In this document: piece after piece, positions 1 through 64,000 of the stretch | Layout: every line of letters starts with the position of its first letter | How positions within the stretch are numbered: the first letter of the stretch is position 1 | NCBI RefSeq assembly: GCF_019456655.1 | Contig: NZ_CP080332.1 | Span: 2,976,001 to 3,040,000 of the forward strand | From: Mycolicibacterium diernhoferi | GTDB lineage: Bacteria; Actinomycetota; Actinomycetes; Mycobacteriales; Mycobacteriaceae | DNA: 64,000 nucleotides | Reading direction: 5' to 3' | Notes under the pieces: generated by a model | The model's input: the letters and a program-made list of their open reading frames with translations, nothing else | What the model was told of the DNA's origin: nothing | Database searches by the model: none | Position numbers and translations under genes: made by a program

Positions 1-68
1 GCGCCGTCCACGTGCAGCCGGACACGTTCGGGACGCGGCGCCCACACCGCGAAGTCGCGCTCAGCCAT
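1..68 (-). CDS. treZ: Maltooligosyltrehalose trehalohydrolase, N-terminal fragment (runs off the left edge)
   Basis: Only the first 22 codons are inside the window. The minus strand from the ATG at 68-66 reads MAERDFAVWAPRPERV, which fits the usual TreZ N-terminus (a WAP.P..V beta-sandwich opening). TreZ releases trehalose from the maltooligosyltrehalose made by TreY. The ATG overlaps the treY stop by 8 nt, so the two genes are probably translationally coupled as in the TreX-TreY-TreZ operon of other mycobacteria. The call rests on this short match and on gene order. Confidence 0.8.
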   Translation of the reverse strand, partial: MAERDFAVWAPRPERVRLHVDG

Positions 69-2346
69 CGACTCGCTCCAGCAGTGCCACCGGCAGATCG
101 GCGAACAGTTCGGTGGCCGCCGGGGCGCCCGCATGGGTGCGGCCGGTCAATCGGTCGATCCACATTCCCTCCGGCAAGGTGAGAATTGTGTCGCCCCAGC
201 CGGTTTCGGCGAGCTTCACCGTCCACCGTGACACCGCCACCAGGACATCGTCGCCGCGCAGGAAGGAGATCAGGTGGGCCGCGGCCGACCCCGTGGCCGG
301 TACCGGCCGATAGCTCCCGTCCAGGAAGACGTCCGGGCGGTCCCTGCGTAACCACAGCGCGGCACTGACCACCCGCATCTTCGGGTCGGTGCGTGCCCGC
401 AGCGCCGCGCGCCGCACCGCGTAGTCCACCGGTCTGCGGTTGTCCGGGTCCACCAGGCTGTCGTCGAACAACTCGGTGCCCTGATAGACGTCCGGGACAC
501 CGGGAACGGTGAGCGCCAGCAGTTTCTGGCCGAGGCTGTCGTTGTGGGCGTGCGGATCGGCGCGCGCCACCAACGCCGTCAACTCCTTGGAGACCGGTCC
601 GTCGATGATCGCGTCGATCCAGTCGTGCACGCCCGCTTCGAACTCGGTGTCCGGATCATTCCAGCTGGTGTACGTCGCCGCCTCCCGGATCGCCTTCTCG
701 GCATAGGCGTGCAGCCGGGTGCGCAGGGCATCGGTCACCTCACCGTCAACCGGCCAGACCCCGAAGATGTTCTGCAACAGGAACAGTGTCGTCTCCTGGT
801 CCGGGGCGAGCACGACCTTCGACCACCGGTCGACGCGCTCGGCCCACTCGTGTGCCAGCTGGGACAGCACGCCGATCCGGGCCCGCACATCCTCGCTGCG
901 CTTGGTGTCGTGGGTGGACAGTGTCACCATCGCGTGCGGCCACAACCGGGCCCGGGTGGCGCAGCGCTCGTGGAACTCCGCCGCGCTGACCCCGAACAGT
1001 GCGGGTTCGCCGCCGACCTCGTTGAGCGAGACCAGCCGCGCGTCGCGGTAGAACAGGCAGTCTTCGACCGATTTCGCGGTCACCGCCCCGCACAGCTGCT
1101 GGATGCGGGTGGCGGCCTCACCGTCGTGGGCCAGTGCGGCGGCCACCAATTGCAACGGCGGGTCCAGTTCGGGGCGGGCCCGTACCGTGCCCGCGATGGC
1201 CGTCGGGGCGATCCAGGCGAGGTCGAGATAGTCGAACCGGTACACGTGCACATGGGCCAGCAGCGCGCTGACGGCGTCGGCCAACAGCGGGTGATCGGCA
1301 CCGGCGTCCGCGACGATGGCCCGCCGTACCCGGGCCAGTTCGCTGCCCAGGGTGACCGTCGCGGATGCCGTCTTCAAGTCCGCGACGCGTTGTTCGTCGG
1401 CGCTGTAGTCGACGCCGGTGGACTCGTAGAGCGCGGTCAGGGTGGGTTCGGCCGCGGGATCGATGAACAGGCCGCCGATTTCGCGGAGCGCGTCGTAGCC
1501 GGTGGTCCCGTCCACCGGCAGACCGGTGTCGAGCGCCTCCTGCGGCGCCAGGATCTTCTCGATGACGATCCACGCCGCGGGGCCGACGAGGTCACGCAGG
1601 TCGGTGACGTACCCGGCCGGTTCGGCCAATCCGTCCGGGTGATCGATCCGTAACCCGTCGACGAGCTCCTCGGTGAACCAGCGCCCGACCTCGGCGTGGG
1701 TCGCTTCGAACACCTCGGGGTCTTCCTGGCGTAGACCCGCCAACGACGTGATGGAGAAGAACCGGCGGTACCCGCACAGATTGTTGCGCCAGCCGATCAG
1801 CTTGTAGTGCTGGCGGTCGTGCACCTCGCGGCCGGATCCACCGGCGGTACCCGGGGCGATCGGCCACACCCGGTCACCCAGTCTCAGCACGTCCCGATCG
1901 ACGGTGAGGTCGTCGACGTCCTCGTCGGATTCCAGCACCGGCAACACGATTCGGCCCCCGGGGTCGAGGTCCCAGTCGATGTCGAAGTAGCCGGCGTACG
2001 CGGACTCGCGGCCGTTCGTGAGCACATCCCACCACCAGGCGTTCTGCCGTGGGTCGTCGACGCCGACATGGTTGGGCACGATGTCGACGACCAGGCCCAT
2101 GCCGCGGGCGCGCGCCTGCGCGGACAGCGCGGCCAACCCGTCCGCGCCACCGAGGGACTCGGCCACCGTCAGCGGGTCGGTGACGTCGTAACCGTGCGTG
2201 GACCCCTGGGCGGCGGTCAGGATGGGGGACAGGTAGAGGTGCGAGACGCCGAGGTCATCGAGGTAGTCCAGCAGCTCGACGGCATCGGTGAAGGTGAACG
2301 CATCGCCGCGCATCTGAAGGCGATATGTGGAGAGCGGGACACCCAT
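61..2346 (-). CDS. treY: Maltooligosyltrehalose synthase
   Basis: This 761-residue cytosolic GH13 enzyme converts the reducing end of a maltooligosaccharide into a trehalose unit, which TreZ then releases. The N-terminus (STYRLQMRG) is typical of TreY. The GH13 region I motif DIVPNHVG is near residues 88-95, and a catalytic-type GLRIDHPDGL segment is near 232-241. The C-terminal part has VPDVYQGTELFD. The length matches the mycobacterial family (about 760). The start ATG lies 13 nt after the treX stop and the gene overlaps treZ by 8 nt, so it sits third in an acyltransferase-treX-treY-treZ operon. Nothing looks broken. Confidence 0.96.
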   Translation of the reverse strand: MGVPLSTYRLQMRGDAFTFTDAVELLDYLDDLGVSHLYLSPILTAAQGSTHGYDVTDPLTVAESLGGADGLAALSAQARARGMGLVVDIVPNHVGVDDPRQNAWWWDVLTNGRESAYAGYFDIDWDLDPGGRIVLPVLESDEDVDDLTVDRDVLRLGDRVWPIAPGTAGGSGREVHDRQHYKLIGWRNNLCGYRRFFSITSLAGLRQEDPEVFEATHAEVGRWFTEELVDGLRIDHPDGLAEPAGYVTDLRDLVGPAAWIVIEKILAPQEALDTGLPVDGTTGYDALREIGGLFIDPAAEPTLTALYESTGVDYSADEQRVADLKTASATVTLGSELARVRRAIVADAGADHPLLADAVSALLAHVHVYRFDYLDLAWIAPTAIAGTVRARPELDPPLQLVAAALAHDGEAATRIQQLCGAVTAKSVEDCLFYRDARLVSLNEVGGEPALFGVSAAEFHERCATRARLWPHAMVTLSTHDTKRSEDVRARIGVLSQLAHEWAERVDRWSKVVLAPDQETTLFLLQNIFGVWPVDGEVTDALRTRLHAYAEKAIREAATYTSWNDPDTEFEAGVHDWIDAIIDGPVSKELTALVARADPHAHNDSLGQKLLALTVPGVPDVYQGTELFDDSLVDPDNRRPVDYAVRRAALRARTDPKMRVVSAALWLRRDRPDVFLDGSYRPVPATGSAAAHLISFLRGDDVLVAVSRWTVKLAETGWGDTILTLPEGMWIDRLTGRTHAGAPAATELFADLPVALLERVDG

Positions 2347-2359
2347 CAGCCGTTACCGC

Positions 2360-4489
2360 CTAGGTCGTTTTCCGGAGCACCCGAAGCGATCGTGCCTGCA
2401 GTGCGATCTTCTCGCCCGCAGATATCGTCACCTCGTCGGCACCGGCGGGATCGCCGGTGTCCAACGCGGTTACCCACTTTTGCGCGTAATCATCCGGTGG
2501 CAGCACGAATTCCAGCGGTTGGTCGTGTGCATTGAAACACAGCAGGAACGAATCGTCGCGTACCCGCTCACCGCGGGCGTCGGGCTCCGGGATGGCCTCA
2601 CCGTTGAGGAACACCGCGATGCTCTTGCCGAAGCCGGAATGCCAGTCCTCGGGGGTCATCTCCACGCCGGCCGGTGTCAGCCAGGCGATGTCGCGTTCGT
2701 CCTCACCGCTGCGGATGGGGTTGCCGGCCAGGAACCGCCGCCGCCGGAACACCGGGTGCTTCTTGCGCAGTGCCACCGCCTTGCGGGTGAAGTCCAGCAG
2801 TTCGGCGTTGTCCTCGAGTTTGGACCAGTCCACCCAGGCGACCGGCGAGTCCTGGCAGTAGGCATTGTTGTTGCCGCCCTGGGTGCGCCCGATCTCGTCG
2901 CCGTGGCTGATCATCGGCGTGCCCTGGGACACCATCAGGGTGCCGATCACGTTGCGCATCTGACGGGCGCGCAGGGCCAGGATCTCCGGGTCGTCGGTCG
3001 GGCCCTCGACGCCGCAGTTCCAGGACCGGTTGTGGCTCTCGCCGTCGCGGTTGTCCTCGCCGTTGGCCTCGTTGTGCTTCTCGTTGTAGGACACCAGATC
3101 GGCCAGGGTGAACCCGTCGTGACACGTGACGAAGTTGATGCTGGCACCGGGCCGCCGGCCGGTGTTCTCGTAGAGGTCCGAGGAGCCGGTCAGCCGGGAG
3201 GCGAACTCACCGAGGGTGGCGGGCTCGCCCCGCCAGTAGTCGCGCACGGTGTCGCGGTACTTGCCGTTCCATTCGGTCCACAGCCCGGGGAAGTTGCCGA
3301 CCTGGTAGCCGCCCTCGCCGACGTCCCACGGCTCGGCGATCAGCTTGACCTGACTGATCACCGGGTCCTGTTGCACCAGATCGAAGAACGCGCTCAGCCG
3401 GTCGACGTCGTAGAACTCGCGGGCCAGGGTGGAGGCGAGGTCGAACCGGAAACCGTCGACGTGCATCTCCAGCACCCAGTACCGCAGCGAGTCCATGATC
3501 AGCTGCAGGGTGTGCGGGTGGCGCGCGTTGAGGCTGTTGCCGGTGCCGGTGAAGTCCTTGTAGAACTGTTCCTCACCGTCGAGCAGGCGGTAGTACGCCG
3601 CATTGTCGATGCCGCGGAAGTTCAGCGTCGGCCCCAGGTGGTTGCCCTCGGCGGTGTGGTTGTAGACGACGTCGAGGATCACTTCGATCCCGGCCTCGTG
3701 GAAGGAGCGCACCATCGCCTTGAACTCGGCGACCGCGCCGCCCGCGTGCCGGCTGGCCGCATACCCGGCGTGCGGCGCCAGGAAGCCGAAGGTGTTGTAG
3801 CCCCAGTAATTTCGCAGTCCCAGGTCGAGCAGCCGGTGGTCGTGCAGAAATTGGTGCACCGGCATCAACTCGATGGCCGTCACGTTCAGCGACTTGAGGT
3901 GCTCGATGATCGCCGGGTGCGCCAGGCCGGCGTAGGTGCCGCGCAGCTGTTCGGGGATGTCCGGATGCATCTGCGTCAGGCCCTTCACATGGGCCTCGTA
4001 GATGACGGTCTCGTGATACGGGGTTCGGGGCGCTCGGTCCGAGCCCCAGTCGAAGAACGGGTTGATCACCACGCTGGTCATGGTGCTGCCGAGGGAGTCC
4101 ACCGGAGGCTCCGCACGGGTGACGGCCGGGTGCTCGGATTGCGGATCGTAGGAGTACAGCGCCTGGGTGAAGACGAAGTCGCCGTGGAAGGACTTGCCGT
4201 ACGGGTCGAGCAGCAGCTTGCTGGGGTCACAGCGGTGGCCGGCGGCCGGGTCCCACGGCCCGTACACCCGGAACCCGTAGCGCTGGCCGGGGCTCACCGT
4301 CGGCAGGTAGGCGTGCCAGACGTATCCGTCCACCTCATCCAGCGGGATTCGCTGCTCGGTGCCGTCCTTGGCGATCAGGCAGAGCTCGACATTGTCGGCC
4401 ACTTCGGAGAACAACGAGAAGTTGGTCCCGGCGCCGTCATAGGTCGCCCCGAGCGGGTAGGGCGTGCCCGGCCAGACCGTGATGTCCAT
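2360..4489 (-). CDS. treX: Glycogen debranching enzyme (isoamylase type)
   Basis: The 709-residue GH13 debranching enzyme (also named glgX) hydrolyses alpha-1,6 branches of glycogen and supplies linear maltooligosaccharides to TreY. An N-terminal CBM48-like region (GTPYPLGATYDGAGTNFSLF) is followed by ILDVVYNHTAEG near residue 268, the nucleophile motif DGFRFDLAS near 346, and IAEPWDVGEGGYQVG near 384. The NRSWNCG segment is typical of GlgX/TreX. The start ATG is one base after the stop of the upstream acyltransferase gene (TGA-C-ATG), so coupling is very likely. Together with treY and treZ it forms the glycogen-to-trehalose route. Confidence 0.96.
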   Translation of the reverse strand: MDITVWPGTPYPLGATYDGAGTNFSLFSEVADNVELCLIAKDGTEQRIPLDEVDGYVWHAYLPTVSPGQRYGFRVYGPWDPAAGHRCDPSKLLLDPYGKSFHGDFVFTQALYSYDPQSEHPAVTRAEPPVDSLGSTMTSVVINPFFDWGSDRAPRTPYHETVIYEAHVKGLTQMHPDIPEQLRGTYAGLAHPAIIEHLKSLNVTAIELMPVHQFLHDHRLLDLGLRNYWGYNTFGFLAPHAGYAASRHAGGAVAEFKAMVRSFHEAGIEVILDVVYNHTAEGNHLGPTLNFRGIDNAAYYRLLDGEEQFYKDFTGTGNSLNARHPHTLQLIMDSLRYWVLEMHVDGFRFDLASTLAREFYDVDRLSAFFDLVQQDPVISQVKLIAEPWDVGEGGYQVGNFPGLWTEWNGKYRDTVRDYWRGEPATLGEFASRLTGSSDLYENTGRRPGASINFVTCHDGFTLADLVSYNEKHNEANGEDNRDGESHNRSWNCGVEGPTDDPEILALRARQMRNVIGTLMVSQGTPMISHGDEIGRTQGGNNNAYCQDSPVAWVDWSKLEDNAELLDFTRKAVALRKKHPVFRRRRFLAGNPIRSGEDERDIAWLTPAGVEMTPEDWHSGFGKSIAVFLNGEAIPEPDARGERVRDDSFLLCFNAHDQPLEFVLPPDDYAQKWVTALDTGDPAGADEVTISAGEKIALQARSLRVLRKTT

Positions 4490-4490
4490 G

Positions 4491-6665
4491 TCACCACCAG
4501 CCGGTGGCAGCTGCCAGCTGACGACCCAGTTCGTTGGTCATGGTGCGCATGTACGTCGCCGACAGGTGGTGAGAGTCGTGATACATCAACACATTTCCCT
4601 CCACTACGCGACAGAAGTCGGGCCGGCACACCGCATCGCTCATATCGAGTGGCTTCAGGTTCGGGAACCGTTTCACGAAGGCCAAGGTCGGGTTGTCGTC
4701 GGACAGTACCGCAGCACGCTTGACCCCGCAGGAGACGGCGTCCCCGCCGTCGGCCAGGCAGTCGGCCGGGAAAAAGGGCTTGTTGTTGCTGCGCACCAGC
4801 CAGGGTGTGTCGCGCATGGCCAGCACGTCGATGCCGGCATCGAGGAACTCTTGCCAGATACCGACATAGAACCCCGGCATCACATCGCCGGGCTTGATGT
4901 TCCACGGCCGGGTCGAGGTGGTGAAGACGTAGTCGGGCTTGTCCGCCAACAGCTTCGGCATCACCTTTTCGTTCCACTCCCGGCACTTCGGGTAGGGCCG
5001 GTTGTCACCCATCACGAGCGGCTTCTGCTCGGTGGTCAACGGGCAACCCATCTTCAGGTAGGTGACCACCTTGAAGTCGTGCATCCGGCCCAGCAGGTCC
5101 AGCGCGGTGAGCCAGTGCTCGGCGTGCGAACCGCCCGCCAGCGCAATCGTGCGTTGGGCGTCCTTGTTGCCGTAGGTGCAGTTGATGACGTCGACATTGC
5201 TGAAGTCGCTGATGCAGCCGGCGTGGGTGGATTCCGGGACGTCGTCCTTGGCCTCCAGCACCGTGGGCCGCATCGGCAGTTTGGGCACCTTGGCGTTGTT
5301 GATCAGTGCCCGGGCGCCGGGGTAGTCGCGGGCCGACAGGCCGGACAGTTCCTTACCGCTGGCCCGTTCGACGGTGACGTGCTCGCGCCAGGTGAACGAG
5401 GTGGCGGTGAGCGTGACACCCAGCAGGGTGACGATCGAACCGAGGACGATGGTCGGGCGGCGCATCCGGGTACGCCACGGCACGACGACCTCGTTCACCT
5501 GCCGCGGGGCCGGCGCCTTGTAGCGCAGCGGGGTTTCGACGTAGCGGGTCGTCAGCCAGGCCAGGACCCCGGACACCAGCAGCACGATCGCACCGTCGAG
5601 GAAGCCGGCATGGTCGCGGCCGCTGTAGGCCAGCCAGAAGATCAGCAGCGGCCAGTGCCACAGGTACAGCGAGTAGGCCATCGATCCGAGCGCCACGAAC
5701 GGCTTGCTGGCCAGCAACCGGTTGGGCAGGGGCAGTTTCCCGCCGGTGTGGGGATCGGCGGCGCGGTTGGCCGCGGACAGGATGAACAGCACGGTCGCAC
5801 CGACGGGCACCAGGGTCCACGGGCCGGGGAATTCGTTCACCCCGTCGATGAACCAGCCGCACAGCAGGATGGCCAGCAGCGAGACGGTGGCAACCACGGT
5901 GCGGACCCACATCGGCCAGCGCACGTAGGGGACCAGGGCGCCGATCAGCGCGCCGAGGGTCAGCTCCCAGGCACGGGCGAAGCTGTTGTAGTACGCCACG
6001 GCCTGATCGGTGTTGTGCGCGATGATCGCGTACACGAACGAGGCGACGGTCAGCGCGGTCAGCACGACGATGAAGACCCAGCGCAGATGCCGGCCGAGCG
6101 GTCTGCGCAGCAGATAGGCGAACGCGAAGATGATCGCCAGCAGCGCGATGTAGAACTGGCCCTGCACCGACATGGACCAGATGTGCTGCAGCGGGCTGAC
6201 GGTCTCACCGGCGCGCAGATAGTCGGAGGCGGTGCTGGCCAGCTCCCAGTTCTGGTAGTAGCCGAGGCTGGCCAGGCTCTGGTCGGCGAAGGTCTCCCAG
6301 CGTGTCTCGGGCTGGATGAGGATGGTCAGCACCGCCCCGGCGGCGAGCACCACGATCAGCGCGGGCAGCAGCCGGCGGACCAGTCGCACCACCTCGGGTA
6401 CCGGGCGCAGCACGGTGGAGGTGTCCAGAGCCGCGCGCAGCAGCCGACCGCCGAAGAAGAAGCCGGACAGCGCCAGGAAGACGTCGACGCCGCCGGACAC
6501 CCGCCCGAACCAGACGTGGAAAACGGCTACCAGGGCGATTGCGACCCCGCGCAGTCCGTCGAGGTCATGTCGGTAGAAGCCCGAGTCGCGCGTACCCGAT
6601 CTGGGTTTGGCGGCCGGCGCGGACCCGGTGCGGGCCGCGGGTCGGGAGGGAGCGAGGGTCATCAT
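4491..6665 (-). CDS. Membrane acyltransferase 3 / SGNH-domain protein (OafA type)
   Basis: A 724-residue two-part protein. Residues about 25-410 form an acyltransferase-3 membrane domain with roughly ten hydrophobic helices. It opens with [18 protein letters not shown] and contains the H and R residues usual in that family. A periplasmic part follows with an SGNH-like nucleophile block, GGSHAEHW (near 508; GGSH instead of the usual GDSH), and a C-terminal [10 protein letters not shown] block that could hold the Asp-His pair. Such proteins transfer acyl groups to extracytoplasmic glycans. M. tuberculosis has a gene of the same length at this position next to treX. Two ATGs (6665, 6662) are possible starts. 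The real substrate is unknown; the operon with trehalose genes is suggestive only. Confidence 0.88.
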
Positions 6666-6712
6666 GGTCGGGGAGTCAATCTACCGAAGAATGCTGGGTG
6701 ACTCAGGTCGCG

Positions 6713-6728
6713 GGCGTGACGTCACACC
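6713..6728. promoter_or_regulatory. Palindromic element in the acyltransferase/bioA divergent intergenic region
   Basis: The sequence GTGACGTCAC (6716-6725) is a perfect 10-bp palindrome. With GG and CC at the outer ends it becomes a 16-bp dyad with one mismatched pair. It lies 30 nt before the bioA ATG and 48 nt before the acyltransferase start. It does not resemble the BioQ box found elsewhere in the window, and no binding protein is known to me. Confidence 0.35.
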
Positions 6729-6743
6729 TGTCGCGCGAGGCGA

Positions 6744-6749
6744 TAGGGT
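6744..6749 (+). promoter_or_regulatory. Probable -10 element of bioA (near-leaderless)
   Basis: TAGGGT fits TANNNT and ends 8 nt before the bioA ATG at 6758. There is no clear Shine-Dalgarno sequence, so the mRNA probably starts at or just before the start codon. Confidence 0.45.
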
Positions 6750-6757
6750 CCGGTGCC

Positions 6758-8050
6758 ATGCCTGCGTTGACGCCGTCGGAGATCAGCGCGATCGACGCCG
6801 CGCACATCTGGCACCCGTACAGCACCATCGGTGCCGGGGCATTGTCGCCGGTGGTGGCGCTGGGCGCCAAGGGCGCCTGGCTCACCGTCGAGCACGGCGG
6901 CGAACCCGTCGAGGTGCTCGACGCGATGAGCTCGTGGTGGACGGCGGTGCACGGGCACGGCCATCCCCGGCTGGACGCCGCGATCACGGCGCAGCTCGCC
7001 ACCATGAACCACGTCATGTTCGGCGGCCTGACCCACGAGCCGGCGGCCCGGTTGGCGCAGCTGCTGGTGCAGATCACCCCGGCCGGCCTGGAGACGGTGT
7101 TCTTCAGCGATTCGGGATCGGTGTCGGTGGAGGTCGCGGTGAAGATGGCGCTGCAGTACTGGCGCAGCCGGGGCCGCCCGGCCAAACACCGATTGATGAC
7201 GTGGCTCGGCGGCTACCACGGGGACACCTTCACCCCGATGAGCGTGTGTGACCCCGACGGTGGCATGCACTCGATCTGGACCGACGTGTTGGTGCGCCAG
7301 GTGTTCGCCCCGCAGGTCCCCGGCGGCTACGACGCCGACTACGTGGCGGCCCTGGAACAGCAGCTGGCCGAACACGCCGAGGAACTGGCCGCCGTGATCG
7401 TCGAGCCGGTGGTCCAGGGCGCCGGTGGCATGCGCTTCCACGACCCGCGCTATCTGAACGATCTGCGCCGGATGTGCGACGAGCACGGGGTGCTGCTGAT
7501 CTTCGACGAGATCGCGACCGGTTTCGGGCGCACCGGTGAACTGTTCGCCGCCGACCATGCCGGCGTCACCCCCGACATCATGTGCGTCGGCAAGGCGCTC
7601 ACCGGCGGGTACGTCACCCTTGCCGCCACCCTGTGCACCGCGCACATCGCGCAGACCATCAGCGCGGGGGAGCCCGGCGCGCTCATGCACGGCCCGACCT
7701 TCATGGCCAACGCACTGGCATGCGCGGTGTCGGTGGCCGCGGTCGAGCTGCTCCTGGAAGGGGATTGGCGGACCCGGGTCCGGGACATCGAAGCGGGGCT
7801 GCGGGCCGGGCTGGAGCCGGCCCGAACACTGCCGAACGTCGCCGACGTGCGGGTGCTCGGCGCCATCGGCGTCATCGAGATGCGCGAGCCCGTCGACATG
7901 GCGGTCGCCACCGAGACCGCGCTCCGACACGGGTTGTGGCTGCGGCCGTTCGGCAGGCTCGTCTACGCCATGCCACCGTTCATCTGCACCGCCGAGGAGG
8001 TCGACCAGATCGGTGCGGGCATGGTCGAGGTCGCGCGTGCATTAACCTGA
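6758..8050 (+). CDS. bioA: Adenosylmethionine-8-amino-7-oxononanoate aminotransferase
   Basis: A 430-residue PLP enzyme (DAPA aminotransferase) that makes 7,8-diaminopelargonate from 8-amino-7-oxononanoate and S-adenosylmethionine, the second dedicated biotin step. Class III aminotransferase features are visible: IWHPYST near the N-terminus, [30 protein letters not shown], and the PLP lysine in GKALTGGY near residue 278. The ATG at 6758 starts [20 protein letters not shown] and gives close to the family length (437 in M. tuberculosis); an upstream in-frame extension to 6539 overlaps the divergent gene and lacks family sequence. No BioQ box is seen upstream, unlike bioF and bioB. Confidence 0.96.
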
Positions 8051-8059
8051 ACCGTGAAT

Positions 8060-8072
8060 TGAACACCGTTCA
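8060..8072. promoter_or_regulatory. BioQ operator upstream of bioF
   Basis: TGAACACCGTTCA is a 13-bp near-perfect palindrome and the exact reverse complement of the site between bioQ and bioB at 12858-12870. It matches the BioQ box described for mycobacteria (TGAAC-N3-GTTCA). It lies 9 nt after the bioA stop, and its last two bases reach the bioF ribosome binding site (AGGAGAGG, 8072-8079). This implies a separately regulated bioF-bioD transcript inside the bio cluster. Confidence 0.9.
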
Positions 8073-8087
8073 GGAGAGGCTGCACCC

Positions 8088-9236
8088 GTGACCCGAACCG
8101 GTCTGTCCCCGCTGGCCTGGCTCGCCGATGTCGAGAAACGTCGCCGCGCCGAGGGGTTGCGCCGCTCGCTGCGGGTCCGGCCGCCGGTCGGCACCGAACT
8201 CGATCTCGCCTCCAACGACTACCTGGGGCTGTCCCAGCACCCCGCCGTGCTGGACGGCGGCGTGCAGGCGCTGCGCACCTGGGGCGCCGGCGCCGGCGGA
8301 TCGCGGCTGGTCACCGGCAACACCGAACTGCACGAGGAATTCGAGTCCGCGCTGGCCGGCTTCGTGGGCGCCGAGTCCGCGCTGGTGTTCTCCTCGGGGT
8401 ACACCGCAAACCTCGGTGCGGTCACCGCGTTGACCGGCCCCGGCGCACTGCTGGTCTCCGATGCACTGACCCACGCCTCCATCGTCGACGCCTGCCGGCT
8501 GTCCAGGGCCCGGGTCGAAGTGACCCCGCACCTCGATGTCGCGGCCGTCGAACGGGTGCTGGCCACCCGCTCCGAGGAGCGCGCCGTGGTGGTCACCGAG
8601 TCGGTGTTCAGCACCGACGGGGTGCTGGCCCCGCTGCGCGAACTGCACGAGGTGTGCCGCCGGTTCGGCGCCCTGCTGATGGTCGACGAGGCGCATGGGC
8701 TCGGCGTGCGCGGAGCCGGTGGCCAGGGGCTGCTGCACGAGGTCGGTCTGGCCGGTACACCCGACGTGATCATGACGACGACGCTGTCCAAGGCGCTGGG
8801 CAGCCAGGGCGGCGCCGTACTGGGCCCGGCCGCGGTGCGGGCGCATCTGATCGACACCGCGCGGTCGTTCATCTTCGACACCGGTCTGGCGCCGGCCGCC
8901 GTCGGCGCCGCATCGGCCGCGCTGCAGGTGCTCATCGCCCAGCCCGAACTGGCGACCGCGGTGTTGGCGCGGGCAGCCGAACTCGCGCAGATCTGCGGCA
9001 TCGATGAGGTGCCCACTTCGGCGGTGGTGTCGGTGATCCTGGGCGATCCCGATGTGTCCGTCGGCGCGGCCGCGGCCTGTCTGGAAGGTGGCGTGCGGGT
9101 GGGCTGCTTCCGGCCGCCGACCGTCCCGGCCGGCACCTCACGGCTGCGACTGACCGCGCGCGCCTCGCTGAGCGATGAGGAAATGGTGTTGGCGCGCCAG
9201 GTCCTCACCGATGTGCTCGGCGCTGTGCGGTCATGA
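8088..9236 (+). CDS. bioF: 8-amino-7-oxononanoate synthase
   Basis: A 382-residue PLP-dependent alpha-oxoamine synthase that condenses pimeloyl-[acyl-carrier protein] or pimeloyl-CoA with alanine, the first step of biotin ring assembly. Family motifs are [15 protein letters not shown] near residue 40, [12 protein letters not shown], and the PLP lysine in [15 protein letters not shown] near 235. The GTG at 8088 follows a strong ribosome binding site (AGGAGAGG) that abuts the BioQ operator. The gene overlaps bioD by ATGA. Confidence 0.96.
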
Positions 9237-9910
9237 CCTTTCTGATGGTGACCGGCACCGACACCGGCGTCGGTAAGACGGTGACGACAGCCGTGCTGGC
9301 GTGCGCGGCGCGGTCGGCGGGCCTGGACGTCGCGGTGTGCAAACCGGTACAGACGGGCACCGCCGACGGGGATGACGATCTCGGCGAGGTCGGCAGACTG
9401 TCCGGGGTGACCGCCCTGCACGGCGGCTGGCGATATCCCGAGCCGCTGGCCCCGGCGGCCGCGGCCGATCGGGCCGGGCTGCCGTTACCGACCCGCGGCG
9501 AGCTGTTGGATGCGCTGCACGCGGCGGATGCGCCGGACAGGTTGACGATCGTGGAGGGCGCCGGCGGGCTGCTGGTGCAGCTGGGCGCCGACGGGGTGAC
9601 GCTGCGCGATCTGGCCGCGGAGTTGTCGGCCCCGGTTCTGGTGGTGGTGGCCGCGGGACTCGGCACCCTCAACCACACCGCGCTGACCCTGGAGTCGCTT
9701 GCCGGGCAAGGTATTTCCACCGCCGGTCTGGTGATCGGCGCCTGGCCGGAGTGCCCGGGTGTCGCCGAGCAGGGCAACCGGGAGGCGTTGGCGCAGCTGG
9801 CCGAACTGCGCGCGGTGCTGCCCGCCGGGGCCGCGCCGTTGAGCCCGGAGGGGTTCGAGATGCTCAGCACCGAGGCCTTCGACGAGAACTGGATCGCGAG
9901 TCTGGTGTAG
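9233..9910 (+). CDS. bioD: ATP-dependent dethiobiotin synthetase
   Basis: A 225-residue enzyme that closes the ureido ring of 7,8-diaminopelargonate with CO2 and ATP to give dethiobiotin. The P-loop [12 protein letters not shown] is at residues 7-18, the substrate loop CKPVQTG follows near 36, and [10 protein letters not shown] lies near residue 104. Its length is typical of the family. The ATG overlaps the bioF stop (ATGA), so it is coupled to bioF under the same BioQ operator. Confidence 0.96.
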
Positions 9911-9912
9911 CC

Positions 9913-10452
9913 ATGGTGCATTCGGTCGAACTGCTGCTGGACACGGACGCCGATGCCGCCGTCCGCCGCGTCTGGGACGGACTCGCCGAGGCCGGGGTGC
10001 GCAGTCAGTCCGCGCATCGGTCGCCGACCAATCGCCCGCACGTCACCATGACGGTCTCCTCCGGGCTGTCCGATCAGGCCGATGATGCCTTGACCGCGGT
10101 GCTGGACCGGCTGCCGCTGCCGTGCCGACTCGGAGCCCCGACGCTGTTCGGGCGTGGCCCGTTCACCCTGGTGCTACTGGTGGTGCCGTCGGTGGAACTG
10201 ATGGACCTACACAACGAGGTGCATCGGATCTGCCTGCCGCACATGACGTCCGGGCCGCTTCCGCATGCTGAACCCGGACAGTGGACGCCGCACGTCACGC
10301 TGGCCCGGCGGATGGACGCCGATCACCTACGAGACGCGATGACGGTGGCTTCGGCGACGACCCCGATCGTCGGTGAGTTCGTGGCCATCCGGCACTGGGA
10401 CGGCGACGCCCACCGCGAGCACCCGATTGGCATGCCCGGCTCGACCGGTTAA
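9913..10452 (+). CDS. 2H phosphoesterase / 2'-5' RNA ligase family protein
   Basis: A 179-residue protein with the two H-x-T signatures of the 2H superfamily: HVTMTV (H near residue 43) and HVTLAR (H near 127). These histidines would form the active site for 2',3'-cyclic phosphate or related phosphodiester chemistry; the substrate is unknown. The ATG at 9913 is 2 nt after the bioD stop, so it is probably cotranscribed with bioF-bioD. M. tuberculosis has a gene of unknown function in the same place. The stop overlaps the convergent HNH gene by 4 nt. Confidence 0.8.
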   Translation: MVHSVELLLDTDADAAVRRVWDGLAEAGVRSQSAHRSPTNRPHVTMTVSSGLSDQADDALTAVLDRLPLPCRLGAPTLFGRGPFTLVLLVVPSVELMDLHNEVHRICLPHMTSGPLPHAEPGQWTPHVTLARRMDADHLRDAMTVASATTPIVGEFVAIRHWDGDAHREHPIGMPGSTG

Positions 10453-12158
10453 AACGGTGGTGGGTCCGGGTCGCTGCCGGAATGGACCCCGCCGCTCAGG
10501 ATGTCGTCGATGATGTCGCTTTTGTTCAATCCCTCGGCGCGCGTAGTGCTGTCCTTCGCTGCTGACGCGAGGGCGAGTTCGGTTGCGTTGCGGGTGCGTT
10601 CGGCGTTGATGCGGTGTGCGCGGTCCTGGGCGCGGGTGCGTTGCCGGGTGGGCATCTTGGCACTGCTGTGATCGTCGTGGATGAGGCTGATGTGTCGCGG
10701 CGGCGGGACGGTGGTGTGGATGTTCCAGTGCGGGAACAGGATCGCCGCACCCGGGGTACTGACATAGGTGTGCCCGGTCGGCGAGGTCCATTCCGTGGCG
10801 CCGTCGGGCCGTGCCTTGACGGTCCAGCCGTTCGGGCCGGAGCGGAACGTTTTCACCAGATGATGTTCACGGCACAGCGGACGCAGGTTGCCCGGATGGG
10901 TGGCCCCGGCCGGCCACGGGATCACGTGGTCCAGATCGCAGCGGTGCGCGGGTTTCGAGCAGCCGGGGAAGCTACAGGTCTGTGAGCACATCCGCACGAA
11001 CGCGGTCAGCGCCGTGGAGGGCCGGTATTGACGTTCGGTGGGCAGGTCGGCGACCTCGCGCAGGGGCCGGACCTTGGCGCCGGTGGCGATGAGGTCGGCC
11101 AGCATGGCGGCCGGGATGACGGTGCCGTCGAGCATCACCCCGGCGCCCGCCCCGGGGACGGTGGCCGCGGGCGCGGGGGTATGGGCCGCGGGCTGGGCCG
11201 GCGCGTCCGGTTCCGGGGTCGGCGCCGGCGTTCCCTCAGGCTCGGTTTCGGGTTCGGTAGGTGTGGGACCCGAATCGAGCCCGGGCTCATCCGTGGGCTG
11301 CGGCCCAGGCCCGGTCTGTGGGGCGGGCCTCGCATCGGCACCGGGCACCTGATCGGCCAGCATGTAGATGTTCACCGCCATCGACCGCGGATCTTTCCCA
11401 CTACCCGCACAGCCCGGGTCCCCGCACCGGCAGGCCAACCGCTGCAGCGACGGCCCGACGATGCCGAGGGCACCCAGGGCATCGGCGCGGCGCTCCCGCA
11501 CGGTACGCGGATCATTGGCGCACACGGTGTCCGCGAGATCATTGAGGCGCTGCTGCAGGGCCTGCTTGTCAGTCGCCCGCAACCGCCCCCAGAACGAGCA
11601 CACCCCGTTGGGGTCATCACGGTCATCGAACTCGACATAGAGATCCTTGGCGGCCGCCTGGGACCGGATCACCGCGATCGGGTCGAACTTCTCCACCCAC
11701 AAATCCACCGCCCGGATCAGCGCGGCTTCCGACAACGCCCCGTACTCGGTGGCTTCTGCGGCGATCGCGGCATCGATCAACGCCAACGCATCCTCATCGG
11801 TCACCAGATGGGTACGCCAGGTGATCTCCCCGATCACCCTCGCCGACACCGCCCCCGACCCGAACAACGCCGCGGTCCGCGGCAGCCGCTCCCGCAGCGC
11901 CACCCCGATCCGCATCTGAGTCGAGGCCGCATGCGGACTCAGATTGCAGGCCGCACCCACCTGCGCCTTCGCGAACGCCCACCCATCGACCACCTGATGG
12001 GCGATCACGTCATCCTCGTCCTCGCACTGCCGGGCCGTCACCTCGGCGACCAACGCCAACCGTCGTGCCGCCATCGCAGCCTCGCCCCGGGTCGCGGCCG
12101 TCAACGCGGAGATGAGCTCCTCATCGCCCATCCCCGCCAACGCGACCCGATCGAACAT
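10449..12158 (-). CDS. DUF222 / HNH endonuclease domain protein (13E12 repeat family)
   Basis: A 569-residue protein from the chosen ATG. The N-terminal ~280 residues are DUF222-like (FDRVALAGMGDEELISAL; SPHAASTQMRIGVALRERLP). A proline/glutamate/threonine-rich linker of about 80 residues follows, then a C-terminal HNH nuclease domain with CSFPGCSKPAHRCDLDHVIP (near 395-412) and a paired LCREHH. This is the 13E12 family, found in many copies in mycobacteria and thought to be mobile or SOS-associated. The MFDRV start is chosen because a -10-like TAATGT (12171-12166) sits 7 nt upstream and a LexA box overlaps it; an ATG at 12197 would add 13 residues. Its biological role is not established. Confidence 0.88.
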   Translation of the reverse strand: MFDRVALAGMGDEELISALTAATRGEAAMAARRLALVAEVTARQCEDEDDVIAHQVVDGWAFAKAQVGAACNLSPHAASTQMRIGVALRERLPRTAALFGSGAVSARVIGEITWRTHLVTDEDALALIDAAIAAEATEYGALSEAALIRAVDLWVEKFDPIAVIRSQAAAKDLYVEFDDRDDPNGVCSFWGRLRATDKQALQQRLNDLADTVCANDPRTVRERRADALGALGIVGPSLQRLACRCGDPGCAGSGKDPRSMAVNIYMLADQVPGADARPAPQTGPGPQPTDEPGLDSGPTPTEPETEPEGTPAPTPEPDAPAQPAAHTPAPAATVPGAGAGVMLDGTVIPAAMLADLIATGAKVRPLREVADLPTERQYRPSTALTAFVRMCSQTCSFPGCSKPAHRCDLDHVIPWPAGATHPGNLRPLCREHHLVKTFRSGPNGWTVKARPDGATEWTSPTGHTYVSTPGAAILFPHWNIHTTVPPPRHISLIHDDHSSAKMPTRQRTRAQDRAHRINAERTRNATELALASAAKDSTTRAEGLNKSDIIDDILSGGVHSGSDPDPPPF

Positions 12159-12166
12159 ATGTTCGA
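12151..12166. promoter_or_regulatory. LexA (SOS) box over the HNH gene start
   Basis: TCGAACATATGTTCGA is a perfect 16-bp palindrome matching the mycobacterial LexA box TCGAAC-N4-GTTCGA. It contains the HNH gene start codon (ATG, 12158-12156) and reaches the edge of its -10-like TAATGT (12171-12166). A repressor bound here would block the promoter and transcription start directly. Confidence 0.92.
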
Positions 12167-12251
12167 CATTACCGGACCCCTGTGACGCGCGCCACAAAGA
12201 AGGTCCCCGGCTGTGGATAACTCAGCGGGCCCGGCGCCAAGCCCGGCGGGC

Positions 12252-12842
12252 CTATTCGACGGTCAGGTCCCGGTGCGCCGCGATACCGTCCACGAGCAGG
12301 CCGAGGCCGAACTCGAATCGGTGGCCGGCATCCTCGGTGAGGGCCGATTGGCTCTCCGGGAGCTCCGCGCCCGCAGCGTCCCACTGCAGCCGGGACTGTT
12401 CGTCGACTGTGAAGCCCAGTACGTAGTACACGACGGTCCGGGCGGCCAGTTCGGCATGCGCGGAGTCGATGCCGGACTCGGCGGTGGCCCCGGCGAGTCG
12501 CTGCAGGACCTGCGTCATCGCCTCGGACTGGCCGGCGGCGAAGCTTGCCGACACCAGTTCGGCACCGTCGGTGTGCGAGAGCAACGCATCTCGCAGGCGG
12601 CGGCAATCCGCACTGACGTGCTCGCGCCAGCCCGCGGCGGACTCCGCAGATCGCAACGCGGGCTGCAGGATTCGGTCGGCCACTGCACCGAGCAGTTCCT
12701 GCTTGTTGGCGAAATGCCAGTACAGGGCACCCGGGCTGACGCTCAGTTCGCGCGCAAGCCGGCGCATGGTCAGGTCGGCGATCCCGAAATTGTCCAGGAT
12801 CGCCGTGGCGGCATCGACGAGGTCATGTTTGTGCAGCTGCAC
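12252..12842 (-). CDS. bioQ: TetR-family biotin regulator
   Basis: A 196-residue TetR repressor. The N-terminal helix-turn-helix reads DLTMRRLARELSVSPGALYW followed by HFANKQELL; the C-terminal two thirds are an all-helical ligand domain. It is transcribed away from bioB, and the operator at 12858-12870 lies 15 nt before its GTG start, so it should repress both itself and bioB. An identical operator precedes bioF. BioQ is the known biotin-gene repressor in mycobacteria and corynebacteria. Assignment rests on position and operator match; the signal it senses is not visible in the sequence. Confidence 0.88.
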   Translation of the reverse strand: MQLHKHDLVDAATAILDNFGIADLTMRRLARELSVSPGALYWHFANKQELLGAVADRILQPALRSAESAAGWREHVSADCRRLRDALLSHTDGAELVSASFAAGQSEAMTQVLQRLAGATAESGIDSAHAELAARTVVYYVLGFTVDEQSRLQWDAAGAELPESQSALTEDAGHRFEFGLGLLVDGIAAHRDLTVE

Positions 12843-12857
12843 ACCGTTACTCTAACC

Positions 12858-12870
12858 TGAACGGTGTTCA
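12858..12870. promoter_or_regulatory. BioQ operator between bioQ and bioB
   Basis: TGAACGGTGTTCA is the exact reverse complement of the bioF operator at 8060-8072. It is 15 nt from the bioQ GTG and 38 nt from the bioB GTG, suited to controlling both divergent transcripts. Confidence 0.92.
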
Positions 12871-12896
12871 AGTCGAGACCGTAGGGACTGATTTAG

Positions 12897-13904
<1,008 letters not shown>

Positions 13905-13916
13905 AAATTAGTGGTG

Positions 13917-14171
13917 ATGCTCGAGATGAGTGAGAGCCCGGCCCTGCCCGCGCCGGTCGGCGCCGGTGTCTACAACGTCTACACCGGTGCCGCCGTCGAC
14001 GGCGCCGCCGGGGCCGTCATCCCGACTGCTGCTCAGCTGGGGCTGGAACCGCCGCGGTTCTGCGCCGAGTGTGGTCGCCGGATGATCGTGCAGGTCCGGC
14101 CGACGGGCTGGTGGGCCAAGTGTTCGCGGCACGGACAGGTGGACTCCACCGACCTGGATATGCGCCGATGA
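13917..14171 (+). CDS. bsaP: Biotin synthase auxiliary protein, small Cys-rich
   Basis: An 84-residue protein directly after bioB. The C-terminal half has FCAECGRRM and then [10 protein letters not shown], a CxxC plus C-x2-H arrangement that could bind iron-sulfur or zinc. The M. tuberculosis gene in this position (79 residues) was recently reported to be an auxiliary protein needed by mycobacterial BioB; the name is used on that basis and on synteny. The start is uncertain: GTG 13911, ATG 13917 and ATG 13926 are all in frame, and GGTGA about 8 nt upstream favours 13926 if a ribosome binding site is required. Its stop overlaps the first minicistron of the repeat array (ATGA). Confidence 0.78.
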
Positions 14172-14294
14172 GCGCTTGCGCGAAGAGGAAACTGGCACGA
14201 TGAGCGCTTGCGCGAAGAGGAAACTGGCACGATGAGCGCTTGCGCGAAGAGGAAACTGGCACGATGAGCGCTTGCGCGAAGAGGAAACTGGCAC
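14167..14294 (+). repeat. Four tandem 32-bp repeats forming a chain of overlapping minicistrons
   Basis: A 32-bp unit beginning GATGAGCGCTTGCG and ending CTGGCAC occurs four times without change. Each copy encodes ATG, ten more codons (peptide [11 protein letters not shown]) and TGA. Each stop overlaps the next start as ATGA. Starts are at 14168, 14200, 14232 and 14264; the next in the series, 14296, is the start of the DUF2567 gene. The bsaP stop overlaps the first start in the same way. The unit length (36 minus 4) keeps every junction coupled. An AGAGGA stretch lies 10 nt before each following ATG. Confidence 0.95.
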
Positions 14295-14295
14295 G

Positions 14296-14961
14296 ATGAG
14301 CGTTAACCCCCCACCTCGTCTCTCGCACCGCGCCGCGGCCCTGCGCATCATCGGAACCCTCACGGTCGCCGGTGTCGCGATCGGGGCACTGTGGGTTTTG
14401 CTGGCGCCGCCGGTCCAGGGTGTGGTGGCGCTGACCCGCTCCGGTAACCGGGTGCGGGCCTACCTCGGCAGCGATTCCGACCACTTCTTCCTGGGCGCGT
14501 TCCTGTTCATCGGACTGCTGAGTGCGCTGGCTGTCGTCGCCGCGGTGGCGGTGTGGCAGTGGCGGGCGCATCGCGGCCCTGCGCAGGTCCTGGGCCTCAC
14601 CGCCGGTATGGCTGCGGCCGCCGGTGCCGCTGCCGGAGTCGGTGCGGCACTTGCACATTGGCGCTTCGGCACCGTCGACGTGGACGGCGCGCCGGTCAGC
14701 GAGGCGAATCGGGTGCACTACGTGTTCGAGGCGCCCGCGGTGTTCTTCGGGCACGCGCCACTGGTCGTCGCGGCGAGCATCGTGGTGCCTGCCGCGGTGG
14801 CGGCACTGACCTACGCCCTGCTGACGGTCTCGACCACGCGTGACGATCTGGGCGCCTGGCCGCCGGTCGACTACGCCGGCGTGTACCCGCCCCGGGTCGT
14901 TCCGGCCGCAGCGGCGGACCCGGTGGCCGATCGACCCGCCGCCCCGCACGCTGCTCCGTAG
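14296..14961 (+). CDS. DUF2567 family membrane protein
   Basis: A 221-residue protein with four predicted membrane helices: one after a short N-terminal tail (about 17-40, TLTVAGVAIGALWVLL), a pair in the middle (FFLGAFLFIGLLSALAVV and the following GLTAGMAAAAGAAAG), and one near 155-178 (APLVVAASIVVPAAVAALTY). The length equals the M. tuberculosis gene that follows its bioB-bsaP pair. The ATG at 14296 is the last start in the minicistron series and gives MSVNPPPRLSHRAAALR. The function is unknown; the position suggests a link to the biotin operon that is not proven. Confidence 0.82.
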   Translation: MSVNPPPRLSHRAAALRIIGTLTVAGVAIGALWVLLAPPVQGVVALTRSGNRVRAYLGSDSDHFFLGAFLFIGLLSALAVVAAVAVWQWRAHRGPAQVLGLTAGMAAAAGAAAGVGAALAHWRFGTVDVDGAPVSEANRVHYVFEAPAVFFGHAPLVVAASIVVPAAVAALTYALLTVSTTRDDLGAWPPVDYAGVYPPRVVPAAAADPVADRPAAPHAAP

Positions 14962-15097
14962 CCGAACCGCTCGGCGCGGAAAAACATAGCCCCCACAAAG
15001 CCGGCTCACAGCGTTATATTTCGGGCGCATATCCGGGGCTCAGTCGTGCGCACGCAGGAATCCCCGTTCGACGTGACGAAACCTGTGGAGAGCCGCC

Positions 15098-16009
15098 ATG
15101 CCGCTGCTGGAGTACAAGACGACCCCGTCGTGGTTGCTGGAACCGCGTCGACGGGCGGTGTCGCTGATTCCGATTCCGCTGATGCGCAAGGCCCTGTACC
15201 TGATGATGATCCGCAAACGTGGCAACTTCACCGACCCGCAGACCTTCAACGAGAAGGTGAATTGGCGGATCTTCAACGATCGGCGGGACCGGATCGTCAA
15301 GGCCTGCGACAAGATGTGGATGAAGGAGATGGCCCGGGAGGCGTACCCGGGAGCGGACCTGCGTATCCCCGAGACCCTCTGGTCGGGAACCGATCTGCGG
15401 GACGCCCCGGACCTCACGACGTTGCAGCCGTGGGTGCTCAAGCCCAACGCCAGCAGCGGGCACGCACTCTTCGGCCCTGATGCGGACACCGATCTGGACG
15501 CGTTGGTACGCAAGACCCAGGTTTGGTTCGAGGAGACCCCGCTGGAACTGGGTGAGTGGGGCTACAGCGAGGCCCGCCCGCTGCTGTTGCTCGAGGAGCG
15601 CATCCCGACCCCGGACGGTAAGGCGCCCGTCGACTACAAGTTCTTCGTGTTCGACGGCCGCGTCGAGCTGGTCCAGGTGAATCGTGGCCGATTCGGCACC
15701 CGGCAGACCGCCACGTTCCTGGACGCCGATTGGCGCCGGCTGCCGGTGCGCTGGCGCATCCAGCCGGTGGCCGACGAGCCGAGGCCGGCCGAGCTGGACA
15801 AGATGCTGGAGATCGCCTCCACGCTCGGAGCCGACTGGGATTTCATCCGGGTCGACCTGTACGCCGTCGACGGCGAGGTCTGGTTCGGCGAGTACACCCC
15901 GTATCCGGGCAGCGGACTGCTGCGCTACAAGCCGATGAGTTTCGACGTGGAGCAGGGGCGGCACTGGAAGCTGCCGGCCCTCGTGGACGTGCAACGCGGC
16001 CGGCCGTGA
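15098..16009 (+). CDS. TupA-like ATP-grasp protein, copy 1
   Basis: A 303-residue protein of the ATPgrasp_TupA family, related to TupA of teichuronopeptide synthesis; relatives are usually found near cell-surface polysaccharide genes. Visible segments are GNFTDPQTFNEKVNWR, VLKPNASSGHALFGPD (probable nucleotide-binding strand and loop), DYKFFVFDGRVELVQV, and FIRVDLYAVDGEVWFGEY, where the D and E could bind metal. No signal peptide or membrane segment is seen. The substrate is unknown. It is paired with a second copy 1360 bp downstream. Confidence 0.8.
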   Translation: MPLLEYKTTPSWLLEPRRRAVSLIPIPLMRKALYLMMIRKRGNFTDPQTFNEKVNWRIFNDRRDRIVKACDKMWMKEMAREAYPGADLRIPETLWSGTDLRDAPDLTTLQPWVLKPNASSGHALFGPDADTDLDALVRKTQVWFEETPLELGEWGYSEARPLLLLEERIPTPDGKAPVDYKFFVFDGRVELVQVNRGRFGTRQTATFLDADWRRLPVRWRIQPVADEPRPAELDKMLEIASTLGADWDFIRVDLYAVDGEVWFGEYTPYPGSGLLRYKPMSFDVEQGRHWKLPALVDVQRGRP

Positions 16010-16457
16010 TTTCGTGCACGACGGGTGTGTGGAACCGCAGAATGTGCGGCTGAACGCCCGAGTTGACGTACGGGTCAATTTTGGTTCGCCGCGCTTGCGA
16101 TACCTCGGCAGGACCTCGAGCTAAGGCGCTGGTCCCGAGCAATATCGGTGAAATTGATTGCGGCCGAAACTAATTCATCCGCAACTACTTTGCGGAGCAA
16201 CGGTGGCGTGATCTTGAATTTGCGGTGTTCGGACGTCGATTGGGGGTTAGCGTTCTGCCGACGCCGGCCGTAGATGTCCGGCGCGTGAGCCGGAGCGGGG
16301 GCACGATGTCCTGGTCATCACATCCCAGTATGGGGTCGTCATCGGGGTCCGTGCGACACCTGGCGCCGCAGCAGGTTCGGCTCCGTTGGGCCGATGAAGG
16401 ACGCACCGGTTGCAGCGTGCAACCGGCGGGCAGTAACTCGTCGGATGAGGTTGTCCG
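16010..16457. other. Spacer between the two TupA-like genes
   Basis: 448 nt with no convincing gene. It is less GC-rich than its flanks around 16140-16220. TTGAC-N6-GTCAA (16063-16078) is an inverted repeat that could be an operator. There is no copy of the sequence found upstream of the first TupA-like gene, so the duplication covered the coding region but not the promoter as now seen. Confidence 0.5.
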
Positions 16458-17369
16458 GTGCCCGCGCTGAAATATCGCACCACCCCACGCTGGTTGTCCG
16501 GTTCCCGCCAATGGGTCATCGACAGAATTCCGGTGCCGCTGATGCGGCGGGGCCTGTACCTCATCGTTTTCCGCAAGCCCGGCAACTTCACCGATCCGAA
16601 GACCTTCAACGAGAAGGTGAATTGGCGGATTCTCAACGACCGCCGGGATCGCATCGTCAAGGCCTGCGACAAGATGTGGATGAAGGAGATGGCCCGGGCG
16701 GCCTACCCGGGGGCGGATCTGCGCATCCCCGAGACCCTCTGGTCGGGAACCGATCTGCGGGACGCCCCAGACCTCACGACGTTGCCGCCGTGGGCGCTCA
16801 AGCCCAATGCCAGCAGCGGGCACGCGGTGTTCGGCCCGGACGCCGACACCGACCGGCAAGCGCTGATCGAGCAGACCCGCGACTGGCTCCGTGAGACGCC
16901 GGCGGAGTCTGGTGAGTGGGGCTACGCCCAAGCTCGCCCGGTCCTGCTGCTAGAGGAGCGCATCCCGACCCCGGACGGACTACCGCCCACCGATTACAAA
17001 TTCTTCGTCTTCCAAGGGAAGGTTGCGTTCATCCAGATCAATTGCGGACGCTTCCAAGGGAAGTTGACCGCCAGTTTCATGGACGTGGACTGGCGTCCGT
17101 TGCAGGTCTGCCAGCCTGGCAGGCCGGTGGTTGAAATGGAGCGTCCGCCGGAGTTGGACAAGATGATCGACTTTGCCCGCACCCTGGGCGCCGGGTGGGA
17201 CTTCATTCGTATCGACTTGTACGCCATCGACGGTGAGGTCTGGTTCGGCGAGTACACCCCGTATCCGGGCAGCGGGCTGCTGCCCTTCAAGCCGATGAGT
17301 TTCGACGTGGAGCAGGGTTGGCACTGGAAGTTGCCGGCCTTGGATGACGTCCAGCCCGGCCGGCCATGA
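16458..17369 (+). CDS. TupA-like ATP-grasp protein, copy 2
   Basis: This 303-residue paralogue of the preceding gene aligns with it end to end without gaps. A hand count gives about 81 differences, or roughly 73% identity. Residues 42-130 are nearly identical (for example KACDKMWMKEMAR), while the N-terminal 40 residues and 190-230 diverge. The same ATP-grasp segments are present (ALKPNASSGHAVFGPD, DYKFFVFQG, FIRIDLYAIDGEVWFGEY). The start is a GTG preceded by GGATGAGG. The pattern fits a tandem duplication followed by divergence of the substrate-facing parts, or partial gene conversion of the middle. The substrate is unknown. Confidence 0.8.
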   Translation: MPALKYRTTPRWLSGSRQWVIDRIPVPLMRRGLYLIVFRKPGNFTDPKTFNEKVNWRILNDRRDRIVKACDKMWMKEMARAAYPGADLRIPETLWSGTDLRDAPDLTTLPPWALKPNASSGHAVFGPDADTDRQALIEQTRDWLRETPAESGEWGYAQARPVLLLEERIPTPDGLPPTDYKFFVFQGKVAFIQINCGRFQGKLTASFMDVDWRPLQVCQPGRPVVEMERPPELDKMIDFARTLGAGWDFIRIDLYAIDGEVWFGEYTPYPGSGLLPFKPMSFDVEQGWHWKLPALDDVQPGRP

Positions 17370-17382
17370 AGCCGCAGCCCGG

Positions 17383-18735
17383 TCAGCGGTCGAGCACCGA
17401 CATCGGCAGTCGGTGCACCCGCCGGCCGGTCAGCACCTTGGCGGTGATGACCGCCAGCCGCGCCATGCCCCTGTAGGTCGACGGGTTGAACAACGTCGGC
17501 CACTTGGTGCGCAGCAGGTGCTCTTCGAGTGGACGTTCGGCGAACCGGTCGGACAACCAGCGCAGGGCCATCGGCGCCGACATCGGGTGCAGCAGCAGAT
17601 GCTCGCTGAACAGGTCCCGGTGATAGGTGACGTTCGCCCCGCCGGAGGAATAGGCGTCGGCGAGTTCGTCGATGCCGTCGACGGAGATGATCTCGTCGTG
17701 CACCGCCTGGATGATCAGGACCGGGGGCGTCGGTACGGCCGTTCCCAACTTGATGTCCTCGAAGACGTGCTGCACCTCGGGGGTGGACAGGACCTGTTCC
17801 AGCGGCTGATCCAGCAGGTCACCCATATCGGTGCGCCACAACCGCACGATGGCTTCGACCGTGGTCATGTGGTGCAGCTTGTCGAGCAGCGCGCGGCCCT
17901 TCTCGCTGGCGTGCTCGGCGATGATCTTCTGCAGGCCGGGGTAGACGTCGGCGAGAGCCGCGACCACCAGCGCGGGCAGCGCCGCGGCGAAGGTGCCGTT
18001 GAGCTTGCGGAAGGTGCGGCCCAGATCCCCGACCGGGGACCCCAGCACCGCGCCGACGATGTTGAGTTCGGGCGCGTAGGTACCGCTCATCTCGGCGGCC
18101 CACGCGCTGGCCAGCCCGCCCCCGGAGTAGCCCCACAGCCCGATCGGCCCTTCCGGTGACAGCGTGAGCTGCTCGGAGGTCAGGGCCGCACGCAGCCCGT
18201 CGAGCACCCGGTAGCCGGGCTCGTACGGGGTGCCCCAGGACCCGTTGACGCCCTCATGGTCGGGCACCGACACCGCCCAGCCTTCGGCGATGGCGGCGGC
18301 CACCAGCAGCATCTCGAACTGCGGTACCGATCCCGGGGCCACCGCGTGCCGGCGCAGGGCATAGGAGGGGAAACATCGCGACGAGATGGCGTCGATGGCG
18401 CACTGGTAGGACACCAGCGGGCAGAGCGGCTCGGGCCCGCGTTCGGCCGGGATGACCACCGTGGTGGCGGCGGCCTCGGGATTGCCGTTCATATCGGTGG
18501 TCCGGTACAGCAGTTGGACGGCGCGCACCTGCTGGGGGATCAACCCGAGGAAGGCCAGCTCGACATCACGGCTGCGCAGCACGGTGCCGGGGGTGGCGTG
18601 CCGGAAGCCTTCGGGAGCGACGTAGAAGGGATCGTCCTTCGGGAGCTGCGGACGCGCGGCGCGGTCCAGCTCTTCGTGGGGGACGGCACCGATCCACTCA
18701 GCGTCAGCAGAGGCGGCGGAACCGGCGAGATCCAT
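17383..18735 (-). CDS. Secretory-lipase family alpha/beta hydrolase
   Basis: A 450-residue alpha/beta hydrolase of the LIP (secretory lipase) family. The nucleophile elbow is [12 protein letters not shown] (serine near residue 196). An [10 protein letters not shown] strand with a candidate Asp lies near 345-350, and a C-terminal SEHLLLHP with a candidate His is near 396. M. tuberculosis has a 446-residue lipase gene beside nrtR-nadA in the same place. There is no obvious signal peptide from this start; the first 40 residues are hydrophilic. It is transcribed in the same direction as nrtR, 43 nt downstream, with a repeated operator-like element between them. Confidence 0.87.
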
Positions 18736-18741
18736 CCGGGC

Positions 18742-18768
18742 ATTCTTACTTAAGAATGGTCTAAGAAT
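18742..18768 (-). promoter_or_regulatory. TAAGAAT repeat element upstream of the lipase gene
   Basis: ATTCTTA-CT-TAAGAAT (18742-18757) is a perfect 7-bp-arm inverted repeat, and a third TAAGAAT lies at 18762-18768. Read on the minus strand, the copy nearest the gene ends 6 nt before the lipase ATG, where a -10 element of a leaderless transcript would be. A regulator binding the repeats would therefore cover the promoter. Confidence 0.55.
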
Positions 18769-18778
18769 CCACTCCGAC

Positions 18779-19471
18779 TCACCCTGGTGGCCTTAATGCC
18801 GCAAATTCGTCGGTGACCCGATACCGGGCCTCGGTGAAGCGGTACAACGCCGCGGGCCGGCCGCCGTTGCGGCCCGAGCGCGCCGTGGTGCCGGTCCGGG
18901 TGATGACCTTGCGGCGCTCCAGCACCCGTTGCAGGTTGGTCGCGTCCACCGGGTGCCCAAGTGCCGCGCTGTAGATGTCGCGCAGTGTGGATAGTGCGAA
19001 TTCCTTTGGGGCCAGCGCGAACCCGATATTGGTGTAGGACAGCTTCGCGATCAGCCGGGCATGCGCGTTGGCCACCATGGTGTGGTGGTCGAAGGCCATC
19101 GGCGGGAGGTCCGAAACCGGGTGCCAGCGGGTGTCCGACGGCAGCTCGGGGTTGGCAGGGGAGGGCACCAGGCCCAGGAAGGTCGACGCGATGGTGCGTG
19201 GCCCGGGCACCCGGTTCGGGTCGGAGAAGACCGCCAACTGTTCCAGATGGGCCAGTTCTCGCAGGTCGACCTTCTCGGCGAGCTGGCGCCGCACCGAACT
19301 GGTCATGTCCTCGTCGTGTCGCAGCTTGCCGCCCGGCAGTGACCAGGCGCCGCGCTGCGGATCCATGGCGCGTTCCCAGAGCAGAACGCTGAGCTCGGGT
19401 TTCTTCGTGGACAGTTGCCGAACCTGGAGCACGACTGCAAGCACTTCGTGGTGGGTGCTAGCATGTGGCAT
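18779..19471 (-). CDS. nrtR: NrtR-type regulator of NAD synthesis (Nudix plus winged helix)
   Basis: A 230-residue protein. Residues about 8-140 are Nudix-like ([20 protein letters not shown], then [20 protein letters not shown], a degraded Nudix box). Residues about 150-225 form the winged-helix DNA-binding part typical of NrtR, with [18 protein letters not shown] and GRPAALYRF. NrtR represses NAD biosynthesis genes in mycobacteria. It is divergent from nadA, and a perfect palindrome directly adjoins its ATG (19472-19494). The start at 19471 ([16 protein letters not shown]) is chosen because longer extensions would run into nadA. Confidence 0.9.
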
Positions 19472-19494
19472 GTTTTCGATTGTAAGTCGAAAAC
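19472..19494. promoter_or_regulatory. NrtR operator between nrtR and nadA
   Basis: GTTTTCGA (19472-19479), seven bases, then TCGAAAAC (19487-19494): a perfect 8-bp-arm inverted repeat. It touches the nrtR start codon and ends 25 nt before the nadA ATG, so one bound repressor could shut both genes. Confidence 0.85.
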
Positions 19495-19519
19495 CTGGAT
19501 CGGCCAAAAGGAGACCGCC

Positions 19520-20565
<1,046 letters not shown>

Positions 20566-20569
<4 letters not shown>

Positions 20570-22155
20570 CCAGCCCCGCTTGCGGGGGCGCCGGGTACTG
20601 GCAGCAGCGCGCCGACGTCGTCGTCATCGGTACCGGGGTCGCCGGTCTGGTGGCGGCATTGGCCGCCGCCCGGCAGGGCCGAAAGGTACTGGTACTCAGC
20701 AAGATTGCCGAGACCGCCACGTTCTACGCCCAGGGTGGCATCGCGGTGGTGCTGCCCGACTCCTTCTGTGAGGACGGGGACTCCGTCGACGCGCACGTCG
20801 CCGACACCCTGGCAGCGGGCGGCGGGCTGTGCGATGCCGAGGCGGTCCGATCCATCGTCGCCGGCGGGTACGACGCGGTGGCCGACCTGGTGGCCGACGG
20901 TGCGCACTTCGACGAATCCACCCCCGGACACTGGTCGCTGACCCGCGAGGGCGGGCACAGCCGGCGGCGGATCATCCACGCCGGCGGCGACGCCACCGGC
21001 GCTGAGGTCCAGCGCGCACTGAACCTTGCCGCCACCCATCTCGACATCCGGCGCAACCACGCCGCCCTGCAGATCTGTCACGACGGCGACCAGGTCACCG
21101 GGGTGCTGGTACACAGCCACGACGGTCTCGGTGTCGTGCACGCGCCGTCGGTGATCCTGGCCACCGGCGGGCTGGGGCACCTGTACTCGGCCACCACCAA
21201 CCCGGACGGCTCCACCGGCGACGGACTCGCGCTGGCCCTGCAGGCCGGCCTCAGCGTCACCGACATCGAGTTCATCCAGTTCCACCCCACCATGTTGTAT
21301 ACCGGCCCGGCCGGCGGGCGCCGCCCGCTGATCTCGGAGGCGCTACGCGGCGAGGGCGCGGTTCTCGTTGACGGCCAAGGCGATTCCATCACCGCAGGGG
21401 TGCATCCGCTGGGCGACCTGGCACCTCGCGACGTGGTCGCCGCCGCGATCGACGCGCGGCTGCGCGACACCGGCGAGCGCTGCGTGTACCTGGACGCCAC
21501 CCGCATTCCGGCTGTGGCCGAACGCTTCCCGACCGTGACCGCCGCCTGCCTGGCCGCCGGTATCGACCCGGCCGTCCAACCGATCCCGGTGGTGCCAGGC
21601 GCGCACTACAGCTGCGGCGGTGTCCGCACCGATGTGCACGGCCGCACCGATCTGCCCGGACTGTTCGCCGCCGGCGAGGTGGCCCGCACCGGTATGCACG
21701 GCGCGAACCGGTTGGCGTCCAACAGCCTGCTGGAGGGCCTGGTCGTCGGCGGCCGGGCCGGCCGCGCCGCCTCGGCGCACGCGCACGGCGCGGGGACGGT
21801 CCGCGCCGACGCACCCCAGACCCTGTCCGTGCCGGTGCTGCCGCGACCGGCCCTGCAACGAGCCATGAGTGAGCACGCCTCGGTGGTGCGTGATGCCGAC
21901 GGCCTGCGCCGTCTTGCCGACCTGCTGGCGGACGCCCCCCGGCGGCCGGTCACCGACCGGGCCGGCGCCGAGGATGCGGCCCTGACCCTGACGGCGCGCG
22001 CCATCTCGGCGGCGGCCGCCGAACGCACCGAATCCCGCGGTTGCCACCATCGCGCCGACTACCCGCAATCGGATACCGCACAAGCGATCAGCGCGTCGGT
22101 ACGCATCGACGCCACCGGGGCGCCGGCCGTCAGCGCGCCGGTCGGAGCCCGCTGA
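20566..22155 (+). CDS. nadB: L-aspartate oxidase
   Basis: A 529-residue FAD enzyme that oxidises aspartate to iminoaspartate for NadA. The Rossmann motif [20 protein letters not shown] is near residues 20-40, followed by [10 protein letters not shown]. The flavin and substrate region has [20 protein letters not shown] and [20 protein letters not shown]-terminal helical region completes the fold. The ATG overlaps nadA (ATGA), and the stop shares one base with the first possible nadC ATG. Confidence 0.96.
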
Positions 22156-23054
22156 TGACACAGACGCCCCAAGGAGTGCCGGTGACCCCCGCCGTGACAG
22201 GACTGTCCGCAGCCGAACTCGAGGAGGCCCGGGCCCTGATCACCCGGGCGCTCGACGAGGATCTGCGCTACGGCCCGGATGTCACCACGCTGGCCACCGT
22301 TCCCGCCGATGCGACGACCACCGCGTCCATGGCCACACGGGAACCGGGTGTCGCCGCCGGGGTGGACCTCGCCCTGCTCGTGCTCGACGAGGTGCTCGGC
22401 GCCGACGGGTACACGGTGCTGGACCGGGTCGCCGACGGAACCCGCCTCGAGGCCGGCCAGTCCCTGCTGCGCGTCACGGCACCGGCGCAGGGGCTGTTGA
22501 CCGCCGAGCGCACCATGTTGAACCTGGTCTGCCATCTGTCCGGGATCGCCACCGCGACCGCCCGCTGGGTGGCCGCCGTCGAGGGCACCCACGCACAGAT
22601 CCGGGATACCCGTAAGACATTGGCGGGCTTGCGGTTTCTGCAGAAGTACGCGGTGCGCGTCGGCGGCGGGGTGAACCACCGGATGGGCCTCGGGGATGCC
22701 GCGTTGATCAAGGACAACCACGTCGCCGCGGCCGGTTCGGTGCTGGCCGCGCTGGAGGCCGTGCGCGCCGCCGCACCGGGTCTGCCGTGCGAGGTCGAGG
22801 TCGACTCGCTCGAGCAACTCGACGACGTGCTCGGCGCAGGGGTGGAGCTGATCCTGCTGGACAACTTCCCGGTCTGGCAGACCCAGATCGCGGTGCAGCG
22901 TCGCGATACCCGCGCGCCGGCAACGAAACTCGAATCATCGGGTGGGCTGTCGCTGGAGTCCGCGGCGGACTACGCGGCGACCGGGGTGGACTACCTGGCC
23001 GTCGGCGCGCTCACGCATTCGGTACGCGTGCTCGACGTCGGCCTGGACACCTAA
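22155..23054 (+). CDS. nadC: Nicotinate-nucleotide pyrophosphorylase (carboxylating)
   Basis: A quinolinate phosphoribosyltransferase of 299 residues from ATG 22155, giving nicotinate mononucleotide. Family motifs are [65 protein letters not shown], and [14 protein letters not shown]. The first ATG overlaps the nadB stop by one base. An in-frame GTG at 22182 has a better ribosome binding site (AAGGAG a few bases upstream) and would give 290 residues, closer to the M. tuberculosis length (285); either is possible. It is last in the nadABC operon, and its stop overlaps the convergent PGRS-like gene. Confidence 0.96.
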
Positions 23055-24697
23055 CCGTCGCTGCCGTCGGCACCGTTGCCGCTGGTCGCGGTGGACCCGG
23101 TGCCCGTTCCTCCGGCGCCGCCGGTGCCGCCGGGGGCACCCAGCCCGCCGCGCCCACCGTCACCGCCCAAGCCGCCGCGGCCGGTACCGGTTGTGGCAGA
23201 GGCATTTCCGCCGTTTCCTCCGTTGCCGCCCTTCTGGAACAGGCTGCCCCGGCTGGACCCGCCGTTACCGCCGCGCCCGCCGAACGCATTGCCTGCGTCG
23301 GTCTCGGCGGCGCCGCCCGCGCCGCCCTTGCCGCCGCGCCCGATGCCCGCGCCTCGACCACCGAGCCCGCCGTTGCCCGCCGTGGCGTTGCCGGTCTCGG
23401 CCTGGGCATTGCCACCGGTTCCGCCGCGGCCGCCGGTGCCGACGAGCGATGCGTGACCGCCGTCCCCGCCGCCGCCCGCATACCCGTCGGTGGTGCCCCG
23501 CGCGGAGCCCCCCATCCCGCCGCGGCCGGCGTTGCCGATGATGCTGTTGCCGCCGTTGCCGCCCACAGCGCCAGTTGCCAGCCCGGAGTCTGACGTCCCC
23601 GTGCCGCCCGCTCCACCCGCACCACCGTTGCCGATCAGCCCGGCGCGCCCACCGTGCCCGCCGGCCGCCCCTCGCGCGGCACGATCGGTGGCGTACGCGT
23701 CGCCACCCTTGCCGCCCGCTCCGCCTGAGCCGACAAGCTGACCGCCGTTGCCGCCGTTGCCGCCGATGCCGCCGATGTTGGAGGCGGTACCGACACCGGT
23801 GTTGATGCCTCCCGCGCCACCCTTGCCGCCGTTGCCGATCAGGCCCGCATCGCCACCATCGCCGCCCCTACCTCCCAGGTGGCCGTTGCCTCCGGCACCG
23901 CCGTTGCCGATCAGCCCAGCTTTTCCGCCGTCACCACCCGGACCGCCGTTCATCCCGTCCCCACCTCTGCCACCGATGCCGAGCAGCAGGCCACCGTCGC
24001 CGCCCTTACCGCCGGTGAGGCCGGTGCCTCCGGCACCGCCGTTGCCGATCAGCCCGGCTTTTCCGCCGGCACCGCCCTGCTGGCCGTTGATCGTGTCGCC
24101 GCCCCTGCCGCCATTGCCGATCAACCAGCCGCCGTTGCCGCCCTTCTGCCCGGGCGCACCGGTCGCGCCGTTACCGATCAACCAGCCCCCGTTCTGGCCG
24201 GGCTCAACTCCGTTGCCGATCAGCCAGCCGCCGTTGCCGATCATCGGCCGGATGTCCTCACCGACGACGAACGCGACCGCGTGGCCGCCGCCGGTGGTGG
24301 CCAGGGTGGCGGCCGGGGTCGCGAGGGTGCCGGCGCTCAGCGACCGGTCGTCCTCGGTGTCCGTGCGCAGCACGGTGCGGTCGCGGGTCGTCGCCGACGG
24401 GACCGACTCATCATCGATCTCGACCGAGGCCGTCACCCTGGCCACCACCGGCGCCGAGGGAACAGCCACCGGGGTGTAGAGCGTGTTGGGAGTGGCCACC
24501 GCAGTGAACAACGGTGCCGAGGTGGCGACGGGCAGGATTGTCGGCGCCGCCAGAGCGACGGGAACGGCGACGGCAGTGGCCGGTCCGGGCGGTGCCGGCG
24601 TGTCGATAACGGCGACACCGGTCGCAGTAAGGATTCCGGCGGCCATTACGGAAGTGAGGATCGCGCGCTTTGCCGTCGTCGAATTGGCAGGCCTCAT
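23051..24697 (-). CDS. Exported PGRS-like glycine-rich repeat protein
   Basis: A 548-residue protein from ATG 24697. It has an N-terminal export signal ([20 protein letters not shown] followed by a hydrophobic stretch ending near GVAVIDTPA) and an Ala/Pro/Val/Thr-rich segment to about residue 165. From there to the end it is a glycine-rich domain of GGxGG repeats, with [19 protein letters not shown] and GGRGGDGG recurring. This is the repeat type of PE_PGRS proteins, but there is no PE domain. AAGGGA lies 9 nt before the ATG, which favours this start over longer frames (24715, 24778). It is probably at the cell surface. The function is unknown. Confidence 0.82.
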
Positions 24698-25015
24698 GGC
24701 GGCATGTCCCTTCATCGGTGAGGGTGCAGAGTGGGGAAAGTGACCGAGCGTCGAGATGTTGCGTTGAAAAGTATTCATACACGCCAGTGATTAGATGTGC
24801 AGGAGTGTTGATAAAGCTCGTTGACAAGCATGAATGCGCGTCTGCGATCCCGCAGGGACGCAGTTTCCGGCGCTTGCTGAACTGTATTCCGCGTAGCCCA
24901 GGGAATGGCAACACGCTCCGTGGTGAACGATCCGGTTCGACGCCGGATTTACCCGGTGGGATCAACCTTCAGCAAAGCTGAAAAGCAATGGATTCCGTTT
25001 GCTGACGCCGCCGAT
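24698..25015 (-). other. Upstream region of the PGRS-like gene
   Basis: 318 nt between the LysE-type gene and the PGRS-like gene. The part at 24760-24830 is unusually AT-rich for this genome and probably holds the promoter of the PGRS-like gene, but I cannot fix -35/-10 boxes. TTCAGC-AAA-GCTGAA (24968-24982) is a small hairpin. No gene is supported. Confidence 0.4.
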
Positions 25016-25030
25016 TCAGGCGGCGGCAGC
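25001..25030 (-). terminator. Hairpin at the end of the LysE-type gene
   Basis: GCTGACGCCGCC and GGCGGCGGCAGC form a 12-bp stem with one mismatch around a 6-nt loop. It spans the stop codon of the LysE-type gene (25016-25018). No U-tract follows, which is common for mycobacterial terminators, so function is uncertain. Confidence 0.4.
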
Positions 25031-25654
25031 GCCCTTGTGTACCAGCGACAGCAATGCCGCGGCGGTGGCGAACAGTCCGGAGAAGACCCGGTTGAGCACT
25101 TTCTGCTGGCGCGGTGTGTGCAGCCAGTCGACCAGTCTCGCCGCCAGTCCGGTGTACAGACCCATCACCACCAGGTCGACCACCACCATCGTCACGCCGA
25201 TGGCCAGGTACTGCGGCAACAGCGGCGCGGTGGGCACCACGAATTGCGGCAGCACGGCCAGGAAGAACACCAGCCCCTTGGGGTTGGTGGCGTTCACCAA
25301 AAATCCACGGACCAGTAGGGCCCGGCGCGTGGTGTCCGCCGGATCGCCGATCTGCTCACGAAGGTCGCGCGTCGCTGTCCGCCATTGCCGCACGGCCAGA
25401 TAGATCAGGTAGCCCACGCCGAGCCACTTGATCACCGTGAACGCCACCACGGAACTGGTCACCACCGCGCCCAAGCCGATCGCGACCAGGATCAGCTGCA
25501 ACATCAGGCCGATCTGCAGGCCGAGGATGCTCCAGTATCCGCGCCGCAACCCACAGTTGATGCCGGTGGCCATCGACTGCACCGCCCCGGCCCCTGGAGA
25601 CACACTGATCGCGAGCGCCGCACCCAGGAACGTCAGCCACACCTGCCAGGACAT
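25016..25654 (-). CDS. LysE/RhtB-family amino-acid exporter
   Basis: A 212-residue membrane protein with about six hydrophobic segments. The family signature ISVSPGAGAVQSMATG lies near residues 16-31, followed by GLRRGYWSILGLQIGLMLQL. FLVNATNPKGLVFFLAVLPQ near residue 115 is the other conserved block. These proteins export basic or neutral amino acids or homoserine lactone-like compounds; the substrate cannot be read from the sequence. There is no equivalent at this place in M. tuberculosis, so it is an accessory gene between nadC and hisD. Confidence 0.88.
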   Translation of the reverse strand: MSWQVWLTFLGAALAISVSPGAGAVQSMATGINCGLRRGYWSILGLQIGLMLQLILVAIGLGAVVTSSVVAFTVIKWLGVGYLIYLAVRQWRTATRDLREQIGDPADTTRRALLVRGFLVNATNPKGLVFFLAVLPQFVVPTAPLLPQYLAIGVTMVVVDLVVMGLYTGLAARLVDWLHTPRQQKVLNRVFSGLFATAAALLSLVHKGAAAA

Positions 25655-25687
25655 GCGGTCAGTGTCGCAGAACCCGGCAAGCGAATA

Positions 25688-26128
25688 TCAGGCGATATCG
25701 GCCACGAACACCCCGGCCTTGCGGGCCCCGATCCGGGCGATCCACGGCAGCGCCGGGTCCGAGGTGCCGGCCTCCAACACCCGCGGGTTGACCAGGTGCA
25801 GATCCTTGCGGAAGACGTGGATGTCCGCCTGGCCGGCGGCCAGCACGTTCTTCACCCAGTTGGTCTTGCCGTGGGCGAGCAGGATCGCCAACGTGTTGCC
25901 CTTGCGGTAGGACGTGACCGGGGTTTCGTAGGCCTTTCCGGAACTGCGTCCCGTGTGTTTGATCACGCTGAACCCGGGCAGTTTCCTGCTGATCGGGGTC
26001 ATCACCGGGTTGATGTATTTGATCTGGAAACTCTCCAGCCAGGGCGGAAAGATCATCGGAACGCCCGCGACGTTGTTCGGGTGCTCGTTTCTGTTCGGAC
26101 GGCTGGACCCTGATGGCGACGCGGACAT
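25688..26128 (-). CDS. Deazaflavin (F420)-dependent nitroreductase family protein
   Basis: A 146-residue protein of the DUF385/Ddn-like split-barrel family. The core reads [20 protein letters not shown], then [21 protein letters not shown], the typical cofactor-facing segments. The family contains F420-dependent reductases, but some members bind other cofactors, so the reaction is open. The ATG at 26128 gives [17 protein letters not shown]; a later start near MIFPPWLES would approach the 136 residues of the M. tuberculosis relative that also sits beside hisD. It is divergent from hisD. Confidence 0.85.
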
Positions 26129-26161
26129 GACGGCTCCCGAATTCGATTTGGCCTGCTCTGG

Positions 26162-26167
26162 GACAAT
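26162..26167 (+). promoter_or_regulatory. Probable -10 element of hisD (leaderless)
   Basis: GACAAT ends 6 nt before the hisD GTG at 26174. The spacing equals that expected when transcription starts on the G of the start codon. No ribosome binding site is present. Confidence 0.45.
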
Positions 26168-26173
26168 GGTGGC

Positions 26174-29263
<3,090 letters not shown>

Positions 29264-29267
<4 letters not shown>

Positions 29268-29884
29268 GTTCCAAGGTCGTCGTCCTGGATTACGGGTCCG
29301 GCAATCTGCGCTCGGCGCAACGCGCCGTGGAACGGGTGGGCGCCGAGGTCACCGTCACCGCCGACGCCGCGGAGGCCTTCGAGGCCGACGGTCTGGTGGT
29401 GCCCGGGGTCGGCGCCTACCAGGCGTGTATGGCGGGCCTGCGCGACATCGATGGCGAGCAGATCATCGCCAAGCGACTCGCGGCGGGCCGCCCGGTACTC
29501 GGTGTCTGTGTGGGTATGCAGATCATGTTCAGCCGCGGTGTGGAGTTCGGCGTCGAGACCGACGGCTGCGGTCAGTGGCCCGGCGCGGTGACCCGACTCG
29601 ACGCGCCGGTGATCCCGCACATGGGCTGGAACGTCGTCGACGCGCCGAAGGACAGCACGCTGTTCCGCGGCCTCGACGCCGATACCCGGTTCTACTTCGT
29701 GCACTCCTACGCGGCCCAGACCTGGCAGGGCGACCCGGACGCGCTGCTGACCTGGGCCACCCACGAGGTGCCGTTTCTGGCCGCAGTGGAGAACGGGCCG
29801 CTGTCGGCCACTCAATTCCATCCCGAGAAGAGCGGCGACGCGGGCGCGACGCTGCTGCGCAATTGGGTCGAGAGCCTCGGCTGA
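29264..29884 (+). CDS. hisH: Imidazole glycerol phosphate synthase, glutaminase subunit
   Basis: A 206-residue class I glutamine amidotransferase that supplies ammonia to HisF. The nucleophile cysteine is in [11 protein letters not shown] near residue 82, and the catalytic His-x-Glu is in FHPEKSG near the C-terminus. [18 protein letters not shown] is the typical start. The GTG overlaps the hisB stop as GTGA. Its partner hisF is separated from it by priA and impA. Confidence 0.97.
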
Positions 29885-29893
29885 CGAGGCAAG

Positions 29894-29899
29894 TAAGGT
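29894..29899 (+). promoter_or_regulatory. Possible internal -10 element before priA
   Basis: TAAGGT lies 8 nt before the priA GTG at 29908, in the only sizeable gap (23 nt) between hisD and hisF. It could give a second, near-leaderless transcript. No -35 box is evident. Confidence 0.3.
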
Positions 29900-29907
29900 A
29901 ATCGCAC

Positions 29908-30642
29908 GTGTCTCTGATTCTTCTTCCCGCAGTCGATGTCGTCGAGGGCCGCGCCGTGCGCCTGGTTCAGGGTGTGGCAGGCAGTGAAACCGAGTACGGC
30001 TCGGCACTGGATGCGGCCCTGGGCTGGCAGCGCGACGGCGCCGAATGGATCCATCTGGTCGACCTGGATGCGGCGTTCGGCCGTGGCTCCAACCGCGAAC
30101 TGCTCGCCGAGGTGGTCGGGCAGCTCGACGTCGCGGTGGAACTGTCCGGCGGTATCCGCGACGACGAGTCGCTGCGGGCCGCGCTGGCCACCGGCTGCCG
30201 GAGGGTGAACCTCGGAACCGCGGCGCTGGAGAACCCGCAGTGGTGTGCCGCGGCGATCGCCGAGCACGGCGACAAGGTGGCCGTCGGCCTGGACGTGAAG
30301 CTGGAGAACGGGGACTACCGCCTGCGTGGACGCGGCTGGGAGACCGACGGTGGCGACCTGTGGCCGGTGCTCGATCGGCTTGTCGGCGAAGGCTGTTCAC
30401 GCTTCGTGGTCACCGATGTGAGCAAGGACGGCACGCTCAACGGCCCGAACCTGGAACTGCTCGGCGCGGTCACCGATCGCACCGACGCCCCGGTGATCGC
30501 CTCCGGCGGGGTGTCCAGCCTGGACGACCTGCGCGCCATCGCCACGCTGACCGAGCGCGGCGTCGAGGGAGCGATCGTCGGTAAGGCGCTCTACGCCGGG
30601 CGTTTCACGCTGCCCGAGGCGCTCAGCGCGGTCGCCGGCTGA
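29908..30642 (+). CDS. priA: Bifunctional phosphoribosyl isomerase A (HisA/TrpF)
   Basis: A 244-residue beta/alpha-barrel isomerase. [17 protein letters not shown] opens the barrel with one catalytic Asp; the second is in [16 protein letters not shown]. In actinobacteria this protein performs both ProFAR isomerisation (HisA) and phosphoribosylanthranilate isomerisation (TrpF). In agreement, the trp cluster in this window has no trpF. The gene therefore serves the his and trp pathways together. The start is a GTG; the stop overlaps impA by one base (TGATG). Confidence 0.95.
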
Positions 30643-31457
30643 TGATCGAGCCCGGGAAGCTCGCGGCGCTGCTGGCGACCGCCGCAGATGTCCTCGACGA
30701 CGCGTCGGGTCCCTTCGTCGCCGGGCACCGGGCCGACTCCGCAGTCCGCAAGCAGGGCAACGACTTCGCCACCGAAGTGGACCTCGCCATCGAACGTCAG
30801 GTGGTGGCCGCGCTCACCGAGCGGACCGGTATCGGTGTGCACGGTGAGGAATTCGGGGGTGCCCCCATCGATTCCGAACTGGTCTGGGTGCTCGACCCGA
30901 TCGACGGCACCTTCAACTATGCGGCCGGCTCGCCGATGGCGGCGATCCTGCTCGGGCTGCTGGCCGACGGTAAGCCGGTCGGCGGGCTGACCTGGCTGCC
31001 GTTCACCGGTAACCGCTACATCGCGGCCGTCGGCGGCCCGGTGCGCGACAACGGGACCGAGTTGCCGGCGCTCAAGCACACCACCACGCTCGCGGATTCG
31101 ATCATCGGAATCCAGACGTTCAACATCGACTCGCGCGGACGCTTCCCGGGCCGCTACCGGGCCGAGGTGCTGGCCAATCTGAGCCGGGTGTCCTCCCGCA
31201 TCCGCATGCACGGTGCCACCGGTGTCGACCTGGCGTATGTCGCGGCCGGGATCCTCGGTGGCGCGATCAGTTTCGGCCACCACATCTGGGATCACGCCGC
31301 GGGCGTGACGCTGGTGCGCGCCGCCGGTGGCATCGTCACCGACCTGTCCGGTGCCGACTGGACCCCGGAATCGAAATCGGCGCTGGCGGCCGCTCCCGGC
31401 ATCCACGAGCAGATACTCGAATTGGTGGCCGCCGCCGGTTCCCCGGAGGATTACTGA
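30642..31457 (+). CDS. impA: Inositol monophosphatase family protein
   Basis: A 271-residue magnesium-dependent phosphatase of the IMPase family. Metal-binding motifs are [14 protein letters not shown] (near residue 86) and [15 protein letters not shown] (near 215). Length and position match ImpA, which lies between hisA and hisF in mycobacteria and corynebacteria. It may act on inositol phosphate or histidinol phosphate; the operon hints at the latter, but M. tuberculosis has a separate histidinol-phosphatase, so the substrate is unsettled. Confidence 0.88.
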
Positions 31458-31458
31458 C

Positions 31459-32232
31459 ATGGGTGTAGCGGTTCGGGTCATCCCGTGCCTGGACGTCGAT
31501 GACGGCCGGGTGGTCAAGGGTGTCAACTTCGAGAATCTCAGGGACGCCGGCGACCCTGTCGAACTGGCGGCCGCCTATGACGCCGCGGGCGCCGACGAGT
31601 TGACCTTCCTGGATGTCACCGCCTCGTCGTCGGGTCGCAGCACCATGCTCGACGTGGTGCGCCGCACCGCCGAGCAGGTGTTCATCCCGTTGACGGTCGG
31701 CGGCGGGGTGCGTTCGGTCGCCGATGTGGACGTCCTGTTGCGGGCCGGCGCCGACAAGGTCTCGGTCAACACCGCGGCGATCGCCCGTCCGGAACTGCTC
31801 GCCGAGCTGTCGCGTCAGTTCGGCTCGCAGTGCATCGTGTTGAGTGTGGATGCCCGCACGGTGCCCGAGGGATCCGCCCCGACCCCGTCGGGCTGGGAGG
31901 TCACCACCCACGGCGGGCGCCGCGGCACCGGCATCGACGCGGTCGAATGGGCCCGCCGCGGAGCCGAACTCGGGGTGGGGGAGATCCTGCTGAACTCGAT
32001 GGACGCCGACGGCACCAAGGCCGGTTTCGACCTACCGATGCTGCACGCGGTGCGCGAGGCGGTGACGGTGCCGGTGATCGCCAGCGGCGGCGCGGGCGCG
32101 GTGGGCGACTTCGCCCCCGCGGTGAAGGCCGGAGCCGATGCGGTGCTCGCCGCCAGCGTGTTCCACTTCGGTGAGCTCACGATCGGTGAGGTGAAGGCCG
32201 CCATGGCTGCCGAGGGGATCGAGGTCCGATGA
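31459..32232 (+). CDS. hisF: Imidazole glycerol phosphate synthase, cyclase subunit
   Basis: A 257-residue beta/alpha-barrel that joins HisH-derived ammonia to PRFAR, giving IGP and [25 protein letters not shown] holds the first catalytic Asp, and [16 protein letters not shown] the second. [11 protein letters not shown] and [13 protein letters not shown] are phosphate-binding loops. The ATG is one base after the impA stop. The last four codons (GAG GTC CGA TGA) are part of the 38-bp repeat unit, and the stop overlaps the first minicistron (ATGA). Confidence 0.97.
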
Positions 32233-32334
32233 GCGCAGCGAAGAGGGCGAATCCAGGTGAGGTCCGATGAGCGCAGCGAAGAGGGCGAATCCAGGTGAGG
32301 TCCGATGAGCGCAGCGAAGAGGGCGAATCCAGGT
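32221..32334 (+). repeat. Three tandem 38-bp repeats forming minicistrons between hisF and hisI
   Basis: A 38-bp unit beginning GAGGTCCGATGAGCGC and ending GAATCCAGGT occurs three times without change, followed by a partial copy that runs into hisI. Each copy encodes ATG, twelve more codons (peptide [13 protein letters not shown]) and TGA, with each stop overlapping the next start as ATGA. Starts are at 32229, 32267 and 32305, and then 32343, the hisI start. AGGTGAGG before each ATG is a possible ribosome binding site. The unit carries a copy of the hisF 3' end. It shares ATGAGCGC...GCGAAGAGG with the array at 14167. Confidence 0.95.
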
Positions 32335-32342
32335 GAGGTCCG

Positions 32343-32690
32343 ATGAGCCTCGATCCCGCGATCGCTTCGCGCCTCAAGCGCAACGAGGCCGGCCTGTTCA
32401 CCGCGGTGGTACAGGAACACGGCACCGGTGACGTGCTGATGGTCGCCTGGATGGACGACGACGCGCTGGCCCGCACCCTGGAAACCCGTGAGGCGACCTA
32501 CTTCTCGCGGTCCCGGGGTGAACAGTGGATCAAGGGCGCCACCTCCGGGCACACCCAGCACGTGCATTCGGTGCGCCTGGACTGCGACGGCGACTGTGTG
32601 CTGCTGGTGGTCGATCAGGTCGGCGGGGCCTGCCACACCGGCGATCACACCTGCTTCGACGCCGATCTGCTGCTGCCGGCCGACGACTGA
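32343..32690 (+). CDS. hisI: Phosphoribosyl-AMP cyclohydrolase
   Basis: A 115-residue zinc enzyme that opens the purine ring of phosphoribosyl-AMP, an early step of histidine synthesis. [20 protein letters not shown] is typical. The metal site is seen in [20 protein letters not shown] followed by GDHTCF. It is the monofunctional form (no HisE domain). The ATG at 32343 is the last start of the minicistron chain, so its translation probably depends on re-initiation through the repeats. Confidence 0.97.
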
Positions 32691-32772
32691 GCACGTACCC
32701 GTTCCTCGTCGCTTCGCTCGCCCCGGCGATGCGGTGCCGGGACTTGTCGGTACCGTCGGCCACAATGACCTG

Positions 32773-34407
32773 GTGAAGAACGACGACCGGGCGCCCGACA
32801 CCGCCGCGGCCCGCAAGGCGCGCGGCGCGTTCTTCACCCCACCGCAGATCACCCGGTACCTGGCCGACTGGGCGATCCGCAGCAGTGCGGACGCGGTCCT
32901 CGAGCCGTCCGCCGGCGATGCCGCCTTCCTGGTCGCGGCCACCGAACGGCTGCGCGAACTCGGGGCCGAGGCGCCCGCCCTCGACGGGGTGGAGATCCAC
33001 CCGGCCAGCGCCGCCACGGCGCGGCGCCGGGTCGCCCAGGCCGGCGGCAAGGCCCGGATCCGCACCGCGGACTTCTTCGACATCACCCCCGAACCCGGCT
33101 ACACCGCGGTGCTGGGCAACCCGCCCTACATCCGCTACCAGGAATTCCGCGGTAAGCAGCGGGCGCAGTCCCGGCGGGCGGCGCTGCACGCCGGGGTCAC
33201 CCTGTCCGCGCTGGCCTCCAGCTGGGCGGCCTTCACCGTGCACGCCGCGCTGTTCCTGCGCCCCGGCGGCCGGATGGCGCTGGTGCTGCCGGCCGAGCTG
33301 CTCAGCGTCAACTACGCCGCGGCGGTACGCAAATTCCTGTTCGACCGGTTCGCCAGCGTCGAATTGGTGATGTTCGACGAGCAGGTGTTCCCCGGGGCCG
33401 AGGCCGATGTGGTGCTGCTGCTGGCCGACGGATTCGGCGCCGGGCCGTCCGGGCATGCCGTCATCCACCGTGCCCGCAACGCCGAGTCGCTGACTTCCGA
33501 ACTGGTGCAACGTCATTGGTCGCCGGTCGATCCCTCGGACAAATGGGTGAGCGGGCTGATCGGCAGCCGCGCGGTCGACGAGTTGCAGACCCTGCATGAC
33601 GGCGGCCGGTTCAGCACCCTGGAGCACTGGGGTGACACCACCTTGGGCATGGTGACCGGCAACAACGGCTTCTTCGCGTTGTCCCCGGCCCGGGTGTCCG
33701 AACTCGGGTTGCGCTCCGCGGATCTGCTGACGCTGTCCCCACCCGGCAGCGGGCACCTTCGCGGGCTGACCCTGTCGCCGGGGCAGTTGGCGAGCCTCGG
33801 CGCCGACGGGAAGTCGGTGCACCTGTTCCGGCCCACCGGGCGACTGTCGGCGGCCGCGCAGCGCTACGTCGAGGCGGGCCACGCCGCCGGGGTGCATCTG
33901 GCCTACAAATGCCGGGTCCGCACCCCCTGGTATCTGGTGCCATTGGTCGCACCGGCCGACCTGCTGCTCACCTGTATGAACGCCGACACGCCACGGCTGG
34001 TCACCAACCGGGCCGGGGCGCATCACCTGAACTCGGTGCACGGGGTGTACCTGCGCTCGGAGTTCGCCACCCTGGGCCGGGACCTGTTGCCGTTGGCCGC
34101 ACTGAACTCGGTGACCCTGCTGCACGCCGAGATGGTCGGCCGCGCCTACGGCGGCGGGGTGCTCAAGATCGAACCGCGCGAAGCGGATCGCTGGCTGGTG
34201 CCCAGCCCGGAACTGATCGCCGAACGGGCGGACGAACTGCGGGCCGTGCGGCGCACCGTGGCCGCGCTGCTGGGCAAGGGCCGGTTGCTGGATGCGGTCG
34301 ACGCCGTCGACGACGCACTGGCCCTGAACGCCGATCTGGAATCGGTTCAGGCGGCGCGTCATTCACTGGCCTCCAGAAGGGCGGTAAGGTCTCGGCGTGC
34401 CCGCTGA
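32773..34407 (+). CDS. DNA adenine-N6 methyltransferase (Eco57I/gamma type)
   Basis: A 544-residue methyltransferase of a restriction-modification system. The SAM-binding region is VLEPSAGDAAFLVAATERL near residue 38, and the adenine-methylase motif IV is NPPYIRYQEF near 116. GAFFTPPQITRYLADWAI near residue 16 is typical of Eco57I/SalI-like gamma methylases. The C-terminal half is probably the target recognition domain. GTG at 32773 is chosen; CACAAT lies 6 nt upstream as a possible -10. It overlaps the downstream endonuclease gene by 11 nt. It stands between hisI and the trp region, where M. tuberculosis has chaA, so it looks like an acquired island. Confidence 0.9.
   Translation: MKNDDRAPDTAAARKARGAFFTPPQITRYLADWAIRSSADAVLEPSAGDAAFLVAATERLRELGAEAPALDGVEIHPASAATARRRVAQAGGKARIRTADFFDITPEPGYTAVLGNPPYIRYQEFRGKQRAQSRRAALHAGVTLSALASSWAAFTVHAALFLRPGGRMALVLPAELLSVNYAAAVRKFLFDRFASVELVMFDEQVFPGAEADVVLLLADGFGAGPSGHAVIHRARNAESLTSELVQRHWSPVDPSDKWVSGLIGSRAVDELQTLHDGGRFSTLEHWGDTTLGMVTGNNGFFALSPARVSELGLRSADLLTLSPPGSGHLRGLTLSPGQLASLGADGKSVHLFRPTGRLSAAAQRYVEAGHAAGVHLAYKCRVRTPWYLVPLVAPADLLLTCMNADTPRLVTNRAGAHHLNSVHGVYLRSEFATLGRDLLPLAALNSVTLLHAEMVGRAYGGGVLKIEPREADRWLVPSPELIAERADELRAVRRTVAALLGKGRLLDAVDAVDDALALNADLESVQAARHSLASRRAVRSRRAR
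34385..34390 (+). promoter_or_regulatory. Probable -10 element of the endonuclease gene (leaderless)
   Basis: TAAGGT ends exactly 6 nt before the GTG at 34397 and lies inside the 3' end of the methyltransferase gene. It has the same sequence and spacing as the element before the gene at 59391, which suggests an independent leaderless transcript for the endonuclease. Confidence 0.5.
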
Positions 34408-35392
34408 GCCCTCGACGAAAGCCACCGCGTGGGCCATCTTCGACCGGATCGTCGCCGACGCCGCGCCCGGCGGGATTCATACCAACCCCTGGGTGAAGAT
34501 CGGCGACACCCCGACCTTCCAGCCCGACTTCCGGGTGCTGCGCAAGCTGCTGGGGGTGCCGCTGTACCTGGACGCACCCTCGACCACCGGTGTACCGGCG
34601 CTGGCCCTGGACGTGTGGATGTCCTACGAACTGCGCCGGGCGGGATTCGACGCCGATGCGGTGTGGCCGCGCCCCACCGATCCGCGGATCATGCCCAGCG
34701 CCATCGCCGCCCTGCTCGAGGCGCTCCCGCAGAAGGAGCGCCTGCTCATCGAGCAGCGGTTGCGCCGGTCGATGAAGGGGGTCGCCGGTTCCAGCGCCAG
34801 CGTGCTCGGCAAGCACTACATGAAGCAGGTCGACGTGGTCATGTCGGACTGGGACACCGGGCCCGAATTGCTGATCAGCACCAAACGGATGGACTCCAGC
34901 TTCGGCAAGAACGCCGCCAACCGGGTCGAGGAAAGCTACGGCGACGCCAAGAATCTGCGACTGAGGCATCCGATGGCCGCGCTCGGCTTCGTCTACGGGC
35001 TGCGCTCGACGATCCTGTCCTCGGAGCCCGACAAGGCCGAGTGGCTGATCGACCTGCTCGGCAAGCTCGGCACCGAGGACGACGCCTACCACGCCGTGGC
35101 ACTGGTGATGATCGACTATGACGCCGACCTCACCGAGGCCGCCGGCGAGGAAGTCGACAGCGTCGAAAAGGCGGAACCCGACACACTTTTCGAGATCGTC
35201 GATGTCGCCACCGCCGCAGTCGACGCGGCGCTGGCCGCCCTGCCGGACATCGCCATCCGGCATGACGTGGTGCCGCCGCAGCTACAGCCGGCCCGATTCC
35301 TGGAGATCATGGTCAACCGGGTCATCGAGACCACACCGGTCACCCGGCACCGCGAGGCCCGGCGCCGGCGCAACAGCGCACCCGAGGGTTAG
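34397..35392 (+). CDS. Probable type II restriction endonuclease partner of the methyltransferase
   Basis: A 331-residue soluble protein without a family I can name for certain. Context is the main evidence: it follows the methyltransferase with an 11-nt overlap. The middle contains KQVDVVMSDWDTGPELLIST followed by KRMDSSFGKN, compatible with a PD-(D/E)xK nuclease core (Asp, then a hydrophobic strand ending S-x-K). Its size resembles XamI/SalI-type endonucleases, which pair with the same methylase class, but I cannot confirm the family or the recognition site. The stop overlaps the convergent ABC gene by 4 nt. Confidence 0.68.
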   Translation: MPAEPSTKATAWAIFDRIVADAAPGGIHTNPWVKIGDTPTFQPDFRVLRKLLGVPLYLDAPSTTGVPALALDVWMSYELRRAGFDADAVWPRPTDPRIMPSAIAALLEALPQKERLLIEQRLRRSMKGVAGSSASVLGKHYMKQVDVVMSDWDTGPELLISTKRMDSSFGKNAANRVEESYGDAKNLRLRHPMAALGFVYGLRSTILSSEPDKAEWLIDLLGKLGTEDDAYHAVALVMIDYDADLTEAAGEEVDSVEKAEPDTLFEIVDVATAAVDAALAALPDIAIRHDVVPPQLQPARFLEIMVNRVIETTPVTRHREARRRRNSAPEG

Positions 35393-36186
35393 ATCACCCG
35401 CGAGCTGGCTTTTGCCCGGGCGCTCCACCGACCGTCGGAGAACCCCACCGTCACCGGGTGCCGGAACGCCTCGGTGACGTTCTCGGTGGTCACCGTCGTG
35501 CGCGCGTCACCGGCGGCCACCGTGCGGCCCTCACCGATCAGCAGCGCATGCGTGGTGCTGGTGGGCAGTTCCTCCAGGTGGTGCGTCACCAGGACCGACG
35601 CCATCTCCGGATGCGTAACATCCAGCGTGTCAATGGTTTCCAGCAACTGCTCGCGGGCGGCCACGTCCAGTCCGGTGCTGGGCTCGTCGAGCAGCAGCAG
35701 CTTGGGCTCGGCGATCAGCGCCCGGGCGATCAACGCCCGGCCCCGCTCGCCGTGCGACAGCGTCGGCCACACCGCGTCCGCGCGCGCCGAGAGCCCGACG
35801 GTGTCGACCAACTCGTCGGCCCGGCGGCGCTGTTCGGGGCTGGGCGTCCAGTGCGCCGCGGTGTCGACGGTGGCGGTGAACCCGGTCAGCACCACCTCCC
35901 GGACCGTCAGCGGGTACTGCAACCGGTGCCGGGGATTGACGTGCCCGATGGAACGGCGCAGCACCGTCAGGTCGGTGCGCCCCATCTGCGCGCCCAGGAT
36001 GCGCACCGTGCCGCTGCTGGGAAACGTCACGGCCGCACAGAACCCCAGCAGGGTGCTCTTTCCGGCACCGTTGGGTCCGAGCAGCGCCCAATGCTCCCCG
36101 GCCTGCACCGTCAGTGAGATGCCGTCGATGATCTGCTTGCCGTCGCGACGGAAGGTGACGTCGCAGATCTCCAGTACCGGTGTCAC
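35389..36186 (-). CDS. ABC transporter-type ATP-binding protein
   Basis: A 265-residue single ATPase domain. Walker A is LLGPNGAGKSTLL near residue 36, the signature motif is LSHGERGRALIARAL near 143, and Walker B is LLLLDEPSTGLD, followed by the switch His in LVTHHLEELP. No permease gene is adjacent, so it may work alone (ModF/YlmA-like) or with a distant membrane partner. The start is a GTG overlapping the bcp stop as GTGA, placing it second in a bcp-ABC operon. Confidence 0.88.
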   Translation of the reverse strand: MTPVLEICDVTFRRDGKQIIDGISLTVQAGEHWALLGPNGAGKSTLLGFCAAVTFPSSGTVRILGAQMGRTDLTVLRRSIGHVNPRHRLQYPLTVREVVLTGFTATVDTAAHWTPSPEQRRRADELVDTVGLSARADAVWPTLSHGERGRALIARALIAEPKLLLLDEPSTGLDVAAREQLLETIDTLDVTHPEMASVLVTHHLEELPTSTTHALLIGEGRTVAAGDARTTVTTENVTEAFRHPVTVGFSDGRWSARAKASSRVI

Positions 36187-36653
36187 CGGGCGCGGGCCCG
36201 CAGCACCTCGAGCGCCTTGTCGGCATGGGTGTCCATGCTGAACTCGCTGGAGATCACCTCGAGCACGGTGCGGTCGGTGTCGATCACGAACGTCGTCCGC
36301 TTCACCGGCATGAACTTCCCGAGCAGTCCGCGCTTGACCCCGAACGCGGTGGCCACGGCGCCGTCGGCATCCGAGAGCAGCGGGTAGTCGAAGCCCTGCT
36401 GGTCGGCGAACTTGGCCTGCTTGTCCACCGCGTCGGTGCTGATCCCCACCCGGGATGCGCCCACGGCGGCGAACTCGGCGGCCAGATCGCGGAAGTGACA
36501 GGCCTCCTTGGTGCAGCCGGGCGTCATGGCCGCGGGATAGAAGAACAGCACCACCGGACCGTCGGCGAGCAACGCGGTCAGGCTGCGGCGGGTGCCGGTC
36601 TGATCGGGCAGTTCGAACTCGGCAGCCCGGTCACCGGTCTTGATGAGCGTCAC
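36183..36653 (-). CDS. bcpB: Peroxiredoxin, bacterioferritin comigratory protein type
   Basis: A 156-residue thiol peroxidase of the Bcp/PrxQ family that reduces peroxides. The peroxidatic cysteine lies in FYPAAMTPGCTKEACHFRD, which also holds the second Cys of PrxQ type proteins five residues later. YPLLSDADGAVATAFGVK is the other conserved block. The start is a GTG (VTLIKTGDRA). The length is close to M. tuberculosis BcpB (154), which also sits beside trpE. It is divergent from trpE with about 52 nt between. Confidence 0.93.
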   Translation of the reverse strand: MTLIKTGDRAAEFELPDQTGTRRSLTALLADGPVVLFFYPAAMTPGCTKEACHFRDLAAEFAAVGASRVGISTDAVDKQAKFADQQGFDYPLLSDADGAVATAFGVKRGLLGKFMPVKRTTFVIDTDRTVLEVISSEFSMDTHADKALEVLRARAR

Positions 36654-36705
36654 GGCTGCATACGCTACGCCGAGCGACTGACGGCCGTCTGGGAAGATTG
36701 ACCCC

Positions 36706-38256
36706 GTGCAACCACCTTCGCCGTCCGCCACGCTGGCCGTCACCACGACTCGTGAGGTCTTTCGGGAGCTCGCCGCCGGGCATCGGGTGGTCCCGGTGAC
36801 CCGTAAGGTGCTCGCCGACAGCGAGACACCGCTGTCGGCGTACCGCAAGCTGGCCGCCAACCGCCCCGGCACCTTTCTGCTGGAGTCCGCGGAGAACGGC
36901 CGGTCCTGGTCGCGGTGGTCGTTCATCGGGGCCGGCGCGCCGTCGGCGCTGACCGTCCGCGACGGCCAAGCGGTGTGGCTGGGCAGCACCCCCCAGGACG
37001 CGCCGTCCGGCGGTGACCCGCTCGGCGCGCTGCGCAGCACCCTGGATCTGCTGGCCACCGCCGCGCTGCCCGGACTTCCGCCGCTGTCCTCGGGGCTGGT
37101 CGGGTTCTTCGCCTACGACATGGTGCGCCGGCTGGAGCGTCTTCCCGAACTCGCCGTCGACGACCTGGGCCTGCCGGACATGCTGTTGCTGCTGGCCACC
37201 GATATCGCCGCCGTGGACCATCACGAGGGCACCATCACCCTGATCGCGAACGCGGTGAACTGGAACGGCACCGACGAGCGGGTGGACGAGGCCTACGACG
37301 ACGCGGTGGCCCGGCTCGACGTGATGACCGCCGCGCTCAGCGAGGCGCTACCGTCGGCGGTGGCCACCTTCAGCCGTCCGCAGCCGCAGTTCCGGGCGCA
37401 ACGCACCGTCGAGGAATACAGCGCGATCGTGGACAAGCTGGTCGGCGACATCGAAGCCGGTGAGGCGTTCCAGGTGGTGCCGTCGCAGCGCTTCGAGGTG
37501 AGCACGTCGGCCGACCCGCTGGACGTCTACCGGATGCTGCGGGCCACCAACCCGAGCCCGTACATGTATCTGCTCAACGTCCCGGACGGCGACGGCGGAC
37601 TCGACTTCTCCGTCGTCGGTTCCAGTCCCGAGGCATTGGTCACGGTGAAGGACGGCAAGGCCACCACCCATCCGATCGCGGGGACCCGTTGGCGCGGGGA
37701 CACCGAGGAGGAGGACCTGCTCCTGGAGAAGGAGCTGCTGGCCGACGAGAAGGAACGCGCCGAGCATCTGATGCTCGTCGACCTCGGCCGCAACGATCTC
37801 GGCCGGGTCTGCGAGCCGGGCACCGTGCGGGTGGAGGACTACAGCCACATCGAGCGCTACAGCCACGTCATGCACCTGGTCTCCACGGTGACCGGCCACC
37901 TGGCCGGCGACAAGACCGCGCTGGACGCCGTCACGGCCTGCTTCCCGGCCGGCACGCTGTCCGGGGCGCCCAAGGTCCGCGCCATGGAACTCATCGAAGA
38001 GGTCGAACTGACCCGGCGCGGCCTCTACGGCGGCGTGCTGGGCTACCTGGACTTCGCGGGCAACGCCGACTTCGCCATCGCCATCCGGACGGCGCTGCTG
38101 CGCGACGGCACCGCCTACGTCCAGGCCGGCGGGGGAGTCGTGGCCGATTCCAAGGGGCCCTACGAGTACAACGAGTCCGCCAACAAGGCCAAGGCCGTGC
38201 TGAGCGCGATCGCGGCCGCCGAGACGCTCACCCAACCGCAGTCCCCGACGCCATGA
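36706..38256 (+). CDS. trpE: Anthranilate synthase component I
   Basis: A 516-residue chorismate-using enzyme that makes anthranilate with a TrpG partner not present here. The tryptophan feedback site LLES is seen in [20 protein letters not shown] near residue 63. Catalytic segments are [43 protein letters not shown], and [19 protein letters not shown]. The start is a GTG; GAAGAT 7 nt upstream may be the -10 of a leaderless transcript. No tryptophan-rich leader peptide fits in the 52-nt gap upstream. Confidence 0.97.
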
Positions 38257-38888
38257 TCAGGATCGCGCAGGCCCTCCTGGTTGTCGGTGCACTGGCGCTG
38301 TGGCTGGCCTCGCGCCTGCCGTGGGTGGAGGTCAGCACGTTCGACGGCCTCGGGCAGCCCAAGACCTCGACGCTGTCTGGTGCGGAGTGGTCCACGGCGC
38401 TGGTCCCGCTCGCGCTGGTGCTGCTGGCCGCCGCGGTCGCCGCGCTGGCGGTACGCGGCGCGCTGCTGCGGGCGGTGGCCGTCCTGGTGGCGGTGACCGG
38501 GGCCGGGATCGCCTATCTGGGCATCAGCCAGTGGGTGTTGCACGATGTGGCGGTCCGCGGCGCGAACCTCGCCGAGGTGCCGGTCTCGGCGCTGGTGGGC
38601 TCCCAACGCTTCTACTGGGGCGCCGGCATCGCGGTGGTGGCGGCGGTGATTGCGCTGGTCGCGGCCGGTTTACTGATGCGCGCGGCGGCGACGGCGCGGC
38701 CCGGCGCCACCCGCTACGCCAACCCGGCGGCCCGCCGTGACGCGGTGCGGTCCGAGACGGCCGACGGCGCGAGCGCCGATGACATGACCGAGCGGATGAT
38801 GTGGGATGCGCTGGACGAAGGCAGCGATCCCACCAGTGAGCCGGGCCCGCCGGAACCGGGCACCGATCCGGACAAGAAGGGTCGGTGA
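38253..38888 (+). CDS. Trp operon-associated membrane protein (TIGR02234 type)
   Basis: A 211-residue protein with four hydrophobic helices in the first 145 residues ([74 protein letters not shown]) and a charged C-terminal tail ending [10 protein letters not shown]. Proteins of this kind sit between trpE and trpC throughout actinobacteria. The ATG overlaps the trpE stop (ATGA). No molecular function is established. Confidence 0.88.
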
Positions 38889-38986
38889 CGGATGGTGTGG
38901 CGCAGCCGACTAACCTCATGACATCAAGCGGGGTCGATGTGGACCCTTCCGGGGGGAACCCGGCCGACGGTAAAGGACGATGGCCA

Positions 38987-39805
38987 ATGAGTTCGGCAAC
39001 CGTGCTCGACTCCATCATCGAGGGAGTCCGCGCCGACGTTGCCACCCGTGAAGCTGCCGTGAGCTTCGCCGATATCAAGCAGCGGGCCAAGGATGCACGG
39101 CCACCACTTGACGTGTTGGCCGCACTCCGAGCGCCCGGCATCGTTGTGATCGCCGAAGTCAAGCGTGCCAGCCCGTCACGAGGTGAGCTGGCGTCGATTG
39201 CAGATCCGGCAGAGCTGGCGCGCGCCTACGAGGACGGCGGCGCGCGCGTCATCAGCGTGCTGACCGAGGAACGCCGTTTCCACGGCTCGCTCGACGACCT
39301 GGACAATGTGCGTGCCGCGGTGTCGATCCCGGTGCTGCGCAAGGATTTCATCGTCGGGCCGTACCAGATCCACGAGGCCCGTGCGCACGGTGCGGACATG
39401 CTGCTGCTGATCGTGGCGGCGCTGGAGCAGAAGGCCCTGGAGTCGATGCTCGACCGCACCGAATCCCTCGGGATGACTGCACTGGTGGAGGTGCACACCG
39501 AGGAGGAGGCCGACCGGGCGCTGCAGGCCGGGGCCACCGTCATCGGCGTGAACGCCCGTGACCTCAAGACCCTCGAGGTGGACCGCGACTGCTTTGCGCG
39601 GATCGCACCGGGGCTGCCGTCGAACGTGATCCGGGTCGCCGAGTCCGGCGTCCGGGGCACCGCCGATCTGCTCGCCTACGCCGGCGCCGGCGCCGATGCG
39701 GTGCTCGTCGGGGAGGGCCTGGTCACCAGCGGTGACCCGCGCAGCGCCGTGTCCGATCTGGTCACCGCCGGGGCCCACCCGTCGTGCCCGAAACCCGCCC
39801 GCTGA
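38987..39805 (+). CDS. trpC: Indole-3-glycerol phosphate synthase
   Basis: A 272-residue barrel enzyme that closes the indole ring. Catalytic lysine regions are [20 protein letters not shown] and [34 protein letters not shown] and VAESGVRG are the C-terminal phosphate and substrate loops. ATG 38987 ([13 protein letters not shown]) is chosen because the length then equals M. tuberculosis TrpC and AAAGGA lies about 8 nt upstream. A 98-nt gap separates it from the membrane gene. It is monofunctional, with no TrpF domain. Confidence 0.96.
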
Positions 39806-39843
39806 TCCTCACCGATGAGCTCGCACGAAAAGAACCTGTAGAA

Positions 39844-41096
<1,253 letters not shown>

Positions 41097-41100
<4 letters not shown>

Positions 41101-41903
41101 GCGGGGCCAGCGGACCGAGTCGCCTCTCGGCGGTCTTCGACAGCTGCCGGGCCGAGGGCCGCTCGGCACTCATCGGTTATCTGCCGACCGGTTATCCCGA
41201 TGTCGAGACCTCGATCTCGGCGATGACGGCGATGGTCGAGTCCGGCGCCGACATCATCGAGGTGGGCATCGCCTACTCCGATCCCGGAATGGACGGCCCC
41301 ACCATCGCCCGCGCCACCGAGGCGGCGCTGGCCGGCGGCGTGCGCGTGCATGACGCGCTGCGCGCGGTCGAGGCGATCAGCAACGCCGGCGGGCACGCTG
41401 TGGTGATGAGCTACTGGAACCCGGTGCTGCGCAAGGGCGTCGACACGTTCGCGCGCGACCTGGCCGCTGCCGGCGGCCTCGGGCTCATCACCCCCGATCT
41501 GATCCCCGACGAGGCCGACGAGTGGCTGGAGGTCTCCGACCGGCACAACCTCGACCGGATCTTCCTGGTGGCCCCGTCATCGACCCCGGAACGGCTCGCC
41601 ATGACGGTGCGCGCATCCCGCGGGTTCGTCTACGCCGCATCGACGATGGGTGTGACCGGCGCCCGTGACGCGGTGTCCAATGCCGCGCCGGAGCTGGTGG
41701 CCCGGGTCAAGGAGGTCTCCGACATCCCGGTCGGAGTCGGCCTGGGCGTCCGCTCGCGTGAGCAGGCTGCCGAGATCGGCGCCTACGCCGACGGGGTGAT
41801 CGTCGGATCCGCTCTGGTGTCCGCGCTCGACGAGGGGTTGCCCGCCCTGCGATCCCTGACCGCCGAACTGGCCGAAGGCGTTCGGCAGGCGGTACGCGCA
41901 TGA
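41097..41903 (+). CDS. trpA: Tryptophan synthase alpha subunit
   Basis: A 268-residue barrel that cleaves indole-3-glycerol phosphate and channels indole to Trp[11 protein letters not shown], the catalytic Glu in [14 protein letters not shown] (the Asp of the second catalytic position is in the same block) and [14 protein letters not shown] are visible. The GTG start overlaps trpB (GTGA), and the stop overlaps lgt (ATGA), so trpB-trpA-lgt are coupled. Confidence 0.97.
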
Positions 41904-43783
41904 CGGTGACGACCCTGGCCTACATCCCGAGCCCCGCTCAGGGTGTCTGGTACCTCGGCCCCGTCCCGCTCCGCGCCTACGCCCTGTGCATCATCGTCGG
42001 CATCGTCGCCGCGCTCGTCATCGGTGACCGTCGCTGGGAGGCCCGCGGCGGCGAGCGTGGCGTGATCTACGACATCGCCTTGTGGGCGGTGCCGTTCGGT
42101 CTGGTCGGTGGCCGGCTCTATCACGTCCTGACCGACTGGCCGACCTACTTCGGGGCGGGTGGCGCCGGGCTCGGTGCGGCATTCCGGATCTGGGACGGCG
42201 GTCTCGGAATCTGGGGTGCGGTGGCGCTCGGTGCCGTCGGTGCGTGGATCGCCTGCAGGCGGCGCGGTATTCCGCTGCCCGCGTTCGGTGATGCGATTGC
42301 ACCGGGAATCATCCTGGCGCAGGCGATCGGTCGGCTCGGCAACTACTTCAACCAGGAACTCTACGGGCGCGCCACAGATCTGCCGTGGGGCCTGGAGATC
42401 TACGAGCGGGTCGATGCCGCCGGATTCCGGGACACCCTCAACGGGGTGTCCACCGGGAAGCTGGTGGCCGTCGTGCACCCGACGTTCCTGTACGAACTGC
42501 TGTGGAATCTGCTGATTTTCGCGCTGCTGATCTGGGCGGACCGGCGCTTCAAGCTCGGCCACGGCAGGGTGTTCGCGCTGTACGTGGCCGGGTACTGCCT
42601 GGGCCGGTTCTGGATCGAGTTGATGCGCAGCGATACCGCGACGCTGATCGCCGGGATCCGGGTCAACTCGTTCACCGCGACATTCGTGTTCATCGCCGCC
42701 GTCGTCTACATCATGGCGGCGCCCAAGGGTCGTGAGGATCCGGCGAGCTTGCGGGGCAACGCCCCGGCCGATCGGGATGCCGCGGCCGAGGAACCAGCCA
42801 CCGAGGTGATCGCGGCGGGCGCGATGACCGGTGTCGTCGCAGCGGCCACGGCCGCGGGTGCGGACGAGGCGGGTGCGGACGAGGCGGGTGCGGACGAGGA
42901 CGAAGGCACCGCCGCTTCCCAGGAGCCCGACCTCGCCGTCGTGGACGCCGCCGAAGAGGCCGATGAGGTCGAAGAGGGCGTCGCTACCGAAGTGCTCGTG
43001 GTGGCCGAGGCCGACCAGGAGGCCGACGGGTCGGCGGAAGCAGAGCTGGCCGACGAACTCGACGCCGAGGAGGAGGCCGCAGCCGAAGAGTCTGAGGCCG
43101 AGAAGTCGGTGGCGGAAGCCGAGGGCGAAGCCGAAGCGGAAGCGCTTGAGTCCGAAGCCGATATCGAGGCCGAGGCCGAAGCAGAAGCGGAGCTGGCCGA
43201 CGCGCTCGACGCCGAAGAGGAAGCCGCTACCGAAGAATCGGCGGCTGAAGCCGAGGCCGAGGTGGAAGCCGAAGCGCTTGAGTCCGAAGCCGATATCGAG
43301 GCCGAGGCCGAAGCCGAAGAGCTCGAGGGCCAAGCCGACGAGGACGCCGACTCGGAGACCGAAGCCGAAGCCGAAACCGAGGTGGCCGAAGCGGAAGCCA
43401 CCGACGAAGCCGAACTCGAAGAGGCCGAGGCTGAAGCAGAAGCCGAAGAACTCGAGTCCGAAGCCGATTTGGCCGAAGACGCTGAGCAGGACACCCCGGC
43501 AGTCGACGAGTCCACGGGTGAAGCGGAGGCTGTCGAATCTGTCGTCTCCGATGAGGCCGAGGCCGAAGAGATCGTCGCCGAGGTGCTCGAATCGGTCGAT
43601 GCTGCCACCGCCGAAGCCGAAGACGTCGACGGCGATGAAGTCGAGGCCGAAGACGTCGAAGCCGAATCCGGTTCGGCCACTGAAGAGTCCGAGCCACCGG
43701 CCGCTCCGCAAGCGCCTGCTGCCACCCCCGCTGCTGCTGGTAAGACTTCTCGTCGCCCGCGGTGGTTGCGGCGGAAGGGCTGA
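41900..43783 (+). CDS. lgt: Prolipoprotein diacylglyceryl transferase with a long acidic tail
   Basis: A 627-residue protein. Residues about 1-275 are the membrane enzyme that attaches diacylglycerol to the lipobox cysteine of prolipoproteins; the Lgt signature is GRLGNYFNQELYGR near residue 143, with VHPTFLYELLWN near 192 and about seven helices. Residues 276-600 are a low-complexity Glu/Ala-rich tail with internal repeats (AGADE three times; EALESEADIEAEAEAEA twice). The end is basic (KTSRRPRWLRRKG). The M. tuberculosis protein (468) has a shorter extension. The tail is probably cytoplasmic and disordered; its role is unknown. The ATG overlaps trpA. Confidence 0.95.
   Translation: MTVTTLAYIPSPAQGVWYLGPVPLRAYALCIIVGIVAALVIGDRRWEARGGERGVIYDIALWAVPFGLVGGRLYHVLTDWPTYFGAGGAGLGAAFRIWDGGLGIWGAVALGAVGAWIACRRRGIPLPAFGDAIAPGIILAQAIGRLGNYFNQELYGRATDLPWGLEIYERVDAAGFRDTLNGVSTGKLVAVVHPTFLYELLWNLLIFALLIWADRRFKLGHGRVFALYVAGYCLGRFWIELMRSDTATLIAGIRVNSFTATFVFIAAVVYIMAAPKGREDPASLRGNAPADRDAAAEEPATEVIAAGAMTGVVAAATAAGADEAGADEAGADEDEGTAASQEPDLAVVDAAEEADEVEEGVATEVLVVAEADQEADGSAEAELADELDAEEEAAAEESEAEKSVAEAEGEAEAEALESEADIEAEAEAEAELADALDAEEEAATEESAAEAEAEVEAEALESEADIEAEAEAEELEGQADEDADSETEAEAETEVAEAEATDEAELEEAEAEAEAEELESEADLAEDAEQDTPAVDESTGEAEAVESVVSDEAEAEEIVAEVLESVDAATAEAEDVDGDEVEAEDVEAESGSATEESEPPAAPQAPAATPAAAGKTSRRPRWLRRKG
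42854..42898 (+). repeat. Three tandem 15-bp repeats in the lgt tail
   Basis: GCGGGTGCGGACGAG occurs three times in direct succession and encodes AGADE three times. It is in frame, so copy-number change would alter tail length without a frameshift. Confidence 0.9.
43139..43314 (+). repeat. Two 44-bp identical repeats 132 bp apart in the lgt tail
   Basis: The segments 43139-43182 and 43271-43314 are identical and encode EALESEADIEAEAEA. The offset of 132 bp is 44 codons, so the tail grew in frame by duplication. Confidence 0.85.
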
Positions 43784-43995
43784 CCGGCCACGCATTTCCA
43801 CCGGCAGGTCACGGCCGCGCCAGGATTTGTTTCGGTGATATTTCCGCGGTGAGTCCACCGTGAGTACCGCTGCGCACCACCGCCCCCGGCGGCGTCGTGA
43901 GTTGGTGTTGACAAACACGACACCGCGGGGCAACGGATGCGGCATCGCCGGCACATAGCTTTCCTCTCAACCGTTTCCGCTGCTGGGAGGACCTC
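43784..43995 (+). promoter_or_regulatory. Upstream region of the nitrate genes
   Basis: 212 nt without a gene. TTGACA at 43908-43913 is a perfect -35 hexamer; a matching -10 at normal spacing is not clear (TAGCTT lies too far, near 43956). A GGGAGG ribosome binding site (43985-43990) precedes the transporter GTG. A 5' untranslated leader is therefore likely, unlike many other genes here. Confidence 0.45.
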
Positions 43996-45429
43996 GTGCT
44001 CAAGACAAGCCGCAACCGAGACATCGTGCACTGGGATGCCGAAGATGTCGACGCCTGGGAGGGCACCGACGGCCGGACCCCCGGCAAGGACATCGCGAAA
44101 CGCAATCTGATCTGGTCGATCTTCGCCGAGCACGTGGGCTTCTCGGTGTGGTCCATCTGGTCGGTGATGGTGCTGTTCATGCCGCAGGACGTGTACGGCA
44201 TCGACGCTGCCGGCAAGTTCTACCTGGTGGCCATGCCCACCCTGGTCGGCGCCTTCATGCGTATCCCGTACACCATCGCGCCCGCCCGATTCGGTGGCCG
44301 CAACTGGACGGTCGTCAGCGCACTGCTGCTGCTGATCCCGCTGGCGATGACGCTGTGGGTGATGGCCCAGCCGGGCACCTCCTACACCACCTTCATGGTC
44401 GTCGCGGCGTTCGCCGGCCTGGGCGGCGGCAACTTCGCCTCCTCGATGGCCAATATCAACGCCTTCTACCCGCAGCGACTCAAGGGCTGGGCGCTGGGCC
44501 TCAACGCCGGCGGCGGCAACATCGGCGTGCCCTTCATCCAGTTGATCGGCCTGCTGGTGATCGCCACCGTCAGCAACACCGCCCCCTACCTGGTGTGCGC
44601 GATCTATCTGGTGCTGGTCGGCCTGGCCGCGGTCGGGGCCGCGCTGTTCATGGACAACCTCGGCAACCAGCGTTCGAATCTGAGTGCCATGGCAGAAGCA
44701 TTGCGCTACAAGGATTCCTGGGTGATGAGCTTCCTCTACATCGGGACCTTCGGCTCGTTCATCGGGTTCTCGTTCGCATTCGGTCAGGTGCTGCAGATCA
44801 ACTTCCTGGCCGGCGGTGACACCCCCGCCCAAGCCTCGCTGCACGCCGCGCAGATCGCATTCCTGGGTCCGCTGCTGGGCTCGATCTCGCGTCCATTCGG
44901 CGGCAAGCTGGCCGACCGCATCGGCGGCGGGAAGATCACCCTGTACGTCTTCGTGGCGATGATCTTCGCCGCGGGCATCCTGGTGGCCGCCGGCGTGCTG
45001 GACGACTCGATGGCGGGGGCACCGACCGGGGCCCAGATGATCGCCTACGTGGCCGGATTCATCCTGCTGTTCATCCTGTCCGGTCTGGGCAACGGCTCGA
45101 CCTACAAGATGATCCCGTCGATCTTCGAGGCCAAGGCGCAGGGCCACGACGAGTGGAGCAAGGACGAGAAGGCCGCCTGGTCGCGCAGCATGTCCGGCGC
45201 ACTGATCGGCTTCGCCGGGGCGATCGGCGCACTGGGCGGCGTATTCATTAACATCGTGCTGCGGATGTCCTACGTCAGCGACGCGAAGTCGGCCACCAAC
45301 GCGTTCTGGGTGTTCCTCGGCTTCTACGTGGTCTGCGCGTTCGTCACCTGGTTCGTCTTCCTGCGGATGGGCGCGGCCCGCCAGAGCCCCGCGGACGGCC
45401 GGCTGCCCGAATCCGCCGTCACCGCTTGA
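43996..45429 (+). CDS. narK: Nitrate/nitrite MFS transporter (NarK/NasA family)
   Basis: A 477-residue membrane protein with about 12 helices. Nitrate-porter features include AMPTLVGAFMRIPYTIAPAR with the conserved arginine, and the glycine-rich nitrate signature GLGGGNFASSMANINAFYP near residue 140. A second glycine-rich block is seen at LNAGGGNIGVP, and FGGKLADRIGG follows in the second half. A long middle loop near KAQGHDEWSKDEKAAW is normal for the mycobacterial type. The start is a GTG after GGGAGG. It is followed by the nitrate reductase gene, so it should import nitrate for assimilation. The exact NarK/NasN subtype is not certain. Confidence 0.92.
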   Translation: MLKTSRNRDIVHWDAEDVDAWEGTDGRTPGKDIAKRNLIWSIFAEHVGFSVWSIWSVMVLFMPQDVYGIDAAGKFYLVAMPTLVGAFMRIPYTIAPARFGGRNWTVVSALLLLIPLAMTLWVMAQPGTSYTTFMVVAAFAGLGGGNFASSMANINAFYPQRLKGWALGLNAGGGNIGVPFIQLIGLLVIATVSNTAPYLVCAIYLVLVGLAAVGAALFMDNLGNQRSNLSAMAEALRYKDSWVMSFLYIGTFGSFIGFSFAFGQVLQINFLAGGDTPAQASLHAAQIAFLGPLLGSISRPFGGKLADRIGGGKITLYVFVAMIFAAGILVAAGVLDDSMAGAPTGAQMIAYVAGFILLFILSGLGNGSTYKMIPSIFEAKAQGHDEWSKDEKAAWSRSMSGALIGFAGAIGALGGVFINIVLRMSYVSDAKSATNAFWVFLGFYVVCAFVTWFVFLRMGAARQSPADGRLPESAVTA

Positions 45430-45461
45430 CCTGCAATTTTCATCCGGACGAGCTGCCCTTG

Positions 45462-45492
45462 CAGCGAGCTCACCGAGGGGCGGGGCTCGCTG
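45462..45492 (+). other. Hairpin flanked by direct repeats between transporter and nitrate reductase genes
   Basis: CAGCGAGC (45462-45469) and GCTCGCTG (45485-45492) form a perfect 8-bp stem with a 15-nt loop. On either side lie similar sequences TGCAATTTTCATC (about 45432) and TGCAGTTTTCGTC (about 45498). The element could be an intercistronic processing or attenuation site. Nothing else is seen in this 112-nt gap. Confidence 0.45.
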
Positions 45493-45541
45493 TGAGGTGC
45501 AGTTTTCGTCGCGCTAACGTCGCCTCAAAGGAACCGGAACA

Positions 45542-48500
45542 GTGCCCGCTGACGATGGTGACATGACGGCACCCGGCACCACCCGCACCGCGTGCTCCTA
45601 TTGCGGAGTGGGCTGCGGCGTGGAGGTGAGCACCGCCCCGGATCCGGGCACCGGGCTGCCCGTCATCGCGAAGGTCAGCGGAGACAAGCTGCACCCCGCC
45701 AACTTCGGCCGGCTGTGCACCAAGGGGGCCACCCACGCCGAGTTGATGGCCGCGACCGACAACCGGCTGACCACCGCACTGGTCCGCGGAACCCGGGGTG
45801 GACAACCCACACCGATGCCGGTGGACGAGGCGGTCGCCGAAGCGGGCCGGCGGCTACGCGCCATTCTCGACACCCACGGCCCCGACGCCGTCGCGCTGTA
45901 CGTGTCCGGGCAGATGTCGCTGGAGGCCCAGTACCTGGCCACCAAACTGGCCAAGGGCTACCTGCGCACCGTGCACATCGAGTCGAACTCCCGGCTGTGC
46001 ATGGCCAGCGCCGGCACCGGATACAAGCAATCCCTGGGCGCCGACGGCCCGCCCGGCTCCTACACCGACTTCGAGTCCGCCGACCTGTTCCTCGTCATCG
46101 GCGCGAACATGGCGGATTGCCATCCGATCCTGTTCCTGCGGATGGCCGACCGGCTCAAGGCGGGCGCCAAGCTCATCGTGGTGGACCCGCGGCGCACCGC
46201 CACCGCCGACCGGGCCGACCTGTACCTGGCGATCACGCCCGGCACCGATCTGGCGCTGCTCAACGGGCTGCTGTACCTGCTGGTCGAAAATGGGGACATC
46301 GACCAGGATTTCATCGCCGAGCACACCGAGGGCTGGGACACCATGCCGGCGTTTCTGGCCGACTATCCGCCGGACCGGGTCGCCGAGATCACCGGGATCC
46401 CGGCGGCCGACATCCGTGCCGCGGCCGCGATGATCGCCGCAGCGGGGGAGTGGATGACCTGCTGGACGATGGGCCTGAACCAGAGCACGCACGGCACCTG
46501 GAACACCAACGCCATCTGCAATCTGCACCTGGCCACCGGCGCCATCTGCCGCCCCGGCAGCGGCCCCATGTCTCTGACCGGTCAGCCCAACGCCATGGGC
46601 GGGCGTGAAATGGGCTACATGGGGCCCGGATTGCCCGGCCAGCGCGTCGTGCTCTCGGCTGAGGACCGGGCCTTCTGCGAGGAGCAGTGGGGGCTGGAGC
46701 CGGGCACCATCCGCCCCGATGTCGGACCCGGCACGGTGGCGATGTTCGAGCAGGCCGCCGCCGGTCAGATCAAGGCGTGCTGGGTCATCTGCACCAATCC
46801 GGTTGCCAGCGTGCCCAATCGGGACACCGTTATCCGTGGGCTGGAGACCGCCGAGCTGGTGATCACCCAGGACGCCTACCGCGACACCGCCACCAACCGC
46901 TACGCCGACATCATGCTGCCCGCCGCCCTGTGGGCCGAAACCGACGCGGTGATGATCAACTCGGAGCGCAATCTGACGCTGCTGCCGCAGTCGGTGCCAC
47001 CGGCCGGTGAGGCCAGAGCGGACTGGGAGCTGATCTGCGGTGTGGCCGAATACCTGGGTTTCGGAGATGATTTCGCCTACAAGTCCAGCGCGCAGATCTT
47101 CGACGAGATCCGCCGGTTCGCCAACCCGCGCACCGGATACGACCTGCGCGGCGCCAGCTACGAGCGGTTGCGCGAGACGCCGCTGCAATGGCCCTGCCCG
47201 CCCGGGGACGATCATGATCGCCATCCCATCCGGTACCTCAACGACGGGGTTTCCCAGACGTTGCACGTCGACGAGCACGGGCATCGGCCCCGGCTGGCGT
47301 TCGCCACCCCGTCGCGGCGCGCCAGGTTTTTCGCCCGGCCGCACATGGACGCCCGCGAACTTCCCGACGACGAGTACCCGATGGTGCTGAACACCGGGCG
47401 CCTGCAGCACCAGTGGCACACCATGACCAAGACCGGACAGGTGGCCAAGCTCAACAAGCTCAACGGCGCGCCCTTCGTCGAGATCCACCCCGAAGACGCT
47501 GCGGTGCTGGGGATCACCGGACGGCATCGGGTCGAGCTCACCTCCCGGCGCGGCCGGGCCGTGCTGCCGGTCCTCATCACCGATCGGGTGCAGCCCGGCA
47601 ACGTGTGGGCACCGTTCCACTGGAACGACGAGCACGGTGAGCACCTCACGGTCAACGCGCTGACCAATGACGCCGTCGACGCCGATTCGCTGCAGCCCGA
47701 GCTGAAGGTCTGCGCGGTCCGGCTGCGCCCCGTCGCAACCGAGCGGCCCGACCCGCTCGGACTGGCCGGCACGGCACCGGAATTCAGCCAGGACGAACGG
47801 TGCTATCTGGCCGGCTTCTTCACCGGCCTGGATGCCCACCCCGTCGGGGTACCGGTGCTGCCGCCGACGGCTCCGGTGCGGGCGCAGGTCCGGCTGTGGG
47901 TCGACGGTCTGCTCGCCGGAACCTACTCGCGGGCCACCGGCGAGACCGGTGTCGAACCCGACGACGAAACCGGACCGATGGTGTTGTGGGCATCCCAGAC
48001 CGGCAACGCCGAGGAGTTCGCCGCCCGACTGGCCGGACGGCTGCCCGGCGCCCGCCTGGTCACCATGAACGAGGCCGCCCTCGAGGACGTCGCGGCCGCC
48101 GAACAGGTGGTGTTCGTCACCAGTACATTCGGTGACGGCGGACCGCCGGACAACGGCGCTGAGTTCTGGGAGCGCCTCGCATCCCCGGACGCGCCGGCCC
48201 TGCACGGAGTGCGCTACGCAGTGCTGGGCATCGGCGACAAGGCCTACGACAACTTCTGCGGGCACGCCAAATCCCTGGATGCCCGGTTGACCGACCTCGG
48301 CGCCAGCCGGACCCTGCAGCGCGTCGACTGCGAGATCTACGACGAGGTGCCGATGGCGGCCTGGGCCGAGCAGCTGGTCGCCGATCTGGGCTGCAGCGAT
48401 ACCCGGGGCACATCGGCTCCCGCGGTTCCGGCGCCGCTGAACCGAAACGCCCCGGTGCTCGCCCCGCTGTGCCGCAACACCCGGCTCACCCCGTTGTCGG

Positions 48501-49546
48501 CACGGAAAGAGGTGCGACAGTTCGGCTTCGACATCTCCGAACACGTCGCCGAGCGCGGTGTGGGCTATTCCGTCGGCGACTCGCTCGGCGTGTTCGTCAC
48601 CAACGCGCAAGAGTCGGTGACGGCCTGGCTGGCCGCGACCGGACTCTCCGGCAACGAGGTCATCGAGGTCGACGGCGCCGACACCGATCTGCGCAGTGCG
48701 CTGACCTCGTCCTACGACATCTGCCGGATCACCCCCAACCTGTTGGGCTTCGTCGCCGAGAACTGCCGGGAGGCCAGGCAACTACGCAAGCGCCGGGACA
48801 GCCTCGACGGCTGGTTGGAGGGCCGAAACGGGCTCGACATCGTCGAGGAGTTCGCCCTGCGGGCCGACCCGGTCCAATGGCAGGACGCGCTGGTCCGACT
48901 GACTCCGCGGCAGTACTCGATCAGTTCCAGTCCGCTGGTCAGCCCCAACGAGATACATCTGACCGTGTCGGTGGTGCGCTACCGCAGCGCGCGGGGCGCC
49001 ATCCGGGGCGGGGTGGCGTCCACCCACCTGGCCGACCGGGCCGCGTCGGTGCCGGTGTTCGTGCAGCGCTCGCCCAATTTCCGGCCGCCCGCCGAATCGT
49101 CGACCCCGATGATCATGGTCGGCCCGGGCACCGGGATCGCCCCCTTCCGCGGCTTCCTGCAGGAACGGCGCGCCCTCGGACACACGGGCCGCAATTGGCT
49201 GTTCTTCGGCGACCAGCACCGCGCCGAGAACTTCTACTACCGCGAAGAACTGGAGCAGTGGGTGGCCGATGGGCTGCTCAACCACCTCGACCTGGCGTTC
49301 TCCCGTGACCAGGCCAACCGGATCTATGTGCAGCACAAGATGCTTGACGCCGGCGCCGAACTGTGGCGCTGGATGGAGGACGGCGCGCATGTCTACGTCT
49401 GCGGTGACGCCACCCGGATGGCCCGCGACGTCGACGACACGCTGACGAAGATCATCCGCACGTACGGGTCGATGTCCGCCGAGGCCGCCCACGACTACAA
49501 GAAGGAACTCGTCGCGACGAAACGGTACGTCCGCGACGTGTACTGA
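45542..49546 (+). CDS. Assimilatory nitrate reductase fused to a CysJ-like flavoprotein reductase
   Basis: A 1334-residue bifunctional protein. Residues about 10-760 are a molybdopterin NasA/NarB-type nitrate reductase. Its [4Fe-4S] site is CSYCGVGC with a fourth Cys in GRLCTKG, and the Mo region has QPNAMGGREMGYMGPGLPG. From about 812 there is a flavodoxin domain (VLWASQTGNAEEFAARL). From about 989 it has the FAD domain (RQYSISSSP near 1123) and the NADPH domain (GPGTGIAPFRGFLQERRALG near 1194), as in sulfite reductase CysJ. Electrons can thus pass from NADPH to nitrate in one chain. GTG 45542 follows AAAGGA; ATG 45563 is the alternative. The nitrite reductase partner is not in the window. 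Confidence 0.95.
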   Translation: MPADDGDMTAPGTTRTACSYCGVGCGVEVSTAPDPGTGLPVIAKVSGDKLHPANFGRLCTKGATHAELMAATDNRLTTALVRGTRGGQPTPMPVDEAVAEAGRRLRAILDTHGPDAVALYVSGQMSLEAQYLATKLAKGYLRTVHIESNSRLCMASAGTGYKQSLGADGPPGSYTDFESADLFLVIGANMADCHPILFLRMADRLKAGAKLIVVDPRRTATADRADLYLAITPGTDLALLNGLLYLLVENGDIDQDFIAEHTEGWDTMPAFLADYPPDRVAEITGIPAADIRAAAAMIAAAGEWMTCWTMGLNQSTHGTWNTNAICNLHLATGAICRPGSGPMSLTGQPNAMGGREMGYMGPGLPGQRVVLSAEDRAFCEEQWGLEPGTIRPDVGPGTVAMFEQAAAGQIKACWVICTNPVASVPNRDTVIRGLETAELVITQDAYRDTATNRYADIMLPAALWAETDAVMINSERNLTLLPQSVPPAGEARADWELICGVAEYLGFGDDFAYKSSAQIFDEIRRFANPRTGYDLRGASYERLRETPLQWPCPPGDDHDRHPIRYLNDGVSQTLHVDEHGHRPRLAFATPSRRARFFARPHMDARELPDDEYPMVLNTGRLQHQWHTMTKTGQVAKLNKLNGAPFVEIHPEDAAVLGITGRHRVELTSRRGRAVLPVLITDRVQPGNVWAPFHWNDEHGEHLTVNALTNDAVDADSLQPELKVCAVRLRPVATERPDPLGLAGTAPEFSQDERCYLAGFFTGLDAHPVGVPVLPPTAPVRAQVRLWVDGLLAGTYSRATGETGVEPDDETGPMVLWASQTGNAEEFAARLAGRLPGARLVTMNEAALEDVAAAEQVVFVTSTFGDGGPPDNGAEFWERLASPDAPALHGVRYAVLGIGDKAYDNFCGHAKSLDARLTDLGASRTLQRVDCEIYDEVPMAAWAEQLVADLGCSDTRGTSAPAVPAPLNRNAPVLAPLCRNTRLTPLSARKEVRQFGFDISEHVAERGVGYSVGDSLGVFVTNAQESVTAWLAATGLSGNEVIEVDGADTDLRSALTSSYDICRITPNLLGFVAENCREARQLRKRRDSLDGWLEGRNGLDIVEEFALRADPVQWQDALVRLTPRQYSISSSPLVSPNEIHLTVSVVRYRSARGAIRGGVASTHLADRAASVPVFVQRSPNFRPPAESSTPMIMVGPGTGIAPFRGFLQERRALGHTGRNWLFFGDQHRAENFYYREELEQWVADGLLNHLDLAFSRDQANRIYVQHKMLDAGAELWRWMEDGAHVYVCGDATRMARDVDDTLTKIIRTYGSMSAEAAHDYKKELVATKRYVRDVY

Positions 49547-49579
49547 GCCTCCCCGCCGGCCGCCACGCACAATGGAACG

Positions 49580-52078
49580 GTGAGCGACGAACCAGACACC
49601 TACGTCCGGGTGTACGCCTCCCGCGTGCACAATCTGCGTGGCGTGGACGTCGCCGCCCCACGCGACGCGTTCGTGGTGTTCACCGGCGTATCCGGATCGG
49701 GCAAGTCCTCGCTGGCATTCGGCACCATCTACGCCGAGGCACAGCGACGCTACTTCGAATCCGTGGCGCCGTATGCCCGCCGGTTGCTGCTGCCCAACGA
49801 CGCGCCCAAGGTCGACGACATCACCGGTCTACCGCCCGCGGTGGCGTTGCAGCAGCGACGCGGGGCCACCAGCAGCCGGTCCACCGTCGGGACCGTCACC
49901 ACCCTGTCCAACCTGCTGCGGATGCTGATGTCGCGGGCCGGGACCTATCCGCCCGGCGCCACCGAACGCCTGGACTCCGATGCGTTCTCCTCGAACACCG
50001 TCGTCGGCGCATGCCCGGACTGCCACGGCCTGGGCCGTATCCACCGGGTCACCGAACAGACCTTGGTGCACGACCCGACGCTGACCATCCGCGAGGGCGC
50101 GGTCTCGGCCTGGCCGGGCGCCTGGCAGGGCCAGAACCTGCGCGACATCCTCATCACACTCGGCTACGACATCGACAAACCGTGGCGCAAACTGCCCAAG
50201 CGCCAACGTGATTGGATCCTGTTCACCGACGAGCAGCCCACCGTCGAGATCGACCCGAGCCGGCATCCGGTCACTGCGGAGTACTACTACAACGGCACCT
50301 TCTCCAGCGCCGAACGCCACATCCGGCACACCTTGGCGAACTCGCAGAGCGCGATGATGCGACGCCGTGCCCTGCAGTACGTGGACAGCATCGACTGCCC
50401 GGCGTGCGGCGGCGCCGGCCTGCGGCCCGAGGCACTCGCGGTGACCTTCGCCGGCCACAACATCGCCGAACTGGTGGCGCTGCCACTACAGATGCTCGCC
50501 GATGTACTCGAACCCGCCGCCACCAGAACCGAATTCGACGCCGCCTACGAGTCCACCGAATCCGGCGAGCACACCGAGGTGGCCACCATGATCGCCGCCG
50601 ATCTGGTGGCCCGGATCGCGGTGCTGGTCGACCTCGGGCTGGGCTACCTGAGCCTGAATCGGCGCACCCCGTCGGTGTCGCCCGGTGAACTGCAACGCCT
50701 GCGGCTGGCCAGCCAGCTGCGCGCCGGGCTGTTCGGCGTGCTCTACGTCCTCGACGAGCCGTCGGCGGGTCTGCACCCGGCCGACGCCGAGACCCTGCTC
50801 GAGGTGCTGGACCGGCTGCGGCGCGCCGGGAACTCACTGTTCGTCGTCGAACACGATATGGACGTGGTGCGCCGCGCGGACTGGATCGTCGACGTCGGCC
50901 CCGGTGCCGGGGAGCAGGGCGGTGACGTGCTCTACAGCGGCCCGGTGGCCGGGCTGGCCGACGTCGAGCGCTCGATCACCCGGCGCTACCTGTTCGATGC
51001 CCGGCCGACGTCGAGAACCACGACCCGGACGCCGACAGGCACGCTGAGCCTGCGCGGCATCGCCTTCCACAACCTGCGCGGTGTCGACGTGGACATCCCG
51101 TTGGGCACGTTCGTCGCGGTCACCGGGGTGTCCGGCTCGGGCAAGTCGACGCTGGTCTGCAAGGTGCTCGGCGACGTGATCGCCCGCGAACTGGGCATCT
51201 CCGAGCCGGTCGAGGACAGCGGCGACGGTGACACCGAACTACTCGACATCGACCAGGACGCCAGTATCGGGGTGCGCGTGGACGGGGCCGAGGTGATCGA
51301 CCGACTGGTCACCGTGGACCAGAAGCCCATCGGACGGACACCGCGGTCCAACCTGGCGACCTATACCGGGCTGTTCGACGCGGTGCGAAAAGCGTTCGCC
51401 GACACCGAGGAAGCCCGTCGGCGCGGCTGGAGCGCCGGGCGGTTCTCGTTCAACGTGGCCGCCGGCCGGTGCGACACGTGCCAGGGCGAGGGTTTCGTCG
51501 CGGTGGAGCTGCTGTTCCTGCCCGGTACCTATGCCAGGTGCCCGGCGTGCGGCGGCGCCCGCTATTCGGACGAGACACTGGAGGTCACCTACCGGGACCG
51601 CACCATCGCCGACGTGCTGGCCATGACCGTGGACGAGGCCGGCGAGTTCCTGGCCGATCTACCCAGCGCGGCAAGGAGTCTGGCCACCCTGCGCGACGTC
51701 GGGCTGGGGTATCTGCGGCTCGGGCAACCGGCCACCGAACTGTCCGGCGGCGAGGCGCAACGCATCAAACTGGCCACCGAACTGCAGCGCGCCAAGCGCG
51801 GGCACACGGTGTATGTGCTCGACGAGCCCACCACCGGCCTGCACCCCGCCGACGTGGAGCTGTTGGAGGCCCAGCTACACCGCCTGGTCGACGCCGGGAA
51901 CACCGTCGTGGTGGCCGAACACGATATGTCCGTGGTGGCCGGGGCCGACCACGTCATCGACCTGGGCCCAGGGGGTGGGGACGCGGGTGGCACGGTGGTG
52001 GTGGCGGGCACCCCACGGCGGGTGGCCGCGCACAAGACCAGCCGCACCGCACCGTATCTGGCCGCGGCCCTGACCTGA
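49580..52078 (+). CDS. UvrA-like excinuclease-type ABC ATPase (short form)
   Basis: An 832-residue protein with two UvrA-type ATPase halves: Walker A GVSGSGKSSLAFG near residue 35 and GVSGSGKSTLV near 516. Walker B motifs are LYVLDEPSAGLHPAD and VYVLDEPTTGLHPAD. Zinc modules are CPDCHGLG, CPACGGAG, and CDTCQGEGF with CPACGGARY. The second signature is normal (LSGGEAQRIKLATEL); the first is altered (VSPGELQRLRLASQL). It is more than 100 residues shorter than housekeeping UvrA (about 950), like the UvrA2/drug-resistance class. It may remove or sense DNA-bound compounds rather than replace UvrA. GTG start; CACAAT lies 6 nt upstream. Confidence 0.9.
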   Translation: MSDEPDTYVRVYASRVHNLRGVDVAAPRDAFVVFTGVSGSGKSSLAFGTIYAEAQRRYFESVAPYARRLLLPNDAPKVDDITGLPPAVALQQRRGATSSRSTVGTVTTLSNLLRMLMSRAGTYPPGATERLDSDAFSSNTVVGACPDCHGLGRIHRVTEQTLVHDPTLTIREGAVSAWPGAWQGQNLRDILITLGYDIDKPWRKLPKRQRDWILFTDEQPTVEIDPSRHPVTAEYYYNGTFSSAERHIRHTLANSQSAMMRRRALQYVDSIDCPACGGAGLRPEALAVTFAGHNIAELVALPLQMLADVLEPAATRTEFDAAYESTESGEHTEVATMIAADLVARIAVLVDLGLGYLSLNRRTPSVSPGELQRLRLASQLRAGLFGVLYVLDEPSAGLHPADAETLLEVLDRLRRAGNSLFVVEHDMDVVRRADWIVDVGPGAGEQGGDVLYSGPVAGLADVERSITRRYLFDARPTSRTTTRTPTGTLSLRGIAFHNLRGVDVDIPLGTFVAVTGVSGSGKSTLVCKVLGDVIARELGISEPVEDSGDGDTELLDIDQDASIGVRVDGAEVIDRLVTVDQKPIGRTPRSNLATYTGLFDAVRKAFADTEEARRRGWSAGRFSFNVAAGRCDTCQGEGFVAVELLFLPGTYARCPACGGARYSDETLEVTYRDRTIADVLAMTVDEAGEFLADLPSAARSLATLRDVGLGYLRLGQPATELSGGEAQRIKLATELQRAKRGHTVYVLDEPTTGLHPADVELLEAQLHRLVDAGNTVVVAEHDMSVVAGADHVIDLGPGGGDAGGTVVVAGTPRRVAAHKTSRTAPYLAAALT

Positions 52079-52079
52079 G

Positions 52080-53924
52080 CTACACCGCGTCGATATCGCG
52101 GGCGGCGCCCTTGTCGGCCGACAGCGCCAGGGCCGCATAGGCGCGCAGGGCGGCCGACACGGTGCGCTGACGATCCTTCGGGCGGTAGCCGCCGGAGGCC
52201 TCCAACGCCGCGCGGCGGCGGTCGAGTTCCTCGTCGGGCACGTCGACCTGGATGCTGCGGTGCGGGATGTCGATGGTGATCAGATCGCCGTCCTGCACCA
52301 GGGCGATGGTGCCGCCCGCGGCTGCCTCGGGGGAGACGTGGCCGATCGACAGGCCCGATGTGCCGCCGGAGAACCGGCCGTCGGTGATCAACGCACACTG
52401 GGCGCCGAGCCCGCGGCCCTTCAGATATGCCGTGGGATAGAGCATTTCCTGCATACCGGGCCCACCCTTGGGGCCCTCGTAGCGGATCACCACGACGTCG
52501 CCGGGCTGCACCCGCTTGTTGAGGATGGCGTCCACCGCATCCTCCTGGGATTCCAGCACCACGGCCGGGCCGGAGAACTTCCAGATGGATTCGTCGACGC
52601 CCGCGGTCTTGACGATGCAGCCGTCCACCGACAGGTTGCCGCGCAGCACCGCCAGACCACCGTCGGCGGAGTAGGCGTTGGCCATGTCCCGGATGCAGCC
52701 GTTCTCGGCGTCGGTGTCCAGGCTCTCCCACCGCTCGGACTGGGAGAACGCCGAGGCCGAACGCACACAGCCCGGTGCGGCGTGGAACAGTTCGACCGCC
52801 TCGTCGGTGGCCGATCCACCGCGAATGTCCCAGTCGCGCAGCCACTGTGCCAGCGAACCGGTGTGCACGGTCTGCACGGTCTCGTGCAGGTGCCCGCCGC
52901 GCCACAACTCGCCGAGGATCGCCGGGATGCCGCCGGCCCGGTGCACGTCCTCCATCAGGTAGTGGCCGTTGGGGGCGACCTTGCACAGGCAGGGGACCAT
53001 CTGGCTGCGCTTCTCGATGTCCTCGAGGGTGTAGTCCAGTTCGGCCTCGCGCGCGGCGGCCAGCAGGTGCAGCACCGTGTTGGTGGACCCGCCCATCGCG
53101 ATGTCCAGGGCCATCGCGTTGTCGAACGCCTCACGGGTGGCGATGGCCCGCGGCAGCACGCTTGCATCGTCGTGGTCGTAGTAGCGACGCACGATGTCCA
53201 TCACGGTGGCACCGGCCTTCTCGTAGAGGGCGCGGCGCGCGGTGTGGGTGGCCAACACCGACCCGTTGCCGGGCAGGGCCAGGCCCAGCGCCTCGGTGAG
53301 ACAGTTCATCGAGTTCGCGGTGAACATGCCCGAGCACGACCCGCAGGTGGGGCAGGCGGCCTCTTCGATACGGGCGATGTCGTCATCGGAGACCTCGGTG
53401 TTGACGGCGTCGGCGATGGCGGACACCAGGTTCAACCGGGTCTTCACGGTGCCGTCGACCAGCATGGCGGTGCCGCCCTCCATCGGCCCGCCCGAGACGA
53501 ACACGGTGGGGATGTTCAGGCGCAGCGCGGCCATCAGCATGCCGGGGGTGATCTTGTCGCAGTTGGAGATACACACCAGCGCGTCGGCGCAGTGCGCATT
53601 GACCATGTACTCCACCGAGTCGGCGATCAGCTCGCGCGACGGCAGCGAGTACAGCATGCCGCCGTGGCCCATGGCGATGCCGTCGTCGACGGCGATGGTG
53701 TTGAACTCGCGCGGCACGCCACCGGCGGCCGAGATCGCCTCGGACACGATCCGGCCGACGGGCTGCAGGTGGGTATGACCGGGGACGAACTCGGTGAAGC
53801 TGTTGGCCACCGCCACGATCGGCTTGCCGATGTCGGAGCCGGCGACGCCGGCGGCGCGCAGCAACGAGCGCGCCCCTGCCATGTTGCGACCGTGGGTGAC
53901 CGTGCGAGACCTGAGTTCAGCCAT
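52080..53924 (-). CDS. ilvD: Dihydroxy-acid dehydratase (long form)
   Basis: A 614-residue iron-sulfur enzyme that makes the 2-keto acids for valine, leucine and isoleucine. Visible sites are [20 protein letters not shown] (N-terminus), [17 protein letters not shown] near residue 122, and [19 protein letters not shown] near 195. The length and N-terminus are like the E. coli enzyme (616) rather than the 575-residue M. tuberculosis IlvD, so this could be a second, different form. ATG 53924 is chosen; the frame extends to 53987 without family sequence. It is divergent from the MmyB-type regulator. Confidence 0.95.
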
Positions 53925-54002
53925 AACACACAGCGTGCCGTTCCGGGCACCTACGTGGGAAGACGGTGTTGATACTAGTACTGGCACTACTACCCTGAGG
54001 GA

Positions 54003-54836
54003 GTGGACAAGAAGAGTCGCCAGCGCGCGGTGCTGGGGGAGTTCCTGCGGGCCCGGCGCGAGGCCGCCCCGCGCGCCGAACTGGGGTTCCCGGCGGTGCC
54101 CCGGATGCGTACGGCCGGGCTGCGCCGGGAGGAGGTCGCGGTGCTGTCCGGGGTGAGTGCCACCTGGTACACCTGGCTGGAGCAGGGCCGCGACATCAAT
54201 CCTTCCAAACAGGTGCTCGACGCGGTGGGCCGCGCGCTGCGGCTCTCACCCGCCGAACACGACTACGTGCTTGCCCTCGGCGGCTACACCGCGGACTCGG
54301 CCGCCACCGTGGACGCCGGACCGCCGCCGCCGCACATCCAGCGGTTCCTCGACGCGCTGGCCGGATATCCGGCGTTCGCCATCGGACCGACCTGGACCAT
54401 CGTCGCCTGGAATCGGGCGTACGCGGCGCTGTACCCCAACGTCGAGACGATCGCGGCCGCCGACCGCAATCTGCTGGCGCTGGTGTTCCTGGATCCCGCC
54501 ATCCGGGAGTTGTTGCCGGACTGGGAGATCGACAGCCAGCGGTTCCTGGCGGAGTTCCGGGCCGAGGCCGGGCCGCGGGTGGGCGAGCCGTCCTACACCG
54601 CGCTGATCGACCGGCTGTTCGCCGAGAGTGAGCACTTCCGGGCGGGCTGGCAGGCCAGCAGCATCGAGCGGTTCGCCTCTCGGGAGCGCCGGTTCTTCAA
54701 CGCCCGCGTCGGTGAGTTGCGGCTCGAGCATCATCAGCTGACACCCGCGGATGCACCGGATATCCAGATCGTGGCGTATCTGCCGGTGCCCGGCAGCGGG
54801 GCCGCAGAACGATTGGCAGAGTTGATCACTGGATGA
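54003..54836 (+). CDS. XRE-family regulator with MmyB-like ligand domain
   Basis: A 277-residue regulator. The N-terminal ~90 residues carry a helix-turn-helix: [20 protein letters not shown] with [14 protein letters not shown], the hallmark of this actinobacterial family. The C-terminal part ([20 protein letters not shown] onward) is the PAS-like MmyB ligand-binding domain, which has been reported to bind fatty acid-like ligands in relatives. The GTG start follows GAGGGA. It is divergent from ilvD with about 78 nt between, so ilvD is a candidate target; regulators of this family often control the gene they face. Confidence 0.88.
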
Positions 54837-54850
54837 TCGAAAGAGAGTGT

Positions 54851-54936
54851 GTGTCCGAGGGGGGACTTGAACCCCCACGCCCGTTAATAGGGCACTAGCA
54901 CCTCAAGCTAGCGCGTCTGCCATTCCGCCACTCGGA
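54851..54936 (-). tRNA. tRNA-Leu (anticodon GAG)
   Basis: Read on the minus strand, GTCCGAG (54936-54930) pairs with CTCGGAC (54858-54852), with discriminator A at 54851. The anticodon arm is CTAGC-TTGAGGT-GCTAG, giving anticodon GAG (reads CUC). A long variable arm (GCCC...GGGC) fits a class II leucine tRNA, and the T arm contains GGTTCAAGTCC. Total length is 86 nt. CCA is not encoded. Confidence 0.96.
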
Positions 54937-54968
54937 CATTTCTCCGCGCCGTCGGCGAGGAGCGACTA

Positions 54969-54998
54969 AGGCTAACGGATAGGGGCGCTCAGTCCCAA
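54969..54998 (-). promoter_or_regulatory. Probable promoter of tRNA-Leu
   Basis: On the minus strand TTGGGA (54998-54993) and TAGCCT (54974-54969) are spaced by 18 nt, close to the -35/-10 consensus. Transcription would start about 25 nt before the tRNA. Confidence 0.4.
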
Positions 54999-55055
54999 AC
55001 CAGCACCGTGAAGAGGTGCGTCACCTCACCCGTCGGCGGGCACGCGGTGGTACGA

Positions 55056-56402
55056 ATGGTGACTGTGACCGTGCCTTCCGCCAGCTCCGCCGACGAGGTC
55101 GTCGACCTCGTCAGCAAGCTGATCCGATTCGACACCTCCAATACAGGTGACCCGGCGACCACCAAGGGCGAGGCCGACTGCGCGGAATGGGTGGGCGACC
55201 GACTCCGCGAGGTCGGCTACACCACCGAGTACGTCGAGGCAGGAGCACCCGGGCGAGGCAACGTGTTCGCCCGGCTGGCCGGCGCCGACCCGAACCGCGG
55301 CGCGCTGTTGATCCACGGCCACCTCGACGTCGTCCCCGCCGAACCGGCCGACTGGAGCGTGCACCCGTTCTCCGGGGCGGTCAAGGACGGCTACGTGTGG
55401 GGCCGCGGCGCGGTCGACATGAAGGACATGGTCGGCATGATGATCGCCGTCGCCCGGCACTTCAAACGCCACGGCATCGTGCCGCCGCGGGATCTGGTGT
55501 TCGCGTTCGTCTCCGACGAGGAGCACGGCGGCACCTACGGGGCGCAGTGGCTCGTCGACAACCGGCCGGACCTGTTCCACGGGGTCACCGAGGCCATCGG
55601 GGAGGTCGGCGGCTTCTCGCTGACGGTGCCGCGCCGCGACGGCGGTGAGCGCCGCCTCTACCTGATCGAAACCGCCGAGAAGGGCCTGGCCTGGATGCGG
55701 CTGACGGCGCGCGGGCGGGCCGGACACGGTTCGATGGTGCACGACGACAACGCGGTCACCGAGGTGGCCGAGGCGGTGGCCCGGCTGGGCCGGCACGAAT
55801 TCCCGTTGATCCTGACCGATCCGGTCGCCCAGTTCCTCGCCGCCATCTCCGAGGAGACCGGTTACGAGTTCGACCTGGACTCACCGGACCTGGACGGCAC
55901 CATCGCCAAGCTGGGCGGTATCGCCCGGATCATCGGCGCCACCCTGCGCGACACCGCGAATCCGACCATGCTCAAGGCCGGCTACAAGGCCAACGTCATC
56001 CCGGCCGTCGCGGAGGCGGTGCTGGACTGCCGGGTGCTGCCGGGCCGGCGGGCGGCCTTCGAACGGGAGGTCGACGAACTGATCGGCCCGAATGTGGTGC
56101 GCACCTGGGAGCGCGACCTGCCGTCGTATGAGACCTCGTTCGACGGTGATCTGGTGGACCAGATGAACGCCTCCCTGCTGGCGCTGGACCCGGACGCCCG
56201 CACGGTGCCCTACATGATGTCCGGCGGAACGGACGCGAAGTCGTTCCAGCGGTTGGGAATTCGGTGTTTCGGCTTCGCCCCGTTGCGGCTGCCGCCGGAC
56301 CTGGATTTCGCCTCGTTGTTCCACGGCGTCGACGAACGGGTACCTGTCGACGCACTAGAGTTCGGGGCCAAGGTCCTCGAACACTTTCTCACCCACTGCT
56401 GA
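55056..56402 (+). CDS. M20 family metallopeptidase
   Basis: A 448-residue dinuclear zinc hydrolase of the M20/ArgE/DapE/CPG2 family. Metal motifs are LLIHGHLDVVPAE (His and Asp), GRGAVDMKDMVGMM, and VSDEEHGGTYGAQWLVDN with the catalytic Glu pair; the dimerisation domain has GHGSMVHDDNAV. From ATG 55056 the length equals that of the M. tuberculosis protein (448) which likewise sits beside the PEBP gene. It is probably a peptidase or N-acyl amino-acid deacylase; the substrate is unknown. GTGs at 55059 and 55065 are other possible starts. Confidence 0.92.
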   Translation: MVTVTVPSASSADEVVDLVSKLIRFDTSNTGDPATTKGEADCAEWVGDRLREVGYTTEYVEAGAPGRGNVFARLAGADPNRGALLIHGHLDVVPAEPADWSVHPFSGAVKDGYVWGRGAVDMKDMVGMMIAVARHFKRHGIVPPRDLVFAFVSDEEHGGTYGAQWLVDNRPDLFHGVTEAIGEVGGFSLTVPRRDGGERRLYLIETAEKGLAWMRLTARGRAGHGSMVHDDNAVTEVAEAVARLGRHEFPLILTDPVAQFLAAISEETGYEFDLDSPDLDGTIAKLGGIARIIGATLRDTANPTMLKAGYKANVIPAVAEAVLDCRVLPGRRAAFEREVDELIGPNVVRTWERDLPSYETSFDGDLVDQMNASLLALDPDARTVPYMMSGGTDAKSFQRLGIRCFGFAPLRLPPDLDFASLFHGVDERVPVDALEFGAKVLEHFLTHC

Positions 56403-56411
56403 AAGGGCGCG

Positions 56412-56936
56412 ATGAGCCAGTCACCGTACGACAACCTTCCGCAACTGCCGACGTTCACGCTGACGTCGGAGTCCGTCACCGACGGGCAGCCGTTGGCCAA
56501 CGACCAGGTCAGCGGGATCATGGGCGCGGGCGGCAACGACGTCTCACCGCAGCTGAGCTGGTCGGGCTTCCCGGAGGAGACCCGCAGCTTCGCGGTGACG
56601 GTGTACGACCCGGACGCCCCGACCCTGTCCGGCTTCTGGCACTGGGCGGTCGCGGACCTGCCGGTCAGCGTGACCTCGCTGGCCGCCGACGCCGGTAACG
56701 GTGATCCGCTGCCCGGTGGTGCCGTCACGCTCAGCAACGATGCCGGGCTCAAGCGCTTCATCGGCGCGGCCCCGCCGGCCGGACACGGCCCGCACCGCTA
56801 CTACATCGCGGTGCACGCGCTGCCGGTGGAGAGCCTGGGGCTGCCCGATGGCGCCACCCCCGCCTACCTCGGCTTCAACCTGTTCGGCCAGGCCATCGCC
56901 CGCGCGGTCATCCACGGCACCTACGAGCAGAAGTAG
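56412..56936 (+). CDS. PEBP (YbhB/YbcL) family protein
   Basis: A 174-residue phosphatidylethanolamine-binding-protein-like fold. Conserved pocket segments are [36 protein letters not shown] (the DPDAP motif) and [15 protein letters not shown]. Bacterial members are cytosolic or periplasmic and are proposed to act as inhibitors or ligand binders; the partner is unknown. It is 9 nt after the M20 gene and probably cotranscribed. A strong hairpin follows the stop. Confidence 0.92.
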
Positions 56937-56943
56937 CTCACTG

Positions 56944-56981
56944 CCGAGGCGGTCAGCGCGTGGCCGCGCCGACCGCCTCGG
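56944..56981. terminator. Strong hairpin between the PEBP gene and pyrD (bidirectional)
   Basis: CCGAGGCGGTC (56944-56954) pairs perfectly with GACCGCCTCGG (56971-56981). Inside, GCGCG (56956-56960) pairs with CGCGC (56965-56969) around TGGC. The 16-bp composite stem lies 7 nt after the PEBP stop and covers the last codons of pyrD, so it can end both convergent transcripts. No U-tract follows on either strand. Confidence 0.7.
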
Positions 56982-58017
56982 ACAGCGACGCGTAGCCGCC
57001 CTCGTGCAGCCTGCGCGCGATGCCGTCGTGAATCCGCTTGGCCCACAAGCCGCCGCCGTAGATGAACCCGGTGTAGCCCTGCAGCAGCGTCGCGCCGGAG
57101 ATGATGCGTTCCCAGGCGTCATCGGCGGTCTCGATGCCGCCGACGCTGATCAACACCAGCTTGTCGCCGACCCGCGCGTAGAGCCGGCGCAGTACCTCCA
57201 GCGACCGCTCGGCGACCGGCGCGCCGGACACCCCACCGGCGCCCAGCGCCTCCACACCCGGGGTGCGCAGGCCCGCCCGCGAGATGGTGGTGTTGGTGGC
57301 CACGATGCCGGCGAGATCCAATTCGACTGCCAGATCCGCGATCTCATCGATGTCGGAATCGGACAGATCGGGGGCGATCTTGACCAGCACCGGGGCGGAT
57401 GTCGCCTCCCGGACCGCGGCCAGAATCGGCCGCAGCGAGGCCACCGCCTGCAGGTCGCGCAGTCCGGGGGTGTTCGGCGAACTGACGTTGACCACCAGGT
57501 ACGAGGCCAGCGGACCGACCAGGCGGGCGCTCTCGGCGTAATCCTCGACGGCGAGTTCGGGCGGCGTCACCTTGGTCTTGCCGATGTTGACCCCGATCGG
57601 CACATCGGGGGAGTGCCGGGTGAGTTGCACCGCCAGCGCCCCGGCACCGTGGTTGTTGAAGCCCATCCGGTTCAGCAGCGCACGGTCCTCGGGCAGCCGG
57701 AACAGCCGGGGCTGCGGATTACCCGGCTGGGCCTGCGCGGTCACGGTGCCGACCTCGGCGTAGCCGAATCCGAGCGAACCCCAGGCGCCCAGGCCGTGGC
57801 CGTCCTTGTCGAAACCCGCCGCCAGACCCAGTGGGCCGGGGAAGCGCACACCCCAGACGGTGCTGGCCAGTGCCGGGTCGCGGGGCGCCAACCGGGCGCG
57901 CAGCAGCCGCCGGGCGAGTCCGGTACCGGTGGCCAGACGCAGGACGGCGAACACCAGGCCGTGAATACGTTCGGGATCGACCAGGAAGAAGGCCTGGCGA
58001 AGATAGCGGTAGATCAC
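56953..58017 (-). CDS. pyrD: Dihydroorotate dehydrogenase (quinone, class 2)
   Basis: A 354-residue FMN enzyme at the inner face of the membrane that oxidises dihydroorotate to orotate with quinone. The N-terminal helix region ([20 protein letters not shown]) is the class 2 membrane-association segment. [26 protein letters not shown], the active-site serine region [14 protein letters not shown], and [16 protein letters not shown] are present. GTG 58017 overlaps the stop of the DUF5703 gene as GTGA and gives close to the M. tuberculosis length (357). Confidence 0.96.
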
Positions 58018-58256
58018 AGGACGGGCTGCTCGCCGAGAACCGACTTCTTGCGCCGCAACAGAACCCGACGGCTGCCGTCGGTGTAGGCCCGCACCCGGGT
58101 CAGCTCCCACCCGCGGTACTGCGCTTCGATCGACAACCGCACCGACGCCGAGAGCCGGGTGACATCCGGTGGCAGCCGCAACGGCACCCAGTCGTATTCG
58201 TCGGACAGGTCACCCGCCCATCCGACCGGCATCCGTCCTCGCTGGACCGTCGTCAT
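58014..58256 (-). CDS. Small DUF5703-type protein
   Basis: An 80-residue soluble protein with a conserved look: [20 protein letters not shown] followed by [20 protein letters not shown] and a basic end ([13 protein letters not shown]). It has a ribosome binding site (GAGGAGACGG) before the ATG at 58256. It sits between lppL and pyrD, 10 nt after lppL and overlapping pyrD by GTGA, so it is part of a lppL-DUF5703-pyrD operon. The function is unknown. Confidence 0.8.
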
Positions 58257-58266
58257 AACCGTCTCC

Positions 58267-59283
58267 TCATCGCTGCGGCGCCGCGTCGGGGATCGCCTGC
58301 ACCCCGGCACCGGAACCGGACACCACGTAGAGCGTGTTCGTGGCGTCGTCGAAGGCCAGGGTGTTGGGTTGCTGCACGGTCCGATAACGCACCTTCTCCA
58401 CGGGTATTCCGGTAGCGAGATCGTATCCAACGACGGTATTGGTCGCCGTCTGTGACACCCAGGCCAGATCGGCCGAGCCGGTCACCCCGTAGGGGGCATC
58501 GTGCACCGGGAAGCGCTGACGCAGGATGAGCGGCTCGGTGCCGTACACCAGCAGCGCCCCGCCGCGGGTGTCGGTGACCAGCACCCGGCCCGCCGGATCG
58601 GTGGCCATCATGGTCGCGCCCTCACCGGCGCGGAGAGCCTGCTCGGTGCCGGTCCCGTCACCGTCGATCTCGGTGACCGAGGTCTGGCCACGGTCCAGCA
58701 CCACGGTCGAGTCGTCCTGCGCGACAAGGACGTCCACCCGGGCGAACTTCTTCAACTCGGCGGCGACCGTGGTGTCCGAGCCCAGCGTGTACAGCGTGCC
58801 GTCGGCGCTGCCGAGCACCAGACGGCCGTCCGCATGCCGGGCGATGGCGGTGAAGTCGGTGTCCGCCCGGCCCTCGACCTCGACCGGGGTGGCGGCCGCG
58901 GCGGCGACGTTCACCCGCAGATAGCCGCCCCGCACAGCCAGCCACACCTCACCGCTGCCGTCGCCGGTCAGCGCGGTGGCCTCGGCGGGCAGGGCGATGG
59001 TGTAGGACGTGCCGGCACTCGGCAGGACCGTGAGCACATCGGCCGGGCCGAGCACGACCAGCGAGGAGGTACTGATATCGAAGGTGGCGGCGGTACCCGG
59101 GCCGGCCAGCGGGCGCACCGCACCGTCCAATACGCCGGTGACCGGCGGAGACACCGCCGGCAATGCAACCGGAATAGTCGGTGGTGGCGAATCAGAGGGG
59201 CTCGATGAGCACCCCGATGCAACGGCGGCCACCACGGCGAATACCGCCGTCATCCGAAGGCGGAATGCGGATTTCGTGTCCAA
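58267..59283 (-). CDS. lppL: Lipoprotein with beta-propeller-like repeats
   Basis: A 338-residue exported lipoprotein. A short basic start (FRLRM) precedes a hydrophobic stretch ending in the lipobox VASGC, followed by a Ser/Pro-rich linker. The rest resembles a YVTN/YncE-type beta-propeller, with blades such as GSADGTLYTLGSDTTV, DPAGRVLVTDTRGGALLVYG, TATNTVVGYDLATGIPV and DDATNTLYVVSGSG. The TTG at 59283 with AGGAG upstream is my choice; ATG 59253 and ATG 59331 are alternatives. M. tuberculosis LppL lies beside pyrD in the same order. The role is unknown. Confidence 0.82.
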   Translation of the reverse strand: MDTKSAFRLRMTAVFAVVAAVASGCSSSPSDSPPPTIPVALPAVSPPVTGVLDGAVRPLAGPGTAATFDISTSSLVVLGPADVLTVLPSAGTSYTIALPAEATALTGDGSGEVWLAVRGGYLRVNVAAAAATPVEVEGRADTDFTAIARHADGRLVLGSADGTLYTLGSDTTVAAELKKFARVDVLVAQDDSTVVLDRGQTSVTEIDGDGTGTEQALRAGEGATMMATDPAGRVLVTDTRGGALLVYGTEPLILRQRFPVHDAPYGVTGSADLAWVSQTATNTVVGYDLATGIPVEKVRYRTVQQPNTLAFDDATNTLYVVSGSGAGVQAIPDAAPQR

Positions 59284-59378
59284 TGGCCCCGATATCTCCT
59301 GATTTCGTTGAAGCAGTGGTTCCGATTTCAAAGTTTAGGCAAACGACGCCTAATCGGACGGTTACGTCAATTCGGCGG

Positions 59379-59384
59379 TAAGGT
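59379..59384 (+). promoter_or_regulatory. Probable -10 element of the gene at 59391 (leaderless)
   Basis: TAAGGT fits TANNNT and ends exactly 6 nt before the ATG, as expected for transcription starting on the A of ATG. Confidence 0.55.
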
Positions 59385-59390
59385 TCGGCT

Positions 59391-59702
59391 ATGACTGTCG
59401 CGCCGGGAACGGATCTGATGGCAGACGACTTCACCATCGAAGACATCTCCACGGGTGTGCACGCCAGTGGGTTCGGATCGCTCGGCGATGGTCGTAGCTT
59501 CTCCTTTCACGTCGAAGACCGGCAGTTCCTGGTCATCGAGGTGTATCGGCCCCGGCTGAGCGGACCGGTACCGCAGGACGAGGACATCGTCGCGACCGCG
59601 ACCCGCCGCCTGACCGATATCGACGTCACCGATGAGCGCAGCGTAGCCGCCGCGGTCCGAGACGCGGTCGCCGGAGCCGAGCCGGTGCGCACAGCACGCT
59701 GA
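59391..59702 (+). CDS. Conserved hypothetical protein
   Basis: A 103-residue soluble protein with no domain I can name. The middle reads SFSFHVEDRQFLVIEVYRP, beta-strand-like, followed by a helical end (VAAAVRDAVAGAE). It lies between lppL and uppP, where M. tuberculosis has a hypothetical gene of 137 residues. A leaderless promoter precedes it. No function can be proposed. Confidence 0.72.
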   Translation: MTVAPGTDLMADDFTIEDISTGVHASGFGSLGDGRSFSFHVEDRQFLVIEVYRPRLSGPVPQDEDIVATATRRLTDIDVTDERSVAAAVRDAVAGAEPVRTAR

Positions 59703-59716
59703 CACGCACCCCACGG

Positions 59717-59722
59717 TACGGT
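59717..59722 (+). promoter_or_regulatory. Probable -10 element of uppP (leaderless)
   Basis: TACGGT fits TANNNT and ends 7 nt before the GTG at 59730. This supports GTG 59730 over ATG 59748 as the uppP start. Confidence 0.45.
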
Positions 59723-59729
59723 CGTCCGC

Positions 59730-60578
59730 GTGATTGACGTATCCGCGATGTCCTGGCTGCAGGTCATCGTGCTGGCCGTGGTCCAGGGACTGACCGAGTT
59801 TCTCCCGGTCTCATCCTCCGGGCATCTGGCGATCGTGTCGGAGGCATTCTTCGGGGGCGATGCGGGTGCCTCCTTCACCGCGGTCGTGCAGATCGGCACC
59901 GAGATCGCGGTGCTGCTGTACTTCGCCAAGGACATCGCCCGCATCCTGACGGCCTGGTTCGGTGGACTCACCAACCCCGAGCGGCGCACCCCGGACTACT
60001 GGCTGGGCTGGTGGGTGATCATCGGCACGGTGCCGATCGGCGTGTTCGGCTTCACCCTGCAGCACTACATCCGCGACGACATCCGAAACCTGTGGGTGAT
60101 CGCCACCGCGCTCATCGTCTTCTCGTTCGTCATCGCCGCCGCGGAGTACTGGGGCAAGCAGACCCGCGCCATCGAACAGTTCACCTGGCGCGACAGCCTG
60201 CTCATCGGATCCGCGCAGGCGCTCGCCCTGATCCCGGGCGTCTCCCGGTCCGGCGTCACCATCAGCGCCGGCCTTTTCCTCGGCCAGAAACGGGAGGCCG
60301 CAGCCCGATTCGGCTTCCTGCTCGCCATCCCGGCGGTGCTCGGTTCCGGACTCTACGAACTGCGCCATGTGTTCGAGCCCGGGACGACGGGGATGAGCGC
60401 CACCGGGCCACAGATCGTGGTCGGCACCCTGATCGCGTTCGTCGTCGGCTACGCCGCGGTCGCCTGGTTCCTGCGGTTCCTGGTCCGCCACAGCATGTAC
60501 TGGTTCGTCGGCTACCGGCTGATCCTCGGGGTGACCGTGCTGGTACTGCTGTCCACCGGCGTACTGGCCGCGCAGTGA
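59730..60578 (+). CDS. uppP: Undecaprenyl-diphosphatase
   Basis: A 282-residue integral membrane phosphatase (BacA type) that recycles undecaprenyl or decaprenyl diphosphate for cell-wall synthesis. The active-site motifs are [17 protein letters not shown] near residue 19 and [17 protein letters not shown] near 170. About eight helices are visible. GTG 59730 gives [15 protein letters not shown] 59748 would give 276 residues, equal to the M. tuberculosis protein. I keep 59730 because of the -10-like box before it. The stop overlaps the start of the repeat-built minicistron (GTGA). Confidence 0.95.
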
Positions 60579-60646
60579 TTCCGGGTGCGGGCCGCACAAT
60601 GATTCCGGGTGCGGGCCGCACAATGATCCCCGAGAGGACCCCATGA
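60575..60646 (+). repeat. 24-bp tandem repeats forming one 23-codon minicistron between uppP and the phosphatase gene
   Basis: A 24-bp unit (TGATTCCGGGTGCGGGCC plus GCACAA) occurs twice in tandem (60576-60623) with a third partial copy. It gives an open frame from GTG 60575 to TGA 60644-60646: [23 protein letters not shown]. The GTG overlaps the uppP stop (GTGA), and the TGA overlaps the next gene's ATG (ATGA). GAGAGGA near its end is the ribosome binding site of the next gene. Confidence 0.92.
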
Positions 60647-61338
60647 CCGTCATCCTGCTGCGGCACGGCCGCTCGACCTCGAACACCGCGCACACGCTGG
60701 CCGGGCGCTCCGAGGGTGTCGACCTCGACGCCGTGGGCCGCGAGCAGGCGCAGGCGGTGGTCGACCGGATCGGCGACCTGCCGGTCAAGGCGATCGTGCG
60801 GTCACCGCTGCTGCGGTGCGAACGCACCGTGGAGCCGCTCGCCGCGGCCCTGGGGATCCAACCGATCGTCGATGAGCGCATCTCCGAGGTGGACTACGGC
60901 ACCTGGACCGGGCGCAAGATCGGCGAACTGTTCAAGGAACCGTTGTGGAAGGTGGTCCAGCAGCAGCCCAGCGCGGCGATCTTCCCCGAGGGTGAGGCCC
61001 TGGCCGGAGTGCAGGCCCGGGCGGTGGCCGCGGTCCGCGAGCACGACCGCCGGCTGGCCGCCGAACACGGCTCCGACGTGCTGTGGCTGGCGTGCACCCA
61101 CGGCGACGTCATCAAAGCGGTGCTGGCCGACGCGCTGGGCACCCATCTGGATTCCTTCCAGCGCATCACCGCCGACCCGGCCTCGATGAGCGTCATCCGT
61201 TACACCGAGACCCGGCCGTTCGTGCTGCACGTCAACCACACCGGCAACGGGCTGACCGCCGGATTGGCCGCCAAACCCGGCCCCGAGGCCGGTGCTGTCC
61301 CGTCCGGGGACGCGGTGGTCGGCGGCTCCACCGACTGA
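60643..61338 (+). CDS. Histidine phosphatase (phosphoglycerate mutase-like) family protein
   Basis: A 231-residue protein of the histidine phosphatase superfamily. The phospho-acceptor His is in ILLRHGRSTSNTAHTL near residue 8, with VRSPLLRCERTVEPL, the acid Glu region ISEVDYGTWTGRK, and the second His in ACTHGDVIKAVLADALG near 153. It probably dephosphorylates a small phosphoester; the substrate is unknown. The ATG overlaps the repeat-built minicistron and is preceded by GAGAGGA. M. tuberculosis has a homologous gene of 236 residues beside uppP. Confidence 0.9.
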   Translation: MTVILLRHGRSTSNTAHTLAGRSEGVDLDAVGREQAQAVVDRIGDLPVKAIVRSPLLRCERTVEPLAAALGIQPIVDERISEVDYGTWTGRKIGELFKEPLWKVVQQQPSAAIFPEGEALAGVQARAVAAVREHDRRLAAEHGSDVLWLACTHGDVIKAVLADALGTHLDSFQRITADPASMSVIRYTETRPFVLHVNHTGNGLTAGLAAKPGPEAGAVPSGDAVVGGSTD

Positions 61339-61371
61339 GGTAGACCCGCTACCGGTATTTTGAAAGGTGCC

Positions 61372-61962
61372 ATGGCACGCGCAATTCACGTCTTCCGAAC
61401 TCCCGACCGCTTTGTGGCCGGGACTGTCGGGCAGCCCGGAAACCGCACGTTTTATCTGCAGGCGGTGCACGACAAGCGGGTGGTGTCGGTCATGCTGGAA
61501 AAGCAGCAGGTGGCAGTGCTCGCCGAACGTATCTCGGCGCTGCTGGTGGAGATCAACCGGCGCTTCGGCACCCCGATCCCGCCCGACACCGGTGAGGTCG
61601 GTGATCTGAGCCCGCTGGTGATGCCGGTGGACTCCGAGTTCCGGGTGGGCACCATGGGTTTGGGCTGGGACGCCGAGGCCCAGACCGTCGTCGTGGAACT
61701 GCTGGCCGTCTCGGACACCGAGTTCGACGCCTCGGTGGTGCTCGACGACGCCGAGGACGGCCCGGACGCGGTCCGGGTGTTCCTCAGCCCCGAATCCGCA
61801 CGGGAGTTCGCCACCCGGTCGAATCGGGTGATCTCGGCCGGTCGGCCGCCGTGCCCGCTGTGCGACGAGCCGCTGGACCCCGAGGGGCACATCTGCGTGC
61901 GCCTCAACGGCTACCGGCGCAGCGCCCTGGGTGGGGCGGCAGACGATGAACCCCCCTTCTGA
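61372..61962 (+). CDS. DUF3090 family protein
   Basis: A 196-residue protein starting MARAIHVFRTPDRFVAGTVG, with a C-terminal CPLCDEPLDPEGHIC zinc-ribbon-like site. The start at 61372 follows GAAAGG. The neighbouring SCO1664-family gene overlaps it by 17 nt, and the same pair is found together across actinobacteria, so the two proteins probably work together. The function is unknown. Confidence 0.9.
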   Translation: MARAIHVFRTPDRFVAGTVGQPGNRTFYLQAVHDKRVVSVMLEKQQVAVLAERISALLVEINRRFGTPIPPDTGEVGDLSPLVMPVDSEFRVGTMGLGWDAEAQTVVVELLAVSDTEFDASVVLDDAEDGPDAVRVFLSPESAREFATRSNRVISAGRPPCPLCDEPLDPEGHICVRLNGYRRSALGGAADDEPPF

Positions 61963-62776
61963 GCAGCAGGTACTGACCGAGGGCGAACTCACCGTCATCG
62001 GCCGTATCCGCTCCGCGAGCAACGCCACCTTCCTGTGCGAGGCACAGCTGGGGGAGCAGACGGTGCACTGCGTCTACAAACCGGTCGCCGGTGAGGCCCC
62101 GCTGTGGGATTTCCCGGACGGCACGCTGGCGGGACGGGAGCGCGCCGCCTATCTGGTGTCGGCCGCGCTGGGCTGGGACATCGTGCCGTACACCATCATT
62201 CGTGACGGACCGGCCGGCCCGGGCATGGTGCAGCGCTGGGTCGATCAACCCGGCGACGCGCTGACCGAGGATGCCGCCGAACCCGCTGACCCGGACGCCG
62301 GACCCGATCTGGTCGACCTGCTGCCTGCGGGCCGGTTACCGGCCGGCTACCTGGCGATCCTGCAGGCCTACGACTACGCCGGGGACCCGGTCACCCTGGT
62401 CCACGCCGACGACGACCGGCTGCGCCGGATGGCCGTGTTCGACGTGCTGATCAACAACGCCGACCGCAAGGGCGGGCACATCCTGACCGGGGTGGACGGA
62501 CGCGTTCGCGGCGTCGACCACGGGGTGAGCCTGCACAGCGAGGACAAACTGCGCACCGTGCTCTGGGGCTGGGCCGGCAAACCCGTCGACGACGAGACGC
62601 TCGCCGCGGTGGCGGGGCTGCGCGACAAGCTCGACGGTGAGCTGGCCGAGCAACTCGGTGAGCACCTCACCGCCCGCGAGGTGGCCGCGCTGCGGGCCAG
62701 GGTCAGCGAGCTGCTGGATCATCCGGTGATGCCGACCCCGGATCGGCACCGGCCGATCCCGTGGCCGGCGTTCTAG
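61946..62776 (+). CDS. SCO1664 family protein (PI3/4-kinase-like fold)
   Basis: A 276-residue protein from ATG 61946. VYKPVAGEAPLWDFPDG (a Lys in a kinase-like nucleotide-binding strand), DVLINNADRKGGHIL (catalytic-loop-like D..NN.D) and VRGVDHGVSLHSEDKLRT (metal-binding D) resemble the atypical PI3/4 kinase fold. Whether it phosphorylates anything is not known. It overlaps the DUF3090 gene and ends 4 nt before the convergent DUF2628 gene. Confidence 0.87.
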   Translation: MNPPSEQQVLTEGELTVIGRIRSASNATFLCEAQLGEQTVHCVYKPVAGEAPLWDFPDGTLAGRERAAYLVSAALGWDIVPYTIIRDGPAGPGMVQRWVDQPGDALTEDAAEPADPDAGPDLVDLLPAGRLPAGYLAILQAYDYAGDPVTLVHADDDRLRRMAVFDVLINNADRKGGHILTGVDGRVRGVDHGVSLHSEDKLRTVLWGWAGKPVDDETLAAVAGLRDKLDGELAEQLGEHLTAREVAALRARVSELLDHPVMPTPDRHRPIPWPAF

Positions 62777-62780
62777 GACG

Positions 62781-63188
62781 TCACATCGAGGTGCGGGGAC
62801 CGAACCCCTCGAACGGATTCCACGACTGGCTGCCCCGGGCGTGCAGGTAGTAGGCGTAGTTGGCGGTGGACATGATCGCCCCGGCGAACGCGAACGTGAT
62901 CACCTGGGTCAGGAACTGCGACGCATGCAGCGATGCGAGCAGTACCCCCAGCCCGAAGCCGATGCCCAGCAGCGTGGTGCCCTTGCGCCACATGCCCTTG
63001 ACGTAGAAGTAGATGAAGCCGAACAGCAGCGCCCACACGTTCGACGTCAGGCGCACCTTGTCCCAGAACGGCAGGGTGCGGTAGGCGGCCTTGGCCACCG
63101 GTGACGAGTTGGGCAGGCCGTACAGATCGAAGAAGGCGAACCGGCGCTGCCAGGAGGGGGCGAGTTCGCCCGCCGCGGGTGCGGTCAT
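62781..63188 (-). CDS. DUF2628 membrane protein
   Basis: A 135-residue protein. After a soluble start ([18 protein letters not shown]) come three to four hydrophobic segments ([54 protein letters not shown]). The W.RRF.FFDL...P and N..AFLFG.IYF..KGMW-like arrangement is typical of DUF2628. The function is unknown. ATG 63188 has AAAGG about 12 nt upstream. It is divergent from cysQ. Confidence 0.85.
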
Positions 63189-63302
63189 GAACGGGTCGCC
63201 TTTCGAGAAAATCCGGGTTTGATCGAGCCCATCTTGAGCCATCGAGGCGCATCGTGGAGCGTTTCCCGACACGTGCCCTGCGACCCGGCCCGGCGGCCAA
63301 GC

Positions 63303-63308
63303 AATACT
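63303..63308 (+). promoter_or_regulatory. Possible -10 element of cysQ (leaderless)
   Basis: AATACT ends exactly 6 nt before the cysQ GTG at 63315, and there is no ribosome binding site. It matches the consensus only partly. Confidence 0.35.
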
Positions 63309-63314
63309 GGGTCG

Positions 63315-64000
63315 GTGAATTCCGCCGCGCAGACCGACGCCGACGTGGCCGCCATGGTCGCTGCCGAGGCGGGCGAACTGCTGGTGGCGTTGCGCGAGGA
63401 GGTCGGTTTCTACGACTCCTACGAGCTCGGTGACGCCGGAGACCGCCACGCCAACGTGCTGATCCTCAAACGGCTCGCCGAACTGCGCCCGGGCGATGCG
63501 GTGCTCTCCGAGGAGGCGGCCGACGACCTGTCCCGGGTGCACGCCGAGCGGGTGTGGATCGTCGACCCGGTCGACGGGACCCGGGAGTTCTCCATGCGCG
63601 GGCACGCCGACTGGGCGGTGCACATCGCGTTGTGGCAGCGCAACGGAACTTCTGAGGGCCTGATCACCGACGCCGCGGTCGCGCTGCCGGCGATCGGTGA
63701 GGTCTACCGCACCGACACGGTGACCGCCCCACCGCCGCGCCGCGAGGGACCCATCCGCATCACCGCCAGCACCTACCGGCCCCCGGCGGTGCTGTGGTGG
63801 CTGCGCGAGCATCTCGATATCGAGGTGGTCCGGATCGGTTCGGCCGGCGCGAAGGCGATGGCCGTGGTGCGCGGGGACGTCGACGCCTACATCCACGCCG
63901 GCGGGCAGTGGGAGTGGGACTCGGCGGCGCCGGCCGGGGTGGTGCAGGCCGCCGGGCTGCACGCCTCCCGGCTGGGTGGGGCGCCGCTGATCTACAACCG
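63315..64000 (+). CDS. cysQ: 3'-phosphoadenosine 5'-phosphate phosphatase, truncated by the window edge
   Basis: 228 codons are visible, out of about 265 expected, from GTG 63315 ([20 protein letters not shown]). It belongs to the IMPase-like metal phosphatases: [20 protein letters not shown] near residue 83 holds the metal Asp residues, and [15 protein letters not shown] near 202 is the C-terminal metal site typical of CysQ. It removes phosphate from PAP and so keeps sulfate activation running. M. tuberculosis cysQ lies in the same neighbourhood. The end lies outside the window. Confidence 0.93.

Follow-up and report, generated by a model that had tools for sequence, protein, structure and literature searches.

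Mycobacterial interspersed repetitive units (MIRUs) reportedly go back to Supply et al. 1997. Two groups of repeats from other bacteria offer further points of comparison. REPs are short imperfect palindromes that occur extragenically in many dispersed copies, and Rickettsia palindromic elements (RPEs) are palindromic repeats that are tolerated in frame inside genes; we know of no preference of RPEs for stop-start junctions. The repeat described here is likewise palindromic and tolerated in frame, and RPEs are far longer. MIRUs are presented in one passage as seemingly mobile short repeats at start codons, with an internal reading frame coupled at a −4 nt spacing (PMC12548453), and another passage gives the senX3-regX3 MIRUs as 77 or 53 bp long and restricts MIRUs to M. 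leprae and the M. tuberculosis complex (PMC4213456). Myt-1, Myt-8 and Myt-11 appear in an excerpt of PMC2267715 as stem-loop repeat families of M. tuberculosis of 65–92 bp, with Myt-11 containing MIRU repeats. Judged by description, our repeat resembles these Myt families as a dispersed mycobacterial repeat with stem-loops and differs from them in their length and their host, M. tuberculosis.

Within the window, a 64,000-nt stretch of the M. diernhoferi genome, four 32-bp units of 100% identity occupy positions 14168–14299 between bsaP and the DUF2567 gene (Tandem Repeats Finder score 274, 100% match). Each unit consists of an ATG, ten codons and a TGA and overlaps the next unit by 4 nt, and an ATGA is found at all five junctions from bsaP through the units to the DUF2567 gene. 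The first ATGA holds the bsaP stop, the TGA of bsaP being the TGA of unit 1. Reading the sequence bore out the preliminary description of the array as four identical coupled minicistrons with five ATGA junctions, and its gene names bsaP and DUF2567 were upheld by matches to NF052237 and PF10821. The order bioB-bsaP-rv1591/msmeg3196 is given as a predicted operon in a section of PMC11099021. A search of positions 13900–15000 against Rfam 15 gave no match at E values up to 1, and a scan that returned one terminator-like site, at 14370–14391 inside the DUF2567 gene, returned no promoter-like site. Further downstream, two similar 303-aa ORFs lie in tandem (15098–16009 and 16458–17369), an apparent gene duplication.

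Features of the bsaP and hisF regions in the window; each minicistron row starts at the ATG of its unit.
Feature	Position	Strand	Basis
bioB, biotin synthase	12909..13904	+	ORF; Radical_SAM and BATS domains
bsaP, biotin synthase auxiliary protein	13911..14171	+	NF052237, 86.4 bits, E 9e-25
Hairpin core 1, CGATGAGCGCTTGCGCGAAGAG (same 22-mer also at 14198, 14230 and 14262)	14166..14187	+	0 matches in 40 Markov controls
Minicistron 1, 11 residues	14168..14203	+	Sequence reading
Minicistron 2, identical to 1	14200..14235	+	Sequence reading
Minicistron 3, identical to 1	14232..14267	+	Sequence reading
Minicistron 4, identical to 1; stop overlaps DUF2567 ATG at 14296	14264..14299	+	
DUF2567 gene, next after bioB-bsaP	14296..14961	+	PF10821, 226 bits, E 3e-67
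hisF	31327..32232	+	TIGR00735; HisF domain from about residue 47 of the ORF as listed
Sister array, three 38-bp units of the short-loop version, CGATGAGCGCAGCGAAGAG, ATGA overlaps	32229..32342	+	
hisI, its start within the final ATGA of the sister array	32343..32690	+	PRA-CH

In our view the array probably arose when a short, dispersed, hairpin-like repeat of Mycobacterium expanded in tandem at this place, with the minicistrons as a frame-neutral by-product. This reading builds on the observed anatomy of the array and on the dispersal, gene-end bias, spacing tendency, covariation and interspecies copy-number differences of the repeat, and it would have the repeat be mobile, its frames translated and its presence neutral.

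Copies of the repeat are scattered over the M. diernhoferi genome (5,998,503 bases, one contig), in which the pattern GAGCGCN{0,6}GCGAAGAG gave 22 matches versus one for the reversed control, and CGATGAGCGCNNGCGCGAAGAG with up to three mismatches gave 35 versus one, 28 of them with up to two mismatches. Across the genus, the 19-mer core TGAGCGCTYGCGCGAAGAR is present in 671 copies in 44 of 69 Mycobacterium genomes with no match for the reversed pattern, and a longer pattern with an RTGA 31–33 nt past the unit start was found in 78 of 148 genomes, again with a control of zero. Given reversed-pattern controls of 1, 1, 0 and 0 and similar arrays in many assemblies, the probability that we are dealing with a chance repeat or an assembly artefact is negligible. 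For the four-unit array itself an artefact is unlikely because the same junction in the M. aurum assembly holds two units and arrays of this kind turn up in many genomes.

Among 38 named genomes, 31 contain the 19-mer, one of them (L062) in a single copy, and the other seven lack it: L054, L065, L087, L088 (M. celatum), L093, L096 (M. intermedium) and L100 (M. gordonae). The genomes without the core thus include M. celatum, M. intermedium and M. gordonae, which we take to be slow growers. In 141 genomes from 30 other genera of the family, the 19-mer occurred once in total. Our best reading is a dispersed hairpin repeat that is specific to the genus and MIRU-like in design. Carriage by phages was considered and rejected, as seven viral contigs match the 19-mer and none of them has the GA before it; we took them for chance coding matches. 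A literature search by themes and by sequence words, which covered few subscription papers, returned no paper apparently describing this repeat. In one genome (G123), a pattern with A, C or G at position 1 gave 57 matches, all on one strand. In several genomes the element lies just before genes whose products start with (I/V)LVAN (L216, L217, L236 and L121); these genes are presumably biotin carboxylase-like, and one kind of junction would thus have been used repeatedly.

The genomic context of the repeat was analyzed at 92 sites, 80 listed for ten other genomes and 12 from M. diernhoferi; for some genomes the listed sites are a part of the copies (e.g., 5 of 23 in G049), and the search pattern left the upstream and downstream context free. 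At 57 of the 92 sites, the upstream coding frame that scores best has the TGA of the element itself as its stop. Counting one site per orthologous group, this holds for 42 of 72 sites, compared to only one of 69 non-element GATGAGC words from the window and its flanks. The shared core had been proposed to recur at other stop-start overlaps, and these 42 non-orthologous sites agree with that proposal. Relative to the upstream coding frame, 75 of the 92 sites are co-directional, five are reversed and 12 are unclear. Moreover, GA precedes the TGA at 90 of the 92 sites, although the pattern did not demand it.

This preference for stop-start (DTGA) sites with small overlapping frames, at 42 of 72 sites against a null of 1 of 69, is shared with MIRUs, and the design is the same as that given in part of PMC12548453, with mobile-looking short repeats at start codons and a frame coupled at −4 nt. 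That the array consists of MIRUs proper is nevertheless quite unlikely. Its 22-nt core sits in units of mostly 29–33 bp as opposed to the 53 or 77 bp at senX3-regX3, the same passage of PMC4213456 confines MIRUs to M. leprae and the M. tuberculosis complex, and the core is absent from the seven named genomes listed above. The repeat differs from MIRUs in its unit lengths of 29, 30, 32 and 33 bp (also 36, and 34–44 in a short-loop version) versus 53–77 bp, in its presence in many other mycobacteria, in its covarying hairpin-like core and in its occurrence away from stop-start junctions as well, the two being set apart here by their descriptions. For mycobacteria outside the M. tuberculosis complex, we thus describe a MIRU-like element with a covarying quasi-palindrome, which makes the spread of MIRU-type repeats without a known transposase approachable in other species.

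The distance from the repeat to the next start follows a pattern. At 23 of the 42 junction sites, the start of the last unit is followed at a distance of exactly 32 nt by an NTGA, and at five by an ATG at 29, both spacings being 3n−4; 14 sites show neither. Arrays in the sample have periods of 29, 30, 32 and 33, along with doubled units of 60 and 64, and, doubled units aside, no period of 1 mod 3 was seen. Among the 92 sampled sites, all 21 arrays with a period of 32 (or 64) lie at upstream stops, the score of one, L280, being weak. Arrays with periods of 30 or 33 are mixed, lying inside frames on either strand or at the front of a downstream frame, and in two of the seven 33-bp arrays of the sample the upstream gene ends in the element. 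The proposal that a unit length of 3n−4 is exactly what preserves coupling therefore stands as a tendency, carried by the 21 period-32 arrays, and fails as a strict rule. Outside this sample it is broken by L390, where 34-bp short-loop units lie at the end of a gene, by L121, where the gap of a single copy is 34 nt, and by another listed match whose gap is 31 nt; in addition, arrays of the C1/G16 class described below have a period of 32 (L324, L331) or a gap of 64 (L316) away from upstream stops.

The core has the layout N(-2) GA N(1) GA GCGC NN GCGC GA N(16) GA N(19), which we summarize as N-GA-Y-GA-GCGC-NN-GCGC-GA-R-GA-N followed by a variable tail of about 10 nt. Apart from the GA at −1/0, the GA positions were set by the search patterns and are invariant by construction. 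Position −2 lies outside the search pattern, and at the 72 non-orthologous sites it covaries with position 19 (C:G 50, T:A 14, T.G 6, C.A 2; Fisher p 1e-8). Positions 1 and 16 covary as well. In the same 69 genomes, T1/A16 is represented by 671 copies compared to four copies of T1/G16 with a TY loop, and in 198 genomes a search for T1 with a base other than A at position 16 gave at least 13 TY-loop rows that are T1/G16, these four included. With A, C or G at position 1 and position 16 free, the 198 genomes yielded 690 matches versus 39 for the reversed control. Among the 150 of these matches that were listed, with tandem copies counted singly, 140 are C1/G16, five C1/A16, two C1/C16 and three other, so that 140 of the 147 listed C1 rows have G16. 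Codon synonymy was rejected as the source of the 1/16 covariation, since the synonymous combinations GAT..GAG and GAC..GAA are rare (4 copies versus 671 in the 69 genomes, and 5 versus 140 among the 150 listed rows).

The C1/G16 class provides a second background for the outer pair. At 40 fetched sites, positions −2/19 are C:G in 21, T:A in 12, G:C in four and other in three, and with one site for each of 33 orthologous groups the counts are 20, 9, 2 and 2, indicating that three pair types recur on this background. Copies of this class contain no ATG and thus cannot be minicistrons. Their periods are mostly 30 or 33 (30, 32, 33 and 36 overall, plus single gaps of 64 and 211), and their upstream frames are mixed: seven of 40 end at a TGA at −2, and several lie on the reverse strand. 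As covariation persists in copies without an ATG, the pairing is a property of the element and not of re-initiation. In one C1/G16 array (L341, G087:C1:5358072-5360322), eight 33-bp copies are accompanied by a ninth copy 211 bp away. Compensatory changes are also found inside the stem. In one diverged unit of the M. diernhoferi genome (L115), A4:T13 replaces G4:C13, and in the M. fortuitum version, as read from its sequence, GCC...GGC has C:G in place of G6:C11.

Beyond the core, a signal at positions −3/20 is present in the T:A class and absent in the C:G class, and a mutual-information signal at −4/21 was rejected as base pairing. The −2/19 pairing is found in 64 of 72 first units compared to 23 of 40 non-first units, and some diverged array units have a GA base changed or lost, which suggests, in small numbers, that structure matters more for founding copies, and so for dispersal, than for the present function of each copy. 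When folded in isolation, the core forms just a short inner stem, of 3–4 bp as RNA, and the version found at hisF forms 2+2 bp; neither does better than its shuffles. G.A oppositions can form sheared pairs. We infer from the layout that the core could form a hairpin with sheared G.A pairs.

The geometry of the core brings two further explanations into play. A REP-like element moved on a single-stranded hairpin by a resident Y1 transposase (RAYT or IS200/IS605-like) would account for the hairpin-like shape and for a flank-side base at −2 that covaries with an internal base in first units and less so in internal units. The likeness to REPs and BIMEs extends to the short imperfect palindrome in many dispersed copies; our repeat differs from the REP/BIME and RAYT systems in often lying at stop-start overlaps and in having no Y1 match in its own genome. 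The PF01797 profile, our search for a mobilizing enzyme, found no match in the M. diernhoferi genome, which makes a REP/RAYT route unlikely there, and PF01797 matches occur in 12 of the 69 genus genomes compared to 44 of the same 69 with the repeat. We therefore regard this explanation as very unlikely. A locally multiplied target site for a dimeric DNA-binding protein would fit an interrupted inverted repeat with covarying outer bases, but the GA has the same sense on both arms, unlike in a symmetric dimer site, and the stop-start position and the spacing tendency would be left unexplained, so that we hold such a site to be highly improbable.

The comparison of filled with empty sites over many species covers the bsaP junction. 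In M. aurum (L023), it carries two 32-bp minicistrons. A regular-expression search of 80 named bsaP loci found one to four units of 33 bp in 17, two units of 32 bp in one (M. aurum) and no unit at the junction in the remaining 62. In line with the expectation that copy number would change in whole multiples, the junction thus holds 32n bp in M. diernhoferi and M. aurum and 33n bp in the 17 loci. The other bsaP junctions displayed are mostly bare stop-start overlaps, some with degenerate remnants; in L101 the junction is an empty ATGA and the match lies away from it. In the M. fortuitum group, the 33-bp unit at this junction is in frame with DUF2567, and in L025 the translation MSLSGEEQKAP MSLSGEEQKAP MSLSGEEH... 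reads into DUF2567. A dispersed family of this 33-bp version was rejected, since one to four matches were found in five of eight genomes and eight of the ten listed places are at bsaP.

Copy number also differs at other orthologous sites, with 1/4/3 units (L204, L269, L125), 4/1 (L209, L228), 3/1 (L219, L267) and 1/4 (L221, L273), and with two units in L280 versus four in the bsaP array L106, which are grouped solely on the similarity of their translated flanks. Within 32-bp arrays, tails share 87% identity compared to 40% between sites, a pattern that points to recent local expansion. The arrays could serve as variable-number typing markers for these species.

Differences in whole units (0, 1–4 x 33, 2 x 32, 4 x 32) and the exact coupling geometry of all four M. 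diernhoferi units would also be expected if the array were an expression rheostat, in which the supply of ribosomes to the DUF2567 gene (and to hisI) depends on the count of minicistrons and selection acts on copy number for that reason. The same repeats, however, lie at dozens of unrelated places, including the inside of coding frames, and the 62 named bsaP loci do without a unit at the junction. Moreover, deletion of the last gene of the operon had no effect on growth in the biotin tests reported for M. smegmatis and M. tuberculosis in a section of PMC11099021. The tails, too, are unlike dedicated Shine-Dalgarno sites: at 24 sites, mean anti-SD energies were −7.18 for the tail, −6.50 for the host flank and −7.71 for the shuffled tail, and this role was rejected because the differences were not significant. 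A rheostat is therefore unlikely. Nor is the idea that a unit exists for the sake of its minicistron supported in that form, in view of the C1/G16 copies, with their periods of mostly 30 or 33 bp and no ATG, and of the in-frame M. fortuitum unit.

Under the preferred reading of a locally expanded dispersed repeat, a Y:R pair that is T:A makes the 5′ arm read (C/T)GATGA, a stop-start overlap. Most of these T:A copies are located at the ends of genes, are oriented with transcription and typically lie 3n−4 (32, sometimes 29) from the next start, a spacing that preserves both the upstream stop and the downstream start and turns each copy into a coupled frame of 11 codons. For copies within reading frames or at their front, the spacing is mostly 3n (30, 33). 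Arrays gain and lose whole units, presumably by slippage or unequal exchange. Most likely, the repeat is dispersed in the form of a structured DNA (or RNA) unit, persists wherever translation stays intact and expands locally. As an expected consequence of 3n−4 coupled frames, a ribosome leaving bsaP would probably cross the minicistrons by termination-reinitiation, serially through four frames, in keeping with the coupling given for MIRU frames in PMC12548453. As a probable by-product, the 11-codon frames would render the repeat harmless. More speculatively, and with clear reservations, the repeat might represent an undescribed class of non-autonomous mycobacterial mobile element. In that case a tandem G.A hairpin would be recognized, its 5′ arm doubling as a stop-start pair, and the element could insert into operons at RTGA junctions and leave translation unbroken. 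An enzyme still to be described would carry it through the genus, and its targets would possibly be chosen by pairing of the flank base(s) −2 (and −3) with the internal bases 19 (and 20). The family as a whole offers hundreds of natural translational-coupling experiments, in which the same gene pair comes with 0, 2 or 4 minicistrons or with in-frame variants.

A sister array lies between hisF and hisI in the window. Each of its 38-bp units forms a 13-residue frame, as translated from the sequence, and carries the 8-nt GAGGTCCG, which is identical to the 3′ end of hisF before unit 1; the stem is shortened to GC-GCA-GC. Similar arrangements include three 38-bp units before a gene with a hisI-resembling start (L394) and single 32-bp units before hisI-like starts (L229, L254). 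Searching 198 genomes for the short-loop pattern gave at least 61 matches in 43 of them, with a control not far below, and many of the matches listed do not covary (C1/T16, C1/C16, A1/C16 and others), so that single short-loop copies are weak evidence for the family. In all five short-loop tandem arrays that were fetched, T:A or C:G is retained and the location is a gene end; their periods are 34, 36, 38, 42 and 44, and in each of them the upstream frame ends at the first unit.

Elsewhere, arrays of 34, 36 and 38 bp follow ends that are hisF-like by resemblance (L390, L392, L394). Another hairpin-like match in the window, CGATGAGGCCGAGGCCGAAGAG at 43549, lies inside a GAAGCC-rich repeat region (43120–43666) and may be a coding repeat only. 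At positions 759444–759548 of the M. diernhoferi genome (L393), three copies of a short-loop C:G version, GACGAGCGCAGCGAGGA, are found at a gene end with a period of 44 bp.
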